64,000 nucleotides of DNA from Gemmatimonadota bacterium. Its GTDB lineage: Bacteria > Gemmatimonadota > Gemmatimonadetes > Longimicrobiales > Gaopeijiaceae. A model generated the notes under the pieces. The model saw only the letters and a program-made list of their open reading frames with translations. It was not told where the DNA came from and ran no database searches. The position numbers and the translations under genes are program-made. Position 1 is the stretch's first letter. Each line of letters starts with the position of its first letter. The stretch is from the NCBI GenBank assembly GCA_022560615.1, contig JADFSR010000015.1, positions 1 to 64,000 of the forward strand, written 5' to 3'. Shown here piece after piece: positions 1-64,000 of the stretch.

Positions 1-192
1 CCGCTACCCTTCCATAAGCCCAATGCCCCTGACCGTAGCATTTTGCCACTGTTCCCGGGCGGACACCTTCCCATAGTTTTGCCGTGCAGGTCAACTCTCC
101 TGTAGAAGATATCAACTTAATTTTGTCTCCTGTCTTTATACCCAGTTTACGGGCATCTACCGGATTTATCTTGGCTACATCGTCCCTTTTCT
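1..192 (-). pseudogene. C-terminal fragment of a molybdopterin oxidoreductase, runs off the window start
   Basis: Reading the minus strand from about 192 down to 1 gives an open frame with INPVDARKLGIKTGDKIKL, then TAKLWEGVRPGTVA and GQGHWAYG. These are the hallmarks of the molybdopterin-dinucleotide-binding domain at the C-terminus of DMSO-reductase-family enzymes. The frame continues past the window edge. Upstream of about 195 (toward higher coordinates) the homology stops, although the frame stays open for a while, so the 5' part of the enzyme is missing here. The codons are AT-rich (aaa, ata, aat), unlike all neighbouring genes. This suggests a transferred remnant or an assembly junction. 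The substrate cannot be assigned. Confidence 0.6.
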
Positions 193-206
193 CATCGGAG
201 GATCGG

Positions 207-890
207 ATGCGTAGAGCAATGGCGTTTGCGTTGTGCGGAGTGGCCGTTCTGGCGGCGACCGCAGTATGGGCTGGCGAGCCCGCCGGGCAGCCGGTGACGG
301 AGGAGAGTGACGTCTACGCGCTGGGCATGCTGGGATACGAGCTGCTCACGGCGCGTCCGGGAAGCTTGGGGGTCGACCACCCCACAGCTGCCAGGCTGTG
401 GAGCAACCGGACGCGCATCTCGGAGCTGAGGGGCGACGTAGACACCGGGCTCGAGGAGCTCATCTACCGGTGCCTCGCCGACAAGCCCACGCACAGGCCC
501 ACCGCGACGGACGTGGCGCACGAGCTCGTCTCGGCGACGCCGGCGGAGTCCGGCTCAACAGCGGTGGTGGAGACGGTGGACACAGAGACAGTCAGAGGTC
601 TCTTCGCGGAGATGAGGAAGCGCAATGTCCCTGGTTTCGTGGGCGCATTCGTGGCTGCAGGGGCGATCCTCATCGGGACAGCCGAGGGTCTGACCAGCAA
701 CGGCTACATCCCCAGAATCGCTTTCCCCTTAGCCCTCGTCTTCTTCGTCGTGGGGCTTCCTGCCACGGCGGTAGTGGCGTGGTTCCACGGTGAGAGGGGA
801 CCCCAGCGCGCTTCCCTAGCCGAGGTGTGGCTCCTCAGCGGCCTGATGTTCATCTGGATCGTGGCGAGCCTCATGATCCTGATGAACTAG
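207..890 (+). CDS. Chimera: signal peptide, kinase C-lobe fragment, membrane domain
   Basis: The ATG at 207 follows GGAGGA at 197-202 and opens with a signal-like segment (MAFALCGVAVLAATAVWAG). Residues about 30-110 match the end of a bacterial Ser/Thr kinase domain: ESDVYALGMLGYELL (subdomain IX region) and CLADKPTHRPTATDVAHEL (subdomain XI). The ATP-binding lobe and the HRD and DFG motifs are absent, so it cannot be an active kinase. The C-terminal part (EMRKRNVPGFVGAFVAAGAILI and following) resembles the RRNV-type membrane module found after kinase or adenylate-cyclase domains in this kind of organism, with about three membrane segments. It is probably a deletion-fused kinase relic. The reading frame is intact, so expression is possible. 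Confidence 0.5.
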   Translation: MRRAMAFALCGVAVLAATAVWAGEPAGQPVTEESDVYALGMLGYELLTARPGSLGVDHPTAARLWSNRTRISELRGDVDTGLEELIYRCLADKPTHRPTATDVAHELVSATPAESGSTAVVETVDTETVRGLFAEMRKRNVPGFVGAFVAAGAILIGTAEGLTSNGYIPRIAFPLALVFFVVGLPATAVVAWFHGERGPQRASLAEVWLLSGLMFIWIVASLMILMN

Positions 891-908
891 GCCGGACGGC
901 ACTGGGCG

Positions 909-3296
909 CTACTCCCCGTACGGCACCCAGATGTTCTTGACTTGGGTCGCCTCGCGCAGGAACTCCTGCCCTTGCCCCTGCCGGCGATCGAACCAGTCCC
1001 GCGCCCGTCCGTAGCCGACCCACGTGCGCTTCATGTTTCCGGTCGATGCGCTCTCGAGGGCGCGAGCATCTTCGGCGGTTCCGAAGTGCCAGATGCCGTC
1101 CACGTCGTCGTGGCTCGCGAGCGTCGGCACGACCTCGGACCTCAAACCTGTCACGATGTTCACCACACCGCCCGGCACGTCCGAAGTGTCCAGGATCTGA
1201 TACAGGTCGGTCGCGAGTAGCGGACCGACCTCTGATGGAACCACTACGACCGCGTTTCCAACAGCGATGAGCGGCGCGATACACGAAACGAAACCGAGCA
1301 GGGGGTGCGCCTGCGGACATACCGCGCCCATGACCCCGATCGGTTCTTTCATCGCGAGCGTGACGTTGCGGAAGGGGGTGTGGTGTACCCGGCCCTCCCA
1401 CTTGTCCGCCCACGCAGCGTACGTGAAGATCCTGTCGATCGTGGCTTTGAATTCCGCGCGCGCGCCCTCGGCGTCTCCGGAGAGCGCCGCCAACCGTGCG
1501 GTCAGTTCGTCGCGGCGCGCCTCGAGGTTCTCCGCAAAGTAGTAGAGAACCTGCGCTCGATTGTGTGCGGACCGGGCGGCCCATCCGGCCTGCGCCTTAC
1601 GTGCTGCCTCCACCGCGTTCCGCACGTCTTTGCGGTTGCCTCGGCCAACCTCGCCCAGCGGGGAGCCGTCCGCCGCGTACACAGGCAAGCTGTAGTTCCC
1701 GTTTGGCCGGGTTTGCTTGCCACCGATGTACAACTTTGCGGTGCGGTCGATGGCCGGGGTGCCGTCCGTTGGCGCCTGCGCGACCCCGTCGTGCGGGACG
1801 GGTTCCTGTTCGAGCGGGGCTCGGTGCTCCCACGCGGGCCGCACGTAGTCCAGGAGCCCTTCCTCACCCCCTTCTCGGCCGTAGCCGCTCTCTCGGTAGC
1901 CACCGAAGCCGGAGGCCGCATCGAAGAGGTTCGTGCAGTTCACCCATACCGTTCCGGCCTTGATCTTCGGCGCGACATCGAGCGCGAGGTTGATGTTCTC
2001 GGACCAGATCGACGCCGCGAGCCCGTAACGGCTGTCGTTCGCGAGCGCGACGGCTTCCGAGGGCGTCCGGAACGTCATCATCACAACGACGGGGCCGAAC
2101 ACCTCGATCTGCGCCAGTGTGCCGGACGGCGCCACGTTCGTGCACAGCGTCGGGGGATAGAACCAGCCGTCACGGGGAGCACTCCACGAGGGCTGCCACA
2201 CTTCTGCACCCTCTGAGCGACCCTGCTCGACGAGGCTCTCGATTCTCTCGAGTTGCACGGGGGCCACGATCGCCCCCATGTCGACGGCTTTGTCGAGTGG
2301 GTCGCCCATGCGTAGGGTCTCCATGCGTGCGCGCAGCTTCCGCTCCAGCGTCTCGGCCACACCCTCCTGGACGAGGATGCGTGAACCAGCGCAGCATACC
2401 TGGCCCTGATTGAACCAGATCGCGTCGACGACGCCTTCCACGACCGAGTCGAGATCGGCGTCTTCGAACACCAGGAACGGGGACTTGCCACCCAGCTCCA
2501 GCGATAGCCGCTTCCCGCTTCCAGCGGTTGCCTTCCGGATGATACGCCCCACGTCGGTCGAACCGGTGAAGGCGATCTTGTCTACGTCGGGGTGATCGAC
2601 CAGAGCGGCGCCGGTTTTCCCGTCGCCGGTGACGATGTTCACGACGCCGGTGGGTAACCCCACCTCCTGGCACAGCTCGGCGAAGAGCAGTGCCGTGAGC
2701 GGCGTGAACTCCGCCGGCTTGAGCACCAGAGTGTTACCGGTCGCGAGCGCGGGCGCGATCTTCCAGGCGAGCATCAGCAGCGGGAAGTTCCAAGGGATGA
2801 TCTGACCGATGACGCCTAGGGGTTCGTAGTCGGGGAGTTCATCCTCCATCAACTGCGCCCACCCGGCGTGGTGGTAGAAGTGCCGTGCGACCAGCGGAAT
2901 ATCGAGGTCACGGGACTCCCGGATCGGCTTCCCATTGTCCATGCTCTCGAGCACGGCCAGGAGCCGGGCGTGCTTCTGGATCCTGCGGGCGATCGCGTAC
3001 AGGTAGCGCGCACGCCCGTGGGACCCGAGGTCCCACCAACCCGGCTGAGCGGCGCGGGCGGCGGCCACAGCCGCTCGGACGTGCTCGACGGTACCCTGGC
3101 TGACCCGAGCGATCGGTTCGGCGGTCGCCGGATTCGCGGTCTCGAACGACACGCCTGCCGAAGCGTCGGTCCAGCTGCCCCCGATGAAGTGCCCGAAGGC
3201 ACGATCGTGCTTCTCGAGCCACTCGTTGACGAACTGGGCGTTCTCCGGAGCCGGACCGTATTCGAGCGTCTCGAAGACTTCGGAGACCTTGCTCAT
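909..3296 (-). CDS. Two-domain aldehyde dehydrogenase, ALDH16 type
   Basis: A 795-residue protein made of two ALDH folds. Domain 1 (about residues 30-500) is catalytic: the general base Glu is near 267 in LSLELGGKSP and the nucleophile Cys near 301-302 in FNQGQVCCAGSR. It also has the cofactor-site PWNFP and FTGSTDVG segments. Domain 2 (about 545-795, from LYIGGKQ) is shorter and shows no equivalent Glu or Cys motif. This active-plus-silent architecture is that of the ALDH16 family. The ATG overlaps the stop of deoC by 4 bp (ATGA), so the two are co-translated. Acetaldehyde released by DeoC would be a logical substrate, but that is inferred. A longer in-frame start at 3413 lies inside deoC and is less likely. 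Confidence 0.88.
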   Translation of the reverse strand: MSKVSEVFETLEYGPAPENAQFVNEWLEKHDRAFGHFIGGSWTDASAGVSFETANPATAEPIARVSQGTVEHVRAAVAAARAAQPGWWDLGSHGRARYLYAIARRIQKHARLLAVLESMDNGKPIRESRDLDIPLVARHFYHHAGWAQLMEDELPDYEPLGVIGQIIPWNFPLLMLAWKIAPALATGNTLVLKPAEFTPLTALLFAELCQEVGLPTGVVNIVTGDGKTGAALVDHPDVDKIAFTGSTDVGRIIRKATAGSGKRLSLELGGKSPFLVFEDADLDSVVEGVVDAIWFNQGQVCCAGSRILVQEGVAETLERKLRARMETLRMGDPLDKAVDMGAIVAPVQLERIESLVEQGRSEGAEVWQPSWSAPRDGWFYPPTLCTNVAPSGTLAQIEVFGPVVVMMTFRTPSEAVALANDSRYGLAASIWSENINLALDVAPKIKAGTVWVNCTNLFDAASGFGGYRESGYGREGGEEGLLDYVRPAWEHRAPLEQEPVPHDGVAQAPTDGTPAIDRTAKLYIGGKQTRPNGNYSLPVYAADGSPLGEVGRGNRKDVRNAVEAARKAQAGWAARSAHNRAQVLYYFAENLEARRDELTARLAALSGDAEGARAEFKATIDRIFTYAAWADKWEGRVHHTPFRNVTLAMKEPIGVMGAVCPQAHPLLGFVSCIAPLIAVGNAVVVVPSEVGPLLATDLYQILDTSDVPGGVVNIVTGLRSEVVPTLASHDDVDGIWHFGTAEDARALESASTGNMKRTWVGYGRARDWFDRRQGQGQEFLREATQVKNIWVPYGE

Positions 3297-4336
3297 GCCA
3301 GCGGATGCCGATGGAGCGCGGAGTAGCGTCCGGTTACGTGATGTTCGAGCTGCCGTTCGATGTCCGCCAGCAGCGACGAGACGCCAAACCGGAACAGGTT
3401 GGGCTGCATCCACCCGGTGCCGAGCTCTTCCTTCATCAGGATCAGCCAGGTGAGCGCATCCTTGGCGGTTCTGATTCCACCAGCGGGCTTGAAGCCGATC
3501 GCGTACCCGGTGCGCTCAGCGTAGGCGCGTACCGCGCGCGCCATCGTCAGGCCCACGGGCAGCGTGGCGTTCACGCTCTCCTTTCCGGTGGACGTCTTCA
3601 CGAAGTCCGCCCCCGCCATCATGCAGACGAGGCTCGCCTTTTGCACGTTGCGGAGCATCGCGAGCTCGCCGGTCGCGAGGATGGTCTTGATGTGGGCGTC
3701 GCCACACGCGTCCCGGAAGGCACGTACTTCGTCGTACAGCGCTTGCCAGTTCCCGGTGAGCACGTGCCCTCGGGTCACGACGATGTCGATCTCCTTCGCT
3801 CCGGCCGCCACGGACGCCTCGATCTCCGCGATACGCTGCGGGAGTGGGTTCAGCCCGTGCGGGAAGCCGGTCGATACGGCGGCCACCGGGATGTCACTTC
3901 CGGCGAGCGCCTCGACGGCGGTCGGGACCATCGCGTGGTAGACACACACCGCGCCCGTGCGCACCGAGTCGTCGCCCATGCCAAGCGCCTGAAGCAGATC
4001 GCGGCGCACCGGCTGTCGCGCTTTCGCGCAGAGTCTGCGTACACGACCGGGCGTGTCGTCACCCGCGAGCGTCGTCAGGTCGATCAACGTGATCGCTTTG
4101 AGCAACCACGCCGCCTGCCACTCCTTCTTCACGCTCCGGCGCGTGCCTAACGTTGCCGCGCGACGTTCGACAGCACTCCGATTCACGCGAATCTCCCGGA
4201 TCCAGTCCAGCTCCAACGGCATTCCCGGGTTCCGTGTTCCTTCGCGTAGGTCTACCGGGCTCACCGAACCCGTGGTCGCCGCATATCTCGCGGCGCGGTC
4301 CCTCGCGATGGAGTCTGTAGTCTTCACGTCTGTCAT
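3293..4336 (-). CDS. deoC: Deoxyribose-phosphate aldolase (long form)
   Basis: Cytosolic class I aldolase that cleaves 2-deoxyribose-5-phosphate to glyceraldehyde-3-phosphate and acetaldehyde. The Schiff-base lysine is in DFVKTSTGKESVNAT and the second active-site lysine in GFKPAGGIRTAKDAL. At 347 residues it has an N-terminal extension of about 80 residues over the short E. coli type, as in the longer DeoC subgroup. It is first in a two-gene operon with the ALDH16-type dehydrogenase, with a 4-bp overlap. That fits deoxyribose catabolism followed by aldehyde oxidation. The 128-bp divergent spacer to the acyltransferase gene would hold its promoter. Confidence 0.93.
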   Translation of the reverse strand: MTDVKTTDSIARDRAARYAATTGSVSPVDLREGTRNPGMPLELDWIREIRVNRSAVERRAATLGTRRSVKKEWQAAWLLKAITLIDLTTLAGDDTPGRVRRLCAKARQPVRRDLLQALGMGDDSVRTGAVCVYHAMVPTAVEALAGSDIPVAAVSTGFPHGLNPLPQRIAEIEASVAAGAKEIDIVVTRGHVLTGNWQALYDEVRAFRDACGDAHIKTILATGELAMLRNVQKASLVCMMAGADFVKTSTGKESVNATLPVGLTMARAVRAYAERTGYAIGFKPAGGIRTAKDALTWLILMKEELGTGWMQPNLFRFGVSSLLADIERQLEHHVTGRYSALHRHPLA

Positions 4337-4464
4337 GTGCGGTCAATCCGGCGGGAAAACTACCGACGAGGGGATGGGGATGACAGCCGAGAGCCTTTCC
4401 CGGGGCCCGCTTCGGAACCCATGTTCGCACCCGGTTGCGGAGAGACTTCCAAGGGGGAGTACGG

Positions 4465-5814
4465 TTGCTTCTGCCACGGGTCATCACGAAGCTGGTCGGT
4501 TGGGCCGTCTCGGTCTTCTACGACGTGGAGCGGACGGGGCCCCCGCTCGTGGACGGCCCAGTGCTCGTCACGGCGAACCACCCCAATGCTCTCGTCGATC
4601 CGCTGGTGATCTTCCGCACCGGCGGGCGCCCCTCGAGGCCTCTCGCCAAGGCCCCGCTCTTCGATCAGGCCCTCACTGGAACCCTCCTTCGCGGGCTCGG
4701 TGGCTTGCCCGTGTATCGGCGTCAAGACGACCCCGCCTTGATGCACCTGAATGAGCGCACCTTCGATGCCGCGATCGGCGCTCTCCAGGCCGGTGAGGCG
4801 GTGCAGATCTATCCAGAGGGACGAAGCCACTCCGAGCCCTCGCTCACGCCGATCCGGACCGGCGCCGCTCGCATCGCCCTCCAGGCCGAGGAGCGCTGCG
4901 ACTGGGCGCTCGGAGTGCGCATCCAGCCCGTTGGGCTCACGTACACTCGCAAGCATCTCTTCCGGGGCCGGGTCGTAGCCGCCTTCGGTGAGCCGTTCTC
5001 GATCTCGGATCTCCGGTCTCGGTACGAAGAGGACGACCGGGCGGCCGTGCGCGAACTGACGGACAGGATCCGGACCGGACTCGAGTCGCTCACGTTGAAC
5101 TTCGATCACCCGGACGACGGCGAGCTGGTCGAGGTCGCGGAGCGGCTGTACGCACGCCAGAAGAAACTGGTGCGCTGGCGCGAGAGAGAACGCATGGCCG
5201 ACCGGCTACCGCGTCTGCGGGCGTTCGCCAGCGGGGTCCGCTGGCTGAGGGCCACCGACCCCGAGCGACTGACCGAGCTGCGCCAAGCGGTCCGGCGCTA
5301 CCTGCGGTTGCTCACCCTACTGGGCGCGAGCGACGGGGATGTGCCGCCCACCTACCGGTTCGGAATCGTGCTCCGATACTCGGCGCGCCAGCTCTTCATG
5401 CTCACGTTGGTGCTGCCTGTGGCGCTACTGGGGGTGGCCATCTGGGGTCTCCCGTTCGTGCTGACGCGCCACGTCGCGCCGAAGTTTGGGGCCAAGCTCG
5501 ATCAGGTCGCCACCTACAAGCTCGGGACGGCCATCCTCGTGTTTCCGCTGTGGTGGGGACTCTTGGCCCTGGCGACGTGGTTCCAGTGGGGGCTCGGCAC
5601 TGCGGTCGCGGTCACAGCCGCGCTTCCCGTGGCGGGCCTTGCTGCGATCGCGTGGCTGGAGCGACAGGCCCATGTTCGCCAAGACATTCGCGTGTTCTTG
5701 CGCGCGATGAGGCACCGCCGCGGGCGTGACCGGCTAATCGAACAACGAACCGCGCTGGTCGAAGCCTTCGATGAGCTGACCGTGGCGTGGCAGGCCGACC
5801 GCGAAAGCGTCTGA
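4465..5814 (+). CDS. PlsC-like 1-acylglycerol-phosphate acyltransferase
   Basis: Membrane-associated acyltransferase. The N-terminal lobe carries the NHPNALVDP box (NHx4D catalytic motif) and YPEGRSHSEP, the acceptor/phosphate-binding motif. The C-terminal third has about four hydrophobic segments (from QLFMLTLVLPVALLGVAIWG onward) that should anchor it in the inner membrane. The chosen start is TTG at 4465, five bases after GGGGGAG at 4453-4459. An in-frame TTG at 4435 is also possible but would place that ribosome-binding site inside the gene. It likely acylates lysophosphatidate or a related glycerophosphate, and the exact acceptor is unknown. It is divergent from deoC. Confidence 0.83.
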   Translation: MLLPRVITKLVGWAVSVFYDVERTGPPLVDGPVLVTANHPNALVDPLVIFRTGGRPSRPLAKAPLFDQALTGTLLRGLGGLPVYRRQDDPALMHLNERTFDAAIGALQAGEAVQIYPEGRSHSEPSLTPIRTGAARIALQAEERCDWALGVRIQPVGLTYTRKHLFRGRVVAAFGEPFSISDLRSRYEEDDRAAVRELTDRIRTGLESLTLNFDHPDDGELVEVAERLYARQKKLVRWRERERMADRLPRLRAFASGVRWLRATDPERLTELRQAVRRYLRLLTLLGASDGDVPPTYRFGIVLRYSARQLFMLTLVLPVALLGVAIWGLPFVLTRHVAPKFGAKLDQVATYKLGTAILVFPLWWGLLALATWFQWGLGTAVAVTAALPVAGLAAIAWLERQAHVRQDIRVFLRAMRHRRGRDRLIEQRTALVEAFDELTVAWQADRESV

Positions 5815-5897
5815 GGCACTCAGGGCCACCGGGAAACCCACAGAGGCCCGACCGGCTTAGGTCGGCAGGTGCAGACACACATGGCAGGTGGGGGACG

Positions 5898-6980
5898 ATG
5901 AAGACACGCGTACTTGGGCTCATGGTCGTGCTTTCTACCGCAATCGCGACCGCTGGTTGTGGGGACAAATCGCCGTTGGCCGACTCGGACGGGAATCCGA
6001 TCTGTTCGCTCGATCCGAATCTTCTGTTTTCGAGCCTGCCGCCGGACGCGATTCCCGCATTGACGCTGCCGGAAATGGTCTCGCCCAACGATTCAGAGGC
6101 GCAGTATCTCTTCGACTTCGATCGCGTGCTGGGCGTCGTGGTCAACGGCGAGGCTCGCGCGTATCCGCACAACATCCTCTGGCATCACGAGATCGTAAAC
6201 GACCGCATCGGGGACACCTGGATCTCTGCCACCTTCTGCCCGCTCACCGGCTCGGGGCTCGTCTTCGATCCCTTCGTCGATGGGAATCGCCTCGACCTCG
6301 GCGTGTCCGGGTTGCTGTTCGCGAATAACCTCGTGCTCTTCGACCGCATCACTGGCGGCGTGTACGGACCGCAGCTCTCCGTCGAAGGAAAGTGCTCGAA
6401 CTTCCGTGGTGAGTCGATCGGCCTGCGGTCCGTTCAGGAGATGAGCTGGGGACGCTGGAAGGGGCTGTATCCGGACACGAAGGTCGTCGGTGGCAATACG
6501 GGCTTCGGGCGAAACTATCGCGCGTACCCGTATGGCTCCTACGACCAGATCACGAGCAACGACCTACTCTTCCCGATGGGCGGCGTGGACACTTCGCGCC
6601 CCATCAAGGAGCGGGTGCTCGCTATCCGAATCGGTGAGGGCGGGCGTGGCTATCCGTTCGGCGAACTCTTCGAGCTGGGAGAAACCTCCGTGGTCAACGA
6701 GTTGGTCGGGGGCGTACCGACCGTTGTCTTCTACGAGTCACGGGACGGCGAGACCGCTCTCGCCTTCGACGCGCGAGTCGGCGGCCAGACTCTGACCTTC
6801 AGCGCCGCCGAAGACGGCACCTGGCTCGACGAGCAGACCGGCTCCACGTGGACCGTCGACGGGTCGGCGATCGCTGGACCCATGGCCGGTGAGCGTCTGA
6901 GCGCGCGCGCGGACGCCTACGTGCTCTTCTGGTTCGCTTGGCGACACTTCCAGCCCGATGGGGATACCTTCCTCCGGTGA
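5898..6980 (+). CDS. DUF3179 domain lipoprotein
   Basis: A 360-residue exported protein. The start ATG at 5898 follows GGGGGACG. The N-terminus has a lipoprotein signal ending in IATAGC, so Cys is the predicted lipidation site. The body is a DUF3179 domain (LGVVVNGEARAYP, WHHEIVND, ATFCPLTGSGLVF, GNTGFGRNY), a family of unknown function that is usually periplasmic. The stop overlaps the GTG start of the next gene (GTGA), so the two are probably translated together. A longer in-frame start at 5787 lies inside the upstream acyltransferase gene and lacks a signal peptide. Confidence 0.85.
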   Translation: MKTRVLGLMVVLSTAIATAGCGDKSPLADSDGNPICSLDPNLLFSSLPPDAIPALTLPEMVSPNDSEAQYLFDFDRVLGVVVNGEARAYPHNILWHHEIVNDRIGDTWISATFCPLTGSGLVFDPFVDGNRLDLGVSGLLFANNLVLFDRITGGVYGPQLSVEGKCSNFRGESIGLRSVQEMSWGRWKGLYPDTKVVGGNTGFGRNYRAYPYGSYDQITSNDLLFPMGGVDTSRPIKERVLAIRIGEGGRGYPFGELFELGETSVVNELVGGVPTVVFYESRDGETALAFDARVGGQTLTFSAAEDGTWLDEQTGSTWTVDGSAIAGPMAGERLSARADAYVLFWFAWRHFQPDGDTFLR

Positions 6981-7843
6981 GCCTCGATGCCCCAGTTCGC
7001 GCTGCCGCGGCAGCGCTGGTTGCCGCGGCGGTGTTTTCTTCGCCCTTGGCGGCACAGTGGCCGGCTGGGCGGGGGAACTACTGGACCAAGATCTCCGTCT
7101 TCCACCACTCGACCACGGAGCAGTTCCGGGCGAGCGGCGAGAAGCGGCCGTTTCTGAACTCGAACGCGGAGAGTCGATCGAGCGCGCTCTTTGTCGATGC
7201 TCTGGTGGGCGTCACGGATCGCCTGGACCTGTGGCTCCAGGTGCCGTACTTCGACCTCAACTTCGACGACGACGCGGACGAGCGACACAGCTCCGGCATC
7301 GGCGACGTGCGTCTCTCGGCTCGCTACAATCTCTTTGGACTTCGTGGCGGGAGCGTTCAGGTCTCGGGCCGTTTCACGACGAAGGTCCCGGTCGTGGACT
7401 TCCCGATCGACGCTGAGGTGATTCCAGTCGGTGAGGGGCAGTGGGACTACGAAGCGTGGTTGGAGGCGGGCGTGAGCTTCTGGCCGATTCCCGCCTACGG
7501 AGTCCTTTGGATGGGGCGCCGCTGGCGAGCGATGAACACGGAGACTACGCGGGATCCGGGTGACGAGTTCACGTTCCTGGCGGAGCTCGGGGGCACGCTG
7601 GTGGGGCCACTCGGTGGAAAGATCGTGCTCGACGCGATCTTCGGCTCGAACGGCTCCGTTCAAGGCGTGAGGGTGAGCAACGACGAGCGCGAGATCGTGT
7701 ATCTGCAGCCGACGGTCAACTACCAGATCACGCCCTCGTTTCTTCTCGAGGCTGCCGCTCGCTTGCCGCTGCGCGGCCAAAATTTCCCGGCCGGCCGGCA
7801 GCTCATGATCGCGGTATTTCACCGGCCGGCGAGCGGGGGCTAG
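6977..7843 (+). CDS. Probable outer-membrane beta-barrel protein
   Basis: The GTG at 6977 overlaps the DUF3179 stop. A signal peptide (AAAAALVAAAVFSSPLAAQ) is followed by about 250 residues of alternating hydrophobic and polar strands, such as ALFVDALVGVTDRLDLWLQVPY, RLSARYNLFG and YLQPTVNYQITPSFLLEAAARL. This pattern is typical of small outer-membrane barrels of the MetA-pathway/transporter-like kind. No substrate can be read from the sequence. Its translational coupling to a DUF3179 lipoprotein suggests that the pair works at the cell envelope. Confidence 0.7.
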   Translation: MSLDAPVRAAAAALVAAAVFSSPLAAQWPAGRGNYWTKISVFHHSTTEQFRASGEKRPFLNSNAESRSSALFVDALVGVTDRLDLWLQVPYFDLNFDDDADERHSSGIGDVRLSARYNLFGLRGGSVQVSGRFTTKVPVVDFPIDAEVIPVGEGQWDYEAWLEAGVSFWPIPAYGVLWMGRRWRAMNTETTRDPGDEFTFLAELGGTLVGPLGGKIVLDAIFGSNGSVQGVRVSNDEREIVYLQPTVNYQITPSFLLEAAARLPLRGQNFPAGRQLMIAVFHRPASGG

Positions 7844-7913
7844 CAGCCCGTGGTAGGAGCTAGAAGCCCGCGGTAGAAGCACGGGGGGCCGCCCCACCCG
7901 CAAGCGAGTACCC

Positions 7914-7936
7914 GGGGCGCGCGCGCGCGCGCGCCC
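7914..7936. repeat. Alternating GC tract
   Basis: Nine GC dinucleotides flanked by GGG and CCC form a self-complementary purine-pyrimidine alternating tract in the spacer before the tRNA-Sec gene. It could extrude as a hairpin or adopt Z-form DNA. No U-run follows, so it is not a standard intrinsic terminator. Confidence 0.7.
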
Positions 7937-8012
7937 TTGGCCGCGGCAGCGCTAGCCCCTATCGTCCGGCCCCGTCGCCAGTGCGTCACACGGCTGGCGA
8001 CCACCCTGAAGG

Positions 8013-8109
8013 GGGGGCGGAGGGAGACTGGTGTCTTCGGCGGTCTTCAAAACCGTGCGGCCCGGCTAGAACCCGGGTAGGTGGGTTCGATTCCCACACG
8101 TTCCCGCCA
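8013..8109 (+). tRNA. selC: tRNA-Sec (anticodon TCA), CCA encoded
   Basis: A 97-nt molecule with selenocysteine-tRNA features: acceptor arm GGGGGCG paired to CGTTCCC, a six-bp D stem (GGAGAC/GTCTTC) closed by the four-base TGGT loop typical of tRNA-Sec, an anticodon arm GCGGT-CTTCAAA-ACCGT reading UGA, a long variable arm (CCCGG/CCGGG), a T arm GTGGG-TTCGATT-CCCAC, discriminator G and encoded CCA. The extended length and small D loop separate it from suppressor or Trp tRNAs. No selA, selB or selD lies in the window. Confidence 0.92.
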
Positions 8110-8136
8110 GGGTGCTGTCACGCTCCTGCCGGCCTT

Positions 8137-8745
8137 CTAGCGACCCACCTTGATGCGAAATCCCACTTCGACGCGGCCGTTCCCCGCCGGGGCCGCCTGA
8201 ATCTCGATGGGTGCGGGGAAATCCTGGAGGTGGGCGGAGACGTACGCGTCGGCGCCGCTCAGCAGGAGCAGGAAAATGCCGAGGGCGGCCCAATCTTCCC
8301 GCTGTTGGCGGCGGGACTCCTCCAGGTCGTGCAGCTCCCCCAGCGTCGCGTCGGCGTCCAGCGCGGACTCGATCTCATCGAAGTCGATGATGCCTTGGGC
8401 CGCGAGATCCTCCCGGAGGACGTTCTCCCGGAACTCGGCTCTCGCAGCGACCTCGTTGAGGCGTTTCCGGGTGCGGAGAAGGCCGTACGCGGTGGTTGCC
8501 TCGAGTGCGAAGTAGAAGCCGGCGCGCGTATGGGAACCGATCGAGGTGTGCCCCCAACCCGGCACGAGCACGGCCCGGAGGAAGGCCGTGCCTGGCGTCA
8601 CTGGTATGAAGAGGGCCGTGGAGTCAGGCTCGTTCGCTTCGGGGGCTTCCTGGCCGGACAGGGGCCCGGATGCGACCATGAACGAGAGCGCGCACAGGAG
8701 GACGGCCGGGACACGCCGGACCAGAGAGGAAGCGCACGTCGTCAC
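8137..8745 (-). CDS. Exported DUF5683-like membrane protein
   Basis: About 202 residues from a GTG at 8745 that overlaps the stop of the upstream hydrolase gene (GTGA). It has an N-terminal signal/anchor (LLCALSFMVASGPLSGQ), then a hydrophobic AFLRAVLVPGWGHTSIGSHTRAGFYFALEA segment that resembles the PGxGQ-type start of DUF5683 proteins. A charged helical stretch (RKRLNEVAARAEFRENVL) and a second membrane segment (WAALGIFLLLLSGADAYVSAHL) follow. Function is unknown. The in-frame extension to 8991 lies inside the neighbouring gene and is unlikely to be used. Confidence 0.65.
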   Translation of the reverse strand: MTTCASSLVRRVPAVLLCALSFMVASGPLSGQEAPEANEPDSTALFIPVTPGTAFLRAVLVPGWGHTSIGSHTRAGFYFALEATTAYGLLRTRKRLNEVAARAEFRENVLREDLAAQGIIDFDEIESALDADATLGELHDLEESRRQQREDWAALGIFLLLLSGADAYVSAHLQDFPAPIEIQAAPAGNGRVEVGFRIKVGR

Positions 8746-9551
8746 AGGATCGCGGTCTCCCACTGTACGAGTCTCGGATCGTCGCCGTCGCGCAGGATCA
8801 CATAGCTGCGGTGGTACACCCAGTCTCCGGAGTTCACGTACCATCGGTTCTCGCCGACGCGCTCGCACGCCGGCACGTGCGCATGCCCAAGCAACACGAG
8901 ATCCAGCTCCGAGCGTCTGCTCATCTCGGCGAGGGCCCACTTCCTTAGTGCTTCGGCCTTCTCGAGTTCCGCGGGTCCCGACGGCGTCCATCGCTCCTCG
9001 GTCTTAGAGATCCCCGCGCCGATCCGGTCGCCTAGGCGGCGGGGCAGCATGCCGAAGGCGAAGCGAGTCAGCCGACCCCGGAGGATCAGCCTGAGCGCGC
9101 GGTACGACAGATCACCCCTTCCGAGCCCGTCTCCGTGCGCGAGAAACGTGCGGAACCCCGCCATGTCCGTGGTGATGGGGTCTTGCAGGAACTCCACGCC
9201 CACCTCGTCACGCAGGTACGTGCCGCCCCACCAATCGTGGTTCCCGCCCATCAGCGTCACGCGCATGCCGGAATCGACGATTCGCCGGAGTTGCGTCAAA
9301 GTGGAATCGTAGCCGCGGCTGGTCCCCCAGCGGTACTCGAACCAGAAGTCGAAGATGTCGCCGTTCAGCACGATCCACGAAGCGACTTCGGCCGCCTGGT
9401 CGAGCCAAGTGGCGAAGGCGTTCTCCTGCTCGTCGGTGATGGTGCCGAGATGCACGTCGGAGGCGACGAGAACGGTCTGGGTGGGGTCGTTTCTTGGCAC
9501 CTGCGAAAGTACTCGCGAACAGGGCGAGGCTGGAAGGGGTAGGACACGCAT
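8742..9551 (-). CDS. LpxH-like UDP-2,3-diacylglucosamine hydrolase family metallophosphoesterase
   Basis: Calcineurin-like phosphoesterase with the complete dimetal motif set: SDVHLG (DxH), GDIFDFWFEY (GDxxD), GGNHDWW (GNHD) and LLGHAHVP (GHxH). The NGDIFDFWF and HDWW wording is that of LpxH and relatives, which cleave UDP-2,3-diacylglucosamine to lipid X at the inner membrane during lipid A synthesis. The start is uncertain: ATG 9551 is chosen, ATG 9575 and an internal GTG near VPRNDP are alternatives. The nearby LPS genes (lptE, rfaE2) fit an envelope role. Confidence 0.78.
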   Translation of the reverse strand: MRVLPLPASPCSRVLSQVPRNDPTQTVLVASDVHLGTITDEQENAFATWLDQAAEVASWIVLNGDIFDFWFEYRWGTSRGYDSTLTQLRRIVDSGMRVTLMGGNHDWWGGTYLRDEVGVEFLQDPITTDMAGFRTFLAHGDGLGRGDLSYRALRLILRGRLTRFAFGMLPRRLGDRIGAGISKTEERWTPSGPAELEKAEALRKWALAEMSRRSELDLVLLGHAHVPACERVGENRWYVNSGDWVYHRSYVILRDGDDPRLVQWETAIL

Positions 9552-9573
9552 CTGAGCCCGACTAGCTTTGCTC

Positions 9574-10293
9574 ATGCCGCTCTTCGCGATGTTCTACAGA
9601 ACCCTGCGCGTGCTCCTGACCGTCCCGCTGGTACCGCTCGCGGTGTCGTCGTGCGCGGCGCGCCAGGTCGTGATCATCGCACCCGCTGTCGACGCGGAGC
9701 AGGCCGCGCTGAGGCTCGAAGATCACACGAGAGTGAGCGGTCCCGTCCGCATCATCTTCGACTGGGAGCTGAACGAGGCCGGTATCAGGGTCAAGGGGCG
9801 GGGCGTGCTTCGCATCGAGCCGCCGTACAAGGCACGCGTCGACCTTTTTCTCGGCAACGGGGAGCTGGTCCTCAAGGCCGCGCTGCTGGGCGGCACCCTG
9901 AACGTGCCTCCAGGGTCATTGCGCCAGATCCTTCCGCCGCCCGACCTTTTCTGGGGGACGCTGGGTGTCTTCCGACCCGACTACGGGGCGGAGTTCCTCG
10001 GCGGAGACGAGCTCGAGGGGGATGCGCTCCGACTGCGGTACCGCTATGAGGACGGTAAGGAGTTGCACTACCACATCGAAGGTGAATCGCTCAAGAGGCT
10101 GGAGCTGCTCGAGAGCGGTCACGTGGTTCAGTGGGTGGAGATCGAGCTGAACGCTGAGAGCAGATACCCTGTCCAGGCGACGTACCGTAACTTGGTGGCG
10201 TTCCGCGAGCTCAAGATGACGCGCGATCGACTCGAACGCGTGGAATCGTACCCACCGGACATCTGGGACCCCGTTGGCGAGCGGGGGCGGTAG
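9574..10293 (+). CDS. DUF4292-like outer-membrane lipoprotein
   Basis: A lipoprotein signal peptide ends at LAVSSC, with Cys as the expected lipidation site. The body (SGPVRIIFDWELNEAGIRVKGRGVLRIEPPYKARVDLF and the later LRYRYEDGKELHYHIEG) is an all-beta lipocalin-like or LolB/LolA-like half barrel of the DUF4292 type. Such proteins are thought to handle lipid or lipoprotein cargo, but the cargo is unknown. It sits five bases before lptE, so both probably belong to one envelope-biogenesis transcript. ATG 9589 is an alternative start that leaves the signal peptide intact. Confidence 0.68.
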   Translation: MPLFAMFYRTLRVLLTVPLVPLAVSSCAARQVVIIAPAVDAEQAALRLEDHTRVSGPVRIIFDWELNEAGIRVKGRGVLRIEPPYKARVDLFLGNGELVLKAALLGGTLNVPPGSLRQILPPPDLFWGTLGVFRPDYGAEFLGGDELEGDALRLRYRYEDGKELHYHIEGESLKRLELLESGHVVQWVEIELNAESRYPVQATYRNLVAFRELKMTRDRLERVESYPPDIWDPVGERGR

Positions 10294-10298
10294 AGCTC

Positions 10299-10814
10299 AT
10301 GACCACGCGGCGGTTCACTTGGTGGCAGGGCGCGGTGCTCGCCTTTGTCATATCCGGGTGTCACTACTCGTTTCGCGCCGGTACGTTTCCGCCGGACCAT
10401 ATCCGCACCATAGCTGTGCAGCCGTTCGACAATGAGACGAATCGCTTTGAGATCGCGGGCGAGCTGTACGACCACCTGCTGCGCAACTTGCCGCGGGCGC
10501 TGGGGATCACAACCGCCGGCGAGGACGTGGCGGATGCCGTCGTGCGGGGCACGATCATGCGCTACGACGTCATCGCGCCCAACTACCGGGCCGCCCAGCG
10601 GGGGCAGGCCGCGCAGGTTCTCCAGCGCCAAGTGTCGATCGGCATCTCGGTCGAAATCGTCGATCTGGTGGAGAACGTGATCCTCTGGGAGTCCCGCGCT
10701 TTGGTCGCCCAAGGCGAGTTTCTGGAGGCTTCAGAGACCGAGGACGTGGGGCGCTTGGAGGCCATCGAGCTGCTGGTCCAAAAGATTGTGGACGGCGCTC
10801 AGTCTAATTGGTAG
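10299..10814 (+). CDS. lptE: LPS-assembly lipoprotein LptE
   Basis: A 171-residue lipoprotein with a signal ending LAFVISGCHYSFRAG, the usual GCxY LptE lipobox. The body has the family's IRTIAVQPFDNETNRFEIAGELYDHLLRNL segment, where paired genes build the two-strand/two-helix fold. LptE plugs the LptD barrel in the outer membrane and takes part in LPS delivery to the cell surface. The gene follows the DUF4292 lipoprotein by five bases. Confidence 0.82.
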   Translation: MTTRRFTWWQGAVLAFVISGCHYSFRAGTFPPDHIRTIAVQPFDNETNRFEIAGELYDHLLRNLPRALGITTAGEDVADAVVRGTIMRYDVIAPNYRAAQRGQAAQVLQRQVSIGISVEIVDLVENVILWESRALVAQGEFLEASETEDVGRLEAIELLVQKIVDGAQSNW

Positions 10815-10888
10815 ATTCGGCCGTCGTTCTTGCCGGATAAGGGTCCGCCAGCCGCCGACTCCACGAGGATCACTGCCTGGGAGACACA

Positions 10889-11383
10889 TTGCTCCGAGCC
10901 TTCGGACTAGGCGCAATTCTCGTCGTTTTCTGGCTGCTTCTCTCGGGCCAATACACGCCGTTGCTCATCAGCTTCGGGGTCGGCTCTTCGGCACTCGTCG
11001 TCTATCTTGCGTTGCGCATGGACGTCGTCGACCAGGAAGGTGTTCCCCTCCAGTTGGGGGGACGCTTCTGGCTCTACCTCCCTTGGCTCATGAAGGAGAT
11101 CTTCGTAGCCAACGTGGCGGTGGCGAAGATCATACTCGACCCCAAGCTTCCCATCAGTCCGATCAGGGTTGTCTTCCACGGGAGCCAAGAGACGGATATC
11201 GGACGTTTCATTTACGCGAACTCCATCACGCTGACCCCCGGCACGATCACGACGGGGTGCGACGGCCAGGACTTCGAGATCCACGCGCTCACGTACGCGG
11301 ACGTCGACGGGCGCGAAGAAGACGAGATGGACCGTCGCGTGACCTGGGTCGAGCAGGGCTCCCCGCCAGAGCCCGCCAACTAG
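10889..11383 (+). CDS. mrpE: Mrp/Mnh antiporter subunit E
   Basis: First gene of the antiporter operon. The TTG start at 10889 follows GGGAGACACA. It is a 164-residue protein with two to three N-terminal membrane helices and the MnhE core WLMKEIFVANVAVAKIIL, followed by FIYANSITLTPGTITT, a family-conserved loop. MrpE is an accessory subunit needed for assembly of the multi-subunit cation/proton antiporter in the inner membrane. It abuts mrpF directly. Confidence 0.87.
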   Translation: MLRAFGLGAILVVFWLLLSGQYTPLLISFGVGSSALVVYLALRMDVVDQEGVPLQLGGRFWLYLPWLMKEIFVANVAVAKIILDPKLPISPIRVVFHGSQETDIGRFIYANSITLTPGTITTGCDGQDFEIHALTYADVDGREEDEMDRRVTWVEQGSPPEPAN

Positions 11384-11668
11384 ATGTTCGTCGCGGCCAC
11401 GGCAGGGATCCTGATCAGCATGACGCTCGCGATCGTACGTGCGCTGCTCGGCCCGACGATGTACGACCGTGTGCTCGCGGTCAACACGTTTGGTACCAAG
11501 ACCGTCCTGCTCATCGCGGCACTCGGCTTCCTCACTGAACGCCCTGAGTTCCTCGACCTCGCGATCGTATACGCGCTCATCAACTTCATCGGCACGATCG
11601 CCGTGCTGAAGTTCTTCGAGTACGGAGATCTCGGTCACGAGCGCCGCGACGAAGCGGTGGCCGACTGA
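11384..11668 (+). CDS. mrpF: Mrp antiporter subunit F
   Basis: A 94-residue protein with three predicted membrane helices and the MnhF pattern RALLGPTMYDRVLAVNTFGTKTVLLIAALG, ending in LDLAIVYALINFIGTIAVLKF. It matches the small MrpF subunit in length and order. It starts one base after mrpE and overlaps mrpG by one base, so the subunits are translationally coupled. Confidence 0.9.
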   Translation: MFVAATAGILISMTLAIVRALLGPTMYDRVLAVNTFGTKTVLLIAALGFLTERPEFLDLAIVYALINFIGTIAVLKFFEYGDLGHERRDEAVAD

Positions 11669-12015
11669 TGGAGATCGCGCTCGATGTTCTGAGCTGGCTG
11701 TCGATCGTGGGCGGGCTCTTCTTCATGCTCGTCGGGACCGTCGGCATCCTGCGCATGCCGGACGTCTACACACGTCTCCACGCCGCCGGGATGACGGACA
11801 CCATGGGTGCCGGCCTGCTCATCCTCGGAATGTGCCTGCAGACCGCAAGCGGGATCATGGACGGGGACGGGCAGTATTGGTTCGTCCTGTTCCGGCTCGT
11901 GTTCGTATATGCGTTCCTGCTCTTCACGAGCCCGATCGCCACACATGCGGTCGCGCGTGCGGCGCTCCATGGCGGCTTGGAACCGTACCGCACGCCGAGG
12001 GAGTCGGCGGACTGA
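11668..12015 (+). CDS. mrpG: Mrp antiporter subunit G
   Basis: A 115-residue three-helix protein with the family signature GTVGILRMPDVYTRLHAAGMTDTMGAGLLILGM (RxPDxYxRLHA). The C-terminal helix ends in FLLFTSPIATHAVARAA. It overlaps mrpF and the following MbhD/E gene by single bases. MrpG is a required small membrane subunit of the antiporter. Confidence 0.92.
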   Translation: MEIALDVLSWLSIVGGLFFMLVGTVGILRMPDVYTRLHAAGMTDTMGAGLLILGMCLQTASGIMDGDGQYWFVLFRLVFVYAFLLFTSPIATHAVARAALHGGLEPYRTPRESAD

Positions 12016-12620
12016 TGGTCGAGCTCGTCGACGTCGCGCTGCTGCTACTGCTGGCTGTGACCGCGCTGACGATCATCCGTCAGCAGAACCTGTTCGCCGC
12101 CGTAATGATGGCGGGGATCTTCAGCCTGCTGTCGGCCGGGCTCCTGGTGGTGATGGACGCCGTCGACGTCGCATTCACCGAAGCTGCGGTCGGCGCCGGT
12201 ATCTCGACCGTGCTCATGCTTGGCACACTCGCGCTCGTGGGTCACGAGGAGCACAAGCCGAAGCGCCGGCCCATCCTGCCGCTCCTGGTCGTCGCGGTCA
12301 CCGGTGGAGTGCTCGTCTATGGCACCTTGGACATGCCTCCGTTCGGCGATCCCGCCAACCCCATCCACCACCACGTCGCGCCTCACTATTTGCAGGAGTC
12401 GGAGCACGAGATCGGGATTCCGAACGTCGTGACGTCCGTGCTCGCGTCATACAGGGGCTACGACACGCTGGGCGAGACGACGGTGATCTTCGCCGCGGTG
12501 GTCGGCGTGCTCCTGCTGCTCGCCCGAGGGCCGGGCCCGCGTCGCGTTCTTGTGAATGGGCGCTGGACCACCGTCGCACGCGAGGAGGATTCGCCTGAGA
12601 TCGAGACCGACGATGGATGA
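12015..12620 (+). CDS. MbhD/MbhE-like subunit (equivalent to the MrpA C-terminal region)
   Basis: A 201-residue membrane protein. The first 75 residues (DVALLLLLAVTALTIIRQQNLFAAVMMAGIFSLLSA then DVAFTEAAVGAGISTVLML) match DUF4040/MbhD, which in Bacillus-type systems is part of the MrpA C-terminus. The rest (LPLLVVAVTGGVLVYG through TTVIFAAVVGVLLLLA) matches MbhE/MnhB-like sequence. Here the region is a free-standing subunit. Its conserved acidic residue in AFTEAAVGAG is of the kind placed in the lateral ion path. It overlaps mrpB by 8 bp. Confidence 0.85.
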   Translation: MVELVDVALLLLLAVTALTIIRQQNLFAAVMMAGIFSLLSAGLLVVMDAVDVAFTEAAVGAGISTVLMLGTLALVGHEEHKPKRRPILPLLVVAVTGGVLVYGTLDMPPFGDPANPIHHHVAPHYLQESEHEIGIPNVVTSVLASYRGYDTLGETTVIFAAVVGVLLLLARGPGPRRVLVNGRWTTVAREEDSPEIETDDG

Positions 12621-13038
12621 TCAGGTGATCCTCCGGGTCGGGGCCAAGATTCTGATCCCGTTCATTCTTCTCTTCGCTCTCTATGTGCAGTTCCACGGCG
12701 ACTACGGGCCGGGCGGTGGATTCCAGGCAGGTATCATCTTCGCGGCGGGCTTCATCTTGTACGCGCTCGTCTACGGACTCGGCACCGCGAAGCGCGCTCT
12801 TCCGCCCAAGGCGGTTTACGCCTGCTCGGCGGCGGGGGTGCTGCTCTATGCCGGGGTCGGCTACCTGACGTTGGCTCTCGGCGGCGAGTTCCTCGCGTAC
12901 AACGTGCTCGCGCACGACCCCGAACACGGCCAGCACCTCGGCATCCTGTTCGTGGAGCTCGGCGTCTTGATCACGGTCTTCGGCTCGATGGTCGCGATCT
13001 TCTACGCGTTCGCCGGACGCAGAAAAATCCAGACGTGA
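12613..13038 (+). CDS. mrpB: Mrp antiporter subunit B
   Basis: A 141-residue protein from ATG 12613 with four membrane helices and the MnhB landmark QFHGDYGPGGGFQAGIIFAAGFILYALVYG (GHxxPGGGFxxG-like loop). The end GILFVELGVLITVFGSMVAIFYAF carries the conserved acidic residue. It overlaps the preceding gene by 8 bp and the next by 4 bp. Confidence 0.9.
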   Translation: MDDQVILRVGAKILIPFILLFALYVQFHGDYGPGGGFQAGIIFAAGFILYALVYGLGTAKRALPPKAVYACSAAGVLLYAGVGYLTLALGGEFLAYNVLAHDPEHGQHLGILFVELGVLITVFGSMVAIFYAFAGRRKIQT

Positions 13039-13388
13039 TCGGGCTGGGACTCTTCAACTACTGGGTCGTCATCTTTCTGATGATGGTCGGGTTTTACACG
13101 CTCATCGCGTGCGGCAACCTCGTCAAGAAGATCATCGGTCTGAACATCTTCCAGACATCGGTCTTCATCCTCTACATCTCGATGGGGAAGATCGCGGGCG
13201 GGACCGCGCCGATCTTCGTGCACGGTGAGCAAGAGGTCGTGTACTCGAACCCCCTCCCGCACGTGCTCATCCTGACGGCGATCGTCGTCGGCGTGGCAAC
13301 GTCCGCGCTCGGCCTCAGCCTGGTGGTGCGCATCAACGAGGCGTTCGGCACCGTCGAAGAAGACGAGATCGAGGACACGGCGCTGTGA
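13035..13388 (+). CDS. mrpC: Mrp antiporter subunit C (NuoK-like)
   Basis: A 117-residue GTG-initiated protein with three helices, homologous to NuoK. It has FYTLIACGNLVKKIIGLNIFQTSVFILYISMGK, then PLPHVLILTAIVVGVATSALGLSLVVRI, the standard MrpC signature. It provides the small core antiporter subunit next to the large NuoL/M/N-like ones. Confidence 0.92.
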   Translation: MIGLGLFNYWVVIFLMMVGFYTLIACGNLVKKIIGLNIFQTSVFILYISMGKIAGGTAPIFVHGEQEVVYSNPLPHVLILTAIVVGVATSALGLSLVVRINEAFGTVEEDEIEDTAL

Positions 13389-14860
13389 GTCATCACCTCC
13401 CGGTCCTGCTCGTCGTCATCCCGCTCGCCGCGGCGCCGTTCGCAGCGTTGGTCAACCGGCCCCGCATCTCGTGGGCCATCGCGCTGGGCTCTGCGTGGTG
13501 GGCGCTGTACGCGGCGCTCGCTCTGCTCTCGCAGGTCATGGCCGACGGGCCCATCCACTACGCGTTGGGTGCCTGGGCGGCTCCCTACGGTATCGAATAC
13601 GTCGTCGACCCGGTGAGTGCCTGGGTGGTGTTGATCGTCGCGTTTATCGGCGCGGTGGTGACGCCTTATGCCCGGCTGAGCATCGAGCGTGAGCTGTCCG
13701 AGGACCGGATCCCGCTCTTCTATGCGGCGTTCATCCTGTGCATGACCGGGCTGCTCGGCATCGCGATCACCGGCGACGTCTTCAACGTCTTCGTCTTCCT
13801 GGAGATTTCGTCGCTGTCCGCGTATGCGCTCATCGCGCTCGGGCCGGATCGCCGCGCGCTCACCGCATCGTTTCAGTACCTGATCATGGGAAGCGTCGGC
13901 GCGACCTTCATCGTGATCGGCATCGGGCTGATGTATGTGATGACAGGGACGCTGAACATGGCAGACCTCGCTCTGATTCTGCCGCAGCTCGAACCGAACC
14001 GCACGATTCCGGTGGCGTTCACGTTCCTGACCGTCGGCATCACGCTGAAGCTCGCGCTCTTCCCGCTACACCTGTGGCTGCCGAATGCGTACACATACGC
14101 GCCCTCCGCGGTGACCGCGTTCATCGCGTCGACGGCCACGAAAGTCGCGGTATACCTGCTCCTGCGCTTCTTCTTCACGGTCTTCGGCGCGGCGTTTTCG
14201 TTCGACGTGATGCAGCTCGACAAGATCCTCATGCCGCTGGCGCTCGTCGCGATCCTGACCATGTCGCTCGTAGCGATCTACCAGGAAAACGTGAAGCGGA
14301 TGCTGGCGTACTCCAGCGTCGCGCAGATCGGATACATGGTGCTCGGCATCAGCTTCGCGTCGGTTCTGGGCCTGACGGCGGGCATTCTGCACCTGTTCAA
14401 CCACGCGCTCATGAAGGGTGCGCTCTTCATGGCGATGGGTTGCGTGATGTACCGCGTGGGCTCGGTACGCATCGAGTGCATGAACGGCCTGGGACGCGCG
14501 ATGCCATGGACGATGGCGGCCTTTGTCGCCGGAGGTCTCAGCATCATAGGCGTTCCGTTCACGGTCGGCTTCATCAGCAAGTGGTACTTGATTCAGGCGG
14601 CGCTGGAGCAGGGCTTGTGGCCGGTCGCCGTCGCGGTGCTCGTCGGATCGCTGCTGGCGGTTGTATACGTGTGGAAGGTCATCGAGGTTGCATACTTCCG
14701 TGACGTGGACCCCGACGCGGGCATCACGGAGGCGCCGCTCTCCTTGCTGATCCCGACGTGGACGCTCGTGCTCGCGAACTTCTGGTTCGGCATCGACGCG
14801 AGCGCGACCACCGGCGTTGCGAAGCGCGCCGCGGAGCTGCTTCTGGGGGTCGGATCATGA
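13385..14860 (+). CDS. mrpD: Mrp antiporter subunit D (NuoL/M/N-like), copy 1
   Basis: A 491-residue polytopic protein with about 14 helices. Proton_antipo_M features are NVFVFLEISSLSAYALIALG (conserved Glu), PLHLWLPNAYTYAPSAVTAFIASTATKVAVYLLLRF (Lys) and YQENVKRMLAYSSVAQIGYMVLGISF, and the discontinuous helix region HLFNHALMKGALFMAMG follows. It is the antiporter-type proton channel most similar to classical MrpD. It overlaps both neighbours by 4 bp. Confidence 0.93.
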   Translation: MSHHLPVLLVVIPLAAAPFAALVNRPRISWAIALGSAWWALYAALALLSQVMADGPIHYALGAWAAPYGIEYVVDPVSAWVVLIVAFIGAVVTPYARLSIERELSEDRIPLFYAAFILCMTGLLGIAITGDVFNVFVFLEISSLSAYALIALGPDRRALTASFQYLIMGSVGATFIVIGIGLMYVMTGTLNMADLALILPQLEPNRTIPVAFTFLTVGITLKLALFPLHLWLPNAYTYAPSAVTAFIASTATKVAVYLLLRFFFTVFGAAFSFDVMQLDKILMPLALVAILTMSLVAIYQENVKRMLAYSSVAQIGYMVLGISFASVLGLTAGILHLFNHALMKGALFMAMGCVMYRVGSVRIECMNGLGRAMPWTMAAFVAGGLSIIGVPFTVGFISKWYLIQAALEQGLWPVAVAVLVGSLLAVVYVWKVIEVAYFRDVDPDAGITEAPLSLLIPTWTLVLANFWFGIDASATTGVAKRAAELLLGVGS

Positions 14861-16332
14861 ACCCCGGCATGCTGATCGCTCTCTGCGTGCTGCTGCCTGT
14901 CGTGGGCGCATTGGTGGCGCTCGCGTTGGGCAAGTGGCCGAACGTTCGAGAGGCCGCCACGCTCATCACGGGGGGCCTGACCTTCTGGCTCGTGCGGGGT
15001 CTGCTGCCCTACATGCGCGAGGGCGCCCGCCCGCGCCTCGACATCCTCGAGGTTGTTCCGGGCGTTCAGCTCGCGTTCGAAGTCGAGCCGCTGGGGCTGC
15101 TCTTTGCGCTCGTCGCCTCATTCCTCTGGATCGTGACGACGATTTACTCGATTGGCTACATGAGGGCGCACCACGAGGAGAACCAGACGCGCTTCTATTT
15201 CTTCTTCGCCATCGCGATCGCGGCTGCGATCGGAGTCGCGTTCAGCGCGAACCTGTTCACGCTGTTCGCGTTTTACGAGGTCCTGACGCTGTGCACCTTC
15301 CCGCTCGTCACGCACCACCAGACCGACGAGGCGCGCAAAGCCGGGCGGGTGTACCTGGGCATCCTGCTCACGACGTCGATCGCGTTCCAACTGCTGGCGA
15401 TTATCTGGACCTGGCAGCTCGCGGGTACGGTCGAGTTCACGGAGGGTGGCATCCTTGCGGGCACCGCGTCGGCGGGCGTGCTGGGCGCGATCCTGGTGCT
15501 CTTCGTCTTCGGGGTCGGCAAGGCCGCGGTCATGCCGTTCCATCGCTGGCTTCCGGCCGCGATGGTCGCGCCGACGCCCGTCTCCGCGCTGCTGCACGCG
15601 GTCGCGGTCGTGAAGGCCGGTGTCTTCACCATCCTCAAGGTGTCGGTCTACGTCTTCGGTATCGATCTGCTCGGCACGCTCGCCGCGACGGCGTGGCTCG
15701 CGTGGGCGGCGGCGGCGACGATCATCCTCGGTTCGCTGGTCGCGTTCACGAAGGACAACCTCAAGGCCCGCCTCGCGTACTCGACCATCAGCCAGCTCTC
15801 GTACATCGTGCTCGGTGCGCTGCTCGCGAATCGGTGGGGCATCATCGGCGGCGGCATGCACATCGCGATGCACGCGTTCGGCAAGATCACGCTCTTCTTC
15901 GCGGCCGGTGCGATCCTGGTCGCCGCGCACGAGAAGGACATCAGCCGCATGCACGGGCTCGGCCGCACGATGCCGATCACCTTCGGTGCGTTCTTCGTCG
16001 GCGCTCTCTCGATTATCGGGCTGCCGCCGGGCGGCGGCAGCTGGAGTAAGTGGTTCCTCGGCATGGGCACGCTCGAGGCGGGGCAGGTGGGTTTGCTGGC
16101 CGTGCTCATGGTGAGCTCGCTACTCGGGCTCTACTACCTGCTCGAAGTGCCGGTGAAGGCGTTCTTCTTCAAGCCGCCCGAGGACTCGCACCACCCGGAA
16201 GGGATCCGCGAAGCGCCCACCGCATCGCTGATCGCGATGATCGTGACCGCGGCCGCGACGATCGGTCTGTTCGCCTACCCGGATCTGGCATACGAGCTCA
16301 TGTCGATGGTCCTGCCGGGAGGCGCTCAGTGA
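14857..16332 (+). CDS. NuoL/M/N-like antiporter subunit, copy 2
   Basis: A 491-residue protein from ATG 14857 (ATGA overlap with the upstream stop). Core motifs are NLFTLFAFYEVLTLCTFPLVTH, GKAAVMPFHRWLPAAMVAPTPVSALLHAVAVVKAGVF and KDNLKARLAYSTISQLSYIVLGAL, with HAFGKITLFFAAGAI after them. All conserved Lys/His/Glu positions of a functional proton channel appear present. In a Bacillus Mrp operon this position is not occupied by a second large subunit, so the complex has more than the usual number of pumps. Confidence 0.9.
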   Translation: MNPGMLIALCVLLPVVGALVALALGKWPNVREAATLITGGLTFWLVRGLLPYMREGARPRLDILEVVPGVQLAFEVEPLGLLFALVASFLWIVTTIYSIGYMRAHHEENQTRFYFFFAIAIAAAIGVAFSANLFTLFAFYEVLTLCTFPLVTHHQTDEARKAGRVYLGILLTTSIAFQLLAIIWTWQLAGTVEFTEGGILAGTASAGVLGAILVLFVFGVGKAAVMPFHRWLPAAMVAPTPVSALLHAVAVVKAGVFTILKVSVYVFGIDLLGTLAATAWLAWAAAATIILGSLVAFTKDNLKARLAYSTISQLSYIVLGALLANRWGIIGGGMHIAMHAFGKITLFFAAGAILVAAHEKDISRMHGLGRTMPITFGAFFVGALSIIGLPPGGGSWSKWFLGMGTLEAGQVGLLAVLMVSSLLGLYYLLEVPVKAFFFKPPEDSHHPEGIREAPTASLIAMIVTAAATIGLFAYPDLAYELMSMVLPGGAQ

Positions 16333-16637
16333 GCCACGAGCGCCCCGACCAGGGGCCCAAGCAGCCGATCGGCTGGATGGATAAGCCGGATGTCGTGAAG
16401 CGGCTCTTCGGAGCGTTCTACGTGATCTGCGGCGTGCTCATCGTCGCGGAAATCGTATTCGGAAAGGCCACCGAGCACCCACACCCGTACGAAGGTCCGT
16501 TCGGCTTCTACGCCGTCTACGGCTTCATATCGTTCTGGTTCCTGGTGCTGCTCGCCAAGCAGATGCGGAAGCTGCTGATCCGCTCCGAGGACTACTACGC
16601 CGGGGACCAGCACAAGGGGGGCGACGATGCTGAGTAG
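16329..16637 (+). CDS. Small two-helix membrane protein of the antiporter operon
   Basis: A 102-residue protein from GTG 16329 (GTGA overlap). It has a polar N-terminus (GPKQPIGWMDKPDVVKRLFGAFYVICGVLIVAEIVFG) with helix 1, then HPHPYEGPFGFYAVYGFISFWFLVLLAKQMRKLLIR with helix 2, and a charged tail. I recognise it only as a conserved hypothetical found beside extra antiporter subunits. It may be an assembly or linker subunit. Its 11-bp overlap with the next gene argues for a real, co-expressed component. Confidence 0.75.
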   Translation: MSHERPDQGPKQPIGWMDKPDVVKRLFGAFYVICGVLIVAEIVFGKATEHPHPYEGPFGFYAVYGFISFWFLVLLAKQMRKLLIRSEDYYAGDQHKGGDDAE

Positions 16638-18381
16638 CCTCCCACCATTCGTACCGTTCTTTGTCGGCGCGGTGGCCATCGGCTTCACGAAAGGACTGCC
16701 CCGCAAGGTCCTCCTGCTCGCGATCCCGCTCCTTGGCGGGTTGAACCTCTGGTTCGGCGTCGAGCCGGGTGTGCACCTGCAGTTCCAGTTCCTGGGCGAG
16801 TACACGCTGACGCCCTTCCGGGCGGACAAGCTGAGCCTGCTCTTCGGATACCTCTTCCACCTCGCCGCCTTCCTCGGATTCCTGTACGCGCTGCACCTGG
16901 GCGACGGCGACGTCGAGGGCGCCGTCGCCGAGGAGGATCAGACCGGTGGAGACAGGGCCGGCCTGCAGCACGTTTCCGCGATGCTGTACGCGGGCAGCGC
17001 GCTCGGCGCGGTCTTCGCCGGTGACTTCATCACGCTGTTCGTCTTTTGGGAGCTGCTTGCGCTGACGTCGGTTTTCCTCATCTGGGCGCGGGACTCCGAG
17101 CGATCGTACGCGACCGGGTTCCGGTATCTGATCATCCACGTAGTCTCCGGCGTGCTTTTGCTCTCGGGAGCGCTCATGCTCGCGCAGCGCACCGGCTCGA
17201 TCGAGTTCGGGCACGTCGGGCTCGCGGATTCTGGACTGGCCGGGTGGGTCCTGCTGATCGCGTTCGGCATCAAGGCAGGCTTCCCGCTGGCGCACAACTG
17301 GATTACCGAGTCGTACCCCGAGAGCACGCCGACCGGCGCGGTCTTCCTGAGCGCGTTCACCACGAAGGTCGCGGTCTACGCCCTCGCGCGGAGCTTCGTG
17401 GGCGAGGACGTGCTGATCTACATCGGCACCGCGATGACGTTCTTCCCGATCTTCTATGCGGTGCTCGAGAACGACCTGCGCCGTGTGCTCGGTTACTCGA
17501 TGATCAACCAGATCGGCTTCATGGTCGCGGGCATCGGCATCGGGACGGCGCTGGCGGTGAATGGTGCGGTCGCGCACGCGTTCGCGGACGTGATCTTCAA
17601 GGGTCTGCTCTTCATGTCGATCGGCGCCGTCATGACGATGACCGGGCGGACGAAGGGCACCGATCTGGGCGGGCTCTACAAGACGATGCCGTTCACGGCG
17701 ACGCTGTGCATCGTGGGCGCTATGGCGATCTCCGCGTTCCCGCTCTTCAGCGCCTTCGTGACGAAGTCGATGATCATGGTTGCCGCGATCGAGGAGCATC
17801 ACTACATCGTGTGGCTTTTCATGCTCTTCGCTTCGGCGGGCGTGCTCGAGCACGCGGGCATCAAGATTCCGTTCTTCTCGTTCTTCGCGCACGACTCTGG
17901 TATCCGTGCCAAGGAGCCGCCGAAGAACATGCTGGTCGCGATGTCGATCGGGGCCGTGCTGTGCGTGCTGATCGGCATGTTCCCGAGCCAGCTCTACGCG
18001 CTGCTCCCCATGGAGATGGAGTACCACCCGTACGACACGACGCATGTCCTGGTCCAGCTCCAGCTTCTGTGCTTCGGTGCCCTCGGCTTCATCACGCTGA
18101 TGAAGACCCGCGTTTATCCCGACGAGAAGCGCGCGGTACACATCGACGCCGAGATCCTGTACCGGAAGCTGGGCCCCTGGCTGGTCCGCACGGTGGGAGG
18201 CGTCGTCGCGCGCATCGACGCGTACGTGCGAGCGTCGGTGCTCGAGCTCGTTACGTCCGTCCTGCACGTGGCAGCTAAAGCTCACGGTCCCGTCGGACCG
18301 CTCGCGCGTAGCTGGCCGACTGGCAGCATGGTGCTGTGGGTGGCCATACTGCTCGTCGCGTACCTGCTCTTCTACCTCTGA
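16627..18381 (+). CDS. NuoL/M/N-like antiporter subunit, copy 3
   Basis: A 584-residue protein, the third large proton-channel subunit. Motifs are DFITLFVFWELLALTSVFLIWARDS, FGIKAGFPLAHNWITESYPESTPTGAVFLSAFTTKVAVYALAR and ENDLRRVLGYSMINQIGFMVAGIGIG, then AHAFADVIFKGLLFMSIGAVM. The C-terminus carries extra helices and an amphipathic stretch (DAEILYRKLGPWLVRTVGGVVARIDAY) also seen in NuoL-type subunits. With MbhD/E separate, this gene may supply the function of the MrpA N-terminal part. Confidence 0.9.
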   Translation: MLSSLPPFVPFFVGAVAIGFTKGLPRKVLLLAIPLLGGLNLWFGVEPGVHLQFQFLGEYTLTPFRADKLSLLFGYLFHLAAFLGFLYALHLGDGDVEGAVAEEDQTGGDRAGLQHVSAMLYAGSALGAVFAGDFITLFVFWELLALTSVFLIWARDSERSYATGFRYLIIHVVSGVLLLSGALMLAQRTGSIEFGHVGLADSGLAGWVLLIAFGIKAGFPLAHNWITESYPESTPTGAVFLSAFTTKVAVYALARSFVGEDVLIYIGTAMTFFPIFYAVLENDLRRVLGYSMINQIGFMVAGIGIGTALAVNGAVAHAFADVIFKGLLFMSIGAVMTMTGRTKGTDLGGLYKTMPFTATLCIVGAMAISAFPLFSAFVTKSMIMVAAIEEHHYIVWLFMLFASAGVLEHAGIKIPFFSFFAHDSGIRAKEPPKNMLVAMSIGAVLCVLIGMFPSQLYALLPMEMEYHPYDTTHVLVQLQLLCFGALGFITLMKTRVYPDEKRAVHIDAEILYRKLGPWLVRTVGGVVARIDAYVRASVLELVTSVLHVAAKAHGPVGPLARSWPTGSMVLWVAILLVAYLLFYL

Positions 18382-18383
18382 CC

Positions 18384-18890
18384 ATGCCTCCGAGCTGGGT
18401 AAACGTGCTCTCACGTGCGGAGTTGATCGCCCGCTACGGGCGACCCCGCGACAAGCCACTCGTGTTCACGAACGGGTGCTTCGAGCTGTTGCATCCGGGT
18501 CACGTGACCTATCTGGCCGCTGCGCGGGCGTTGGGGGGGCAACTCGTTGTCGCGGTGAATACCGACGACTCGGCGCGCCGACTAGGCAAGTCGGAGCGCC
18601 GCTTGGCCAAGAGTGACGACCGGCCGTTCGTAGGCGAGCGAGATCGCGCCGTCGTGGTCGCCGCGCTCGACTCGGTCGACGCCGTGTGCCTGTTCGACGA
18701 GGACACACCCCGCGAGCTCATCGCCGAGCTGCTCCCCGATGTGCTCGTGAAGGGCGGTGACTACGCGCTCGCAGCGGTGGTCGGTCGCGACGAGGTGGAA
18801 GCTGCGGGGGGGCGGGTGGAGCTCATCCCGTTGGTGGAAGGGTATTCGACCACCGCATTGCTCGACCGAATCCGAGGAGGCTCGTCGTGA
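18384..18890 (+). CDS. rfaE2: D-glycero-beta-D-manno-heptose 1-phosphate adenylyltransferase
   Basis: A 168-residue nucleotidyltransferase corresponding to the C-terminal half of Hld[25 protein letters not shown] contains the HxGH nucleotide-binding motif, and [39 protein letters not shown] and VLVKGGDYA are standard family blocks. It adenylates heptose-1-phosphate for LPS inner core. The kinase half is not in the window. It begins two bases after the antiporter operon and overlaps rph by 4 bp. Confidence 0.9.
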
Positions 18891-19606
18891 GCAAGAGGAG
18901 CGGTGGTCGGCGGCCGGACCAGAACCGCCCGATCACCATCGAGACCGGTGTCTCACCGTATGCGGAGGGATCGTGCATCATCGCTACTGGCGCCACGCGC
19001 GTCCTCTGTACAGCCTCCGTCGTCGAGGGCGTGCCCCGGTGGCGCGAGGGCAGCGGTGCCGGATGGGTGACCGCCGAGTACGCGATGTTGCCCCGCGCAA
19101 CGCACACTCGGACTCGTCGTGAGCGGAGCGGCCCGAAGGGTCGCACACAGGAGATCCAGCGCCTGATCGGGCGCTCGTTGCGATCCGTGACGGACATGAA
19201 GGCGATCGGGCACCATACCGTCACCATCGACTGCGACGTGTTGCAGGCGGACGGCGGCACGCGAACCGCCTCGATCACCGGCGCCTGCGTTGCGCTCTCG
19301 TTGGCTGGGGATTGGATGTTGAGCGAAGGGCTCGTCGACCGGAACCCGCTCAGGGAGCGCGTGGCAGCGGTGAGCGTCGGCATCGTCGGCGGAGAAGTGT
19401 ATCTCGACCTCGACTATCCGGAGGACTCGGGCGCGCAGGTCGACATGAACGTGGTGGGCACCGAGAGCGGAGGACTGGTGGAGGTCCAGGGTACCGCCGA
19501 GGGCGACCCCTTCCTGCGCAGTGACCTCGACGCGCTGATGGACATCGCGCTGTCGGGCCTCGAGACGCTCTTCGCTGCCCAGGCCCGGGCGCTGCAAGGC
19601 GGCTGA
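18887..19606 (+). CDS. rph: Ribonuclease PH
   Basis: A 239-residue GTG-initiated phosphorolytic exoribonuclease that trims tRNA 3' ends. Full-length RNase PH features are [65 protein letters not shown] and [24 protein letters not shown]. It overlaps rfaE2 and ends one base before rdgB, a common bacterial rph-rdgB pairing. Confidence 0.96.
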
Positions 19607-20233
19607 GTGGACCTTCTCATCGCGACACGAAGCGTCGACAAGATGATAGAGATCCGGCGCATCCTGGGGGCTGTCCCCGGACTGCGCCTGATCGATCTGG
19701 ACAGCGCGGGCATCACCAAGGATCCAGCCGAAGAGGAGCTCGAACCGTACGAGACCTTCGAAGAAAACGCTCGCTCCAAGGCGGAGTACTTCCACGCCAA
19801 GTCGGGCATCCCGACGGTCGCGGACGACTCGGGTATCGCCGTCGACGCGTTGGGCGGTGCGCCGGGCGTGCGTTCCAAGCGCTTTGCGCCCGACCGCGGT
19901 CTGGACGGCCGGGAGCTCGACCAGGCCAACAACGACCATCTCATGGCGCAGCTAGGCGATCTCGATCTCGCCGCCCGAACGGGCCGGTACGTCTGTGCGG
20001 CGGTGCTCGTCGGGGCCGCCGAGGTTCCCGTCGTCGTACGCGGTGAGGCCGAAGGCCTCATTTTGGGCGAGCCGCGCGGGCGCGGAGGGTTCGGCTATGA
20101 CCCCTACTTCTTCGATCCCAAGATCGGAAAGACGTTCGCAGAGCTCGATGTCGTGCAGAAGAATGAGCGTAGTCATCGCGGGAGAGCCTTCCGGGCGTTG
20201 GCTGACGAGTTGATCGCGAGAGGGATCCGGTGA
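19607..20233 (+). CDS. rdgB: XTP/dITP (non-canonical purine NTP) pyrophosphatase
   Basis: A 208-residue GTG-initiated HAM1-family enzyme that hydrolyses dITP, XTP and ITP to monophosphates. Conserved blocks are ETFEENARSKAEYF, VADDSGIAVDALGGAPGVRSKRFAP, GRGGFGYDPYFFDP and KNERSHRGRAFRAL. Directly adjoining rph and overlapping the DUF971 gene by 4 bp, it is part of one operon. Confidence 0.95.
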   Translation: MDLLIATRSVDKMIEIRRILGAVPGLRLIDLDSAGITKDPAEEELEPYETFEENARSKAEYFHAKSGIPTVADDSGIAVDALGGAPGVRSKRFAPDRGLDGRELDQANNDHLMAQLGDLDLAARTGRYVCAAVLVGAAEVPVVVRGEAEGLILGEPRGRGGFGYDPYFFDPKIGKTFAELDVVQKNERSHRGRAFRALADELIARGIR

Positions 20234-20589
20234 GCCCGGCGGACGAGATCGTACCGCTCGAGATCGGCCCGACCGAAGACGAAGCTCGACTGCGTATCGT
20301 CTGGAAGGACGGAGTGGCCTCGGAGTACGTGCCTCGGCAGCTACGGTTGCTCTGCCCGTGCGCCGGCTGCGTCGACGAGATGACCGGGCTGCGGACGCTG
20401 TCGGCCGAGCAGGTGGACGACTCCGTGTACCCGACGGCGATCCACTACGTAGGACAGTACGCGTTGCAGTTCATGTGGAGCGATGGGCACTCGGCCGGGA
20501 TCTATACGTTCGAGTACCTGCGCGAGATGTCGGAAGGGGAAGGGGAGGGAGCGGGAGAGGGAGAGGGAGAGGAAGAGGGAGAGGGTTGA
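20230..20589 (+). CDS. DUF971 protein with acidic Gly-Glu tail
   Basis: The first 100 residues are a complete DUF971 domain: LRIVWKDGVASEYVPRQLRLLCPCAGCVDEMTG, then YPTAIHYVGQYALQFMWSDGHSAGIYTFEYLRE. DUF971 proteins are linked to Fe-S or Moco-related processes, but the exact role is unknown. The C-terminus is a repetitive acidic tail (EGEGEGAGEGEGEEEGEG) encoded by a purine-only GGGAGA-type repeat that runs to the stop codon. The tail length probably varies by slippage. Confidence 0.85.
   Translation: MSPADEIVPLEIGPTEDEARLRIVWKDGVASEYVPRQLRLLCPCAGCVDEMTGLRTLSAEQVDDSVYPTAIHYVGQYALQFMWSDGHSAGIYTFEYLREMSEGEGEGAGEGEGEEEGEG
20535..20587 (+). repeat. Purine GGGAGA-type microsatellite in the DUF971 3' end
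   Basis: An imperfect tandem array of GGGAGA/GGGGAA units, purines only on the plus strand, encodes the Gly-Glu tail of the DUF971 protein. Such mirror-symmetric purine tracts are slippage-prone. Confidence 0.75.
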
Positions 20590-20591
20590 GA

Positions 20592-20623
20592 GCAGGCCTT
20601 GTGTGACGAGCTACCTGGCCTGC
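20592..20623. terminator. Possible bidirectional hairpin between convergent genes
   Basis: GCAGGCC (20592-20598) and GGCCTGC (20617-20623) form a perfect 7-bp stem over an 18-base loop in the 43-bp spacer between the convergent DUF971 and pilin genes. There is no T-run on either side, so terminator function is only suggested by position. Confidence 0.35.
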
Positions 20624-20632
20624 GTACGCGAA

Positions 20633-21028
20633 TTACCGCGTGCAGGCTACCGCACCCGCACTGGTCGAGGTGGTCGAGCCAACGGTCGGGGTGCTCGCAT
20701 TACCGTAGAAGACGACGCAACCTTCGCCGGTACCCATCCCGGCATGGCTGACGCTCGCCGACCAGCCGGAACTCGTGGCGGCCGAGCCCATGGTGATGCC
20801 AACGGAAAGGCTGTAGCCGAGGTCCGCAGTGACGGTTGTGTACGAGTACGTATCCTGCCAGTAGAGCTCCTGCTGGCCAGCCAGATTCTTGAGATCGGCC
20901 TTCATCGTGGCGTAGTATGCCTTCTCCCGAACGGAGGAGAACTTCGGAATGGCGATGGACGCCAGGATTCCGATGATCACGACCACGATCAGGAGCTCAA
21001 TGAGGGTAAAGCCGTTGTTTTGCCGCAT
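20633..21028 (-). CDS. Type IV pilin-like major subunit
   Basis: A 131-residue class III-signal pilin. The short leader MRQNNG is followed by the prepilin peptidase site and N-methylation segment FTLIELLIVVVIIGILASIA, with Phe+1 and Glu+5. The C-terminal domain is Ser/Gly/Thr rich (SGWSASVSHAGMGTGEGC ... GAVAC) with two Cys that could form the D-loop disulfide. ATG 21028 gives the canonical leader, and the in-frame start at 21061 would add 11 residues. No pilus assembly genes adjoin it. Confidence 0.9.
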   Translation of the reverse strand: MRQNNGFTLIELLIVVVIIGILASIAIPKFSSVREKAYYATMKADLKNLAGQQELYWQDTYSYTTVTADLGYSLSVGITMGSAATSSGWSASVSHAGMGTGEGCVVFYGNASTPTVGSTTSTSAGAVACTR

Positions 21029-21070
21029 AGTGCCAGAGTGGGAGGGTGAGACCGGCTTCATCTAGGCCCC

Positions 21071-21102
21071 TATAAATGCAATAGGTGACACGCATTTGTC
21101 AA
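21071..21102 (-). promoter_or_regulatory. Candidate promoter of the pilin gene
   Basis: On the minus strand TTGACA (21102-21097) is a perfect -35 hexamer, followed after 20 bases by TTTATA (21076-21071). The AT-rich patch contrasts with the surrounding sequence, but the spacing is longer than the usual 17, so this is tentative. Confidence 0.35.
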
Positions 21103-21135
21103 TGCAACGATCCGATTCTTGCGCGCCCGCGTGTC

Positions 21136-21528
21136 ATGCCGCTCACAGCGGCACCTCCTATCAATATGCTACTCGACGCAACGAACACACGACGCTGGCC
21201 ATGGGGGTCTAAACCGACCCGCCACGGGATCGTAGCGAACACGTGGTCGGAGTTCGAGGAAGGTGAGTGGCGATCGGTCTACTCGATGGAGGACCTGAAT
21301 CGATCGAACCTGGACCGTCGAGGTCTTCCAGATTGGATCATGGACGCTGATCCGGATTCGAGGGTGGTGTCGATCTCCAGGAAGGATCGGGCCGCGATTG
21401 GGCTCGCCGCGAAGGCTGCTGGGGATGTGTATTGGCTGGTCGACGGCGGGGGTGGCTGGCCTGCTCGCGGTTCGGTGATCCGCGCTGCATCTTGGGCGCA
21501 TGAGTACCCGAAGCCATCACCCGCCTGA
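21136..21528 (+). CDS. Hypothetical protein, possibly not a real gene
   Basis: An open frame (GTG at 21085, ATG at 21136 or 21166) encodes a soluble 120-147-residue sequence (VANTWSEFEEGEWRSVYSMEDLNRSNL, DWIMDADPDSRVVSI). I do not recognise it. No opposing gene explains it as a shadow, and codon choice is plausible for the genome. Its last 14 codons overlap the kinase-leader remnant, so its 3' end may be an artefact of a deletion junction. No clear ribosome-binding site was found. Confidence 0.35.
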   Translation: MPLTAAPPINMLLDATNTRRWPWGSKPTRHGIVANTWSEFEEGEWRSVYSMEDLNRSNLDRRGLPDWIMDADPDSRVVSISRKDRAAIGLAAKAAGDVYWLVDGGGGWPARGSVIRAASWAHEYPKPSPA

Positions 21529-21547
21529 ACGCAACCCTAGAGGGGGG
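21487..21547 (+). pseudogene. Ser/Thr-kinase 5'-end remnant A
   Basis: The sequence GCATCTTGGGCGCATG (21487-21502), then GAAGCCATCACCCGCCTGAA and AACCCTAGAGGGG, matches the minus-strand copy near 37.8 kb nearly base for base over the codons for EAVTRLNAALEG. The frame is shifted after the ATG and homology ends at 21540-21547, twelve bases before the PQQ gene. It is a relic of the start of a kinase gene. Confidence 0.7.
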
Positions 21548-21558
21548 AATGAGGAATA

Positions 21559-23736
21559 ATGAAGACCATGATAGCTGAGCCTCGATCCCTCCCAACGCTG
21601 ACTCTCGCGCACTGTTTCGGCGTCGCCTTCGCAGTCCTGATGGCGACGGCAGCGTCCACTTTCGCTCAGGGCCTGCCAGGGACCGAGAACGGCGAGTGGC
21701 GCTATCTGGGCGGCGACGCAGGGCACACGCGCTCCTCGCCGCTGGACCAAATCAACGCCGGCAACTTCGCGGACCTCCAGCAGGCGTGGATATGGAGGGG
21801 CGACAACTTCGGTCCGAACGTCGACTACTTCTCCCGGTCCACGCCGATCTACGTCGACGGAATGCTCTACACGGTGGCCACTCCGCGCCGGCAGGTGGTG
21901 GCGATCGACCCGGCCACGGGCGAGACGCTTTGGACCTTCCGCGAGCCCGAGACCGTCAGGCATTTGCGCTCGCCTAGACAAGCGTACGGGAAAGGCGTCG
22001 CTTACGGCGAGGTGAACGGTCGCGGAGTGATCTACGTCACAACCCCTGCGTTCTTCCTCTGGGCGCTCGACGCCAAGACTGGCCGGCCTCTGGAGAGCTG
22101 GGGCGCGCCGGTGCCGCTGGAAGGCTTCTCCCGAACGGGCGTCGTCGATCTGATTCCGGACCTCGTGGGGGACTGGGGGCGGTGGCAGGACCACCTGACC
22201 GAGGGCGGGACCTACGATCCCGACTTCGGGATCCCGAGGGAGCTCGGTATGGTCACCAGCTCGGCACCGCCGATCGTGGTGAACGGGGTGGTCGTGGTGC
22301 TCGTGGGCCACCAGCCCAGCTACGGCCAGACCCGGATCGAGAACGTTCCGGGCGACATCATGGGGTTCGACGCGGAAACCGGAGAGTTCCTCTGGAAGTT
22401 CCACGTGATCCCCCGACCTGGAGAGTTCGGCCACGAGACGTGGCAGAACGACGCCTGGCAGTGGTCGGGGGACATGTCGTCGTGGGCCCCCGCGTCCGCC
22501 GACCCGGCGCTGGGGCTCGTGTACATCGTGACGAACGCCTCGACGGTCCAGTCGTACACGGGCCATCGGCCGGGCGACAACCTCTTCGGCGGCAGCGTTC
22601 TCGCGCTGGACGTCCGGACGGGCGAGCGGAGGTGGCACTTCCAGATCCACCGGAGCGACCAGTGGAACTACGACCTTCCGACCCCGCCGATGCTGATGGA
22701 TCTGACGGTGGATGGGGAGCGAATCCCCGCGCTGATCCAGAACACGAAGCAAGGCCTCATTTTCGCGTTCAACCGAGAGACCGGCGAGCCGATCTGGCCC
22801 ATCGAGGATCGGCCTGTCATCCAGACGGAGGTCCCCGGCAACTACACGTCGCCCACGCAGCCCTACCCGACCTGGCCGGAGCCTGTGGACCCCATCGTGT
22901 TGAACGGGCTGACGGAGGAGTTCGTCATCGATTACACGCCGGAACTGAAGCGGCAGGCCCTCGACATCCTCAGCCGCTTCCGGATCGGGGGCCTCTACGT
23001 GCCGCCGCTTCCCTTCGACCACATGAACGACGTCTTCAACAATGTCGGCTGCCAAGGAGGGGGGAACGTCATCCCGCATCCGCCGGTCGCTGATCCCAGC
23101 ACGGGGATGATGTATGCGTCGCACAGACGGACGTGCAGCGCTCCCGGGTTCATGCGGCCCACGGACGGCGTGGACGTGGATGAGCCGGAGTATGCCGTGC
23201 CAGGCGCTGACGGTGCTACGCCCAACAGCACGCCTACCACGGGCACCACTGTGTCAGAGTGGCTGCCCGGCGGCGGTGCCCCGGGCCTGCCGACGATCGA
23301 TGGCTTGCGACTTTGGAAGCCCATGAACAACCAGCTCTCCGCCTTCCAGATGAACACCGGCGAGCGGATCTGGTCGACGCCGGTCGGCGAGACTCCCGAG
23401 CGGATCAGGAACCACCCGCTCCTGGCGGGAGTGGACGTTCCCAATGCGGGCGGCGCCGGCTTTGGGTCGGTCCAGATGGTCACGGGCAGCCTGCTGGTTC
23501 AGACCCGGTCGCTCAGTGAGGGCATGGTACAGGTTCGCCCTGACGCCCCCTTGCAGCTCCACGCGCGTGACAAGATGACGGGCGAGATCCTCGCGAGCGT
23601 CGAGCTTCCGGCCCCCGGCCAGTACGGGATGATGACCTACATGCACCAAGGCAAGCAGTACATCGTGGTGCAGATCGGTAGTATCCGAACGGGCTTTCCG
23701 GGCTCGCTGGTGGCGTTCGCGCTGCCGCTGCCGTGA
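21559..23736 (+). CDS. PQQ-dependent quinoprotein dehydrogenase, copy 1
   Basis: A 725-residue exported eight-bladed quinoprotein propeller. A signal peptide ends TAASTFAQG. It then shows PQQ-repeat landmarks (GEWRYLGGDAGHTRSSPLDQIN, VVAIDPATGETLWTF, DIMGFDAETGEFLWKFHVIPRPGEFG) and the YTSPTQPYPTWPEP and TKQGLIFAFNRETGEPIWPIE blocks shared with the other three quinoproteins here. No CxxCH haem site is visible, so electrons must go to a separate cytochrome or quinone. The substrate is unknown. The start ATG follows GAGGAATA. It precedes a molybdenum hydroxylase pair. Confidence 0.85.
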   Translation: MKTMIAEPRSLPTLTLAHCFGVAFAVLMATAASTFAQGLPGTENGEWRYLGGDAGHTRSSPLDQINAGNFADLQQAWIWRGDNFGPNVDYFSRSTPIYVDGMLYTVATPRRQVVAIDPATGETLWTFREPETVRHLRSPRQAYGKGVAYGEVNGRGVIYVTTPAFFLWALDAKTGRPLESWGAPVPLEGFSRTGVVDLIPDLVGDWGRWQDHLTEGGTYDPDFGIPRELGMVTSSAPPIVVNGVVVVLVGHQPSYGQTRIENVPGDIMGFDAETGEFLWKFHVIPRPGEFGHETWQNDAWQWSGDMSSWAPASADPALGLVYIVTNASTVQSYTGHRPGDNLFGGSVLALDVRTGERRWHFQIHRSDQWNYDLPTPPMLMDLTVDGERIPALIQNTKQGLIFAFNRETGEPIWPIEDRPVIQTEVPGNYTSPTQPYPTWPEPVDPIVLNGLTEEFVIDYTPELKRQALDILSRFRIGGLYVPPLPFDHMNDVFNNVGCQGGGNVIPHPPVADPSTGMMYASHRRTCSAPGFMRPTDGVDVDEPEYAVPGADGATPNSTPTTGTTVSEWLPGGGAPGLPTIDGLRLWKPMNNQLSAFQMNTGERIWSTPVGETPERIRNHPLLAGVDVPNAGGAGFGSVQMVTGSLLVQTRSLSEGMVQVRPDAPLQLHARDKMTGEILASVELPAPGQYGMMTYMHQGKQYIVVQIGSIRTGFPGSLVAFALPLP

Positions 23737-23738
23737 TA

Positions 23739-23783
23739 GAGGGCCGCTACGCGATCGAGCACGAGCGTAAGCTCGCGCTTTAG
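23739..23783 (+). pseudogene. Ser/Thr-kinase remnant B (EGRYAIEHERKLAL, then stop)
   Basis: Directly after the PQQ stop, 15 codons read EGRYAIEHERKLAL and TAG. This is the EGRYxIE start of the kinase N-lobe fused to the KHERKVAL segment that normally lies about 25 codons later, as expected from an internal deletion. It is too short to be functional. Confidence 0.55.
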
Positions 23784-23882
23784 ATCCGAGTGGCGCGGAG
23801 GTTGGTCCCTACTGGGGGCTGCCGCAGCATACGGTACCGGGAGAGACTGCAAGGGGGGGCGCTCGCGGTTTGCTCATCTGCG

Positions 23883-23899
23883 CCGCATCTTGAGCGCAT
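23883..23899 (+). repeat. Kinase-leader motif, isolated copy
   Basis: CCGCATCTTGAGCGCAT is identical to the sequence that ends at the start codon of the minus-strand kinase remnant at 37.86 kb, and close to copies at 21.49, 27.35 and 32.21 kb. Here the ATG has become ATC and no kinase codons follow. It lies 28 bp upstream of the 2Fe-2S protein start. Confidence 0.6.
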
Positions 23900-23926
23900 C
23901 GAAATCTCGGCTGAGGAGCATGGACG

Positions 23927-24424
23927 ATGAGCACTGTCACACTGCACGTGAACGGCGAGGCACACACTGTGGACGTCGACCCGTCGACTCGGCTGCTCTA
24001 TGTCCTGCGAAATGATCTCGGCTTGCGAGGCCCGCGGTTCGGGTGCGGGCTGGGCCAGTGCGGAGCTTGCACGGTGATCATCGACGGGGTGGCGACCCGG
24101 TCGTGCGTCACGGTGACGTCCCGGGTCAGGGGCGAGATAACGACGCTCGAGGGACTCGCCAGGGACGGGACGCTAGATCCGGTGCAACAGGCCTGGATCG
24201 ACGAGCAGGTTCCGCAGTGCGGTTTCTGCCAGAACGGGCAGATCATGACCGCCAAGGCCCTGCTGGACCGGAATCCGAATCCGACGGATGCCGAGATTCG
24301 CGAGGGGATGGCCCGAGCCCTGTGCCGGTGCATGACGTACTACCGGGTCCAGGCAGCGATCAAGCGTGTCGTGCAGGGGGCGAGGGATGGCGGAGGCGCC
24401 GCCGCCGAGGAGGTGGTCGGATGA
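23927..24424 (+). CDS. 2Fe-2S small subunit of a molybdenum hydroxylase
   Basis: A 165-residue small subunit of the xanthine dehydrogenase / isoquinoline 1-oxidoreductase family. The plant-type cluster ligands are in FGCGLGQCGACTVIIDG and the second cluster in QCGFCQNGQIM and ALCRCMTYYRV, all eight cysteines present. It passes electrons from the Mo site to an external acceptor. It overlaps the large-subunit gene by 4 bp (ATGA). Confidence 0.93.
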   Translation: MSTVTLHVNGEAHTVDVDPSTRLLYVLRNDLGLRGPRFGCGLGQCGACTVIIDGVATRSCVTVTSRVRGEITTLEGLARDGTLDPVQQAWIDEQVPQCGFCQNGQIMTAKALLDRNPNPTDAEIREGMARALCRCMTYYRVQAAIKRVVQGARDGGGAAAEEVVG

Positions 24425-26820
24425 CAACGTTCACGAAGGTTCCCAAAGCGATCGAAGACATATTGGCGAACCGGAACCCTACGACCTCCCGAAGGGCCTT
24501 CCTCAAGACCTCGGGCGCTCTCGTCGTGAGCTTCAGCGCGGCAGCTGTCCCGGGCGCAGACTCACTTGCGGCAGCCGCCGGCGGCGACGAAGTAGCCGCG
24601 GCTCGGGCGGCAGGCCCGTATCCCGACCCCGACTTCAGACAGCTCGATTCCTGGGTCGTGATTCATGGCGACAACACGGCCACCTTCTACGTCGGTAAAA
24701 CGGACTGCGGTCAAGGCACGGGAACGGCATTTCGGCAGATGATGTGTGACGAGTTGGATATAGCATACGACAGCACCAGCCTCGTCATGGGCAGCACCGA
24801 CATCACCCCCGACCAGGGCGGGTCGGGCGGATCGGATGCGATACAGAGAGATGGCTGGCCGATGCGGCGCGTGGCCGCCGAGGCCCGGCGGATCCTACTG
24901 GAAATGGCCTCCGAGCGGTTCGCCGTGCCGATCGAGCAGCTCGACGTCAGCGACGCGGTGATCGCCCTGAAATCAGACCCCTCCAGGACGGTCACCTACG
25001 CGGAGTTGATCGGCGACCGGCGGTTCAACGTCACGCTGACTGGAGGCAACGTCAACGCGGTCTCAGGGGTGGCTGACGTCAAGCCGGTTCAGGATCTCCG
25101 CATCGTCGGCCAGTCGCCACAGCGCTACGACATTCCCCCGAAGGTGGACGGGTCGTTGACATGGGCGGTGGATGTCAGGCTTCCCGGGATGGTCCATGCA
25201 CGCAACGTCAAGCCGCCGGTTGCGGGCGCCACACTCCGCGGCTTCGACGAGTCGTCCGTCCGGGACCTGCCGGGATTCATCCGAGTGGTCAGCAAGGGCA
25301 ACTATTTGGCAGTGATTTGCGAGCGGGAAGAGCAGGCGATCGACGCCGCCAGGCGACTCCAGGTGGATTGGGCCGCACCGGCGGCCGCACCGTTTCCGGC
25401 GTCCGATGAGTTGTACACCTACATGCGCAGCGCGACGCCCACCTCGAGTGCCGATCCGCGCGTGGTGGGAAGTCCCGAGGCGGCGCTGGCGAGCGCGGCC
25501 CAGGTGATCGAGGCCGAATACGACTTCCCCTTCCAGGGACACACGGCCTTCGGACCGGCGCATGCCTTGGCCGACCCCTCCGACGGTCAGATGACGATCT
25601 ACTCCAACGACATGAAGTCCTACGGCATGCGGAACGGGATCGCCGAGTTCCTCGGGATGCCCAGGGACCAGGTGCGCGTCGTCTGGATGGAAGGCCCCCA
25701 GGCGTTCGGCCGCACGGCCGCGGACGATGCGGGATTCGAGGCCGCATTCCTGGCGAAAGAGATCGGGCTGCCTGTTCGCATGCAGTGGATGAGGGACGAA
25801 GAAACGGCCTGGGACACGAAGGGGCCGGCGTTCACGTTCAGGTTGCGTGGAGGACTGAACGCCCAGGGCGAGCTGGTAGTGCTCGAGTACGACGCGCAGA
25901 GTGCCGACTACAACCATGTCGGGTACAACGAGGTCGAGACGGTCCTGATTTCACAGCTCATGGGCACGCGGCTCGCTACGCCGAACAGGGGCCGCGCCTC
26001 GACGCCGTCTGAGATGTATGCCGTTCCCAACCGGCGCACGACGACCCAGGTTGTCCGGCTTCCCTCGATTTGGGAAACGCCGCTTCGGACCGGCAACCTC
26101 CGGGATCCCAACGGACCGCAAGTGACGTTCGCCTCCGAATCGTTCATCGACGAGCTGGCGGCAGCAGCCAACGCCGACCCGGTGGAGTTCCGGCTGAATC
26201 TGCTCAACGGCAGAACCAACGATGACAGCGGGTTCAAACGAGCCCGCTCCATCGCCGTCATCCGCGCGGCTGCGGATACTTATGGCTGGGATACGCGGCC
26301 GTCGCCGAAACCGCGGGGCGCTGGAAGAATTCTGACGGGGCGCGGGATCGCGTACTCCTTCCGCAGCGAGACGGTCGTCGCGGAGATCGCCGAGGTCGAG
26401 GTCAATCGTGAGACGGGTCACGTCTGGGTGAAGCGACTCGTCTGCGCGCACGACTGTGGGTTGGTCATCAACCCCGAGGGGCTGCGCCGCACGATCGAGT
26501 GTGGAATGTTGCACTCGCTGAGCCGTGCGCTCCACGAGGAGGTGCAGTTCGACACGGAAAAAGTCACCAGTGTCGACTGGGTGTCTCATCCCAGCCTCAA
26601 GCACACCGACACGCCGGAAAAGATCGATGTGGTGATGGTCAACGGCGACCCCGATCCGGACCGGCCCGATCTGCCTCACTACGGAGCCGGCGAAGCGGTC
26701 TGCAAACCGCTGGTCGCGGCGGTCGCCAACGCCATCTTTGACGCGACCGGCGTTCGTCTTCGCCGAGTGCCCTTCCGAGACGAGCGTGTGCTCGCGGCTC
26801 TCCAGGCCGCAGGCGTGTAG
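24421..26820 (+). CDS. Molybdopterin large subunit, isoquinoline 1-oxidoreductase beta type
   Basis: A 799-residue Mo-hydroxylase subunit. It begins with a Tat signal (TSRRAFLKTSGALVVSFSAAAVPG), so the mature enzyme is periplasmic and folded before export with its small partner. Residues about 70-160 and 200-799 form the two AldOx/Mopbinding regions: VGKTDCGQGTGTAFRQMMCDEL, GGSGGSDAIQRDG, EAEYDFPFQGHTAFGPAHA, and HYGAGEAVCKPLVAAVANAIFDATG with the conserved catalytic-Glu region GAGE. No FAD subunit accompanies it, which matches the two-subunit family. The substrate (an N-heterocycle or aldehyde) is unknown. Confidence 0.9.
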   Translation: MTTFTKVPKAIEDILANRNPTTSRRAFLKTSGALVVSFSAAAVPGADSLAAAAGGDEVAAARAAGPYPDPDFRQLDSWVVIHGDNTATFYVGKTDCGQGTGTAFRQMMCDELDIAYDSTSLVMGSTDITPDQGGSGGSDAIQRDGWPMRRVAAEARRILLEMASERFAVPIEQLDVSDAVIALKSDPSRTVTYAELIGDRRFNVTLTGGNVNAVSGVADVKPVQDLRIVGQSPQRYDIPPKVDGSLTWAVDVRLPGMVHARNVKPPVAGATLRGFDESSVRDLPGFIRVVSKGNYLAVICEREEQAIDAARRLQVDWAAPAAAPFPASDELYTYMRSATPTSSADPRVVGSPEAALASAAQVIEAEYDFPFQGHTAFGPAHALADPSDGQMTIYSNDMKSYGMRNGIAEFLGMPRDQVRVVWMEGPQAFGRTAADDAGFEAAFLAKEIGLPVRMQWMRDEETAWDTKGPAFTFRLRGGLNAQGELVVLEYDAQSADYNHVGYNEVETVLISQLMGTRLATPNRGRASTPSEMYAVPNRRTTTQVVRLPSIWETPLRTGNLRDPNGPQVTFASESFIDELAAAANADPVEFRLNLLNGRTNDDSGFKRARSIAVIRAAADTYGWDTRPSPKPRGAGRILTGRGIAYSFRSETVVAEIAEVEVNRETGHVWVKRLVCAHDCGLVINPEGLRRTIECGMLHSLSRALHEEVQFDTEKVTSVDWVSHPSLKHTDTPEKIDVVMVNGDPDPDRPDLPHYGAGEAVCKPLVAAVANAIFDATGVRLRRVPFRDERVLAALQAAGV

Positions 26821-27059
26821 GGCGAGTCGGTCAGGTCCGGGTCGAGGCCGTTAGGATGCAGTAGGTGGCGACCTCGTCAGAAGTCGAGAGGCTCTCTACC
26901 GGAGTATTCCGTTCCCGGCAGTGCCTGCCGGAAAGCCTGGTTCCAGCAACTTTAAGGTACACGGGTGGGCAATTGGCTCGCGGGATCCCCTGGCTTCGCC
27001 TCTTCGTGGAAGCCGTGGTGTAGCACAAGCGGTGGTGGTCGAATGGAGAGCGCTCTCGC

Positions 27060-27148
27060 AGGGCCTAGCGGTGAAGCAGTTTTTCGCACAGTCTTGAAAG
27101 TCTGAGACTACGGAGTGTTTATGTAAGCTGTTGTAGTACATCGACTTA
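27060..27148 (+). repeat. Leader repeat, copy 1 (upstream of tRNA-Pro remnant)
   Basis: It begins with AGGGCCTAGC, contains GCAGTTTTTCGCACAGT at 27076-27092 and ends with CTTA. The same elements occur in the same order upstream of the intact tRNA-Pro, where AGGGCCTAGC starts 90 bases before the tRNA against 89 here. The middle is diverged, so this is an old duplication. Confidence 0.7.
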
Positions 27149-27189
27149 CGTGGCGTGGCGCAGTCCGGTCCCGCACCTGCTTTGGGAGC
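27149..27189 (+). pseudogene. tRNA-Pro 5'-half remnant
   Basis: 41 bases match the 5' half of the intact tRNA-Pro(TGG) with three substitutions: acceptor base 3 is T instead of G, and GGTAGCGC is GGTCCCGC. The match covers the acceptor 5' strand, D arm, anticodon loop TTTGGGA and the first two bases of the 3' anticodon stem, then stops at GAGC. The D stem is also damaged, so it cannot fold as a tRNA. Confidence 0.85.
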
Positions 27190-27200
27190 GACTTTCTGGC

Positions 27201-27244
27201 GTCGGTGGGCGTCGGTGGGCGTCGGTGGGCGTCGGTGAGCGTCG
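27201..27244 (+). repeat. Tandem 10-bp repeat GTCGGTGGGC
   Basis: Three perfect GTCGGTGGGC units (27201-27230) and a fourth, GTCGGTGAGC, are followed by a partial GTCG. Two further units, GTCGGCCAGC and GTCGGTGGGC, lie at 27272-27291 after a 27-base gap. The array directly follows the broken tRNA end. Confidence 0.9.
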
Positions 27245-27297
27245 GAAACGCTGGGTTCTTACGTCAGTTGCGTCGGCCAGCGTCGGTGGGCGTCGAC

Positions 27298-27316
27298 GCA
27301 GTTTTTGGCACAGTTT
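27298..27316 (+). repeat. 19-mer repeat copy (GCAGTTTTTGGCACAGTTT)
   Basis: A near-identical 19-mer occurs at 40367-40385 (one mismatch), and related versions occur at 27076-27092 and 56092-56109. Copies at 27.3 and 40.4 kb also share the preceding CGAC. All lie in spacers. Function unknown. Confidence 0.75.
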
Positions 27317-27359
27317 GAGATTGCTCGCCGTTTCGTGACTTGAACCGCATGTTGCGCGC

Positions 27360-27455
27360 ATGTCTGCCAACCCCATTATCCGCCTAAATGCAGCCCTCCA
27401 AAGCCGCTCCCGCATCGAGCGAGAACTCGTTGAGGGCGGGATGGCGACGGTCTAG
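27360..27455 (+). pseudogene. Ser/Thr-kinase 5'-end remnant C
   Basis: ATG at 27360 follows a diverged leader motif (CCGCATGTTGCGCGC). It reads MSANPIIRLNAALQ, SRSRIERELVEGGMATV and TAG: the kinase N-terminus through the glycine-rich loop, ending one codon before the expected Tyr. A homologous but longer copy stands at 32.2 kb. The first amidase starts 52 bp downstream. Confidence 0.8.
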
Positions 27456-27507
27456 TGAATCTGACCCAGCTCGTTTCCCGCCACATCCCCAAGGAGCTTG
27501 TCGTCCC

Positions 27508-29463
27508 ATGAGACTCCATTCGGTCACCCTCGCGTTTGCTGTGAGCCTCCTGCTGATCGCCTGCGGTCCGGCACAGGAGCAGACCGCTCAATTCCAGATC
27601 GAGGAAACCACGATCGCCGAGATCCAGGCAGCCATCCTGAGGGGTGAGCTCACCTCGACGCAGGTCGTCGAGCTCTACCTGGCTCGCATCAAGGCCTACA
27701 ACGGAACGTGCGTCGACCAGCCCGAGGGGATTCTCGGGGCGATCACCACCATCCCGCGTGCGGGCAAGGTCAACGCGCTGATCACCTTGAATCTGCGACC
27801 AGCCGAGCGCCTCTCCCGAGGGTTCGACGAGCGCAAGGCGCGCAGCATGACGGATGCCGCGGATGACGATGTTGCGATGCCCGACGCGTTGGAGGTGGCG
27901 GCTCAGCAGGACGCCTACCTCGCCTCGACCGGCAGTCTCATCGGACCCCTGCACGGCGTGGTGATGGCGATCAAGGACCAGTTCGACACGTTCGACATGC
28001 GCACCACTTCCGGGGCCGATGCCTTCTATGCGAACGATCGACCTCCTCGGGATGCCGTGTTCGTGCAACGGCTCCGGGACGCCGGTGCGATCATCCTCGC
28101 GAAGGCGAACATGGGAGAATACGCCGCGGGAGGCGTCACGGGAGTCAGGAGCTCGTTCGGTGGGACGAACTGCAACGCCTATGACACCGAGCGCGATCCT
28201 GGAGCATCGAGTGGAGGCTCCGGCAACTCAGTTTCCGCCAACCTGGTCACGTGCGCCATAGGTGAGGAGACGGGCACCTCGGTGCGCGAGCCGGCCAAGA
28301 ACAATGGTGTGGTCGGGCTCGCGCCGACGCGGGAGCTGGTCAGCGCCGACGGGATGATGCAGAGGGGCATCACGACCAGGGTCGGACCCATTTGCCGCAC
28401 CGTGGAGGACGTGGCGCGAGTGCTGGACGCATACGCCGGCTTCGACCCCAGGGACGAGCTGACTGCCTTCAGCGTGGGCCGGCGGCCTTCACAGCCTTAC
28501 CAGAGCTTCGCGCACGAGGAGCGACTCGACGGCGTGCGGATCGGGGTGGTACGAGAGTATATGGACCGGGACCTCTTCACGATCGCCGACGCGGAGACGA
28601 TCGACATTGTCGAGCGCGCCATCGAAGATCTGCGCGCCCTGGGAGCGACGGTGATCGACCCGGGCCCGCAGGGTGCCCTGTTTCAGGACGCCGTCGACAA
28701 GTACAGCCCGGTGTGGCGGAACGAGCTCTTCATCCGCCAGTTCTCAGAGCAGTTTGCCGAAGGGTCAGATCACCTGCCTCTCCTGGTGGACATGTTCTTC
28801 GATCCGTCGCTCGTACCGCACGATTCGGTAGGGCGGCCGAGCATACGAAATCTGGGCCGGGGCCGTGGCGGTGCCGGAGGGACCCGGTACAACATGAACG
28901 TCTATCTTAGGGAACGGGGCGACGCGAACATCCGGAGTCTCACGGACCTGATCGAAAAGGCGAACTTCTGGGACGATCCCATAATCCGGAATCGGAAGGA
29001 GGGCCTTCAGAACGCTGACACGGCCAAGACGTTGGCTACTGCCCGCGCTCTACAGGATCGGTTCACGGTGCAGACCGTCGTCCTGCAGGTGTTCGCGGAG
29101 CTGGATCTCGACGCTGTGATCTATCCGACTGGCAACGTTCCCCCCGCAATCCTTACCAATCCCCAGGAGCCGAACAAGAACAACCGGCCGTCGGGGGTCT
29201 GGACCTACATCAACAGCCGCGGCTTCCCCGCGATCACGGTCCCGGCCGGGTTCACCACCCAAATCTACGACCGGGTGCGTGACTCCACCGCTACTGACAG
29301 CACTCGCCTGGTGGGGCCGGTGCGGGCACGGCTTCCCGTCGGGATCGACTTCCTCGCGCGACCCTTCGGCGAGCCGACGCTCTTCCGGATCGCTTCGGCC
29401 TACGAGGCGGGGACGAATCACCGCATCCCCCCATCCGACTTCGGGCCTCCTCCGGGGCGGTAG
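27508..29463 (+). CDS. Exported amidase-signature hydrolase, copy 1
   Basis: A 651-residue lipoprotein (LLLIACGP lipobox) of the amidase-signature family. The Ser-cisSer-Lys triad is readable: Lys156 in VVMAIKDQFDT, Ser234 in DPGASSGGSGNS and nucleophile Ser258 in GEETGTSVREPAKNNG. The 24-residue spacing between the serines is as in FAAH. AAGGAG at 27491 precedes ATG 27508, which gives the signal peptide; the frame extends upstream through a kinase remnant. It is about 100 residues longer than copy 2, with a Gly/Arg-rich loop (LGRGRGGAGGTR). It should hydrolyse amide bonds outside the inner membrane. The substrate is unknown. Confidence 0.88.
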   Translation: MRLHSVTLAFAVSLLLIACGPAQEQTAQFQIEETTIAEIQAAILRGELTSTQVVELYLARIKAYNGTCVDQPEGILGAITTIPRAGKVNALITLNLRPAERLSRGFDERKARSMTDAADDDVAMPDALEVAAQQDAYLASTGSLIGPLHGVVMAIKDQFDTFDMRTTSGADAFYANDRPPRDAVFVQRLRDAGAIILAKANMGEYAAGGVTGVRSSFGGTNCNAYDTERDPGASSGGSGNSVSANLVTCAIGEETGTSVREPAKNNGVVGLAPTRELVSADGMMQRGITTRVGPICRTVEDVARVLDAYAGFDPRDELTAFSVGRRPSQPYQSFAHEERLDGVRIGVVREYMDRDLFTIADAETIDIVERAIEDLRALGATVIDPGPQGALFQDAVDKYSPVWRNELFIRQFSEQFAEGSDHLPLLVDMFFDPSLVPHDSVGRPSIRNLGRGRGGAGGTRYNMNVYLRERGDANIRSLTDLIEKANFWDDPIIRNRKEGLQNADTAKTLATARALQDRFTVQTVVLQVFAELDLDAVIYPTGNVPPAILTNPQEPNKNNRPSGVWTYINSRGFPAITVPAGFTTQIYDRVRDSTATDSTRLVGPVRARLPVGIDFLARPFGEPTLFRIASAYEAGTNHRIPPSDFGPPPGR

Positions 29464-29516
29464 CGAAACGTGGCACGGCGACGGTCTACAGGGGCGGGGC
29501 TTCACGTTACTCCCGC

Positions 29517-32078
29517 CTATCGACCTCCCCCGGCCTGATCCTGGTAGAGCCGGAGCGCTTCCTCGAACGTGGCGAGGACTTCGTCCCTGTGGGCCGGGTC
29601 GTCCCAGCGATCCATCCTCCGGAGATCGCTCAGCGTCTCCTCGATCCAGACCACGAAGAACGCCGCGTCCTCGCTCGAGCGGATCGGCTCGCCGTCGGCG
29701 ATCACGAACACCGGGTTCGTGTGCGCGAACAGGTAGCTGTCCATGGCGCCGTGCTGCGGCGGGCCGAGCGTGCGCGCTGCGATCCACACGCTGCCGTCGA
29801 TCGGGACCTCGACGTCCACGTCGAACGACTTGCCGTCTCCGGTGGCTTCGAACGTGTGCGTGATCTCCCCGTTCTGGACGATCTCGAGCGTGTGCATCTC
29901 GAACAGTGACCGGGCCGTGACGGCGACGGAGACCGTCTCGCCTCCCGAGACCGTCAGCTCTTCGCCCATCCCCCGCCCCTCGACGTCGAGGGTGAGAATC
30001 GGTCCGCTGGTCACGAACGCCCGCCCGGCCGCCATCGCGTCGGCCCACTCGTCGTAGTCGAGCGTCTCGCTGCCGGTGTAGACGTACGAGCGCGTCGTCC
30101 CGACCGCCGGGTGCCTCCAGATGTCGGTCATGGCATCGGTGCCTGCCGTAGCCGGGATCCTCGAGCCGGTGTTGAGGAGCCGGTACCAGATCTCGGCGGT
30201 CCCGAGCTCGTCGCTCCAGATGCACGCGACGTCGATGAAGTCCGCCAGACCGAGGACAGCGTCGACGGGCAGCTCGCGTGCTCCGCTCGGTCGTGCGGGG
30301 TCGGGCGCGCGGTGGCTCAGCCCGAACGGGTGGACGTAGCCACCGATCCCGCCCTGCTCGTGCACGTGCTCGAGCACCGCCGCGTTCGTCGGGTACAGCT
30401 CGCGGTACGCCGTCCCTTCGTAGCCGATGTAGAATGGCGTCACCAGCGAGACGAGGTTCAGCAGCGCCATGTGCGCGAAGAAGTTTGGCCGGTACTCCTC
30501 GTTGTAGTAGACGATCGTCCGCTCGTCTCCGTAGGGGTGCGGGTGGCCGAGGAAGTGCTCGAGATCCTCGACCCGGCTGTTGGCCCAGTAGTTCGCGATC
30601 ATCCCGTTGGCGACGTTGAGGTCTTCGGCCAGGGCCTTGTTCCGGAGATCGAGCGGCGTGATGCGCTCGTGACCCCCGTAGTTGGGGTGGATGTGGTTGT
30701 CGCCGGAGTACCAGCCGTTCGCGGCCATGTCGATCCAGCGATCGAGCTGGACCTCGACCGTCGTCCACTCGCCGGCCCGCACGTCGACCGTCCGCGTCTC
30801 GGGCTCGTACTCGAATCCGCGCCACACTTCGAGCTCGGCGTCGCCCACGGGGAGCGTGACCGCGAAGCTGCCGTCGGTGTGGAAGTAGTAGTCGTCACCG
30901 GCCGAGCTCAGGACGCGCGGGAAGCTCCCGCGCGGGAAGTAGCTGCGCCCGTCGGCGGCGCTGAGGTAGATGCGCGACGGAAGCAGACGCCCGTCCGCGG
31001 CGCTGACCCGAACCCGCACCTGCCCCACCGGCTCGGACCATGCGTACTCCTCGATCCGAATGCGGCGGGGCACGCCGCCGCCGCGCCCCACGGTGTACAG
31101 CTCGAAGCCCATCCCCTGGTCGGTGGTTCGCTCCTCTTCGGGTCGTCCACCGTTTCGGGAGTACACGAGCCGCTCGCCGTCCGGGGACCAGGCGGGGAAG
31201 TACTCGTCGGTCGGCGTATGCGTGAGCCGGACCTGCTGGATGCCGGGGCTGGAGCGGTCCTGCGCCGCCCGCGCCCGAGCGGTCGGGACCTGATAGATAT
31301 CGTTGCTGCCCGAAGCGTCGGTGATGTAGGCGACCGATCCTCCGTGGGGAGCGACGACCGGCGAGGCCTGATAGTTGGTCTCGATCCGGATCAGAAGGCT
31401 CACCTCTCCCGTGGCCGCGCTCCAGCGCCACAGGGACCCGGATCCCAGGGCCGCCTCGCCGCGCTTGGAGACGAAGACGATGTCGCCCGTGTCGCCAATC
31501 CAGTCGCCCACCATGTCCTGTGCGCGGGGGTCGGCGATCACCGCCTCCGTGGATCCGCGCCCGAGGTCGTACGCCCACAGGTCGAAGGTGCCGTCGCGAC
31601 CGGTCGTGAACAGGATACGCGCCCCATCCGGCGAGAACCGCGGCCTGAGGTCGAGGTGCGGATTCTCCGTCAGACGGCGCTCGACACCGCTCTCTAGATC
31701 GAGGAGGTAGATGTCGAAGTTCAGGTCCACGTCGGCGGCGAATGCGATCGATCGACCGTCGGGCGACCAGCTCGGCTGCGAGTGGTACCCCGGCCCGGAG
31801 GTCAGCTGGCGCGCCACGCCCCCTTCGACGGGCACCAGCCAGATGCGGCCCTGGTAGGCGAACGCGATCGACGCGCCGTCGGGCGACCAGGCCGGATACG
31901 TGGGCGAGGCCGTCACGGGCGGGGGAAAGTAGGCCTCCATGTACATTTTCCCCGCCCCGCCCCCGCTGCTCATCGAGGGATATCCTCCGGGAAACGAGCT
32001 CGGATACTCGCGCTGCTGCGCCGACGCGGGCGCCGCGACGAGGACGAAGCTCACGAGGAGCGGGGCCATCGCTTTCAT
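29517..32078 (-). CDS. TolB-like propeller fused to a PHP-type metallohydrolase
   Basis: An 853-residue exported protein with a signal ending in APASAQQ. Residues about 55-340 contain PD40/TolB-type propeller repeats (PAWSPDGASIAFAYQGRIW, PSWSPDGRSIAFAADVDL, PRFSPDGARILFTT, PAWSPDGERLVYSR). After a beta-sandwich linker, residues about 455-700 form a CehA/McbA-type PHP domain: GDNHIHPNYGGH with His462 and His464, GYVHPFG, DVACIWSDE and AGTDAM. It likely hydrolyses a phospho- or carbamate-like ester in the periplasm, and the substrate is unknown. It is convergent with the first amidase, 53 bp apart. ATG 32078 is chosen because it gives a clean signal peptide. Confidence 0.83.
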   Translation of the reverse strand: MKAMAPLLVSFVLVAAPASAQQREYPSSFPGGYPSMSSGGGAGKMYMEAYFPPPVTASPTYPAWSPDGASIAFAYQGRIWLVPVEGGVARQLTSGPGYHSQPSWSPDGRSIAFAADVDLNFDIYLLDLESGVERRLTENPHLDLRPRFSPDGARILFTTGRDGTFDLWAYDLGRGSTEAVIADPRAQDMVGDWIGDTGDIVFVSKRGEAALGSGSLWRWSAATGEVSLLIRIETNYQASPVVAPHGGSVAYITDASGSNDIYQVPTARARAAQDRSSPGIQQVRLTHTPTDEYFPAWSPDGERLVYSRNGGRPEEERTTDQGMGFELYTVGRGGGVPRRIRIEEYAWSEPVGQVRVRVSAADGRLLPSRIYLSAADGRSYFPRGSFPRVLSSAGDDYYFHTDGSFAVTLPVGDAELEVWRGFEYEPETRTVDVRAGEWTTVEVQLDRWIDMAANGWYSGDNHIHPNYGGHERITPLDLRNKALAEDLNVANGMIANYWANSRVEDLEHFLGHPHPYGDERTIVYYNEEYRPNFFAHMALLNLVSLVTPFYIGYEGTAYRELYPTNAAVLEHVHEQGGIGGYVHPFGLSHRAPDPARPSGARELPVDAVLGLADFIDVACIWSDELGTAEIWYRLLNTGSRIPATAGTDAMTDIWRHPAVGTTRSYVYTGSETLDYDEWADAMAAGRAFVTSGPILTLDVEGRGMGEELTVSGGETVSVAVTARSLFEMHTLEIVQNGEITHTFEATGDGKSFDVDVEVPIDGSVWIAARTLGPPQHGAMDSYLFAHTNPVFVIADGEPIRSSEDAAFFVVWIEETLSDLRRMDRWDDPAHRDEVLATFEEALRLYQDQAGGGR

Positions 32079-32222
32079 GCTCAACCTCCGAGCGGTTAGG
32101 CGAAGGGAAGCCAATAGTGTGCCGACGCCTCCGGTTGCCGCCAGAGGGGGTGGCGGCGATCGGCGACCGGTGCGACCTCACGTCCGGCTTGCCTGAGCAA
32201 CCGGTGGACGCATCTTCGGCGC

Positions 32223-32396
32223 ATGCCGCACGCTGACGCCGTCCCCCGCCGGAACGCGGCGCTCGAGGGCCGCTACCGTGTCGAGCGCGAGTTCGGCGAG
32301 GGCGGCATGGCGACGGTCTACCTCGCCGCCGACCTGAAGCACGAGGGGAAGGTCGCGCTGAAGGTGCTGAAGCGTGACTCTGGGGACTACGCCTGA
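32223..32396 (+). pseudogene. Ser/Thr-kinase N-lobe remnant D (57 codons)
   Basis: ATG 32223 follows the leader motif GCATCTTCGGCGC. The 57 codons include RRNAALEGRYRVEREFGEGG, MATVYLAADLKHEGKVALKV and LKRDSGDYA, then TGA. It keeps the glycine-rich loop (GEGGMATVY) and the VALK lysine, but nothing beyond strand beta-3. It is the longest of the remnants and shows what the others derive from. Confidence 0.88.
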
Positions 32397-32551
32397 TCGG
32401 AGGGCGCGGGGGACGACTTCGCAGTCCCGCTTTTCTTCCCGCTGTTCAGGTACGGCAGAGTCCGGCATCGCGTCACGGCAAGTGCGGCGGATCGTGTAGC
32501 CCAGTAAGGGTTTAGACGGTTCAACGCCGTGATTCGGCCCGTTCGTTCATC

Positions 32552-32594
32552 GAATGGGGTTCAGGGGGTCGCCGTTCGAATCCGGCCGTCCCGA
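32552..32594 (+). pseudogene. tRNA-Pro(GGG) 3'-half remnant
   Basis: From GAATGGGG onward the sequence fits the anticodon loop ATGGGGT (GGG), stem TCAGG, variable loop GGGTC, a T arm with loop TTCGAAT and acceptor CGTCCCG plus A. One G is missing from the 5' T stem (GCCG instead of GCCGG), and no matching 5' half lies upstream. It aligns with the 3' half of the intact tRNA-Pro(TGG) over 36 bases with about five mismatches and one gap. Confidence 0.7.
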
Positions 32595-32802
32595 CTGTGA
32601 GGAAATGGGTGCTCTACTGTCCCGACCCCTCGATTCTCACCGGAAGCCGCCGGCCGGCGATGAGCACTTCTTCAGGCCGTTCGTCATAGCTTTCCAGCTC
32701 GATCCAGCCCTCGGGGTCCCGCTTTTTGGTGTCGGCTCGGGGCCCAGCCTGCCATCTTTGGCCCGCGTCAGTCGACTCGGCCCGTTTCAGTCGGAGGTCT
32801 CG

Positions 32803-34425
32803 ATGAAGATGGTATTCAGTGTGTCTCAGATCGGTGGCAAGATGTGCCGCAATGCGGTCGGCGTCCTGGCACTTCTGACCATTGGGAGCCTTTCCGCCGC
32901 GGCGTCCGCACAGACGCTCACGCTCTCGTCAGCCACGATCGAGGATCTCAACGCTGCGTTCGATGCCGGAACACTCACGTCCGAGCGGCTCGTCGAGCTC
33001 TACCTCGCCCGCATCGAGGCGTACAACCAACAAGGGCCTGCGCTCAACGCGATCCTCTGGCTGAACGACGCGGCGCTCGCAACGGCTCGGGCGCTCGATG
33101 CTGAGCGCACGGCGAGTGGTCCGCGCTCGCCGCTGCACGGCATTCCCGTCGTGCTCAAGGACAACATCGACACGTTCGACATGCCGACGACGGCGGGCTC
33201 ATTGCTCCTGGTGGGCTCCATCCCTCCGGACGACGCGTTCATCGTGAAGAAGCTGCGCGACGCAGGAGCGATCATCTTGGCCAAGGTCAACATGAGCGAG
33301 TTTGCTTCGGGTGTGACGATGAGCTCGGTGGGCGGCTTCATCCGCAACCCCCACGATCCCGCACGCTCGCCAGCCGGCTCGTCCGGCGGGACCGGCGCGG
33401 GTATCGCCGCGGCGTTCGCGCAGCTCGGCGTCGGCACCGACACGGGCGGCTCCGTGCGTGGGCCGACCACCGCCAACGGGATCGCGGGGCTCAAGCCCAC
33501 ACACGGCTTGTTAAGCCGTGACGGCATCGTCCCCTTGGCGCTGTCCTTCGACATGGCCGGCCCGATGGCGCGTCACGTCTACGACGTCGCCGTGATGCTC
33601 GGCGCGATGACCGGCGTCGATCCGGCCGACGCCGCGACGCTCAAGAGCGAGGGACGTTTCGAGACCGACTACACGCAGTTCCTGGATGAGGGCGCGCTGC
33701 GCGGCGCACGGATCGGGATCGGCCGCGACTTCCTCGGCTCGGACGCCGAGGTCGACTGGATCATCGAAGCATCCTTGCAGACCATGCGGGACGCCGGGGC
33801 CACTGTCGTCGATGTTCGCTTCCCGCAGTGGCTACTCGACGTGAAGGGCGACTGGTACACGACGATCCGCTGGCGCGAGTTCCGCGCACAGATTCCCGAG
33901 TACCTCGCTACCATAGGCCCGGAGTACCCCAAGACGCTCGCCGAGATGGTCGAACGCTCGCTCGAGATCACATCGACCACCCCAGACGGCGGAACCCCCA
34001 ACCCGACGCGGTGGTCGCTCCTCATGCAGGAGGAGCGAAGCGGAACCCTCGACGACCACGAGTATGTCGCGATGCGGGACCACGGCATGCCGATGGTGCG
34101 GAGCATCGTCGAAGGTCTCATGGATGCCCACGACCTCGACGCGATCGTCTATCCGACGTCACCCACCCGGCCGTCACTGGTGGATGGTGGTGGCAGGGGT
34201 GGGGGCTCATCGGCGACCAACATCGCCAACCTCACGGGCTTCCCTGACCTGATCGTCCCGGCTGGCTTCACGAGCAACCGACTTCCGGTGGGGATCTCGT
34301 TCCTGGGGCGTCCCTTTAGCGAGCCCCGCCTGTTCGGGCTCGGCTACGCCTTCGAGGTGGCCACCAAAGTCCGCCGGGACCCGGTGGCCACTCCGCCACT
34401 GCGTGGGGAGGAGATCCGAAGGTAG
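32803..34425 (+). CDS. Exported amidase-signature hydrolase, copy 2
   Basis: A 540-residue secreted amidase-signature enzyme. ATG 32803 follows GGAGG and a signal peptide ends in AAASAQ. The catalytic triad is Lys119 (VVLKDNIDTFD), Ser193 (SPAGSSGGTGAG) and Ser217 (GVGTDTGGSVRGP). It is a typical-length, closely canonical family member and the more conservative paralogue of the 27.5-kb amidase, sharing the opening AxIEDLNAAFDAGTLTSERLVELYLARIEAYN-type region. A Gly-rich patch (DGGGRGGGSS) precedes the last core strand. Substrate unknown. Confidence 0.92.
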   Translation: MKMVFSVSQIGGKMCRNAVGVLALLTIGSLSAAASAQTLTLSSATIEDLNAAFDAGTLTSERLVELYLARIEAYNQQGPALNAILWLNDAALATARALDAERTASGPRSPLHGIPVVLKDNIDTFDMPTTAGSLLLVGSIPPDDAFIVKKLRDAGAIILAKVNMSEFASGVTMSSVGGFIRNPHDPARSPAGSSGGTGAGIAAAFAQLGVGTDTGGSVRGPTTANGIAGLKPTHGLLSRDGIVPLALSFDMAGPMARHVYDVAVMLGAMTGVDPADAATLKSEGRFETDYTQFLDEGALRGARIGIGRDFLGSDAEVDWIIEASLQTMRDAGATVVDVRFPQWLLDVKGDWYTTIRWREFRAQIPEYLATIGPEYPKTLAEMVERSLEITSTTPDGGTPNPTRWSLLMQEERSGTLDDHEYVAMRDHGMPMVRSIVEGLMDAHDLDAIVYPTSPTRPSLVDGGGRGGGSSATNIANLTGFPDLIVPAGFTSNRLPVGISFLGRPFSEPRLFGLGYAFEVATKVRRDPVATPPLRGEEIRR

Positions 34426-34545
34426 AGGCGTACCCGAGTCCCGCTTGCCGGGATCACGAGCCACCCTCACAATGCTCTGCTGCGACGCGCTCTGATCCCC
34501 GTCGCCACCGGCCACGGCAACCGACCATCCTTTTGGAGTGGGCAT

Positions 34546-37524
34546 ATGTACAAGAGAGTTTCTGCGACCTTCGCGGCACTGATGCTTCTGTGCGCGCCAG
34601 CATCCGCGTTCGCGCAACGCGCGCCGATGATGAGCCAGGTCAGTCCCTCCTTCTTCGAGGGGATGCAATATCGTCAGGTGGGTCCGCTCCAGGGTGGACG
34701 TGTGACCACGGTAACGGGCGTACCCTCCCAGCCTCGGACCTTCTATATGGGCGTCGCTTCGGGTGGTCTGTGGCGGACCACCGACGGGGGTGAGAGCTGG
34801 GAGCCGATCACCGACGGGCAGGTGCCGGTGGGATCGAGCGGCTCGATCGCTGTCGCCGACTCCGACCCCGACGTCATCTACTACGGCACGGGCTCGGATG
34901 GCGTGCGCAGCAACGTCTCCACGGGACGTGGCGTGTACAAGTCGACGGACGGCGGCGAAACGTGGTCGTTCGCCGGTCTCTACGGAGTGGGGCAGATCGG
35001 CGCCGTGAGGATCCACCCCACCGATCCCAACACGGTCTGGGTCGCCGCGAACGGTGACATCTTCAAGCCCACTCCCGAACGCGGGATCTACAAGACGACC
35101 GACGGAGGCCAGACATGGCGCAACACGCTCTTCGTGTCGGACAGCACGGGTGCGATGGACGTGGAGATCCAGCCCGGCAATCCGGACGTGGTCTACGCCT
35201 GGATGAACCGCATCGAGCGTAAGCCGTGGACGATCATCAGCGGCTCACGTGAAGGTGGCTTTTACAAGAGCACCGATGGCGGCGAGAGCTTCGAGCACAT
35301 CATGAACGGCCTGCCCAGCGAGTTGATCGGCAAGGCGAACATGGGCGTGACCGCGGCGAATCCCGATCGCATCTATGCGCTCGTCGAGGCCAAGCCCGGG
35401 GGAGGGTTGTATCGCTCCGACGACGCCGGTCAGAGTTGGATGATGGTGAATGACGACGGCGCCATGATCCAGCGGCCCTTCTACTACACGACGCTCGGCA
35501 CCGACCCCACGGACGCCGACGTCGTCTATACCGGCGCGGAGCGTTTTTGGAAGTCGACGGACGGCGGCCGGTCGATGACCAGGATGTCGACGCCGCACGG
35601 CGACAACCATGACATCTGGGTCAGCCCGAACGACGGGAACACGATGATCCAGGCGAACGATGGCGGCGCCAACGTTTCGTACGACGGCGGCCAGACCTGG
35701 TCCACGCAGGACAACCAGCCGACCTCGGAGATCTACGGAATCCACACCGACGACCGGTTTCCGTATCGGCTCTATGCGGCGCAGCAGGACGACGGCACGC
35801 ACATCATCTCGAGCGTCGCGGGCGGGGGAGAGCGGAACGTCGATTGGTGGTCCGGCCCCGGATGTGAGACCGGGCCGGTCGTGCCGCATCCGACGTACCC
35901 CAACGTCGTCTATGGATCCTGCAAGGGCCAGTTCTTCGTCCAGGACCGGGAAACGGGCCAGACTAAGCCGTATTGGGTGGGCGCACAGTCGCTCTACGGC
36001 AACGCGGGCCGTGACCTGATCCTGCGCTTCCAGCGCGTGTCTCCGATGGAGCTTTCTCCGCACGATCCCAGCGTCATCTACTACGGCTCGCAGCACCTCC
36101 ATCGCTCGCGCGACATGGGCGTCACATGGGAGACGATGTCCCCGGATCTGACCGCCTTCCCCCCGCATGGTCAGGGTGCCAGTGGCGAGCCGATCACGCG
36201 GGACGTCACGGGTGAGGAGTTCTACAGCACGCTCTACGCCATCGAAGAGTCGCCCCATCAGGCGGGCGTCATCTGGACCGGCGCCAACGATGGTCCGTTC
36301 CACATCACCCGGGACGACGGGGAGACGTGGACGGACATCACGCCGCCCGACCTTCCCGAGGGTGGCCGCGTGGCATGGATCGACGCTTCGCCGCACCGGC
36401 CGGGCTCAGCGTACTATGCGGTCTATCGGTACCTGCTCGGCGACTACGCACCCTACATCTACCGGACCGACGACTACGGTCAGAGTTGGACGCTCCTAAC
36501 GACCGGTGACAACGGCATACCTGCGGACTGGCCGACGAGAGTCGTGCGTGAAGATCCGGACCGCGAGGGGCTGCTCTACGCGGGCACGGAGTTCGGCCTC
36601 TTCATCTCGTTCGACAACGGAGGCAACTGGCAGTCGTTCCAACTGAACATGGCCAACGTGCCGATCAACGACATCCAGGTGAAGAACAAGGATCTGTTGA
36701 TCGCGACTCAGGGCCGTGCGATATGGATTCTCGACAATGTCTCGGCACTGCATCAGATCACGCCGGAGACGAGGCTCGCCGAAGTGCATCTGTTCGCGCC
36801 GAGGGACGGATATCGTACTACGACGGCGGCTCAGCTGCTCGGCCCCAACATCGACTACTATCTGCCCACACCGAATTCGGGCACGGTGACGCTCGACATC
36901 CTCAACGAGGCCGGGAGCGTAGTGAACTCGTACAGCAGTGCGCGGCCCGCGAGGGGTGGAGGGAGCGATGGCCGTGGTGGTGGCGGCTTCGGCCGACGAG
37001 GTGGAGACGCGCCGCCACCGTCCGTTACGACCAACGCCGGATTCAACCGCGTCGTGTGGAACGTGAGGGACGCGGAAGGGCTGCCAGTACCACCGGGACA
37101 GTATCAGGCTCGACTTGATGTGGGCGGTGAGTCTCAGACCCAGCGGTTCAACGTCCTCATCGATCCGCGCGTCGAAGCGGGCGGTGTGACGGTCGCCGAC
37201 CTCCGTGAGCAGTACGAGCACAACACGAAGATGAACGCGATGGTGGCCGAGGTGGACGCGCTGATCGAGCGGGTCCAAGCGGCGCAGGAGAGCGACGACG
37301 CCGGTTTGCAGCGTCGCATCGCACCGATTGCGGAGAAGCTCATCACCGCGCCGATCCGCTACAGCAGTCCGGGGCTGCGCGATCACATTACCTACCTCCG
37401 CGGGATGACCGCCCGAGTCGACATGAAGATAGGCCGTGACGCGATCGCTCGGCACGAGGTGCTTCGTAGTGAGCTGGATGAAGTCACTCGCCAGGCTGAT
37501 GCGATTCTCGGGACCGGCAACTGA
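34546..37524 (+). CDS. Sortilin-like (VPS10/BNR) secreted beta-propeller, copy 1
   Basis: A 992-residue exported protein with a signal ending SAFAQR. Repeated Asp-box motifs (TTDGGESWEP, STDGGETW, TTDGGQTW, SDDAGQSW, RTDDYGQSW) define a large ten-bladed-type sortilin/VPS10 propeller through about residue 730. Then come a beta-sandwich (PNSGTVTLDILNEAGSVV ... GFNRVVWNVRDAEGLPVPPGQYQARL) and a C-terminal helical bundle (ADLREQYEHNTKMNAMVAEVDAL ...). A Gly/Arg-rich linker is at 36950-37010. Often annotated as glycosyl hydrolase, but no catalytic residues for that are evident. A binding role is at least as likely. Confidence 0.85.
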   Translation: MYKRVSATFAALMLLCAPASAFAQRAPMMSQVSPSFFEGMQYRQVGPLQGGRVTTVTGVPSQPRTFYMGVASGGLWRTTDGGESWEPITDGQVPVGSSGSIAVADSDPDVIYYGTGSDGVRSNVSTGRGVYKSTDGGETWSFAGLYGVGQIGAVRIHPTDPNTVWVAANGDIFKPTPERGIYKTTDGGQTWRNTLFVSDSTGAMDVEIQPGNPDVVYAWMNRIERKPWTIISGSREGGFYKSTDGGESFEHIMNGLPSELIGKANMGVTAANPDRIYALVEAKPGGGLYRSDDAGQSWMMVNDDGAMIQRPFYYTTLGTDPTDADVVYTGAERFWKSTDGGRSMTRMSTPHGDNHDIWVSPNDGNTMIQANDGGANVSYDGGQTWSTQDNQPTSEIYGIHTDDRFPYRLYAAQQDDGTHIISSVAGGGERNVDWWSGPGCETGPVVPHPTYPNVVYGSCKGQFFVQDRETGQTKPYWVGAQSLYGNAGRDLILRFQRVSPMELSPHDPSVIYYGSQHLHRSRDMGVTWETMSPDLTAFPPHGQGASGEPITRDVTGEEFYSTLYAIEESPHQAGVIWTGANDGPFHITRDDGETWTDITPPDLPEGGRVAWIDASPHRPGSAYYAVYRYLLGDYAPYIYRTDDYGQSWTLLTTGDNGIPADWPTRVVREDPDREGLLYAGTEFGLFISFDNGGNWQSFQLNMANVPINDIQVKNKDLLIATQGRAIWILDNVSALHQITPETRLAEVHLFAPRDGYRTTTAAQLLGPNIDYYLPTPNSGTVTLDILNEAGSVVNSYSSARPARGGGSDGRGGGGFGRRGGDAPPPSVTTNAGFNRVVWNVRDAEGLPVPPGQYQARLDVGGESQTQRFNVLIDPRVEAGGVTVADLREQYEHNTKMNAMVAEVDALIERVQAAQESDDAGLQRRIAPIAEKLITAPIRYSSPGLRDHITYLRGMTARVDMKIGRDAIARHEVLRSELDEVTRQADAILGTGN

Positions 37525-37605
37525 GGAGGCGATCCCTCGCGCGCAACCACGGGCTCAGCGAGCGAACCCTTGGAACGGCGTTGGCCTTCGTCGAGGAACC
37601 GGAAG

Positions 37606-37823
37606 ATGAAATCAAGAGAGCCCGGCACGAGCACTTCGGGCGTTGAACTGTCGAACGGGTCGGAGCACGGGCTCTGGGTGCTCATTGATGGGGTGCAGCA
37701 CTACTGCCGTTTGACGACTTTCCGTGGTTCCGGGAGGCGACGGTCGGGCAGTTGTGCCGGATCGAGCGACCTCGCTCGGGTCACCTGCGCTGGCCCGTGT
37801 TGGATGTCGTAGCGCCCCTCTAG
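37606..37823 (+). pseudogene. DUF2442-family gene, frameshifted
   Basis: ATG 37606 reads MKSREPGTSTSGVELSNGSE, HGLWVLIDGVQHYCR. A one-base deletion near 37710 then moves the frame, and the continuation is FDDFPWFREATVGQLCRIER, then PRSGHLRWPVLDV. Together these match the DUF2442 fold (SEHGxWxLxD, FPWFRxATxxQLxxVExPxxxHLxWPxLDV). The usual ending DLxxxSIxxPExYPL is also missing. DUF2442 proteins often accompany DUF4160 partners in toxin-antitoxin-like pairs; no partner is intact here. Confidence 0.7.
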
Positions 37824-37873
37824 GGCAGCGTTCAGGCGGGTGACGGCTTCGTTCATGCGCTCAAGATGCGGTG
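37797..37873 (-). pseudogene. Ser/Thr-kinase 5'-end remnant E
   Basis: On the minus strand the leader CCGCATCTTGAGCGCATG (37873-37854) is followed by NEAVTRLNAALEGRYDIQHG. Homology then ends and the frame runs antisense through the DUF2442 relic to a stop at 37701. It is the only remnant on the minus strand and has the cleanest leader. Confidence 0.75.
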
Positions 37874-38010
37874 GAGGTCGGCAGAGCGCGAGCAGATCGG
37901 TCTGCACTTTCGGCGTGCCAAATCGCGCTGCAGGCCCCATTATCTCGTCGGTTCTGGCCCGGCATTACTTCCTTCGGTCATTCCTGACAACCCCGGCAGC
38001 TGGAGGTCAT

Positions 38011-40254
38011 ATGCTCCGCTCCAAGTCCTCGGCCCTCTCCTCCCTGATTCTCGCCGCCGTCTTGGCTGCCCCGATGTCCGCGCAACAGGGTGCGCTCACG
38101 TTCATGGACGTGCAGCGCATCAACAGAGGCGGGTCGTGGGCGCCGAGCCCGGACGGCGCGTTGATGCTGTATACGATCTCGACCCCCGATTGGCAGGAGG
38201 ACCAGTCGCAGAGCGATATTCATGTGGTCTCGCTCTCGGAAGGCGTTGCGTCTAGCCGCCAACTGACCTTCACCGACGACAAGAACGAGTCTCAGCCGAC
38301 GTGGGCACCGGACGGCTCGTATTTCGTGTTCGCGTCCAACCGGGACTCCGACGACAGCGAAAATCAGCTGTATCTGATGCGTCATGACGGCGGCGAGGCG
38401 CGCAAGATCACCGACGAGGAGCACGGCGTGTCGGGCTTCAGCTTCAGTCCGGTCGGCTCATGGCTTGTGTACCGGAGCGGTGACCCCGGGCAAGAGCAGC
38501 TTCATCGGCTGCCCGTTTCCGACCTATTCGTTGCGGACGCCGAACAGATCACCGCTGGGCAGGCCGGTGTCGAGCAGTGGGATTGGAGCCCTGATGGGGC
38601 CACGATCTACTTCGTTCGGCCGGACTCGTTCGACGAAGACGACAAGCGCCGCCGCGAAGAAGGATTCACTGTCGACGTGAAGAACGCGGTTACCCCGCTG
38701 TCGAGCCTGTGGTCGGTCGAGGTCGCGAGCATACGCGAAAGCCGGCTGACCCACGACTCAGGCTTCAGCGTAGACGCGTTCGTAGTCTCCGATGATGGTC
38801 GGTGGCTCTCCTTCACGGGCGGCTCGATCGAGCGGTACGATCGCAACATTACCGGCGCGCGCCTCTACGCGGACCAGTACCTCATGGATGTGGCCACGGG
38901 GGCGGTCGAGCGACTGACCGAGAACTACGAGGTCGGGGAGCGCGCGACCCAATTCTCGCCGGACGGGCGCTGGATCGCGTTCTCAGGGCCCGACGACCTG
39001 GAACGGTACTCGATGACCGAGAACCGAATCTATATCCGGGAGGTCGAGTCACGGGGTGGTGCGTTCCGCAAGCTCGGCTCGGCGTTCGACCAGAGTCTGT
39101 CGATCGGATTCTGGTCGGAGGATTCACGGACGATCTACTTCAATGCCGGGGTGAAGGTCACGAGCCAGCTGCATGCGCTCGACATCGAGCGGGATGAAGT
39201 CACACAGGTAACAGAGGAGCGGGCTTCGCTTTCGGTGACCCGCGACGACGATACCGGCGTGATCCTGATCAACTACTCCGATCCGCGTACTCCCCCGACC
39301 GTGTTCACCGTCTCCGACGTGCATGATGTGGACCGTCGATCCCGGTGGATACAACTGGTCGACCTGAATCCTCAGCTCGCCGACGTGGCGCTCGGCGAGG
39401 AGGTCGAGATCAACTGGACCTCGACCGACGGCAAGACGGTCGGCGGGGTTCTCGTCTACCCGGTCGGGTACCAGGAGGGCACACGGTATCCGCTGATCGT
39501 AGCGATCCACGGCGGCCCGGCCTCGGCGGACGTTCTTCGTTTCAGGGGTGGGTACTCCAGCGCCCAGGTCTATGCCGGAGCGGGCTACGCCACGCTGAAG
39601 CCGAACTACCGGGGATCCAGGAACTACGGAAACGCACATCGGACAGACATCGTAGGGGACTACTTCACGCTCGGTTACGACGACATCATGACGGGCGTGG
39701 ATTACCTCATCGCGGAGGGCATCGTCGATGAGGACCAGATGGGCGTCCTGGGGTGGAGCGCGGGCGGGCATTGGTCGAACTGGATCCTTACCCACACCGA
39801 CCGCTTCAAGGCGATCAGCTCGGGGGCAGGCACCATGAACTGGATCAGCATGTACGCCCAGAGCGACGTCCAGCGGAACCGCCAGTTCTACGTGGGAGAC
39901 GGCTTCCTCTACGAGGACTTCGACACCTACTTCGACCAGTCACCACTCAAGTACATCACCAACGCCAAGACGCCGACCATGATTCACGTCGTCGAAGGTG
40001 ATCCGCGAGTGCCGAGCCCGCAGTCGGTCGAGCTTCACATGGCTCTCAAGAAGCTCGACGTGCCTACCGAGCTGTTCATGTATCCCGGCCGCAGCCACGG
40101 CATCCCCGATGCGCGCAACCGGTTGGTGAAGGCGGTGAGCGAGATGGCATGGATGGATCACTACGTGCGCGGGATCGGCGACAAGTTCGAGTGGAAGCAG
40201 GTCCTCGAGACCCTCGAAGCCAAGGATCGCCCGCGGCCGATATCGGACCGCTGA
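38011..40254 (+). CDS. Exported S9-family prolyl-oligopeptidase-like peptidase
   Basis: A 747-residue serine peptidase with a signal ending APMSAQQ. Residues about 40-480 form a propeller with PD40-type blades (TWAPDGSYFVFASNRDS, WDWSPDGATIYFVR, TQFSPDGRWIAFSG). The C-terminal alpha/beta-hydrolase has Ser583 in GWSAGGHWSNW, Asp664 in EGDPRVPSPQS and His696 in RSHGIPD: a full triad in S9C/DPP-like order. It probably trims peptides in the periplasm. The start follows GGAGG; an in-frame ATG-like start at 37840 is within relic DNA. Confidence 0.92.
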   Translation: MLRSKSSALSSLILAAVLAAPMSAQQGALTFMDVQRINRGGSWAPSPDGALMLYTISTPDWQEDQSQSDIHVVSLSEGVASSRQLTFTDDKNESQPTWAPDGSYFVFASNRDSDDSENQLYLMRHDGGEARKITDEEHGVSGFSFSPVGSWLVYRSGDPGQEQLHRLPVSDLFVADAEQITAGQAGVEQWDWSPDGATIYFVRPDSFDEDDKRRREEGFTVDVKNAVTPLSSLWSVEVASIRESRLTHDSGFSVDAFVVSDDGRWLSFTGGSIERYDRNITGARLYADQYLMDVATGAVERLTENYEVGERATQFSPDGRWIAFSGPDDLERYSMTENRIYIREVESRGGAFRKLGSAFDQSLSIGFWSEDSRTIYFNAGVKVTSQLHALDIERDEVTQVTEERASLSVTRDDDTGVILINYSDPRTPPTVFTVSDVHDVDRRSRWIQLVDLNPQLADVALGEEVEINWTSTDGKTVGGVLVYPVGYQEGTRYPLIVAIHGGPASADVLRFRGGYSSAQVYAGAGYATLKPNYRGSRNYGNAHRTDIVGDYFTLGYDDIMTGVDYLIAEGIVDEDQMGVLGWSAGGHWSNWILTHTDRFKAISSGAGTMNWISMYAQSDVQRNRQFYVGDGFLYEDFDTYFDQSPLKYITNAKTPTMIHVVEGDPRVPSPQSVELHMALKKLDVPTELFMYPGRSHGIPDARNRLVKAVSEMAWMDHYVRGIGDKFEWKQVLETLEAKDRPRPISDR

Positions 40255-40580
40255 GCGCGGACGATTGCTCATCTTGTGTCGCCCTCGGTGTCGGTCTCGA
40301 TTGATCGGACATTGTAGAAATCGCCTCCCGGGAGAGACGCACGCCCCGGAGGGGGTGGGCAACGACGCAGTTCTTGGCACAGTTTCGGTCCGGAGGCCCC
40401 GTGCTCTAAGTTGCCGACCTAGCAGCTGCGTAAGCAGGTACCCTGCTGTAGCGGACGACTCCGGGCCCGTCTGACTAACGGAGCCAACGACTGCGGCAAA
40501 ACGTGGCTTTCGGTCGCTTGCGCACGGGTCGTGCACGCGAGCGATAGATGCCTAGCCTACTCCGACGCGGAGACATCACC
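40255..40580. other. 0.33-kb spacer with 19-mer repeat and hairpin
   Basis: No gene is visible. It holds the 19-mer repeat copy (GCAGTTCTTGGCACAGTTT, 40367-40385) and an imperfect hairpin at 40515-40543 (CGCTTGCG pairing CGCGAGCG with a two-base bulge, then CACG/CGTG, loop GGT) just upstream of the lipoprotein start. The hairpin lacks a T-run. Confidence 0.6.
40367..40385 (+). repeat. 19-mer repeat copy (GCAGTTCTTGGCACAGTTT)
   Basis: It differs from the 27298-27316 copy at one base and shares the preceding CGAC with it. It is located between the S9 peptidase and the DMFase-like gene. No tRNA or kinase remnant adjoins this copy. Confidence 0.75.
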
Positions 40581-42683
40581 ATGATCCGGCATCGTCGCCT
40601 CTTCCTTCTACTCAGCGTTGCGGTCGCTCCGGCCTGCTCGACGTCCGCGGAGACCTCGAGGGACTCTTGCGATGAGCCGGCCAACGAGATCGTTGCAGAG
40701 AACTGCCAGCCCGGAGATCCTCCCACCGAGTGGGACATCAACGGCTACGGGGACCCGAGCATCCAGGGCTTCGGCGACGACATCAGCGTGGCGCAGGGCG
40801 AAACGATCAACTTCAAGATCCGGACGGACTCGGACGACTATCGCATCGATATCTACCGAATGGGCTACTACGGCGGGGCGGGAGCTCGACGCGTCGACAC
40901 GATCGAACCCTCGGCCGCGCTACCGCAGGACCAGCCCGACTGTCTGACCGGAGAGGTGCCCGTATTGGATCAGGCAGGGGCGTTGGTGCCTGCGGACGCG
41001 CCCCTCTTCGACTGTGGCAACTGGGCCGTCTCGGCCTCGTGGCAGGCGCCGCTCGACGCCACGTCGGGCATCTACTTCGCTCGATTGGTCCGCCAGGATC
41101 CTGTCGAAGGCGACTACTGGCGGAACGACCAGTTCCGTCCGTCGCAGTTGCCGCCCGGTGCGGAGGACGACCCGCTGTGGGAGGAGTACGCGGCGGTGAT
41201 GGCGAATCCGCTACGTGAGCCCAGGGCGAGTCACATCTATTTCGTTGTTCGCGATGACGATGGAGACTCGGAGATGCTGTTCCAGACCTCGGACGTGACT
41301 TGGCAGGCGTACAACCGGTACGGGGGCCACAGCCTGTATGGACGGCTCAACCCCGAGAGGCTGCGCCTCCACGGCGGCCCGCCACGTGCCCACAAGGTGA
41401 GCTACAATCGCCCGTTCGAGACACGTCACTATCGAGCGGTCAACATGCCGCTCAACTCCGAGTACCCAATGGTCCGGTGGCTCGAGCGTAACGGCTACGA
41501 CGTCAGCTACACGTCGGGCATAGACACCGACCGGCGAGGCGATGAGATCCTCGAGCACAAGATCTTCATGTCGGTGGGTCACGACGAGTACTGGTCGGGT
41601 GAGCAGCGCCGCAACGTTGAGGCCGCCCGACAAGCGGGCGTGCACGTGGCCTTCTTCAGCAGCAACGAGGTGTACTGGAAGGTCCGCTGGGAAGAGAGCA
41701 TCGACGGCAGCGGGCAGCCCTACCGCACGCTGGTCACCTACAAGGAGGTGTCCCGCAAGATGGACCCCGCCGCCGACGTCTGGACGGGACAGTTCCGGGA
41801 CCACAGGCCGTACAACCCGGAAGGGGCGTGGCCGGAAAACGCTCTGACGGGCACCATCTTCACGGTCAACGCCTGGCGTAACGACCCGCTCATCGTGGAC
41901 GCCGAGTTCGCCAGCCTGCGTATCTGGCGCAACACGGAGATCGCGGAACTGCAGCCCGGCGAGCGCTATGTGTCCATCAAGGGCATCCTCGGCCACGAGT
42001 GGGACTCGGACATCGACAATGGCGCTCGCCCACCCGGTCTGTTCCGGATCTCGGCAACGACGGTCGACAACGTACTCTTCTGCCTGCACCCGGGGAGAGG
42101 GTGCGAATCGGGCACGGCGACGCACAACGCGGTGCTGTACCGCCACTCGAGCGGAGCGTTGGTCTTCGGTTCCGGGACGCTTCAGTGGGCCTGGGGGCTG
42201 GATGCGCATCATGACTCCGAGACCGGCGTTCCGCCCGAGCGAGCCAACGGATCGAACACTCGGGTCGGTGTCGACCCAAACGGGCCTGACAAGAATGTTC
42301 AGCAGGCCACGCTCAACCTGTTCGCCGACATGGGCGTTCAGCCGGCGACGATGCAGCCGGATCTGGTCGCGGCCACCGCCTCGACGGATGACACACCTCC
42401 CACCTCGTCCATCGACATGACTTCCGTCGCCGGCTCTGTGGGGAGTGTCATGACGATTCGTGGGTCGGCGTCGGACAGAGGTGGCGGGGTCGTCGCCGCG
42501 GTGGAACTGTCCGTCGACGGTGGAACGAACTGGCACCCTGCGATCGGTCGAACGAGCTGGAGCTACGAGTGGACGCCAGACCGGGCGGGCACGGTCTCGA
42601 TCCTCAGCCGAGCGGTTGACGACAGCGGCAACCTGGGGGACCCGGGTGAAGCTGTGACGGTCAGGGTCGCTGGGGGCGATTAG
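40581..42683 (+). CDS. DMFase-like lipoprotein (N,N-dimethylformamidase beta-subunit domain) with Ig-like tail
   Basis: A 700-residue lipoprotein (VAPACSTS lipobox). After a beta-rich N-terminus (SVAQGETINFKIRTDSDDYRIDIYRMGYYGG), residues about 200-580 match the C-terminal domain of N,N-dimethylformamidase large subunit: LFQTSDVTWQAYNRYGGHSLY, WLERNGYDVSYTSGIDTD, VGHDEYWSGEQRRNVEAARQAG and FFSSNEVYWKVRW. The last 100 residues are an Ig-like sandwich (VAAVELSVDGGTNWHPA). No small DMFase subunit lies nearby, so amidase activity on DMF is not assured. It is convergent with a PQQ gene, overlapping 4 bp. ATG 40548 is an alternative start. Confidence 0.78.
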   Translation: MIRHRRLFLLLSVAVAPACSTSAETSRDSCDEPANEIVAENCQPGDPPTEWDINGYGDPSIQGFGDDISVAQGETINFKIRTDSDDYRIDIYRMGYYGGAGARRVDTIEPSAALPQDQPDCLTGEVPVLDQAGALVPADAPLFDCGNWAVSASWQAPLDATSGIYFARLVRQDPVEGDYWRNDQFRPSQLPPGAEDDPLWEEYAAVMANPLREPRASHIYFVVRDDDGDSEMLFQTSDVTWQAYNRYGGHSLYGRLNPERLRLHGGPPRAHKVSYNRPFETRHYRAVNMPLNSEYPMVRWLERNGYDVSYTSGIDTDRRGDEILEHKIFMSVGHDEYWSGEQRRNVEAARQAGVHVAFFSSNEVYWKVRWEESIDGSGQPYRTLVTYKEVSRKMDPAADVWTGQFRDHRPYNPEGAWPENALTGTIFTVNAWRNDPLIVDAEFASLRIWRNTEIAELQPGERYVSIKGILGHEWDSDIDNGARPPGLFRISATTVDNVLFCLHPGRGCESGTATHNAVLYRHSSGALVFGSGTLQWAWGLDAHHDSETGVPPERANGSNTRVGVDPNGPDKNVQQATLNLFADMGVQPATMQPDLVAATASTDDTPPTSSIDMTSVAGSVGSVMTIRGSASDRGGGVVAAVELSVDGGTNWHPAIGRTSWSYEWTPDRAGTVSILSRAVDDSGNLGDPGEAVTVRVAGGD

Positions 42684-44653
42684 AAACTCGACGTCTCCAG
42701 CGCCAAGGCCACGATGCCTTCTCCGGTTCGGCCGCGACCCACGGCGACCGCCAGGTACTGCCGGCCCTCATACATGTATGTCATTGGGTTGGCGTGTACG
42801 CCCGCCGGTAGCTCGAAGTCCCACAGCACGTCGCCGTTCGACTTGTCGTAGGCGTACAGACGCGGAGGCTCCGATCTCTGCCCGTCGACAGTGGTGAACA
42901 ACAGCGTCTTCGTGAGAAGCGGGAAGCTCTCCCCGCTGCCAAGCCCCCTCCCCAGATCGCCCAGATCGAGGTCGGCAAGAGCCGGGTGATCTCGCGGCCC
43001 GCGGCCGTTCGCGACCTGCCACACGTGCTCGCCAGTGCTCATGTCGATGGCCGTGACTCGACCCCACGGCGGCTTGAAGATCGGTAGGCCATCCACCGTC
43101 GGGGTCCGAGCGCCTCCCCAGAGATAGTCGAAGTCCTCCGACGCCCCGGTGTCCGTCTTCCTCAGCGCGACGACTGTGTAGTCGGTATACGAAGGGATGT
43201 AGAGGTACTGGGTCTCCGGGTCGAACGCGGCCCCGTTCCAGTTCCCGCCGCCCGCCCACCCCGGGTTGACGATCGTGCCCTCGACGGAAGGCGGTGTGTA
43301 CACAGGACCAGTACGATATCGCTGGAAGATTTCGAGCGCCCGTGCCCTAAGGTCCGGCGTGAAGTCGATCAAGTTCTCTTCGAAGGCTCCATTCGGTTCG
43401 AAAGGAGCCGGTTTCGTGGGGATCGGCTGCGTGGGATGGGTCCGCTCACCGGCTACGTCGGACTGCGGGACCGGCTGCTCATCGATGGGCCACACGGGCT
43501 CGCCTGTCACTCGATCGAAGACGAACAGAAACCCCTGCTTCGTGACCTGTGCGACGGCCCTGATCTCCCTGCCGTCCACGGTGATGTCGATCAGGTTCGG
43601 CGCCGCGACCGGGTCGTAATCCCAGATAGAGTGATGGACGAGCTGGTAGTGCCACACCGGCTCTCCAGTCTCGACATTGACCGCCACCAAGCTCGACGCG
43701 TAGAGGTTCGTGCCGAAGCGGTGGCCCCCGTACCAGTTGTGGGAGGGCGACCCCACGGGCAGATACACATAGCCGAGCTCGTCGTCGGCGCTCATCGGCG
43801 TCCAGACGTTGGTCGCTCCGGCGGCGCGCCAGGAGTCGTCCTCCCAGGTGTCGTTCCCGAACTCGCCCGGCTGAGGGATCGTGTGGAAGATCCAGAGCAG
43901 CTCGCCGGTCCGTACGTCATAGCCCCGGACGTGTCCGGGTGGGACGTCGCGGGTCTGGGGCGTGTCCCGAATCGCGGAGCCAACGACCACCACGTCACGG
44001 CTGATCGTCACGGGTGAGTTGACCCCGTAGCCCAGTATGAAGGTCTGGCGATCTTCGACGTCGACACCGAGTCCCTGGGTCAGGTCCACCCTTCCGGCAT
44101 TCCCGAAAGCGGGATCCGGCTCCCCTGTTTCTACATCGAGCGAGATCAGGAACGCGTCGTTGGATCCGATGAGAAGTCGCTTCCTCTCCCCATCAGTCCA
44201 ATAGGAGAGGCCGCGCACGATGAAGCCCAGGTTGACCGGCCGACCCGACTCCCAGGTCTTCGGATCGTAGGACCAAAGGGTCCGGCCGGTTCCTGGGTGA
44301 ATCGCGGCGATCTGGCCCAGCGAGGTGATGGTGTAGAGCGTTCCGTCCACCAGGAGCGGCGTCGCCTCATACCAGAGGGCCCCGCCCATCCGGCGCGCTT
44401 CCTCATCGCGCTCTTTGAGCTCTTCGTCGATGGACTCCCAGTACCAGGCCACCTGAAGCTCTGCGACGTTGCTACGATTGATCTGACTGAGGGGAGCGTA
44501 GTGTGACGCGGCTGCGTCGCCCTGGTGCACGCGCCACTCGCTGTACTGAGCGCCGGGGGCCATGCCCGGTTCGGGCTGCGCGGGCGGAGCGCAAGAGGCG
44601 AGCGATAAGACGCAGACCAGGGAGAGCAGACTTCCCACACGAGTGCTCGACAT
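42680..44653 (-). CDS. PQQ-dependent quinoprotein lipoprotein, copy 2
   Basis: A 657-residue PQQ propeller with a lipoprotein signal (LVCVLSLASCAPP). Landmarks are SEWRVHQGDAAASHYAPLSQIN, IAAIHPGTGRTLWSYDP, GHVRGYDVRTGELLWIFHTI, QLVHHSIWDYDPVAAPNLID, TKQGFLFVFDRVTGEPVWPID and GWAGGGNWNGAAFDPE. It is about 40-45 percent like copies 3 and 4 by eye. No CxxCH is seen. ATG 44653 follows GGAG by eight bases; ATG 44674 and 44704 are alternatives. It is the only quinoprotein on the minus strand and is divergent from copy 3, sharing a 168-bp promoter spacer. Confidence 0.87.
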   Translation of the reverse strand: MSSTRVGSLLSLVCVLSLASCAPPAQPEPGMAPGAQYSEWRVHQGDAAASHYAPLSQINRSNVAELQVAWYWESIDEELKERDEEARRMGGALWYEATPLLVDGTLYTITSLGQIAAIHPGTGRTLWSYDPKTWESGRPVNLGFIVRGLSYWTDGERKRLLIGSNDAFLISLDVETGEPDPAFGNAGRVDLTQGLGVDVEDRQTFILGYGVNSPVTISRDVVVVGSAIRDTPQTRDVPPGHVRGYDVRTGELLWIFHTIPQPGEFGNDTWEDDSWRAAGATNVWTPMSADDELGYVYLPVGSPSHNWYGGHRFGTNLYASSLVAVNVETGEPVWHYQLVHHSIWDYDPVAAPNLIDITVDGREIRAVAQVTKQGFLFVFDRVTGEPVWPIDEQPVPQSDVAGERTHPTQPIPTKPAPFEPNGAFEENLIDFTPDLRARALEIFQRYRTGPVYTPPSVEGTIVNPGWAGGGNWNGAAFDPETQYLYIPSYTDYTVVALRKTDTGASEDFDYLWGGARTPTVDGLPIFKPPWGRVTAIDMSTGEHVWQVANGRGPRDHPALADLDLGDLGRGLGSGESFPLLTKTLLFTTVDGQRSEPPRLYAYDKSNGDVLWDFELPAGVHANPMTYMYEGRQYLAVAVGRGRTGEGIVALALETSSF

Positions 44654-44821
44654 TGCCAGGCTCCATCGCAACATGATGCCAGGGCGGCCGTTCGACCGGC
44701 ACAAGATGGGCGGACATCGTAGGGGGCACCATGTGCCCGCTTACGATCCCTCGCCTCGCCGCCCTCCTGCGTCGTAGGTTGCTCGTGACTGCTCTACTCA
44801 CGTTGCCGGCGAGGAGAGATC

Positions 44822-46801
44822 ATGCGGCCGTCCCTGGCTGTACGACCAACTGAGACCTCGAAGAGTTCATCGAAGCTTGGCGTTGCTCCCGGCTGGCTTC
44901 GGGTGATGCTCGCATTGGGCCTCTTCTGTTGGAGCCCGGCGGGGAGCCCGGCGGCTGCGCAGTCAGGCGCGGCGGACGGTCAGTGGCGGAGCTACGGAGG
45001 GGATCCAGGACACACCAAGTACTCTGCCCTCGATCAGATCAACGAGGACAACGTCGGGAGCCTGGAGGTCGCCTGGACCTGGACGTCGGTGGACGAGGGG
45101 CTCAGAGCCCGTAATGAGGTGATGCGTGTACGTGGAGCTTTCCAGACCTACGCCTACGAGGTCACGCCTCTTTATGTGAACGGTGTGCTGTACACCACCA
45201 CCTCTCTCGGTCAAATCGCCGCGATCGATCCCGGAACGGGCGAGACGCTGTGGAGCTACGATCCGGCTCTGTACCTGGAAGGCCGCCCGGCCGTGCATGG
45301 GTTCATGACCCGCGGGCTCGCCTATTGGACGGACGGCGCGGAGGAGCGGCTCATCTATGCGGCGGGGCGAGTGTACCTCGTCTCGATCGATGCGAAGACC
45401 GGGGAGCCCGATCTCACGTTCGGTCGGGGCGGACGAGTCGACCTCAAGGAAGGTCTCGGAAGAACGATCGACGCGCGCCGCTACACGGTGAGCTCACCTC
45501 CGTTGGTGGTCGGCGACGTCGTAGTGGTCGGCTCCGCAATGACCGAGGGCACCGGGTACCAGGAGGCGCCGCCCGGGCACGTGCGGGGGTACGACGTGAG
45601 GACAGGCAAAATGAAGTGGATCTTCCACACCATTCCCCAGATGGGCGAGCTTGGATACGAGACCTGGGAAGACGATTCGTGGAGGCTCTCCGGAGGTGCC
45701 AACGTCTGGACCCTGATGAGCGCCGACGAGGAGCTCGGCTACGTCTACCTCCCGGTCGGATCGCCGGTCACGGACTTCTACGGCGGACATCGACTCGGCG
45801 ACAATCTGTTCGCCAACTCCCTGGTATGCCTCGACGCCGAAACCGGTGAACGCGTGTGGCACTTCCAATTCGTCCACCACACGGTGTGGGACTACGATCC
45901 TCCGGCGGCACCCAACCTCATCGACATCACCGTCGACGGTCGCCGGATCGAAGCCGTCGCTCAGATCACCAAACAGGGCTTCACGTTCGTTTTCGATCGG
46001 GCGACGGGCGAGCCGGTCTGGCCGATCGAGGAGCGACCCGTTCCACAGAGCACTCTGGTAGGCGAGCGGACATCGCCTACGCAGCCATATCCCACCAAGC
46101 CCCCACTCTTCCTCACGAACGGAGCGACCGAGGACGACGTCATCGACTTCACTCCCGAGTTGAGAGCGGAGGGGCTAGCCATCTTTCGTGAGCACAATGC
46201 CGGACCCCTCTATACGCCCCTGACGCCGGGGACCAACATCGTGCGACCCGGCTGGAGTGGCGGCGCCAACTGGTGGGGTGCGGCGTTCGACCCCGACACT
46301 GGGCGACTCTATGTGCCTAGCTGGGCTCACTTCTCGCTCGTCCGGATGGAGCCCGGGGATCCCGAGCGCTCCGACATGATGATTCGGCCTCAGGTACGGG
46401 ACCTGGTCGGCCCGCGGGGCCTTCCACTCTTCAAGCCCCCATACTCGCAGCTCACGGCCTTCGACATGAACGCGGGCGAGAAGCTCTGGAGCGTCCCCGT
46501 CGGGGACGGACCTCGGGACCATGAAGCCCTGCGGCACCTGCAGCTACCACGGCTCGGTAGCTTTCAGAAGCTCGGGGGACCGCTTCTGACGAAGACCCTT
46601 CTGTTCATCGGACAAGGGATGAATACGAACCGGATCGGGGCATACGACAAGGAGACCGGCGAGGAGCTGTGGAGAATGGACGTGGGGGGCCAGTTCCACG
46701 CCGCCCCAATCACATACTTGCTCGACGGTAAGCAATACATCGTGCTTGCCGTCGGCGGGAGCGGCGAGCCGGAGCGGCTCGTTGCGCTGGCGTTGCGTTG
46801 A
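44822..46801 (+). CDS. PQQ-dependent quinoprotein dehydrogenase, copy 3
   Basis: A 659-residue secreted PQQ propeller, first gene of the Rid-containing operon. GAGGAGAG precedes ATG 44822 and the signal peptide ends SPAAAQS. Motifs are GQWRSYGGDPGHTKYSALDQIN, IAAIDPGTGETLWSYDP, HVRGYDVRTGKMKWIFHTIP, FVHHTVWDYDPPAAPNLIDITVDGRR, TKQGFTFVFDRATGEPVWPIE and GWSGGANWWGAAFDPD. No haem motif. Close to copy 4 (same length, same block order), so the two probably arose by duplication around the Rid gene. Confidence 0.87.
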   Translation: MRPSLAVRPTETSKSSSKLGVAPGWLRVMLALGLFCWSPAGSPAAAQSGAADGQWRSYGGDPGHTKYSALDQINEDNVGSLEVAWTWTSVDEGLRARNEVMRVRGAFQTYAYEVTPLYVNGVLYTTTSLGQIAAIDPGTGETLWSYDPALYLEGRPAVHGFMTRGLAYWTDGAEERLIYAAGRVYLVSIDAKTGEPDLTFGRGGRVDLKEGLGRTIDARRYTVSSPPLVVGDVVVVGSAMTEGTGYQEAPPGHVRGYDVRTGKMKWIFHTIPQMGELGYETWEDDSWRLSGGANVWTLMSADEELGYVYLPVGSPVTDFYGGHRLGDNLFANSLVCLDAETGERVWHFQFVHHTVWDYDPPAAPNLIDITVDGRRIEAVAQITKQGFTFVFDRATGEPVWPIEERPVPQSTLVGERTSPTQPYPTKPPLFLTNGATEDDVIDFTPELRAEGLAIFREHNAGPLYTPLTPGTNIVRPGWSGGANWWGAAFDPDTGRLYVPSWAHFSLVRMEPGDPERSDMMIRPQVRDLVGPRGLPLFKPPYSQLTAFDMNAGEKLWSVPVGDGPRDHEALRHLQLPRLGSFQKLGGPLLTKTLLFIGQGMNTNRIGAYDKETGEELWRMDVGGQFHAAPITYLLDGKQYIVLAVGGSGEPERLVALALR

Positions 46802-46882
46802 GCCGGAGGTCATCCACCAGCCGGACCTCGGGCCCTCGAGTCAGACCGTGTCACAGCGCTTGAGCGAAGAGGGGGACACGAC

Positions 46883-48118
46883 ATGAAGTTCAACATCACG
46901 CCGGCAGCGACGGCGCTGATGATGGCTATCGTTTTTGGACCAGTCGGCTGTCGCCCAGTGGGTGCCCAAGAGCTCGAGAGGGAGTTCATCGACCCGGCCG
47001 GCGGGTTCACCCAGGTCGTGACCGTGTCGGATCATGGTGTCAAGACGATCTACGTGTCAGGACAGGTCGGCCGTGGTGACGATCTCCGAGCGCATGTCGA
47101 GACGGCGTTTCAGTCGGTTGTGCGACGTCTCGAGAGCGCCGGCGCCTCGGCCTCAGACGTCGTGAAGATCCGGATCTTCGTGAAGGACTTCGACCCAGAG
47201 GAGTATTCGATCATCCGCGAGGCACGACTCCGGACGTTCAATGAGGACTCGTGGCCGGCCAGCACGATGGTAGGCGTCCAGTCATTGTTCCTCGAGCAGT
47301 TCCGTGTCGAGATCGAGGCCGTCGCGGTCATCGCGGATCCTGAAGTCCCGGGAGCGACCGTCACGATCGAACGCGTCGGACCCTCGCGTGGCTTCAGCCA
47401 GTCCGTGGTGGTCACGGCCAACGGGATCAAGACGATCTACGTCTCGGGTCAGGTCGGCCAAGGCGATGGACTGGCCGAGCAGTCGACGTCGGTCTTGGCG
47501 GCTGTGGCCCGGCGACTGGAGGCATCAGGTGCCACTCTCGACGATCTCGTCAAGATCGTCACGTACATCGCCGAGTATGCGCCGGAGGACCGCCGCACGT
47601 TCAGTGAGGCGAGAACGCAGGCACTGGGTAGCGAAAATCTACCAGCGAGTACGTTGCTCGGGGTGCAGTCACTCGTTACCGATCAATATGAGATCGAGAT
47701 CGACGCCGTGGCGGTCGTGAGCGATGGCGGGGGTGGCGAGGCCGACACGGAGTTCATCGGTCCCACATCAGGCTTCACACAGGTCGTCACCACGCAGGGG
47801 AGCGGTGCGAAGACGATCTATGTATCAGGTCAAGTCGGGCGCGCAGGTGAGAGCCTCGAGACCCAAGCGGATCAGGCCTACGCCAACCTGAAGCGGCGGC
47901 TCGAAGCGGCTGGTGCGACCACAGCGGATCTGGTGCAGCTCAACATCTACATGGCCGATTATCATCCCCAAGATGCGGCGGTGCTCGCGGTCGCCCGCCG
48001 GAATAATGGATTTTCCGACGAGAATCTCCCGGCCACGACGCTGATCGGCGTCGAATCGCTCTACTCGGACACCGCGCTCATCGAGATCGAGGGCGTGGCG
48101 GTCGTGCAGGGCCGTTAG
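46883..48118 (+). CDS. Secreted protein with three tandem Rid (YjgF) domains
   Basis: A 411-residue protein: a signal peptide ending VGAQE, then three Rid domains of about 120 residues each (roughly 30-150, 160-275, 290-411). Each has GFxQxVVxxxxGxKTIYVSGQVGxG, a central VKI(R/V)xF/YxxD/E and a final xASTxxGVxSLxxxxxxxEIxAVAV. The Arg that binds the imine carboxylate in RidA (AR before the V-x-V strand) is replaced by ST or TT in all three repeats, so it is not a classical 2-iminobutanoate deaminase. Rid proteins are normally small, cytosolic and trimeric, and a single exported chain carrying three domains could fold as a built-in trimer. It lies 82 bp after and 12 bp before quinoprotein genes. 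Confidence 0.88.
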   Translation: MKFNITPAATALMMAIVFGPVGCRPVGAQELEREFIDPAGGFTQVVTVSDHGVKTIYVSGQVGRGDDLRAHVETAFQSVVRRLESAGASASDVVKIRIFVKDFDPEEYSIIREARLRTFNEDSWPASTMVGVQSLFLEQFRVEIEAVAVIADPEVPGATVTIERVGPSRGFSQSVVVTANGIKTIYVSGQVGQGDGLAEQSTSVLAAVARRLEASGATLDDLVKIVTYIAEYAPEDRRTFSEARTQALGSENLPASTLLGVQSLVTDQYEIEIDAVAVVSDGGGGEADTEFIGPTSGFTQVVTTQGSGAKTIYVSGQVGRAGESLETQADQAYANLKRRLEAAGATTADLVQLNIYMADYHPQDAAVLAVARRNNGFSDENLPATTLIGVESLYSDTALIEIEGVAVVQGR

Positions 48119-48129
48119 GAGGAGCAGTC

Positions 48130-50109
48130 GTGAATCGGTTCACGTTGTGCACACTCTTCATGGCCTTGGGCCTCTTCACGGGGTCAGGCCTCGCACAGCA
48201 GGGCGCGACGGGCGCAGAGTGGCGGAGCTACGGGGGAGACATCGGGAGCACCAAGTACTCGCCACTCGACCAGATCAACCGGGACAACCTCGGAGACCTT
48301 CGGATCGCTTGGCAGTGGGAGTCGGTCGACGGGCGATTCGATCTGGACCGACTCAGGGAGGACTATCCGAACCTCCAGGTCCCCAACGACATCGCGGCTG
48401 TCCGCATCTCGAATCTCAAGGCGACGCCTTTGATGGTGGGCGGCGTCCTCTACATCTCCACCCCCTTGTCCCAAATCGCGGCAATCGAAGCTGCCACCGG
48501 TGAGACGCTCTGGGTTCACGATCCGCGGAGCTATGTGTCGGGCATTCCAATCATGCTGCTCGGCTTCAGCAACCGTGGGCTAGCCTACTGGACCGACGGA
48601 GAGCGGGAGCGGCTGATTCTGGGGACCGGAGACGCTTACTTGATCGCCGTCGACGCCAGGAGCGGGGATGCAGTTCCCGGCTTCGGCGATGACGGTCGGG
48701 TCGACCTGATGGACGGCATACCGAGGGCCCGCAGGGCTCCACCCCCCATGAATTACTCGATCACGTCGGCCCCGGTCGTGTGCGGGGACGTGGTCATCGT
48801 AGGATCGGCCATCTCCGACCAACCCCGGTTCCGGGAGGCTCCACCCGGGCACGTCCGCGGCTTCGACGCCCGCACCGGCGAGCTGCTCTGGACGTTCCAC
48901 ACCATCCCCCAACCTGGAGAGTTCGGTCACGAAACGTGGGAGGACGGCTCGTGGAGGTACACGGGGAACACCAACGTTTGGACGCTCATGAGCGCCGATG
49001 AGGAGCTCGGCTACGTCTACCTCCCGGTCGGCAACGCGACGAACGATCACTATGGCGGGCACCGGCCAGGCAACCTTCTCTTCGCGAACAGCCTCGTCGC
49101 CCTGGAATGTTCGACCGGAAGGCGCGTCTGGCACTACCAGCTCGTACATCACGATCTGTGGGACTATGATCCGCCGGCCGCTCCCAACTTGATCGACATC
49201 ACGGTGGACGGGAGAGCGATCAAGGCTGTCGCGCAGGTGACCAAACATGCCTTCACGTTCGTCTTCGATCGCGAGACCGGCGAGCCCGTCTGGCCAATCG
49301 AGGAACGACCGGTTCCCGCCTCCGATGTGCCGGGTGAGTGGACGTCCCCAACACAACCCTTCCCGACGAAGCCCCCTCCATTCGATCGGCAGGACGCCAC
49401 CATCGACAATCTCATCGACTTCACGCCCGAGCTGCGAGCCGAGGCGATCGAGATCCTGGGGCAGTATCGAAGCGGCCCCCTCTTCACGCCGCCTTCGCTC
49501 ATCGACGCCGGGCCGGACGGGACCCGAGGCACGATCGCGCTTCCAGGCTACACGGGCGGCGCGAACTGGAGCGGCGCGGCCGTAGATCCGGAAACGGGCA
49601 TTCTGTATGTGTCCTCGGCGACGCAGCCGATCATCCCCCGCCTGGTGGAGCTCGGGCCGGAGCGCTCCACCCTTCGGTACTCGCGTGGCCCGATGCGCGC
49701 GCCGCCGGGCCCGGACGGTCTGCCACTCTTCAAGGGGCCGTACGGGAGGATCACCGCGATCGACCTCAACGAAGGAGAGATCGTCTGGCAGGAATCCAAC
49801 GGGCCCGGGCCGGCCAGCATCCGGGATCATCCACGGCTGGAGGGTCTGGAGTTGCCAGCGCTCGGTGGTGGCCGGGACTTCTTGTTGGTTACCGAGACAC
49901 TCCTGTTCTCAGGCCAGCAACGGCCGAACGCGGAGGGGTCTTACGTACTGACTGCGCGTGACAAGGCGACCGGCGAGGTCCTCGGGGAGGTCCCGTTGCC
50001 CGGGAGAGCGATCGGCGCCCCCATGAGCTACATGGTCGAAGGCACGCAGTACATCGCCCTCACCGTCCAGGGTAATCCACCCCGACTCGTTGCATTGGCC
50101 GTGCGTTGA
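48130..50109 (+). CDS. PQQ-dependent quinoprotein dehydrogenase, copy 4
   Basis: A 659-residue secreted quinoprotein. GTG 48130 follows AGGAGG; the signal ends TGSGLAQQ. Family blocks are EWRSYGGDIGSTKYSPLDQIN, IAAIEAATGETLWVHDP, GHVRGFDARTGELLWTFHTI, QLVHHDLWDYDPPAAPNLID, TKHAFTFVFDRETGEPVWPIE and GYTGGANWSGAAVDPETG. Compared with copy 3, the KQG in the conserved TKQG turn is KHA, and an insert (RFDLDRLREDYPNLQVPNDIAAVR) sits near residue 75. Third in the operon, 31 bp before the NHL lipoprotein. Confidence 0.87.
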   Translation: MNRFTLCTLFMALGLFTGSGLAQQGATGAEWRSYGGDIGSTKYSPLDQINRDNLGDLRIAWQWESVDGRFDLDRLREDYPNLQVPNDIAAVRISNLKATPLMVGGVLYISTPLSQIAAIEAATGETLWVHDPRSYVSGIPIMLLGFSNRGLAYWTDGERERLILGTGDAYLIAVDARSGDAVPGFGDDGRVDLMDGIPRARRAPPPMNYSITSAPVVCGDVVIVGSAISDQPRFREAPPGHVRGFDARTGELLWTFHTIPQPGEFGHETWEDGSWRYTGNTNVWTLMSADEELGYVYLPVGNATNDHYGGHRPGNLLFANSLVALECSTGRRVWHYQLVHHDLWDYDPPAAPNLIDITVDGRAIKAVAQVTKHAFTFVFDRETGEPVWPIEERPVPASDVPGEWTSPTQPFPTKPPPFDRQDATIDNLIDFTPELRAEAIEILGQYRSGPLFTPPSLIDAGPDGTRGTIALPGYTGGANWSGAAVDPETGILYVSSATQPIIPRLVELGPERSTLRYSRGPMRAPPGPDGLPLFKGPYGRITAIDLNEGEIVWQESNGPGPASIRDHPRLEGLELPALGGGRDFLLVTETLLFSGQQRPNAEGSYVLTARDKATGEVLGEVPLPGRAIGAPMSYMVEGTQYIALTVQGNPPRLVALAVR

Positions 50110-50140
50110 GTGCTCTACGCGGCCGTCGACCACCGAGACC

Positions 50141-51262
50141 ATGAGAAATCGAATGAAACTCTTCAGCGCTGCAGCCTTGCTTTTCATTACCGTCGCTTGC
50201 GACTCTCAGACGCCTCAGCCGGCACCGGAGCCGACATCGGGCACACTGCCCGAGTGGGAAGTGGACCCGACGTGGCCACCGACGCTGCCCAACGACTGGA
50301 TCCTCGGCGACATCAGAGGGCTCTTCGTTGATGAAAACGACCACCTCTGGGTAGTTCACATGCCGTCGAGCCTGACCCGTCAGGAGATCGGAGCCGCACA
50401 GGATCCACCGATTGCGGATTGTTGTTTTCCCGCGCCCCCCGTTCTCGAACTGGATCCCGAGGGCAACGTCTTGCAAGCCTGGGGTGGGCCGGGCGAGGGG
50501 TATCACTGGTTCGACCAGGAGCACGGGATCTATATCGATCACAACGGGTTCGTCTGGCTCGGCACGAGTAATGGATTCCACGTGATGAAGTTCACGAAGG
50601 ACGGCAACCACGTTCTCACCATCGGTGAGCCTGGCGTGAACAAGGGCAGCGACGATCCGACTCATCTGGGCGGCCCGGCGAATTTCTTCGTGGAGCCCAG
50701 TACGAACGAACTCTTCATCGCGGATGGATACCGCAACCGGCGCGTGGTGGTGTTCGATGCGGCGACCGGCGAATACCGGCGTCATTGGGGTGCGTACGGC
50801 AAGCCACCGGACGACACCTACCGATATGAGTATCCAGTCAGGCCAGACGACCCGCCACAGCAATACTCGACCGTCCATGGCATCGTCGGCTCGAAGGACG
50901 GCCTGGTCTATGTGTCCGACCGCCGCGGAAACCGCATTCAAGTCTTCCGCCAGAACGGCGCATATCTGATGGAGCGGTTCGTCCTTCCAGAGACCCGCGG
51001 ATCGGGGACTGGCTTCAGCCTTGGGCTGTCGCGGGATCCCGAACAGAGCCTCCTCTATCTGATCGATGGCACGAACGAACGTGTCTGGATGCTGCGGCGC
51101 TCCGACCTGGAGATCCTTGGCAGGTTTGGCAGGCCCGGGCGCCAGGCGGGCGAGTTCATCCGAGCGCACATGGTGGTGCTGGACTCCCGGGGCTACCTCT
51201 ACACCGGAGAGGCGGGGAACGGTAGACGGATGCAACGGTTCAAGCTGAAGGCTGCCAAGTAG
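50141..51262 (+). CDS. NHL-repeat six-bladed propeller lipoprotein
   Basis: A 373-residue lipoprotein (FITVACDSQ lipobox), last gene of the quinoprotein/Rid operon. NHL/peptidylamidoglycolate-lyase-like blades are DIRGLFVDENDHLWVVH, LELDPEGNVLQAWGGPGEGY, HGIYIDHNGFVWLGTSNG, VEPSTNELFIADGYRNRRVVVFDAATGEYRRHWGAYG, VYVSDRRGNRIQVFRQNG and MVVLDSRGYLYTGEAGNGRRMQRF. A CC pair (ADCCFPAP) is conserved-looking. It may bind a metal, as such propellers often do, but catalytic function is not assigned. ATG 50153 is an alternative start. Confidence 0.8.
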   Translation: MRNRMKLFSAAALLFITVACDSQTPQPAPEPTSGTLPEWEVDPTWPPTLPNDWILGDIRGLFVDENDHLWVVHMPSSLTRQEIGAAQDPPIADCCFPAPPVLELDPEGNVLQAWGGPGEGYHWFDQEHGIYIDHNGFVWLGTSNGFHVMKFTKDGNHVLTIGEPGVNKGSDDPTHLGGPANFFVEPSTNELFIADGYRNRRVVVFDAATGEYRRHWGAYGKPPDDTYRYEYPVRPDDPPQQYSTVHGIVGSKDGLVYVSDRRGNRIQVFRQNGAYLMERFVLPETRGSGTGFSLGLSRDPEQSLLYLIDGTNERVWMLRRSDLEILGRFGRPGRQAGEFIRAHMVVLDSRGYLYTGEAGNGRRMQRFKLKAAK

Positions 51263-51401
51263 ATCGGCGGGCTTGATGGGCGGCTAGAGTCCCCAAAGCG
51301 GCGGCCGCGGTAGCTGTCTTTGTAGGGGCACCGCCCGCGGTCCATTTGACCAGACGCCGGCGGGAGCGTAGCCATCAAGACACTTTCCGTCTTTTCCGTT
51401 C

Positions 51402-51423
51402 CCCGCGGGTTCCTGCCCGCGGG
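51402..51423. other. CCCGCGGG hairpin upstream of the amidohydrolase pair
   Basis: Two copies of the palindrome CCCGCGGG flank TTCCTG, giving an 8-bp GC stem with a six-base loop, 50 bp before the GTG start at 51474. No T-run follows. It could be an operator or the end of the preceding transcript. Confidence 0.45.
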
Positions 51424-51473
51424 AGATGCGCAGTGGTTCACCTTACATTCCTACCATTCCTACGGGGGACGTC

Positions 51474-54455
51474 GTGAGAGCAATCCTCTCCTTCCTGGGG
51501 CTCACCCTCCTGCTGACCGGCGGAGTCTCAGCCCAACAGGCGACCCGGACCGAGCCCGTGACGGGCATCCGGGACAACGGCATCGGCTTCCACGCGCTAG
51601 TGGGCGCACGGGTCGTGACGGCTCCGGGGCAGGTTCTGGACGGCGCCACGATAGTCATCCGAAACGGACTCATCCAGCAGGTCGGTCGCAACATGGAGCC
51701 CCCGCCCGGCGCGCGCGTCTGGGACCTGGCGGGCCACACGATCTATCCGGGCTTCATCGATGCCCATGCGGACCTAGGGATGGACGCAGTCCCCGAAGGC
51801 GGCGACGTGGGGCCAACCCATTGGAACCCACAGGTTCGGGCCTGGTTCAGCACCACGATGAACTCCCAGGACGACCCCGACCGCCGGGCGGCGCTCCGCT
51901 CCCAGGGGTTTGGGACGGCGCTGGTCGTGCCCAAGCAAGGCATCTTCCGAGGCACCGCTTCGGTCGTGAACCTGGGCGACGCCGGGGTCCGGGACCGGGT
52001 GCTCCGCCCCGACCTGGTCCAGGCCGTGGGCTTCCAGCGCTCCTTCGAGTTGGGTGGAGCCTACCCCAACTCTGCCATGGGGACCATTGCGCTCATCAAG
52101 CAGACCTTCATGGACGCCGACTGGTACATGAGGGCGTGGGGCGCCTACGAAGCCAGTGGCCGCGCATTCCTACCGCCCGAGACCAGCGAGGCGTTGGCGG
52201 CACTCGAGGACGCGGTGCAGGGCAATCAGCCGATCGTCTTCGAGACCGGCAGCGAGGAGGAGTACCTACGGGCGTACAAGCTTGCCGCGGAGTACGGCGT
52301 GGACGCCTGGTTCCGGGGGAGCGGTGAGGAATACCGCATCATCGATGTGCTCCGGGGACGCACCGATCCGCTCATCATACCTCTGAGCTTCCCTGACGCG
52401 CCCGATGTCGATGATCCGGAGTCGGCGCTGAACGCCAGTTTGGCCGACCTGCGCGATTGGTATCTGGCGCCTACGAGCCCTGCCCAGTTGGCCGCTGCCG
52501 GCATCCGCTTCGCCATCACCTCCGACGGGCTTTCGTCGCTGAACGAGTTCCTACCCAACCTGCGGATCGCGGTGGCACGGGGGCTCTCCACGGACGACGC
52601 CCTGGCGGCGCTCACCACCACGCCGGCGGCATGGCTGGGACTCGAGAACACCCACGGCACCATCGAGGAGGGCAAGATCGCCAACCTCGTCGTGAGCGAA
52701 GGCGACCTCTTCACCGAAGAGGCCACCGTCCGCGACGTCTGGGTGCACGGGCAGGTTTACGAGGTCACTCGCCCGCCCGAGATCGACCCCCGAGGCACCT
52801 GGCAGATCACGTCCGACGACGAGTGGGGCTTCGAGGCGACGCTCCGTCTCGAGGGCCCACTGAACCGCCTGCGCGGGTCCATCGATATCGCGGGCCCCGA
52901 CGGCGCCACCATCGACCTGGCCTCGGCAGAGGTCGTAGCCGAGACCGGCCGTATCGTGGTGCGCTTCGACGGGGAGGACCTGGGATACGAGGGCGTCGCC
53001 CTCCTGGCGGGTTCGGTACGGGGTGAGGAGTTCTACGGCTGGACGTCCCTCCCCAACGGGGCAAACCCGTCCTTCCGCGGGTTCCGCACAGAGGCGTACG
53101 AGGGACCCGTACGGGGCACGGTGGCCATGAACGTCCCCGAGATCGACCTGCCGTTCATCCGACCCATGATGGAGTACGGGCGGAGCGCCATCCCCGAGCA
53201 GCCCGCTGCCGTGGTGGTGCGCAACGCCACCGTGTGGACCCAGGGTCCTCAGGGGCGGATGGAGAATGCCGATCTCCTGGTCCAGGCCGGTAAGGTGGTG
53301 GCGGTGGGTCCTGATCTCGACGCGCCCAGAGGCGCGATGGAGATCGACGCCACCGGCAAGCACGTGACGCCTGGGCTCATCGACCCCCACATCCATTCCG
53401 GGGTGAGTTCGGTCAACGAGAGCGGTTTCGCCATCGTTCCCGAGGTTCAGATGGGCGACGTGCTGACCCACAACAACATCTGGATGTACCGCCAGCTCGC
53501 CGGCGGGCTCACGACCGCTCACATCAAGCACGGCTCCGCGAACCCCATTGGAGGAGAAAACGTCTTCGTGAAGATGCGTTGGGGCTCTCTGCCCGAGGAC
53601 CTCAAGCTGGAGGACGCGCCCCGCACGGTGAAGTTCGCGTTGGGGGAGAACCCCAAGCGGCGTCAGGGGCGTTACCCGGACACGCGAATGGGGACGCAGG
53701 AGATCATCCGCGACCACTTCCTGGCCGCGCGTGACTATGAGCGGGAGTGGCAGCGCTGGGAGGCCAGCGGGGAGGGGATTCCCCCGCGCCGCGACCTGCG
53801 CATGGAGGCGATCCTCGACATCCTGAGCCAGGAGCTGCTCATCTCGTCGCACGGCTACCGGGCCGACGAGTTCCTGGCCCTGGTCCGCCTGGCCGAGGAG
53901 TTCGGCTTCCGGGTGCAGACCCTGCAGCACGGGGTCGAGGCCTACAAGATCGCCCCCGAGCTGGCAGCCTCTGGCGTGGCCGCAGTCGTGTGGAGTGACT
54001 GGGGCGGGTTCAAGCTCGAGGCGTACGACGCTACGGTGTACAACGCCCGCATCCTGATCGAGGCGGGCGTGGTGACGGCGCTCCACTCCGACAACAGCGA
54101 GATCGCCAGCCGCATGAACTGGGAGGCGGGCAAGCTGCTCCGCACCGGCCTTACACAGGAGCAAGCGCTCTCGACGGTGACCAACCAGGCCGCGAAGGCC
54201 GTGGCCATCGACGCCCGTGTGGGCTCGCTCGAGGCGGGCAAGGACGCCGACTTCGTCATCTGGAGCGGCAACCCCCTATCTCAGTTCACCCGGGCCGAGC
54301 AGACCTGGGTGGACGGCCGACGTTACTTCTCCATCGAGGAGGATGCGGCCATGCGGGAGCAGATCGATTGGGAGCGCACGCAGCTCATACAGGCCATCCT
54401 CTCCGTCGCGGAGAACGGGGACGAGGACATGGGCGAGGGGCGCGGGAGCAACTGA
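51474..54455 (+). CDS. Large exported amidohydrolase with two amidohydrolase-like halves
   Basis: A 993-residue protein. GTG 51474 follows ACGGGGGAC and gives a signal ending GGVSAQQ. The N-half (about 30-430) has an amidohydrolase-like fold whose metal site is degenerate: GHTIYPGFIDAHADLGMD offers HxD instead of HxH. The C-half (about 580-990) has ATVWTQGPQGRMENADLLVQAGKVVAVG, GKHVTPGLIDPHIHSGVS with HxH, QTLQHGVEAYKIAPELAASG, ALHSDNSEIASRMNWEAGKLL and VGSLEAGKDADFVIWSGNPL, so it is the likely catalytic unit. Imidazolonepropionase/dihydroorotase-like hydrolysis of a cyclic amide or dipeptide is possible. Two bases separate it from the next gene. Confidence 0.85.
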   Translation: MRAILSFLGLTLLLTGGVSAQQATRTEPVTGIRDNGIGFHALVGARVVTAPGQVLDGATIVIRNGLIQQVGRNMEPPPGARVWDLAGHTIYPGFIDAHADLGMDAVPEGGDVGPTHWNPQVRAWFSTTMNSQDDPDRRAALRSQGFGTALVVPKQGIFRGTASVVNLGDAGVRDRVLRPDLVQAVGFQRSFELGGAYPNSAMGTIALIKQTFMDADWYMRAWGAYEASGRAFLPPETSEALAALEDAVQGNQPIVFETGSEEEYLRAYKLAAEYGVDAWFRGSGEEYRIIDVLRGRTDPLIIPLSFPDAPDVDDPESALNASLADLRDWYLAPTSPAQLAAAGIRFAITSDGLSSLNEFLPNLRIAVARGLSTDDALAALTTTPAAWLGLENTHGTIEEGKIANLVVSEGDLFTEEATVRDVWVHGQVYEVTRPPEIDPRGTWQITSDDEWGFEATLRLEGPLNRLRGSIDIAGPDGATIDLASAEVVAETGRIVVRFDGEDLGYEGVALLAGSVRGEEFYGWTSLPNGANPSFRGFRTEAYEGPVRGTVAMNVPEIDLPFIRPMMEYGRSAIPEQPAAVVVRNATVWTQGPQGRMENADLLVQAGKVVAVGPDLDAPRGAMEIDATGKHVTPGLIDPHIHSGVSSVNESGFAIVPEVQMGDVLTHNNIWMYRQLAGGLTTAHIKHGSANPIGGENVFVKMRWGSLPEDLKLEDAPRTVKFALGENPKRRQGRYPDTRMGTQEIIRDHFLAARDYEREWQRWEASGEGIPPRRDLRMEAILDILSQELLISSHGYRADEFLALVRLAEEFGFRVQTLQHGVEAYKIAPELAASGVAAVVWSDWGGFKLEAYDATVYNARILIEAGVVTALHSDNSEIASRMNWEAGKLLRTGLTQEQALSTVTNQAAKAVAIDARVGSLEAGKDADFVIWSGNPLSQFTRAEQTWVDGRRYFSIEEDAAMREQIDWERTQLIQAILSVAENGDEDMGEGRGSN

Positions 54456-54457
54456 CC

Positions 54458-55882
54458 ATGCCTACGACCATGACCATGACCATGACCATTACGAAGCGAG
54501 GAGCCATGACGGGTATCCTGTCCCGGGCCGGCGGTGTGACCGCAGTGACCCTGGCCGTTGCGATGGCAGCTGTGGCCGTCCCCCTGCTGTCGCCGGCTTC
54601 GGCGAGGGCGCAGGTGCGGATGACCGTCCCGCCCCAGTCCCAACCGGTGGCGCTACGGGGGGCCACCATCCACACCGTGACGAACGGGGTGATTGAAGAC
54701 GGCACGATCTTGTTCGAGAACGGGGTGATCGTCGCGGTCGGCACCGACGTTGAGATTCCCTCGGGGACTCGGGTGGTGGACGTCTCCGGCAAGCACATCT
54801 ATCCAGGCCTCATCGACGCCTACAGCACGGTGGGCATCAGCGAGATCGGCTCCATAGGCGTCTCGAGTGACGTCAACGAGCTGGGCGACTTCAACCCCAA
54901 CGTGCGAGCCGAAGTGGCCTTCAACGCGGAGAGCCGCCATATCGGCACCTCCCGCTCCGCCGGCGTGCTCGTGACCCTCACTACACCGGGGGGCGGCCTC
55001 ATCTCCGGCATGTCTTCGGCAATGAGCCTCGAGGGGTGGGACTGGGAGGAGATGTCCATGAAGTCGGCAGCGGCCCTGAACGTGAACTGGCCCAACCCCA
55101 ACCCCCGCCGGGGCCGGGGCCGGGGGGGCCGGGGCCGTGGCTTAGGGCCCGACTCGCAGGACACCCCCCCCACCTACGCCGAGCAGGTCGAGCAGCTCAA
55201 GGACTTCTTTGCGGAGGCGCGTGCATATCGCGACGCCACCGCTGCGGGTGAAGAAGTGCGGACCGACTCGCGCTACATCGCCATGATTCCGGCCCTCGAC
55301 GGGGAGATCCCGGTAGTGGTGTCAGCGGACGGTGCGGCCCAGATCAACGATGCCATCACCTGGGCCCAGGAAGAGGGAGTGTGGCTCGTGATACGTGGAG
55401 GGCGCGACGCGATTCACGTGGCGGACCGACTGGTGGCCAACGATATCCCGGTGATCCTCACCTCGACCATGGCGGCGCCAGGCCGGGCATACGAGGGGTA
55501 CGACGGAGCTTACTCCATGCCGGCCCGCCTTCACGAAGCGGGAGTGAGGTTCGCCATTTCCGGCGGCTCAGGGTCGCTCTACACGAACCGATTGCCCTGG
55601 GAAGCAGGCGTCGCCGTGGCCTTTGGGCTCCCCGAAGAAGAAGCCCTCAAGGCTGTCACGATCAACGCCGCAGAGTTCATGGGGATCAGCGACCTTGTGG
55701 GCTCACTGGAGCCCGGAAAGCAGGCGACGCTCCTCATCACCACCGGAACCCCGCTGGACATGACCAGCGACATCGAGCAGATCTACATCCAAGGCCGCGA
55801 GATCGACATGATGGACATCCAGAAGTTCTTCTTCGAGAAGTACATGCAGAAGGTGCTGCAGAAGAGGCGGGTAGTGAGCTAG
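54458..55882 (+). CDS. Exported amidohydrolase-like partner lacking the HxH metal motif
   Basis: A 474-residue protein with a signal (VTLAVAMAAVAVPLLSPASARAQ). The composite domain (LRGATIHTVTNGVIEDGTILFENGVIVAVG) is followed by GKHIYPGLIDAYSTVGISE, where the HxH of active amidohydrolases is replaced by YST. The later VRFAISGGSGSLYTNRLPWEAGVAVAFGL and LVGSLEPGKQATLLITTG blocks remain. It probably lacks the usual metal centre and may be a structural partner of the upstream enzyme. A Gly/Arg-rich loop (RRGRGRGGRGRGLG) is at 55108-55150. Several in-frame ATGs exist: 54458, 54470, 54476, 54482 and 54506; the last follows GAGGAG closely. Confidence 0.82.
   Translation: MPTTMTMTMTITKRGAMTGILSRAGGVTAVTLAVAMAAVAVPLLSPASARAQVRMTVPPQSQPVALRGATIHTVTNGVIEDGTILFENGVIVAVGTDVEIPSGTRVVDVSGKHIYPGLIDAYSTVGISEIGSIGVSSDVNELGDFNPNVRAEVAFNAESRHIGTSRSAGVLVTLTTPGGGLISGMSSAMSLEGWDWEEMSMKSAAALNVNWPNPNPRRGRGRGGRGRGLGPDSQDTPPTYAEQVEQLKDFFAEARAYRDATAAGEEVRTDSRYIAMIPALDGEIPVVVSADGAAQINDAITWAQEEGVWLVIRGGRDAIHVADRLVANDIPVILTSTMAAPGRAYEGYDGAYSMPARLHEAGVRFAISGGSGSLYTNRLPWEAGVAVAFGLPEEEALKAVTINAAEFMGISDLVGSLEPGKQATLLITTGTPLDMTSDIEQIYIQGREIDMMDIQKFFFEKYMQKVLQKRRVVS
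54468..54485 (+). repeat. Tandem ACCATG hexamer at the translation start
   Basis: Three consecutive ACCATG units begin at 54468, giving three in-frame ATGs in addition to those at 54458 and 54506. Because the unit is six bases, gain or loss keeps the frame. Confidence 0.85.
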
Positions 55883-55942
55883 AGGGCTGCGGCGGCGCTC
55901 GGTCTACAGTCCGGGCAGATCTCCGGCGGTCCCGACAGAATT

Positions 55943-55975
55943 GGTCCGCGACGCGTAGGCGTCGCGGACCTTTCT
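55943..55975 (+). terminator. Rho-independent terminator of the amidohydrolase operon
   Basis: A perfect 12-bp GC-rich stem, GGTCCGCGACGC and GCGTCGCGGACC, with loop GTAG is followed by TTTCT, 60 bp after the stop of the second amidohydrolase gene. It is the clearest intrinsic terminator in the window. Confidence 0.9.
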
Positions 55976-56074
55976 GCTTGCGCGGCCGGACCTGCTCCTC
56001 CGATTCCGGCTCCCGCGAGCTCGTGAATCCAAATCGGCTCTGCTGCTTCACAGGCAGGTGTGCTTTGCCGCATG

Positions 56075-56164
56075 AGGGCCTAGCCCTGACACGGTTTTTG
56101 GCACAGTTTTCAGAGTTCGTCGACCACAGTCATATCCTATAAAAGACTGCAGTACAATAACTTA
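56075..56164 (+). repeat. Leader repeat, copy 2 (upstream of intact tRNA-Pro)
   Basis: It starts with AGGGCCTAGC, has ACGGTTTTTGGCACAGTTTT at 56091-56110 and ends with ACTTA directly before the tRNA. The order and spacing match 27060-27148. TATAAA (about 56139) and TACAAT (about 56153) are possible -10 elements for the tRNA. Confidence 0.7.
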
Positions 56165-56238
56165 CGGGGCGTGGCGCAGTCCGGTAGCGCACCTGCTTTG
56201 GGAGCAGGGGGTCCCCGGTTCAAATCCGGGCGCCCCGA
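56165..56238 (+). tRNA. tRNA-Pro (anticodon TGG)
   Basis: A complete cloverleaf: acceptor CGGGGCG/CGCCCCG, D arm GCGC-AGTCCGGTA-GCGC, anticodon arm CCTGC-TTTGGGA-GCAGG (TGG), variable GGGTC, T arm CCCGG-TTCAAAT-CCGGG and discriminator A. CCA is not encoded (TTGG follows). Its 5' half and leader recur, broken, at 27.1 kb. Confidence 0.96.
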
Positions 56239-56338
56239 TTGGTTGCAACACAACGACTTATTGGGAACGGTCGTGCTAGGAGCCGCTCAGGAATACGCGG
56301 CGGGCTTCCGCCGACGTTCGGGGCGTCCCCTTGCTCCG

Positions 56339-56590
56339 TCACCGTTCCTCCAGGATAGACTCCTGCCCCGTCCACAAATTGAAGAGAGCACGACCCGACA
56401 CGCGTAGCGCGTCTCGACCCTGGGAGGTGACCGTGAAATGACGCTTCGCACGGCCACCACGCTCAGGGGTGGGGTCGCCCAGCGTCCAAGTAACGTATCC
56501 CTTGGCGAGCAGGCGCTCGAGTGTCGTGTACATCGCGCCGCGGCTCACACGCCGTTCGGCTTGCGACACAATCTCTTCGCGGATCGCCAT
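56339..56590 (-). pseudogene. PadR-family regulator, N-terminally truncated
   Basis: The frame reads MAIREEIVSQAERRVSRGAMYTTLERLLAKGYVTW, then GDPTPERGGRAKRHFTVTSQGRDALRVSG, a PadR winged-helix domain with a short tail. The first about 20 residues of the domain (helix 1, typically LLLLALLRLGxxAYG) are missing. Further upstream the frame enters the start region of the divergent DUF1326 gene without homology. An ATG at 56590 could still start an 83-residue product, but the fold would lack helix 1. The divergent partners are the usual targets of such regulators. Confidence 0.65.
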
Positions 56591-56625
56591 CCCCGGTGCA
56601 TGAATCAGAACCGGAGGTGCGAAAG

Positions 56626-57211
56626 ATGGCGGTCCAATGGATGATCCGAGGGACGGAGTTCGCAAACTGTAACTGCAACTACGGGTGCCCCTGCCAGTTC
56701 GGCTCCCCTACGACCCATGGCAATTGTGAGGGCGTCATCAGCGGTCACATCGAAGAGGGCAACTTCGGCGATGTCCGGCTGGATGGCCTCGCCTTCGCGA
56801 TGCTCTTCTGGTGGCCGGGAGAGATCGCAGCAGGCGACGGGCGGCTTCAGTTCGTCATCGACGAGAGCGCCTCTGACGAGCAACGAGACGGGCTGGGCCA
56901 GATCCTACGCGGCGAGAACACTGCTCGCCGGTGCGACGCACTTCTTCGTATACAACAGCATGGCGTCCGAGGTGCTCGATACCGTCTACGCGCCCATCGA
57001 CCTCGAGATCGATATCGAGGCCAGAACCGCACGGCTGAGCGTAGCTGGGGTGGTCGAGTCCACCGGCTCGCCAATCATCAATCCACACAGTGGCGAGCCG
57101 TCGCGCTCGCGCATCAACCTCCCGAACGGATTCGAGTACACGGTCGCGGAAATGGGCTCTGGCTCGTCCAAGATCACTGCCGGGATCGAGCTGGAGCTGA
57201 CCGATAGTTAA
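56626..57211 (+). pseudogene. DUF1326 gene with one frameshift
   Basis: ATG 56626, ten bases after GGAGG, gives MAVQWMIRGTEFANCNCNYGCPCQFGSPTTHGNCEG, the Cys-rich start of DUF1326, up to LGQILRGENT near 56920. The conserved remainder is in another frame: LAGATHFFVYNSMASEVLDTVYAPIDLEIDIEARTARL through GFEYTVAEMGSGSSKITAGIELELTDS, ending at 57211. A single-base indel around 56920-56935 therefore splits an otherwise complete gene. DUF1326 function is unknown, and its genes commonly sit beside DUF2182, as here. A sequencing error is an alternative explanation. Confidence 0.8.
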
Positions 57212-57276
57212 GGGCAGTTCAACATCCTGCACATGAACCAGGACGGGGTGATCCGGTAGGGGGGGCCTGGAGGACC

Positions 57277-58054
57277 GTGCCGAAGCGCGACCTGCTTGCG
57301 GTCGTGGCCGCGCTCGGCGGCACGACCGCGCTCGCCTGGATTTATCTGGTACGTGCTTCCGGCGGCATGCCGGAGTTGTCGGTGTCGATGGAAATGGTGC
57401 GCATTCGGGCTTTGGACGCTGGCGACTTCGTTCTGATTTTCCTGATGTGGGCGATCATGATGGTCGGCATGATGGTGCCTAGTCCTAGTGCAGCGCCCAC
57501 GACCATGGTCTACGCCGCGGTGGCCCGTAAGGCGGGTCGGCAAGGGTCCGTTGTTGCACCTACCGTCGTTTTCGTCTCTGGCTACGTCGCGCTATGGACT
57601 CTGTTCAGCGTATTCGCGACCGTGGCGCAATGGGCGCTCGATCAAGCGGCCCTTCTGTCACCCATGATGGTTACGACGAGCCCGTTGCTCGGAGCCGGCC
57701 TCTTGGTGGCCGCGGGCGTGTATCAGGTCACGCCCATCAAGCTCGCCTGCCTCGAGCATTAGCCAGTCCCCGGCGTACTTCCTCTCAGAGCACTGGCGTC
57801 CCGGCACAATGGGGGCGTTCCGAATGGGGCTGCATCATGGCTCGTTCTGCGTGGGATGCTGCTGAGTACTGATGGGGCTCCTCTTCCTGGGGGGCGTGAT
57901 GAACCTGCTTTGGATCGCCGCGATCGCGATCTTCGTATTCACCGAGAAAGTGATACCGATGCGTCACGCGCGCGCAGCGAGCCGCCTTACAGGTACGGCG
58001 ATGATTCTAGCCGGCGTGGTGCTTCTGGTTCGTTGGACGGTCGCAGCAGGGTAG
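57277..58054 (+). pseudogene. DUF2182 membrane protein gene with two lesions
   Basis: GTG 57277 after GGAGGACC opens a polytopic DUF2182 protein (FVLIFLMWAIMMVGMMVPSPSAAPTTMVYA, LLGAGLLVAAGVYQVTPIKLACLEH). At 57760-57762 an apparent one-base insertion (A at 57761) turns the expected LEHCQSP into a TAG. In the next frame the match resumes: SQSPAYFLSEHWRPGTMGAFRMGLHHGSFCVGCC, TGA at 57863-57865 where Trp is expected, then VLMGLLFLGGVMNLLWIAAIAIFVFTEKVIP to a stop at 58052. Two independent lesions mean it is very likely a pseudogene. Confidence 0.82.
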
Positions 58055-58070
58055 CTCGACTCGGTCCGCT

Positions 58071-58577
58071 CTACAGGATGCCGAAAATGTCGTAGGCAAC
58101 CTTGCCAGGCACCTGCTTGTTCTTGCCTATGCAAACGACATGGTTGAGCCAGTCGTATTTTTCCGACGCGGTCTGGAAGATGGGTCGTACTCTCCAATAC
58201 AGTCCGTTGTCTCCTCGCCGAACAACTCCGGTGTACGACATGTAGATGAGCGCACCGTCATCGGTTTCCAGAGTGATGCGCACGTCGAGACTGCTATGAC
58301 CCGATACCTGCGTAATCCAGTCGGCGCCTCCGGGATGTACGGTTCCCTTGATTCGTGGTCCGCTGAAGGTTCCACCGGTAACGGGCGCAATGCGGGTATG
58401 GCCGGCATCGAGTTGGGCGTCAACGTCGAGCACCAACTCGAAGAGAAACTCCGACTCGAGTTCGCTGGCAGGTGCCTGCGCAGATGCCATTTCACTAGCT
58501 CCTATCGCCGCTGCCAGAGCAATCGCGCCTATCTTGGCGAATTCCCGTCGGGATGGAGTTCTCCAGAAATCACTCAT
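58071..58577 (-). CDS. DUF3237 protein with Tat signal
   Basis: A 168-residue protein. ATG 58577 follows AGGAGCTCGACA. It starts with a Tat motif (SRREFAKIGAIALAAAIGASEMASAQ) and then a DUF3237 domain: ESEFLFELVLDVDAQLDAGHTRIAPVTGGTFSGPRIKGTVHPGGADW, GALIYMSYTGVVRRG, IFQTASEKYDWLNHVVCIGKN. DUF3237 forms a small beta barrel of unknown function. Export through Tat suggests folding with a ligand before export. It is last in a three-gene operon, ten bases after the small membrane protein. Confidence 0.85.
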   Translation of the reverse strand: MSDFWRTPSRREFAKIGAIALAAAIGASEMASAQAPASELESEFLFELVLDVDAQLDAGHTRIAPVTGGTFSGPRIKGTVHPGGADWITQVSGHSSLDVRITLETDDGALIYMSYTGVVRRGDNGLYWRVRPIFQTASEKYDWLNHVVCIGKNKQVPGKVAYDIFGIL

Positions 58578-58587
58578 TGTCGAGCTC

Positions 58588-58719
58588 CTAGGAGGAGGCC
58601 GCGCTAGCGATCCAGCCCAACACCTTTCCGGAGAGGTACTCCGAAAGGCCGGGTATGAACAGCACACAGAGTACGGTGCAGAGCGCTACACCACCGAAAA
58701 TCAAGAGTAGCCGTTTCAC
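58588..58719 (-). CDS. 43-residue single-helix membrane protein
   Basis: GTG 58719 overlaps the TGA of the upstream gene (GTGA), and the TAG stop at 58588 is ten bases before the DUF3237 ATG. The product has a basic start VKRLL, a hydrophobic helix (LIFGGVALCTVLCVLFIPG) and a short amphipathic tail (LSEYLSGKVLGWIASAASS). The tight coupling on both sides is the evidence that it is a real gene. No family recognised; it may be a structural adaptor for its operon partners. Confidence 0.65.
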   Translation of the reverse strand: MKRLLLIFGGVALCTVLCVLFIPGLSEYLSGKVLGWIASAASS

Positions 58720-59258
58720 CTGGCGGCTCCGGTCATGCCTGAGCTACGAGGGGCCAGCTCGAAGAGCCAGGTCGACCCGGACTCTATCGCAGCGCGCGTT
58801 GCTGAAAATCGATACTTGCGGCCGAGCTCTGCCATCACGCCGTCCACGACCGCACCAGTCTTGATGCGCACGAGGGTGCGTTCATACCTCTTACCGTCGA
58901 TGCGAACGATCGCCCGGCCATCTCGTTCCGCTTCGATCGGCCATTTTTTCCACATGCGTCCGATACGGTTGCCCATGTACCCGGACACGACGTAGGCCTT
59001 GCTTTCGTAGTCGGCGATCCAAATCAATCGGGACCGGGGAGGGTCGAGCAGCTGTAGCTCGATGGTTGCGATATCGTGTACGAAACTCCAATCGGGTTCC
59101 GGACCTGTTACTAACTCACCGGCAACGAGTGGACCACCCGCGAACACACCGGCTGGCCCGTCAGAACTACGCGCCGAGATCGCCAGAGTGGCGAGCGCGA
59201 CAATGGGGATCAGGATCAGGACACCGAGTACCACCAGCAGTCTTCGGACGATCTTCAT
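58716..59258 (-). CDS. Membrane-anchored protein of unknown function
   Basis: A 180-residue protein with an N-terminal membrane anchor (VVLGVLILIPIVALATLAISA) and a soluble domain: WSFVHDIATIELQLLDPPRSRLIWIADYESKAYVVSGYMG, WKKWPIEAERDGRAIVRIDGKRYERTLVRI. The split-barrel-like pattern and DPPRS wording recall a conserved hypothetical family of marine bacteria that I cannot name with confidence. It heads the operon with the 43-residue protein and the DUF3237 protein. Function unassigned. Confidence 0.75.
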   Translation of the reverse strand: MKIVRRLLVVLGVLILIPIVALATLAISARSSDGPAGVFAGGPLVAGELVTGPEPDWSFVHDIATIELQLLDPPRSRLIWIADYESKAYVVSGYMGNRIGRMWKKWPIEAERDGRAIVRIDGKRYERTLVRIKTGAVVDGVMAELGRKYRFSATRAAIESGSTWLFELAPRSSGMTGAAR

Positions 59259-59433
59259 AGTTCATACGCCCCCTGTGACCTCTTCCATGGCAAGGCCGAT
59301 TCATGCGAGCGTACCCGCTGTTCTCGAGCATGTCAATTCAGCTCCGCGGGCGCCTTGCGCGTCTCCTCCACGGGTGCAGAATACCGATCCGCGTTCCTAG
59401 CACGCTCGAAAGCCACTTCTCGAGAGATACGCC

Positions 59434-62400
59434 ATGAAGTCCATCGGCCGCCTGAAGCACGCCGGCACGCTCGCACTGATTTCCGTCTCCGCCCTACAGG
59501 CGCAGACACCGGATCTGGCCACGACGATCTCGCGCCTCGAGTACCGCGAGATCGGTCCGGCGCTGATGGGCGGGAGGATCGCCGACCTGGCCGTCGTCGA
59601 GTCTAGGCCCCAGACCTTCTACATCGGGGTCGCCACTGGCGGGGTCTGGAAGACCGAGAACCACGGTACGTCGTGGACCCCGCTCTTCGACGATCAAACG
59701 ACGAGCTCGATCGGCGATGTCACGGTCCATCAGGCGAACCCGAACCTGATCTGGGTCGGCACGGGTGAGCCGCAGAATCGGCAGTCGTCTCCGTGGGGCG
59801 ACGGCGTGTACAAGTCCACGGATGCCGGAAACACATGGACGCACATGGGCCTCGAGCGGACGAGGCACATTGGGCGCATCGTCATCCACCCGCGCGATCC
59901 GGACATCGTGTACGTCGCGGCGGTCGGTGATCTCTGGGGGCCGAATCCCGAGCGCGGGGTCTACAAGACGAGCGATGGTGGAGAGACGTGGGCCTTGGTC
60001 TTGCACGTCGACGAGCTCACCGGCGCGATCGATCTTGCGATGGACCCGGCGGATCCCAACACGCTGTTCGCGGCGATGTATCAGCGTCAGCGCACGGGGT
60101 GGGGTTTCAACGGGGGAGGCCCCGGCAGTGGGCTCTACCGCACGGTCGATGGCGGGGAGAGCTGGACCGAGCTGACCGACGGACTGCCGGAGGGCGACAA
60201 GGGTCGCATCGGCATCGACGTCTTCCGCCGGAACGGCAACGTGGTCTACGCGCTCGTCGAAGCGGACGCCCGGCGTCCCGGGCGTCGGGGCGGCGGGGGA
60301 GGAGGAGGGGCAGGTGGAGGCCGAGGCGGAGAAGGCAGCCGTGGCGGCATCTTCCGTTCCGTCGATCGAGGCACGACGTGGGAGAAGATGTCGGATACGA
60401 ACCCGCGGCCGATGTACTACTCCCAGGTGCGCATCGACCCGAGCAACGCGGACCGTATCTACGTGCTCGGTGGCTCTCTCATGATATCGGACGACGGGGG
60501 CCGAACCTTCCGGAGTGACGGAGCCGAGCAGATCCACGTCGACCACCACGCGCTCTGGATCGACCCCAACGACCCCGACCACCTCATCATCGGCAGCGAT
60601 GGCGGTGTGTCCGCGTCCTGGGACGGAGGCGCGTACTGGCGCATGTTCGACAACATCGCGCTCGGCCAGTTCTACACGGTCAGCTTCGATATGCGCGATC
60701 CGTACTACGTGTGCGGCGGCCTTCAGGACAACAACCCGTGGTGCGGCCCCTCGAACACGCGGGAATTCCACGGCATCCGCCATCAGGACTGGTACGAGAC
60801 CGCCTATGGCGACGGTTTCTGGACGGTCGTGGACCCGACGGACTCCACCATCGTCTTCTCCGAGAGCCAGGGCGGAAACATGAACCGGTACGACCTGGTC
60901 ACCGGCGAAAAGACGCCGATGCGACCGATTGTCGGGCCCCGCGAATACGGAGACACCACCAAGGCCTACCGATTCAACTGGAACGCCCCGCTTCTCATCT
61001 CGCGACACGACCCAGCGACGATCTACCTCGCTTCGAACTACCTCATGCGATCCCGCGATCGCGGAATGAGCTGGCAAGAGGTCGGAGGCGTCGACCTCAC
61101 AAAACAGATCGACCGCGACGAGCTCGCGATCATGGGCGTGCCGGGCGATCAGCCGATGATGTCCATGCACGACGGCACGTCCACGTACGGCAACATCACC
61201 ACGGTGGCAGAGTCGCGCTTCACGCCGGACGTGATCTATGTCGGGACCGACGACGGAAACGTGCAGGTCACAATGGACGGCGGTGACAGTTGGGAAAACG
61301 TCGTCGACAAGATTCCCGGGCTTCCCGAGCGGACGTACGTGAGTCGCTTGACCCCCTCAGCCCATGCCCCCGGTCGCGTGTACGCGACGTTCGACGGGCA
61401 CCGCAACAGTGACTTCGCGGCGTACGCGTACGTCAGTGAGGACTACGGCCAGCATTGGGAGTCGATCGCCGGAGACCTGCCCGGTGGCTGGTCTGTGAAC
61501 GTCATTACCGAGCACCACCTTGCCGAGAATCTTCTCTTCATTGGCAACGAGATTGGCGTCCAGCTCTCGATCGATCGTGGTGCGAGCTGGACTCCGCTCA
61601 AGAACAACCTTCCCGTCGTGCCGGTCGACGACATCGCCATCCATCCGCGCGAGAACGATCTCATTGTCGGAACGCACGGACGAAGCGTGTGGATCATGGC
61701 GGACCTGACGCCGCTCGAGCACCTCTCGACGACGATGATGGCCGAGGCTGGGCGGATATTCCCCGTCCGCAAGACGGTCATGTGGGCGCAGCGAGGAGAC
61801 TGGCCCTTCTACGGGGCGACGTATTCCGCGTCGAATCCGCCGCGCGCCACGCCGATCCGGTACTACCTGAGGGAGGCGGTCGAAGGTGAGCGCCCCACGG
61901 AGGGGAAGCACGACGATGCGGACGAGGAGCCACCGAACGAGGAGGGCTCGCCTGAAGCGTCTGACGGTACGCCCACGTTCGAGTTGACGATCACCGACGC
62001 GACCGGTGGCCACGTGCGCACGCTTGAAGCCCCTGCGGAAGCAGGGATCAACGAGGTTTTGTGGGATTGGCGACACGATCGTCCGTATGAGCCCGAGCCC
62101 GGTGCCGGCGGTGGTCGTGGGGGCGGCGGTGGCGGTGGCCGGGGAGGTGGCGGTGGCCGGGGAGGAGGGACGCCGCAAGGCCCAGTCGCACTTCCAGGCA
62201 CGTACACGATCAGCATGGAGGTCGGCGGTGAGACCTTTACGTCCACCGTCGAAATCGAGGCCGATCCGAGACGCCCGATGTCGCGGGCCGATCGCATGGT
62301 TCGCCAGGACGCGTTGATGAGCCTGCGGGAGTTGGCGAAGCCGCTGTACGAGGCGACTCAGGCTGCCGAGCGGCTGGATGAGCAGCTCTCAGAGGTCGGG

Positions 62401-62730
62401 GATCTACTCGAGGACCACGAGGGAGCGTCCGAGTCCATCACGGATGAGCTTTCCGCGATTCAGGAGGAGCTGAGCGAGATCTCGTCGGAGTTGGCAGAGG
62501 TCCGCAGGAACGCCGGTATAGCCGGCGCGATACAGCAGTCATCCACGCTGCCTACAGAGGATCAACTCTGGCAGGTCGACGCGGCGTGGGATGCCGTCCC
62601 GGGGCTGATCGAGAGGCTCAATGCGCTGATTACTGACCGGGTCCCGGAGTTCAACGCCTCGCTCGACGCAGAAGGAATTCGGCCCAGCCCCGGTGCTGCG
62701 CTCGAGGTCCCGCGGAGACGCGGAGGGTAG
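59434..62730 (+). CDS. Sortilin-like (VPS10/BNR) secreted beta-propeller, copy 2
   Basis: A 1098-residue exported protein with a signal ending SALQAQT. Propeller opening REIGPALMGGRIADLAVVESRPQTFYIGVATGGVWKTENHG matches copy 1 (QYRQVGPLQGGRVTTVTG). Asp-boxes include STDAGNTWTH, TSDGGETW, TVDGGESWTE, SVDRGTTWEK, TMDGGDSWEN and SIDRGASW. It then has the same beta-sandwich (GINEVLWDWRHDRPYEP) and a long C-terminal coiled-coil-like bundle (AAERLDEQLSEVGDLLEDHE ... ISSELAEVRRNAG). Two Gly-rich inserts are at 60288-60350 and 62103-62175. It is 17 bp before the next gene. Confidence 0.86.
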   Translation: MKSIGRLKHAGTLALISVSALQAQTPDLATTISRLEYREIGPALMGGRIADLAVVESRPQTFYIGVATGGVWKTENHGTSWTPLFDDQTTSSIGDVTVHQANPNLIWVGTGEPQNRQSSPWGDGVYKSTDAGNTWTHMGLERTRHIGRIVIHPRDPDIVYVAAVGDLWGPNPERGVYKTSDGGETWALVLHVDELTGAIDLAMDPADPNTLFAAMYQRQRTGWGFNGGGPGSGLYRTVDGGESWTELTDGLPEGDKGRIGIDVFRRNGNVVYALVEADARRPGRRGGGGGGGAGGGRGGEGSRGGIFRSVDRGTTWEKMSDTNPRPMYYSQVRIDPSNADRIYVLGGSLMISDDGGRTFRSDGAEQIHVDHHALWIDPNDPDHLIIGSDGGVSASWDGGAYWRMFDNIALGQFYTVSFDMRDPYYVCGGLQDNNPWCGPSNTREFHGIRHQDWYETAYGDGFWTVVDPTDSTIVFSESQGGNMNRYDLVTGEKTPMRPIVGPREYGDTTKAYRFNWNAPLLISRHDPATIYLASNYLMRSRDRGMSWQEVGGVDLTKQIDRDELAIMGVPGDQPMMSMHDGTSTYGNITTVAESRFTPDVIYVGTDDGNVQVTMDGGDSWENVVDKIPGLPERTYVSRLTPSAHAPGRVYATFDGHRNSDFAAYAYVSEDYGQHWESIAGDLPGGWSVNVITEHHLAENLLFIGNEIGVQLSIDRGASWTPLKNNLPVVPVDDIAIHPRENDLIVGTHGRSVWIMADLTPLEHLSTTMMAEAGRIFPVRKTVMWAQRGDWPFYGATYSASNPPRATPIRYYLREAVEGERPTEGKHDDADEEPPNEEGSPEASDGTPTFELTITDATGGHVRTLEAPAEAGINEVLWDWRHDRPYEPEPGAGGGRGGGGGGGRGGGGGRGGGTPQGPVALPGTYTISMEVGGETFTSTVEIEADPRRPMSRADRMVRQDALMSLRELAKPLYEATQAAERLDEQLSEVGDLLEDHEGASESITDELSAIQEELSEISSELAEVRRNAGIAGAIQQSSTLPTEDQLWQVDAAWDAVPGLIERLNALITDRVPEFNASLDAEGIRPSPGAALEVPRRRGG

Positions 62731-62747
62731 GCGCATACGGAGGAGGC

Positions 62748-63770
62748 ATGACGGTGCCCAAGATCCTCGAGCTCGATGACATCAAGCGCCTGATCGATCC
62801 CCGCCAGCTCATCCGGGAGATCGAGACCGGCTTCGTTCTCTATTCCGAAGGTCGGGTGGTCGTTCCGCCTGTTGGTTTCTTGCACTTCGACCAACCTCCC
62901 GGTGATGTGCATATCAAGTATGGATTCGTGACCGGTGACGACTTCTACGTTCTGAAGATGGCATCCGGGTTCTATGACAATCCTGAGCGGGACCTGCCGG
63001 TCAGCGACGGGCTGCTCCTGGTCTTCAGTCAAAAGACCGGGCAACTCGAGCTGATTCTCCTGGACGAGTGTTGGCTCACCGATATGCGCACCGCGGCGGC
63101 TGGGGCGGTAGCAGCCAAGCATCTGGCTGCAAGCGACATCCACCACATCGGGATCGTCGGCACCGGCGTACAGGCGAGGATGCAACTCGAAATGCTGAGG
63201 GATGTGGTCGACTGTCAGAGCTGCTTCATCTGGGGCAGAGATGCTGATAAGGCGCGAAGTATGATCGAGGATCTCCGAGCGAGAGAAGTCATCCAGGCTT
63301 GGGGATTGGATCTCAAAGTCGCGACGGACATCGATGAACTGGTTGGCCAGTGCAATCTCATCGTGACCACGACATCCGCCCGAGAGCCTTTGATTCGCGC
63401 CGATCAGATCCAGAAGGGAACGCATATCACCGCCATGGGATCCGATGATCACGGCAAACAGGAGTTGGAGGCCGGCGTCTTGGCGAAGGCCGATCGGGTC
63501 GTTGCGGACAGCGTTTCACAATGTGTCGATCACGGCGAATGCTTTCATGCGGTTCAAGAAGGTCAGCTCGACGAGGGTGCCATTCTCGAATTGGGCAACG
63601 TGATCAAGAACCCGGAAATCGGTCGAGCCAGCGAGGACCAGATCACCGTGGCGGACCTGACCGGAGTGGCGATCCAGGACATCCAGATCGCTAAAATGGT
63701 CGAGCATGCCGTGCGCTTGGCAGATCAGGCCAACACCCCCACCCCCACCCCCGGCTCAGGTCCGACATAA
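62748..63770 (+). CDS. Ornithine cyclodeaminase / mu-crystallin family protein
   Basis: A 340-residue NAD(P)-binding protein: dimer lobe RQLIREIETGFVLYSEGRVVVPP and KYGFVTGDDFYVLKMASGFYDNP with the active-site Lys, then Rossmann fold HIGIVGTGVQARMQLEML (GxGxxA variant) and TTSAREPLIRADQIQKGTHITAMGSDDHGKQEL. Family members are ornithine cyclodeaminases, alanine dehydrogenases, ketimine reductases and imino-acid enzymes, and the sequence does not distinguish these. GGAGG precedes the ATG. A Thr-Pro repeat (NTPTPTPGSGP) ends the protein. Probably co-transcribed with the sortilin-like gene. Confidence 0.87.
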   Translation: MTVPKILELDDIKRLIDPRQLIREIETGFVLYSEGRVVVPPVGFLHFDQPPGDVHIKYGFVTGDDFYVLKMASGFYDNPERDLPVSDGLLLVFSQKTGQLELILLDECWLTDMRTAAAGAVAAKHLAASDIHHIGIVGTGVQARMQLEMLRDVVDCQSCFIWGRDADKARSMIEDLRAREVIQAWGLDLKVATDIDELVGQCNLIVTTTSAREPLIRADQIQKGTHITAMGSDDHGKQELEAGVLAKADRVVADSVSQCVDHGECFHAVQEGQLDEGAILELGNVIKNPEIGRASEDQITVADLTGVAIQDIQIAKMVEHAVRLADQANTPTPTPGSGPT

Positions 63771-64000
63771 CGGGCACTAGGCCGAATGAGTTTGCCGACC
63801 GAGGCCTGCTGTCGATGACGGTGACCGCGGGTGGCAGGGCACCATCCACCTGCAGAGTCCACACATCCTCAAGTGTGCGCTCGCGGGCGAGCTGCGCGGC
63901 GGCGTACTGACGGTAGTGGAAAAAGCCCTGCTCGCCACGTACGCCAGCCAACTCGGTGTCGGCGACCGCAAGCCCCTTTAGCCCGGGAGGTGCAAGCCCG
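63691..64000 (-). pseudogene. Citrate-synthase-like N-terminal fragment, enters from the window end
   Basis: On the minus strand from 64000 the frame reads GLKGLAVADTELAGVRGEQG, then FFHYRQYAAAQLARERTLED and VWTLQVDGALP. This matches the start of citrate/2-methylcitrate synthases (VADTxLxxVxGxxGFxHYRQYxAxxLAxxRxxEDVWxLxxxGxLP). Homology ends at about 63832, and the frame then runs to a stop inside the convergent cyclodeaminase gene, so the catalytic domain is absent. The upstream start lies outside the window. Confidence 0.6.

Follow-up and report, generated by a model that had tools for sequence, protein, structure and literature searches.

The cluster lies in a 64,000-nucleotide stretch of DNA (the window) from a Gemmatimonadota MAG (4.5 Mb, 99% complete), and its four genes follow one another on the forward strand. 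PQQ_A (44822-46801) encodes a GDH-like PQQ-type dehydrogenase of 659 residues (PF01011, E=1.1e-195). Next comes Rid3 (46883-48118), whose 411-residue product matches PF01042 in three separate stretches (E=9.8e-51) and thus carries three Rid domains in tandem. PQQ_B (48130-50109) opens with a GTG codon and encodes a second PQQ-type dehydrogenase, also of 659 residues (PF01011, E=5.2e-191), and the last gene (50141-51262, ATG start) encodes a 373-residue NHL protein (PF01436, E=2e-6) with the likeness of a PAL-type propeller. The intergenic gaps of these open reading frames are 81, 11 and 31 nt; the first-pass annotation had recognised the genes and their close spacing correctly but gave the gaps as 82, 12 and 31. 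From the spacing alone, we infer that the four genes are co-transcribed.

On the reverse strand and head-to-head with PQQ_A stands PQQ_0 (42680-44704; PF01011, E=1.9e-188), a soluble quinoprotein dehydrogenase and the third quinoprotein at the locus. Its likely ATG at 44653 leaves a divergent intergenic region (44654-44821) in which no promoter-like match was found, in a promoter and terminator scan whose promoter matches stayed at about chance level and were uninformative. A fourth quinoprotein was detected by Pfam elsewhere in the window, at 21559-23736. The surroundings also hold two amidases, a DMFase-like protein and an ornithine-cyclodeaminase-family gene, all of them as listed in the earlier annotation. 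Export signals were judged by eye from the N-termini, and the products of PQQ_A, Rid3, PQQ_B and the NHL gene all look exported, as had been proposed; the NHL protein carries a lipobox-like ITVAC|D, and PQQ_0 an LASC motif that makes its N-terminus lipoprotein-like.

Judged by sequence, PQQ_A, PQQ_B and PQQ_0 are soluble relatives of quinoprotein glucose dehydrogenase. They share with E. coli Gcd (b0124) the PF01011 fold, some 31% identity and, in the alignment, the residues Asp466, Asp468, Trp404, Lys493 and Arg266, among them the catalytic Asp (Asp466) and the Trp and Lys of the PQQ site. In contrast to Gcd, all three lack the N-terminal membrane domain, His262 and Asn607, and PQQ_B has Lys at the position of Glu217. 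The CxxCH haem c motif is absent from the three proteins, which rules out a quinohaemoprotein identity. More specific assignments were rejected as well: scores against TIGR03074 (glucose/quinate/shikimate membrane dehydrogenase) reach 409 and 383 bits for a cut-off of 832.65, those against TIGR04528 (Acido-empty-quinoprotein group A) 246 and 231 bits for a cut-off of 650, and those against TIGR03075 fall far under the curated cut-off. The paralogue tree pairs PQQ_A with PQQ_0 as sisters (99/99) and places PQQ_B in another clade, so that the PQQ_A/PQQ_B pair did not arise by local duplication. No clear PQQ_B orthologue was found in the genomes G117 and G377, where the best matches reach 56-60%.

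What do these enzymes oxidise? The substrates of PQQ enzymes are mostly alcohols, sugars and aldehydes, and the cofactors of amine-oxidising quinoproteins of known type are protein-derived quinones. A literature search for PQQ enzymes acting on amines returned nothing usable. The features of PQQ_A, PQQ_B and PQQ_0 fit the oxidation of an alcohol, sugar or aldehyde, with amines still permitted by the sequences. The earlier proposal of amine-oxidising quinoproteins finds little to build on here, as the catalytic residues are of the Gcd type and no amine-specific feature was seen.

The cofactor itself probably reaches the cell from outside. About 30 quinoprotein loci were found in the host genome with PQQ_A as query. 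Across the phylum, 390 genomes were scored for PF01011 proteins by presence or absence, and 307 have them. PqqC exceeds its family cut-off in 44 of 395 phylum genomes, the host not among them, and PqqE exceeds its cut-off neither in the host nor in three relatives. One TonB-dependent receptor of the host aligns with E. coli PqqU from end to end at 32% identity (E=2.4e-73), the second-best match lying at E=1.6e-19. Given this PqqU-like transporter and no PqqC or PqqE over the cut-off, the sequences indicate that the host probably scavenges PQQ. The receptor agrees with the published spread of PqqU, which is widespread in Gemmatimonadetes, most of its carriers making no PQQ (PMC12124388). The PQQ-bound holo-enzyme state of the quinoproteins remains putative.

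Rid3 alone among the cluster's genes is both recurrent and unusual. The three-domain architecture as such is already in the literature as "3x-RidA" (e.g., EF_0115 of Enterococcus faecalis), likewise with three Rid domains per chain and a presumed covalent trimer (PMC4433059). What sets Rid3 apart from these proteins is its export-like N-terminus, the absence of Arg105 from all three domains and its place beside quinoproteins. In alignment with E. coli RidA (b4243), the Arg105 position is occupied by Ser, Ser and Thr in domains 1, 2 and 3, and the same holds for all nine domains of the three full-length homologues, Rid3 included. The nine domains also share Glu120, a Phe at the Tyr17 position, the SGQ motif and the Rid core. 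Arg105 is reported to determine deaminase activity in Rid proteins (PMC5619798, PMC4433059), and on its absence we reject imine deamination as the predicted role of Rid3. Some 10% of RidA-subfamily proteins have Ser in place of this Arg, and their function is unknown (PMC4433059). With Ka/Ks values of 0.33 against the orthologue in L031 and 0.41 against that in L032 (the latter sequence has ambiguous bases), Rid3 is a real gene under purifying selection. We infer a non-deaminase Rid that would act on an uncharged product. Other genera of this family have a distinct exported protein of about 376 residues, again with three Rid domains but with Arg in two of them; no quinoprotein was detected for several kb around it. 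Nor was a quinoprotein found near the more distant Rid matches (26 phylum loci, 1.5 kb flanks).

The order PQQ-Rid3-PQQ-NHL had been put forward as a conserved system. A pattern scan for Rid3 across 84,980 genomes (species) returned three loci, all in Gemmatimonadota, and a search of 395 phylum genomes returned the same three, with everything else at E>=5e-16. Full-length Rid3 was found in only a few genomes, all from one family. L031 is of the same genus as the host. Its DNA is similar to the window through PQQ_A (92%) and Rid3 (85%) but no further than the stop codon of Rid3, and convergent genes of the xanthine-dehydrogenase type come after. In L032, from another genus, similarity extends over PQQ_0, whose orthologue there (79% amino acid identity) adjoins Rid3, and over the divergent intergenic region up to window position 44833 (83.7% DNA identity in that region), resuming at Rid3; an amidohydrolase occupies the slot of PQQ_A, and downstream stands a different propeller gene, again of the NHL type. 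The third orthologue, L033, is partial: from inside Rid3 downstream it is 98.4% identical in DNA, and unrelated sequence is joined at the border of domains 2 and 3. It was not accepted as independent support, coming as it does from a genome of another genus with near-identical DNA and a junction within Rid3, and its contig is probably mis-binned or misassembled. The full four-gene order was thus recovered from no other genome by either search, and its conservation is rejected: L031 and L032 differ, and L033 breaks within Rid3. A gene order specific to this genome had been named at the outset as evidence against the proposal, and that is essentially what was found. What persists is the linkage of Rid3 with a quinoprotein no more than two genes away, PQQ_A in L031 and PQQ_0 in L032.

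The NHL protein had been suggested to be either a third propeller enzyme or a scaffold, and the evidence favours the enzyme. In a Foldseek search its model (pLDDT 68, low to moderate confidence) has the PAL structure 3fvz as top match (E=1.7e-17), and a profile match to the same structure gives E=2.9e-18. Five residues, H128, Y197, H246, R261 and H343, are invariant in 31 homologues with identities down to 54%. The first four align with the metal His, Tyr and Arg positions of PAL in the 3fvz alignment, and H343 falls at the position of the third His by blade register alone. In PAL numbering the Tyr is Tyr654 and the Arg is Arg706, beside three zinc His and a further Arg533; a literature search for the PAL active-site residues gave nothing usable. 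On the top match and the invariant PAL-type residues, the scaffold is rejected in favour of a PAL-like protein. By sequence and modelled fold the protein is a six-bladed PAL-like propeller and a predicted zinc lyase, PAL being a zinc-dependent C-N lyase (PMC6529398). The likeness thus extends to fold, profile, three His, a Tyr and one Arg. The differences are that the NHL protein is a bacterial lipoprotein without a PHM partner and that the position of Arg533, matched by eye, is Met74, with Met or Leu in nearly all homologues, so that substrate recognition should differ from that of PAL. The family is present in 182 of 395 phylum genomes, and the genes next to the nearest relatives are mostly unrelated; because it is widespread with other neighbours, its place in the cluster is probably incidental.

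Taken together, the reading that we consider reasonably probable is a shuffled set of catabolic genes for exported proteins, assembled locally and unstable in evolution, in a Gemmatimonadota lineage that scavenges PQQ; a conserved oxidise-then-deaminate pathway is no part of it. The PqqU-like outer-membrane transporter would import PQQ. In the periplasm each quinoprotein would pass hydride to PQQ from its substrate (an alcohol, a sugar or an aldehyde hydrate), and the electrons would go on into the respiratory chain. The most likely role of Rid3, a putative covalent pseudo-trimer, would be to bind an uncharged compound of carbonyl or enol type and to hydrolyse or tautomerise it, an alpha-imino acid being the less likely ligand. 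The PAL-like lipoprotein would cleave carbinolamide-type C-N bonds independently, as the product of a separate and widespread gene that lies downstream by happenstance.

Some observations count against the shuffled cluster. In both species with usable context a quinoprotein is found one or two genes from Rid3, which is more than expected of a random neighbour. The Ser-bearing RidA proteins, about a tenth of the subfamily, have no known activity (PMC4433059). The fold comparisons were made on models of pLDDT 61 (Rid3) and 68 (NHL protein).

Among the alternatives, the one that survives best, though we think it rather unlikely, is an accidental neighbourhood, a chance placement in a quinoprotein-rich genome whose four products do not act together. 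The roughly 30 quinoprotein loci of the host speak for it; what lies upstream and downstream is different in every relative, PQQ_B belongs to a clade other than that of PQQ_A and PQQ_0, and the NHL family is ubiquitous without PQQ neighbours. Chance accounts less well for the linkage of Rid3 to PQQ_A and to PQQ_0, which lasts across species and genus, or for another locus, conserved in the genus, at which a quinoprotein and an NHL gene stand side by side in convergent orientation (L125, L126).

Could Rid3 instead protect the exported proteins next to it as a periplasmic holdase or chaperone? Swappable partners would then need no common chemistry, and it is Rid3 that stays constant while the neighbour switches from a quinoprotein to an amidohydrolase. 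E. coli ridA is annotated as a "redox-regulated chaperone", an analogy that may point the same way, and of the two partners Rid3 is the faster-evolving, with Ka/Ks at 0.33 and that of PQQ_A at 0.14. However, none of the nine domains has lost Glu120, the Rid core or the SGQ motif, which suggests that the ligand site has been retained, and we consider a chaperone improbable.

Somewhat more doubtful still is the idea that Rid3 belongs to another class of hydrolases built from concatenated YjgF units, comparable to chorismatase or cyanuric acid hydrolase, enzymes that also have three YjgF-like units per chain (PMC3758960). These were the best full-length Foldseek matches of the Rid3 AlphaFold model, with Rid proteins next; AtzD, for its part, is thought to stem from concatenated YjgF monomers (PMC3758960), and an invariant Lys precedes the SGQ strand in every Rid3 domain. 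On the other side, the model has a pLDDT of just 61 and a pTM of 0.55 (low to moderate confidence), and the two enzymes are separate sequence families, whereas Rid3 scores as PF01042 and is nearer to Rid by Pfam.

The pathway of the first-pass annotation, with periplasmic amine oxidation by the quinoproteins and Rid3 hydrolysing the imines or enamines that result, is now very unlikely. It could draw on lupanine hydroxylase, a PQQ enzyme that acts next to nitrogen, on the quinoprotein linkage kept in L031 and L032, and on the Rid genes of other bacteria that lie in clusters with FAD-dependent amine oxidases (PMC4433059). Those clusters resemble the present one in having an oxidase-type gene adjoining a Rid gene, but they pair FAD enzymes with Arg-bearing Rids, whereas PQQ dehydrogenases stand here beside an Arg-less Rid. 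The loss of Arg105 from every Rid3 domain speaks against deamination, as do the glucose-dehydrogenase-like active sites of the quinoproteins and the amidohydrolase in the PQQ_A slot of L032; moreover, the host has Arg-bearing Rid genes elsewhere, and the product of one of them is apparently exported. As originally proposed, the pathway should not be pursued. We give hardly any chance to a bolder scheme, in which Rid3 would found a class of exported Rid proteins that are trimers within one chain and have given up imine hydrolysis. It would be the fixed accessory of periplasmic enzymes that can replace one another, be it a quinoprotein or an amidohydrolase, within a route of oxidative N-dealkylation where a quinoprotein would yield an aldehyde or carbinolamide, the PAL-like zinc lyase would split the C-N bond and Rid3 would take the carbonyl or enol set free.

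The neighbourhood has several points of wider bearing. If functional, Rid3 would offer a tractable exported Rid, missing the deaminase Arg three times over, from a part of the Rid family without known activity. The host lineage has PQQ-enzyme genes by the dozen and yet no detectable PQQ synthesis. Finally, many PAL-like propellers go unrecognised, labelled merely as "NHL repeat" proteins.

The bacterial family to which the host belongs has a second predicted exported three-domain Rid family, represented at four loci (L134 5780-6907, L136 5247-6377, L137 5834-6979 and L139 4973-6100), in which the arginine equivalent to Arg105 of imine-deaminating Rids is present in domains 1 and 2 and absent from domain 3. 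A large TonB-receptor-like gene lies upstream in L136 and L137.

For the PAL-like NHL family, the window protein (50141-51262) and its 31 homologues share an invariant vicinal cysteine pair, C94-C95, besides the His/Tyr/Arg site. In the window's genus, a PAL-like NHL gene and a quinoprotein gene are convergent at L125 (8003-11684) and L126 (7089-10878), and this convergent pair is common to two species. At L032, a Rid3 locus from another genus, two quinoprotein genes flank a PETase-like hydrolase (3444-4313; PF12740, E=1e-72).

Contig C49 of genome G381 (locus L033) is 98.4% identical to the window across 8.4 kb, and the genome is assigned to another genus. The junction with unrelated sequence (L033 1-730) falls exactly inside Rid3; the contig is likely mis-binned or misassembled, or the product of recent transfer. 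The window also carries a predicted tRNA-Sec with anticodon TCA (8013-8109; ARAGORN).

Across the whole host genome there are about 30 quinoprotein loci, no PqqC or PqqE above cut-off, and a PqqU-like receptor (G000:C35:33945-35918). Within the phylum, PF01011 is present in 307 of 390 genomes and PqqC in 44 of 395. PQQ scavenging is likely.
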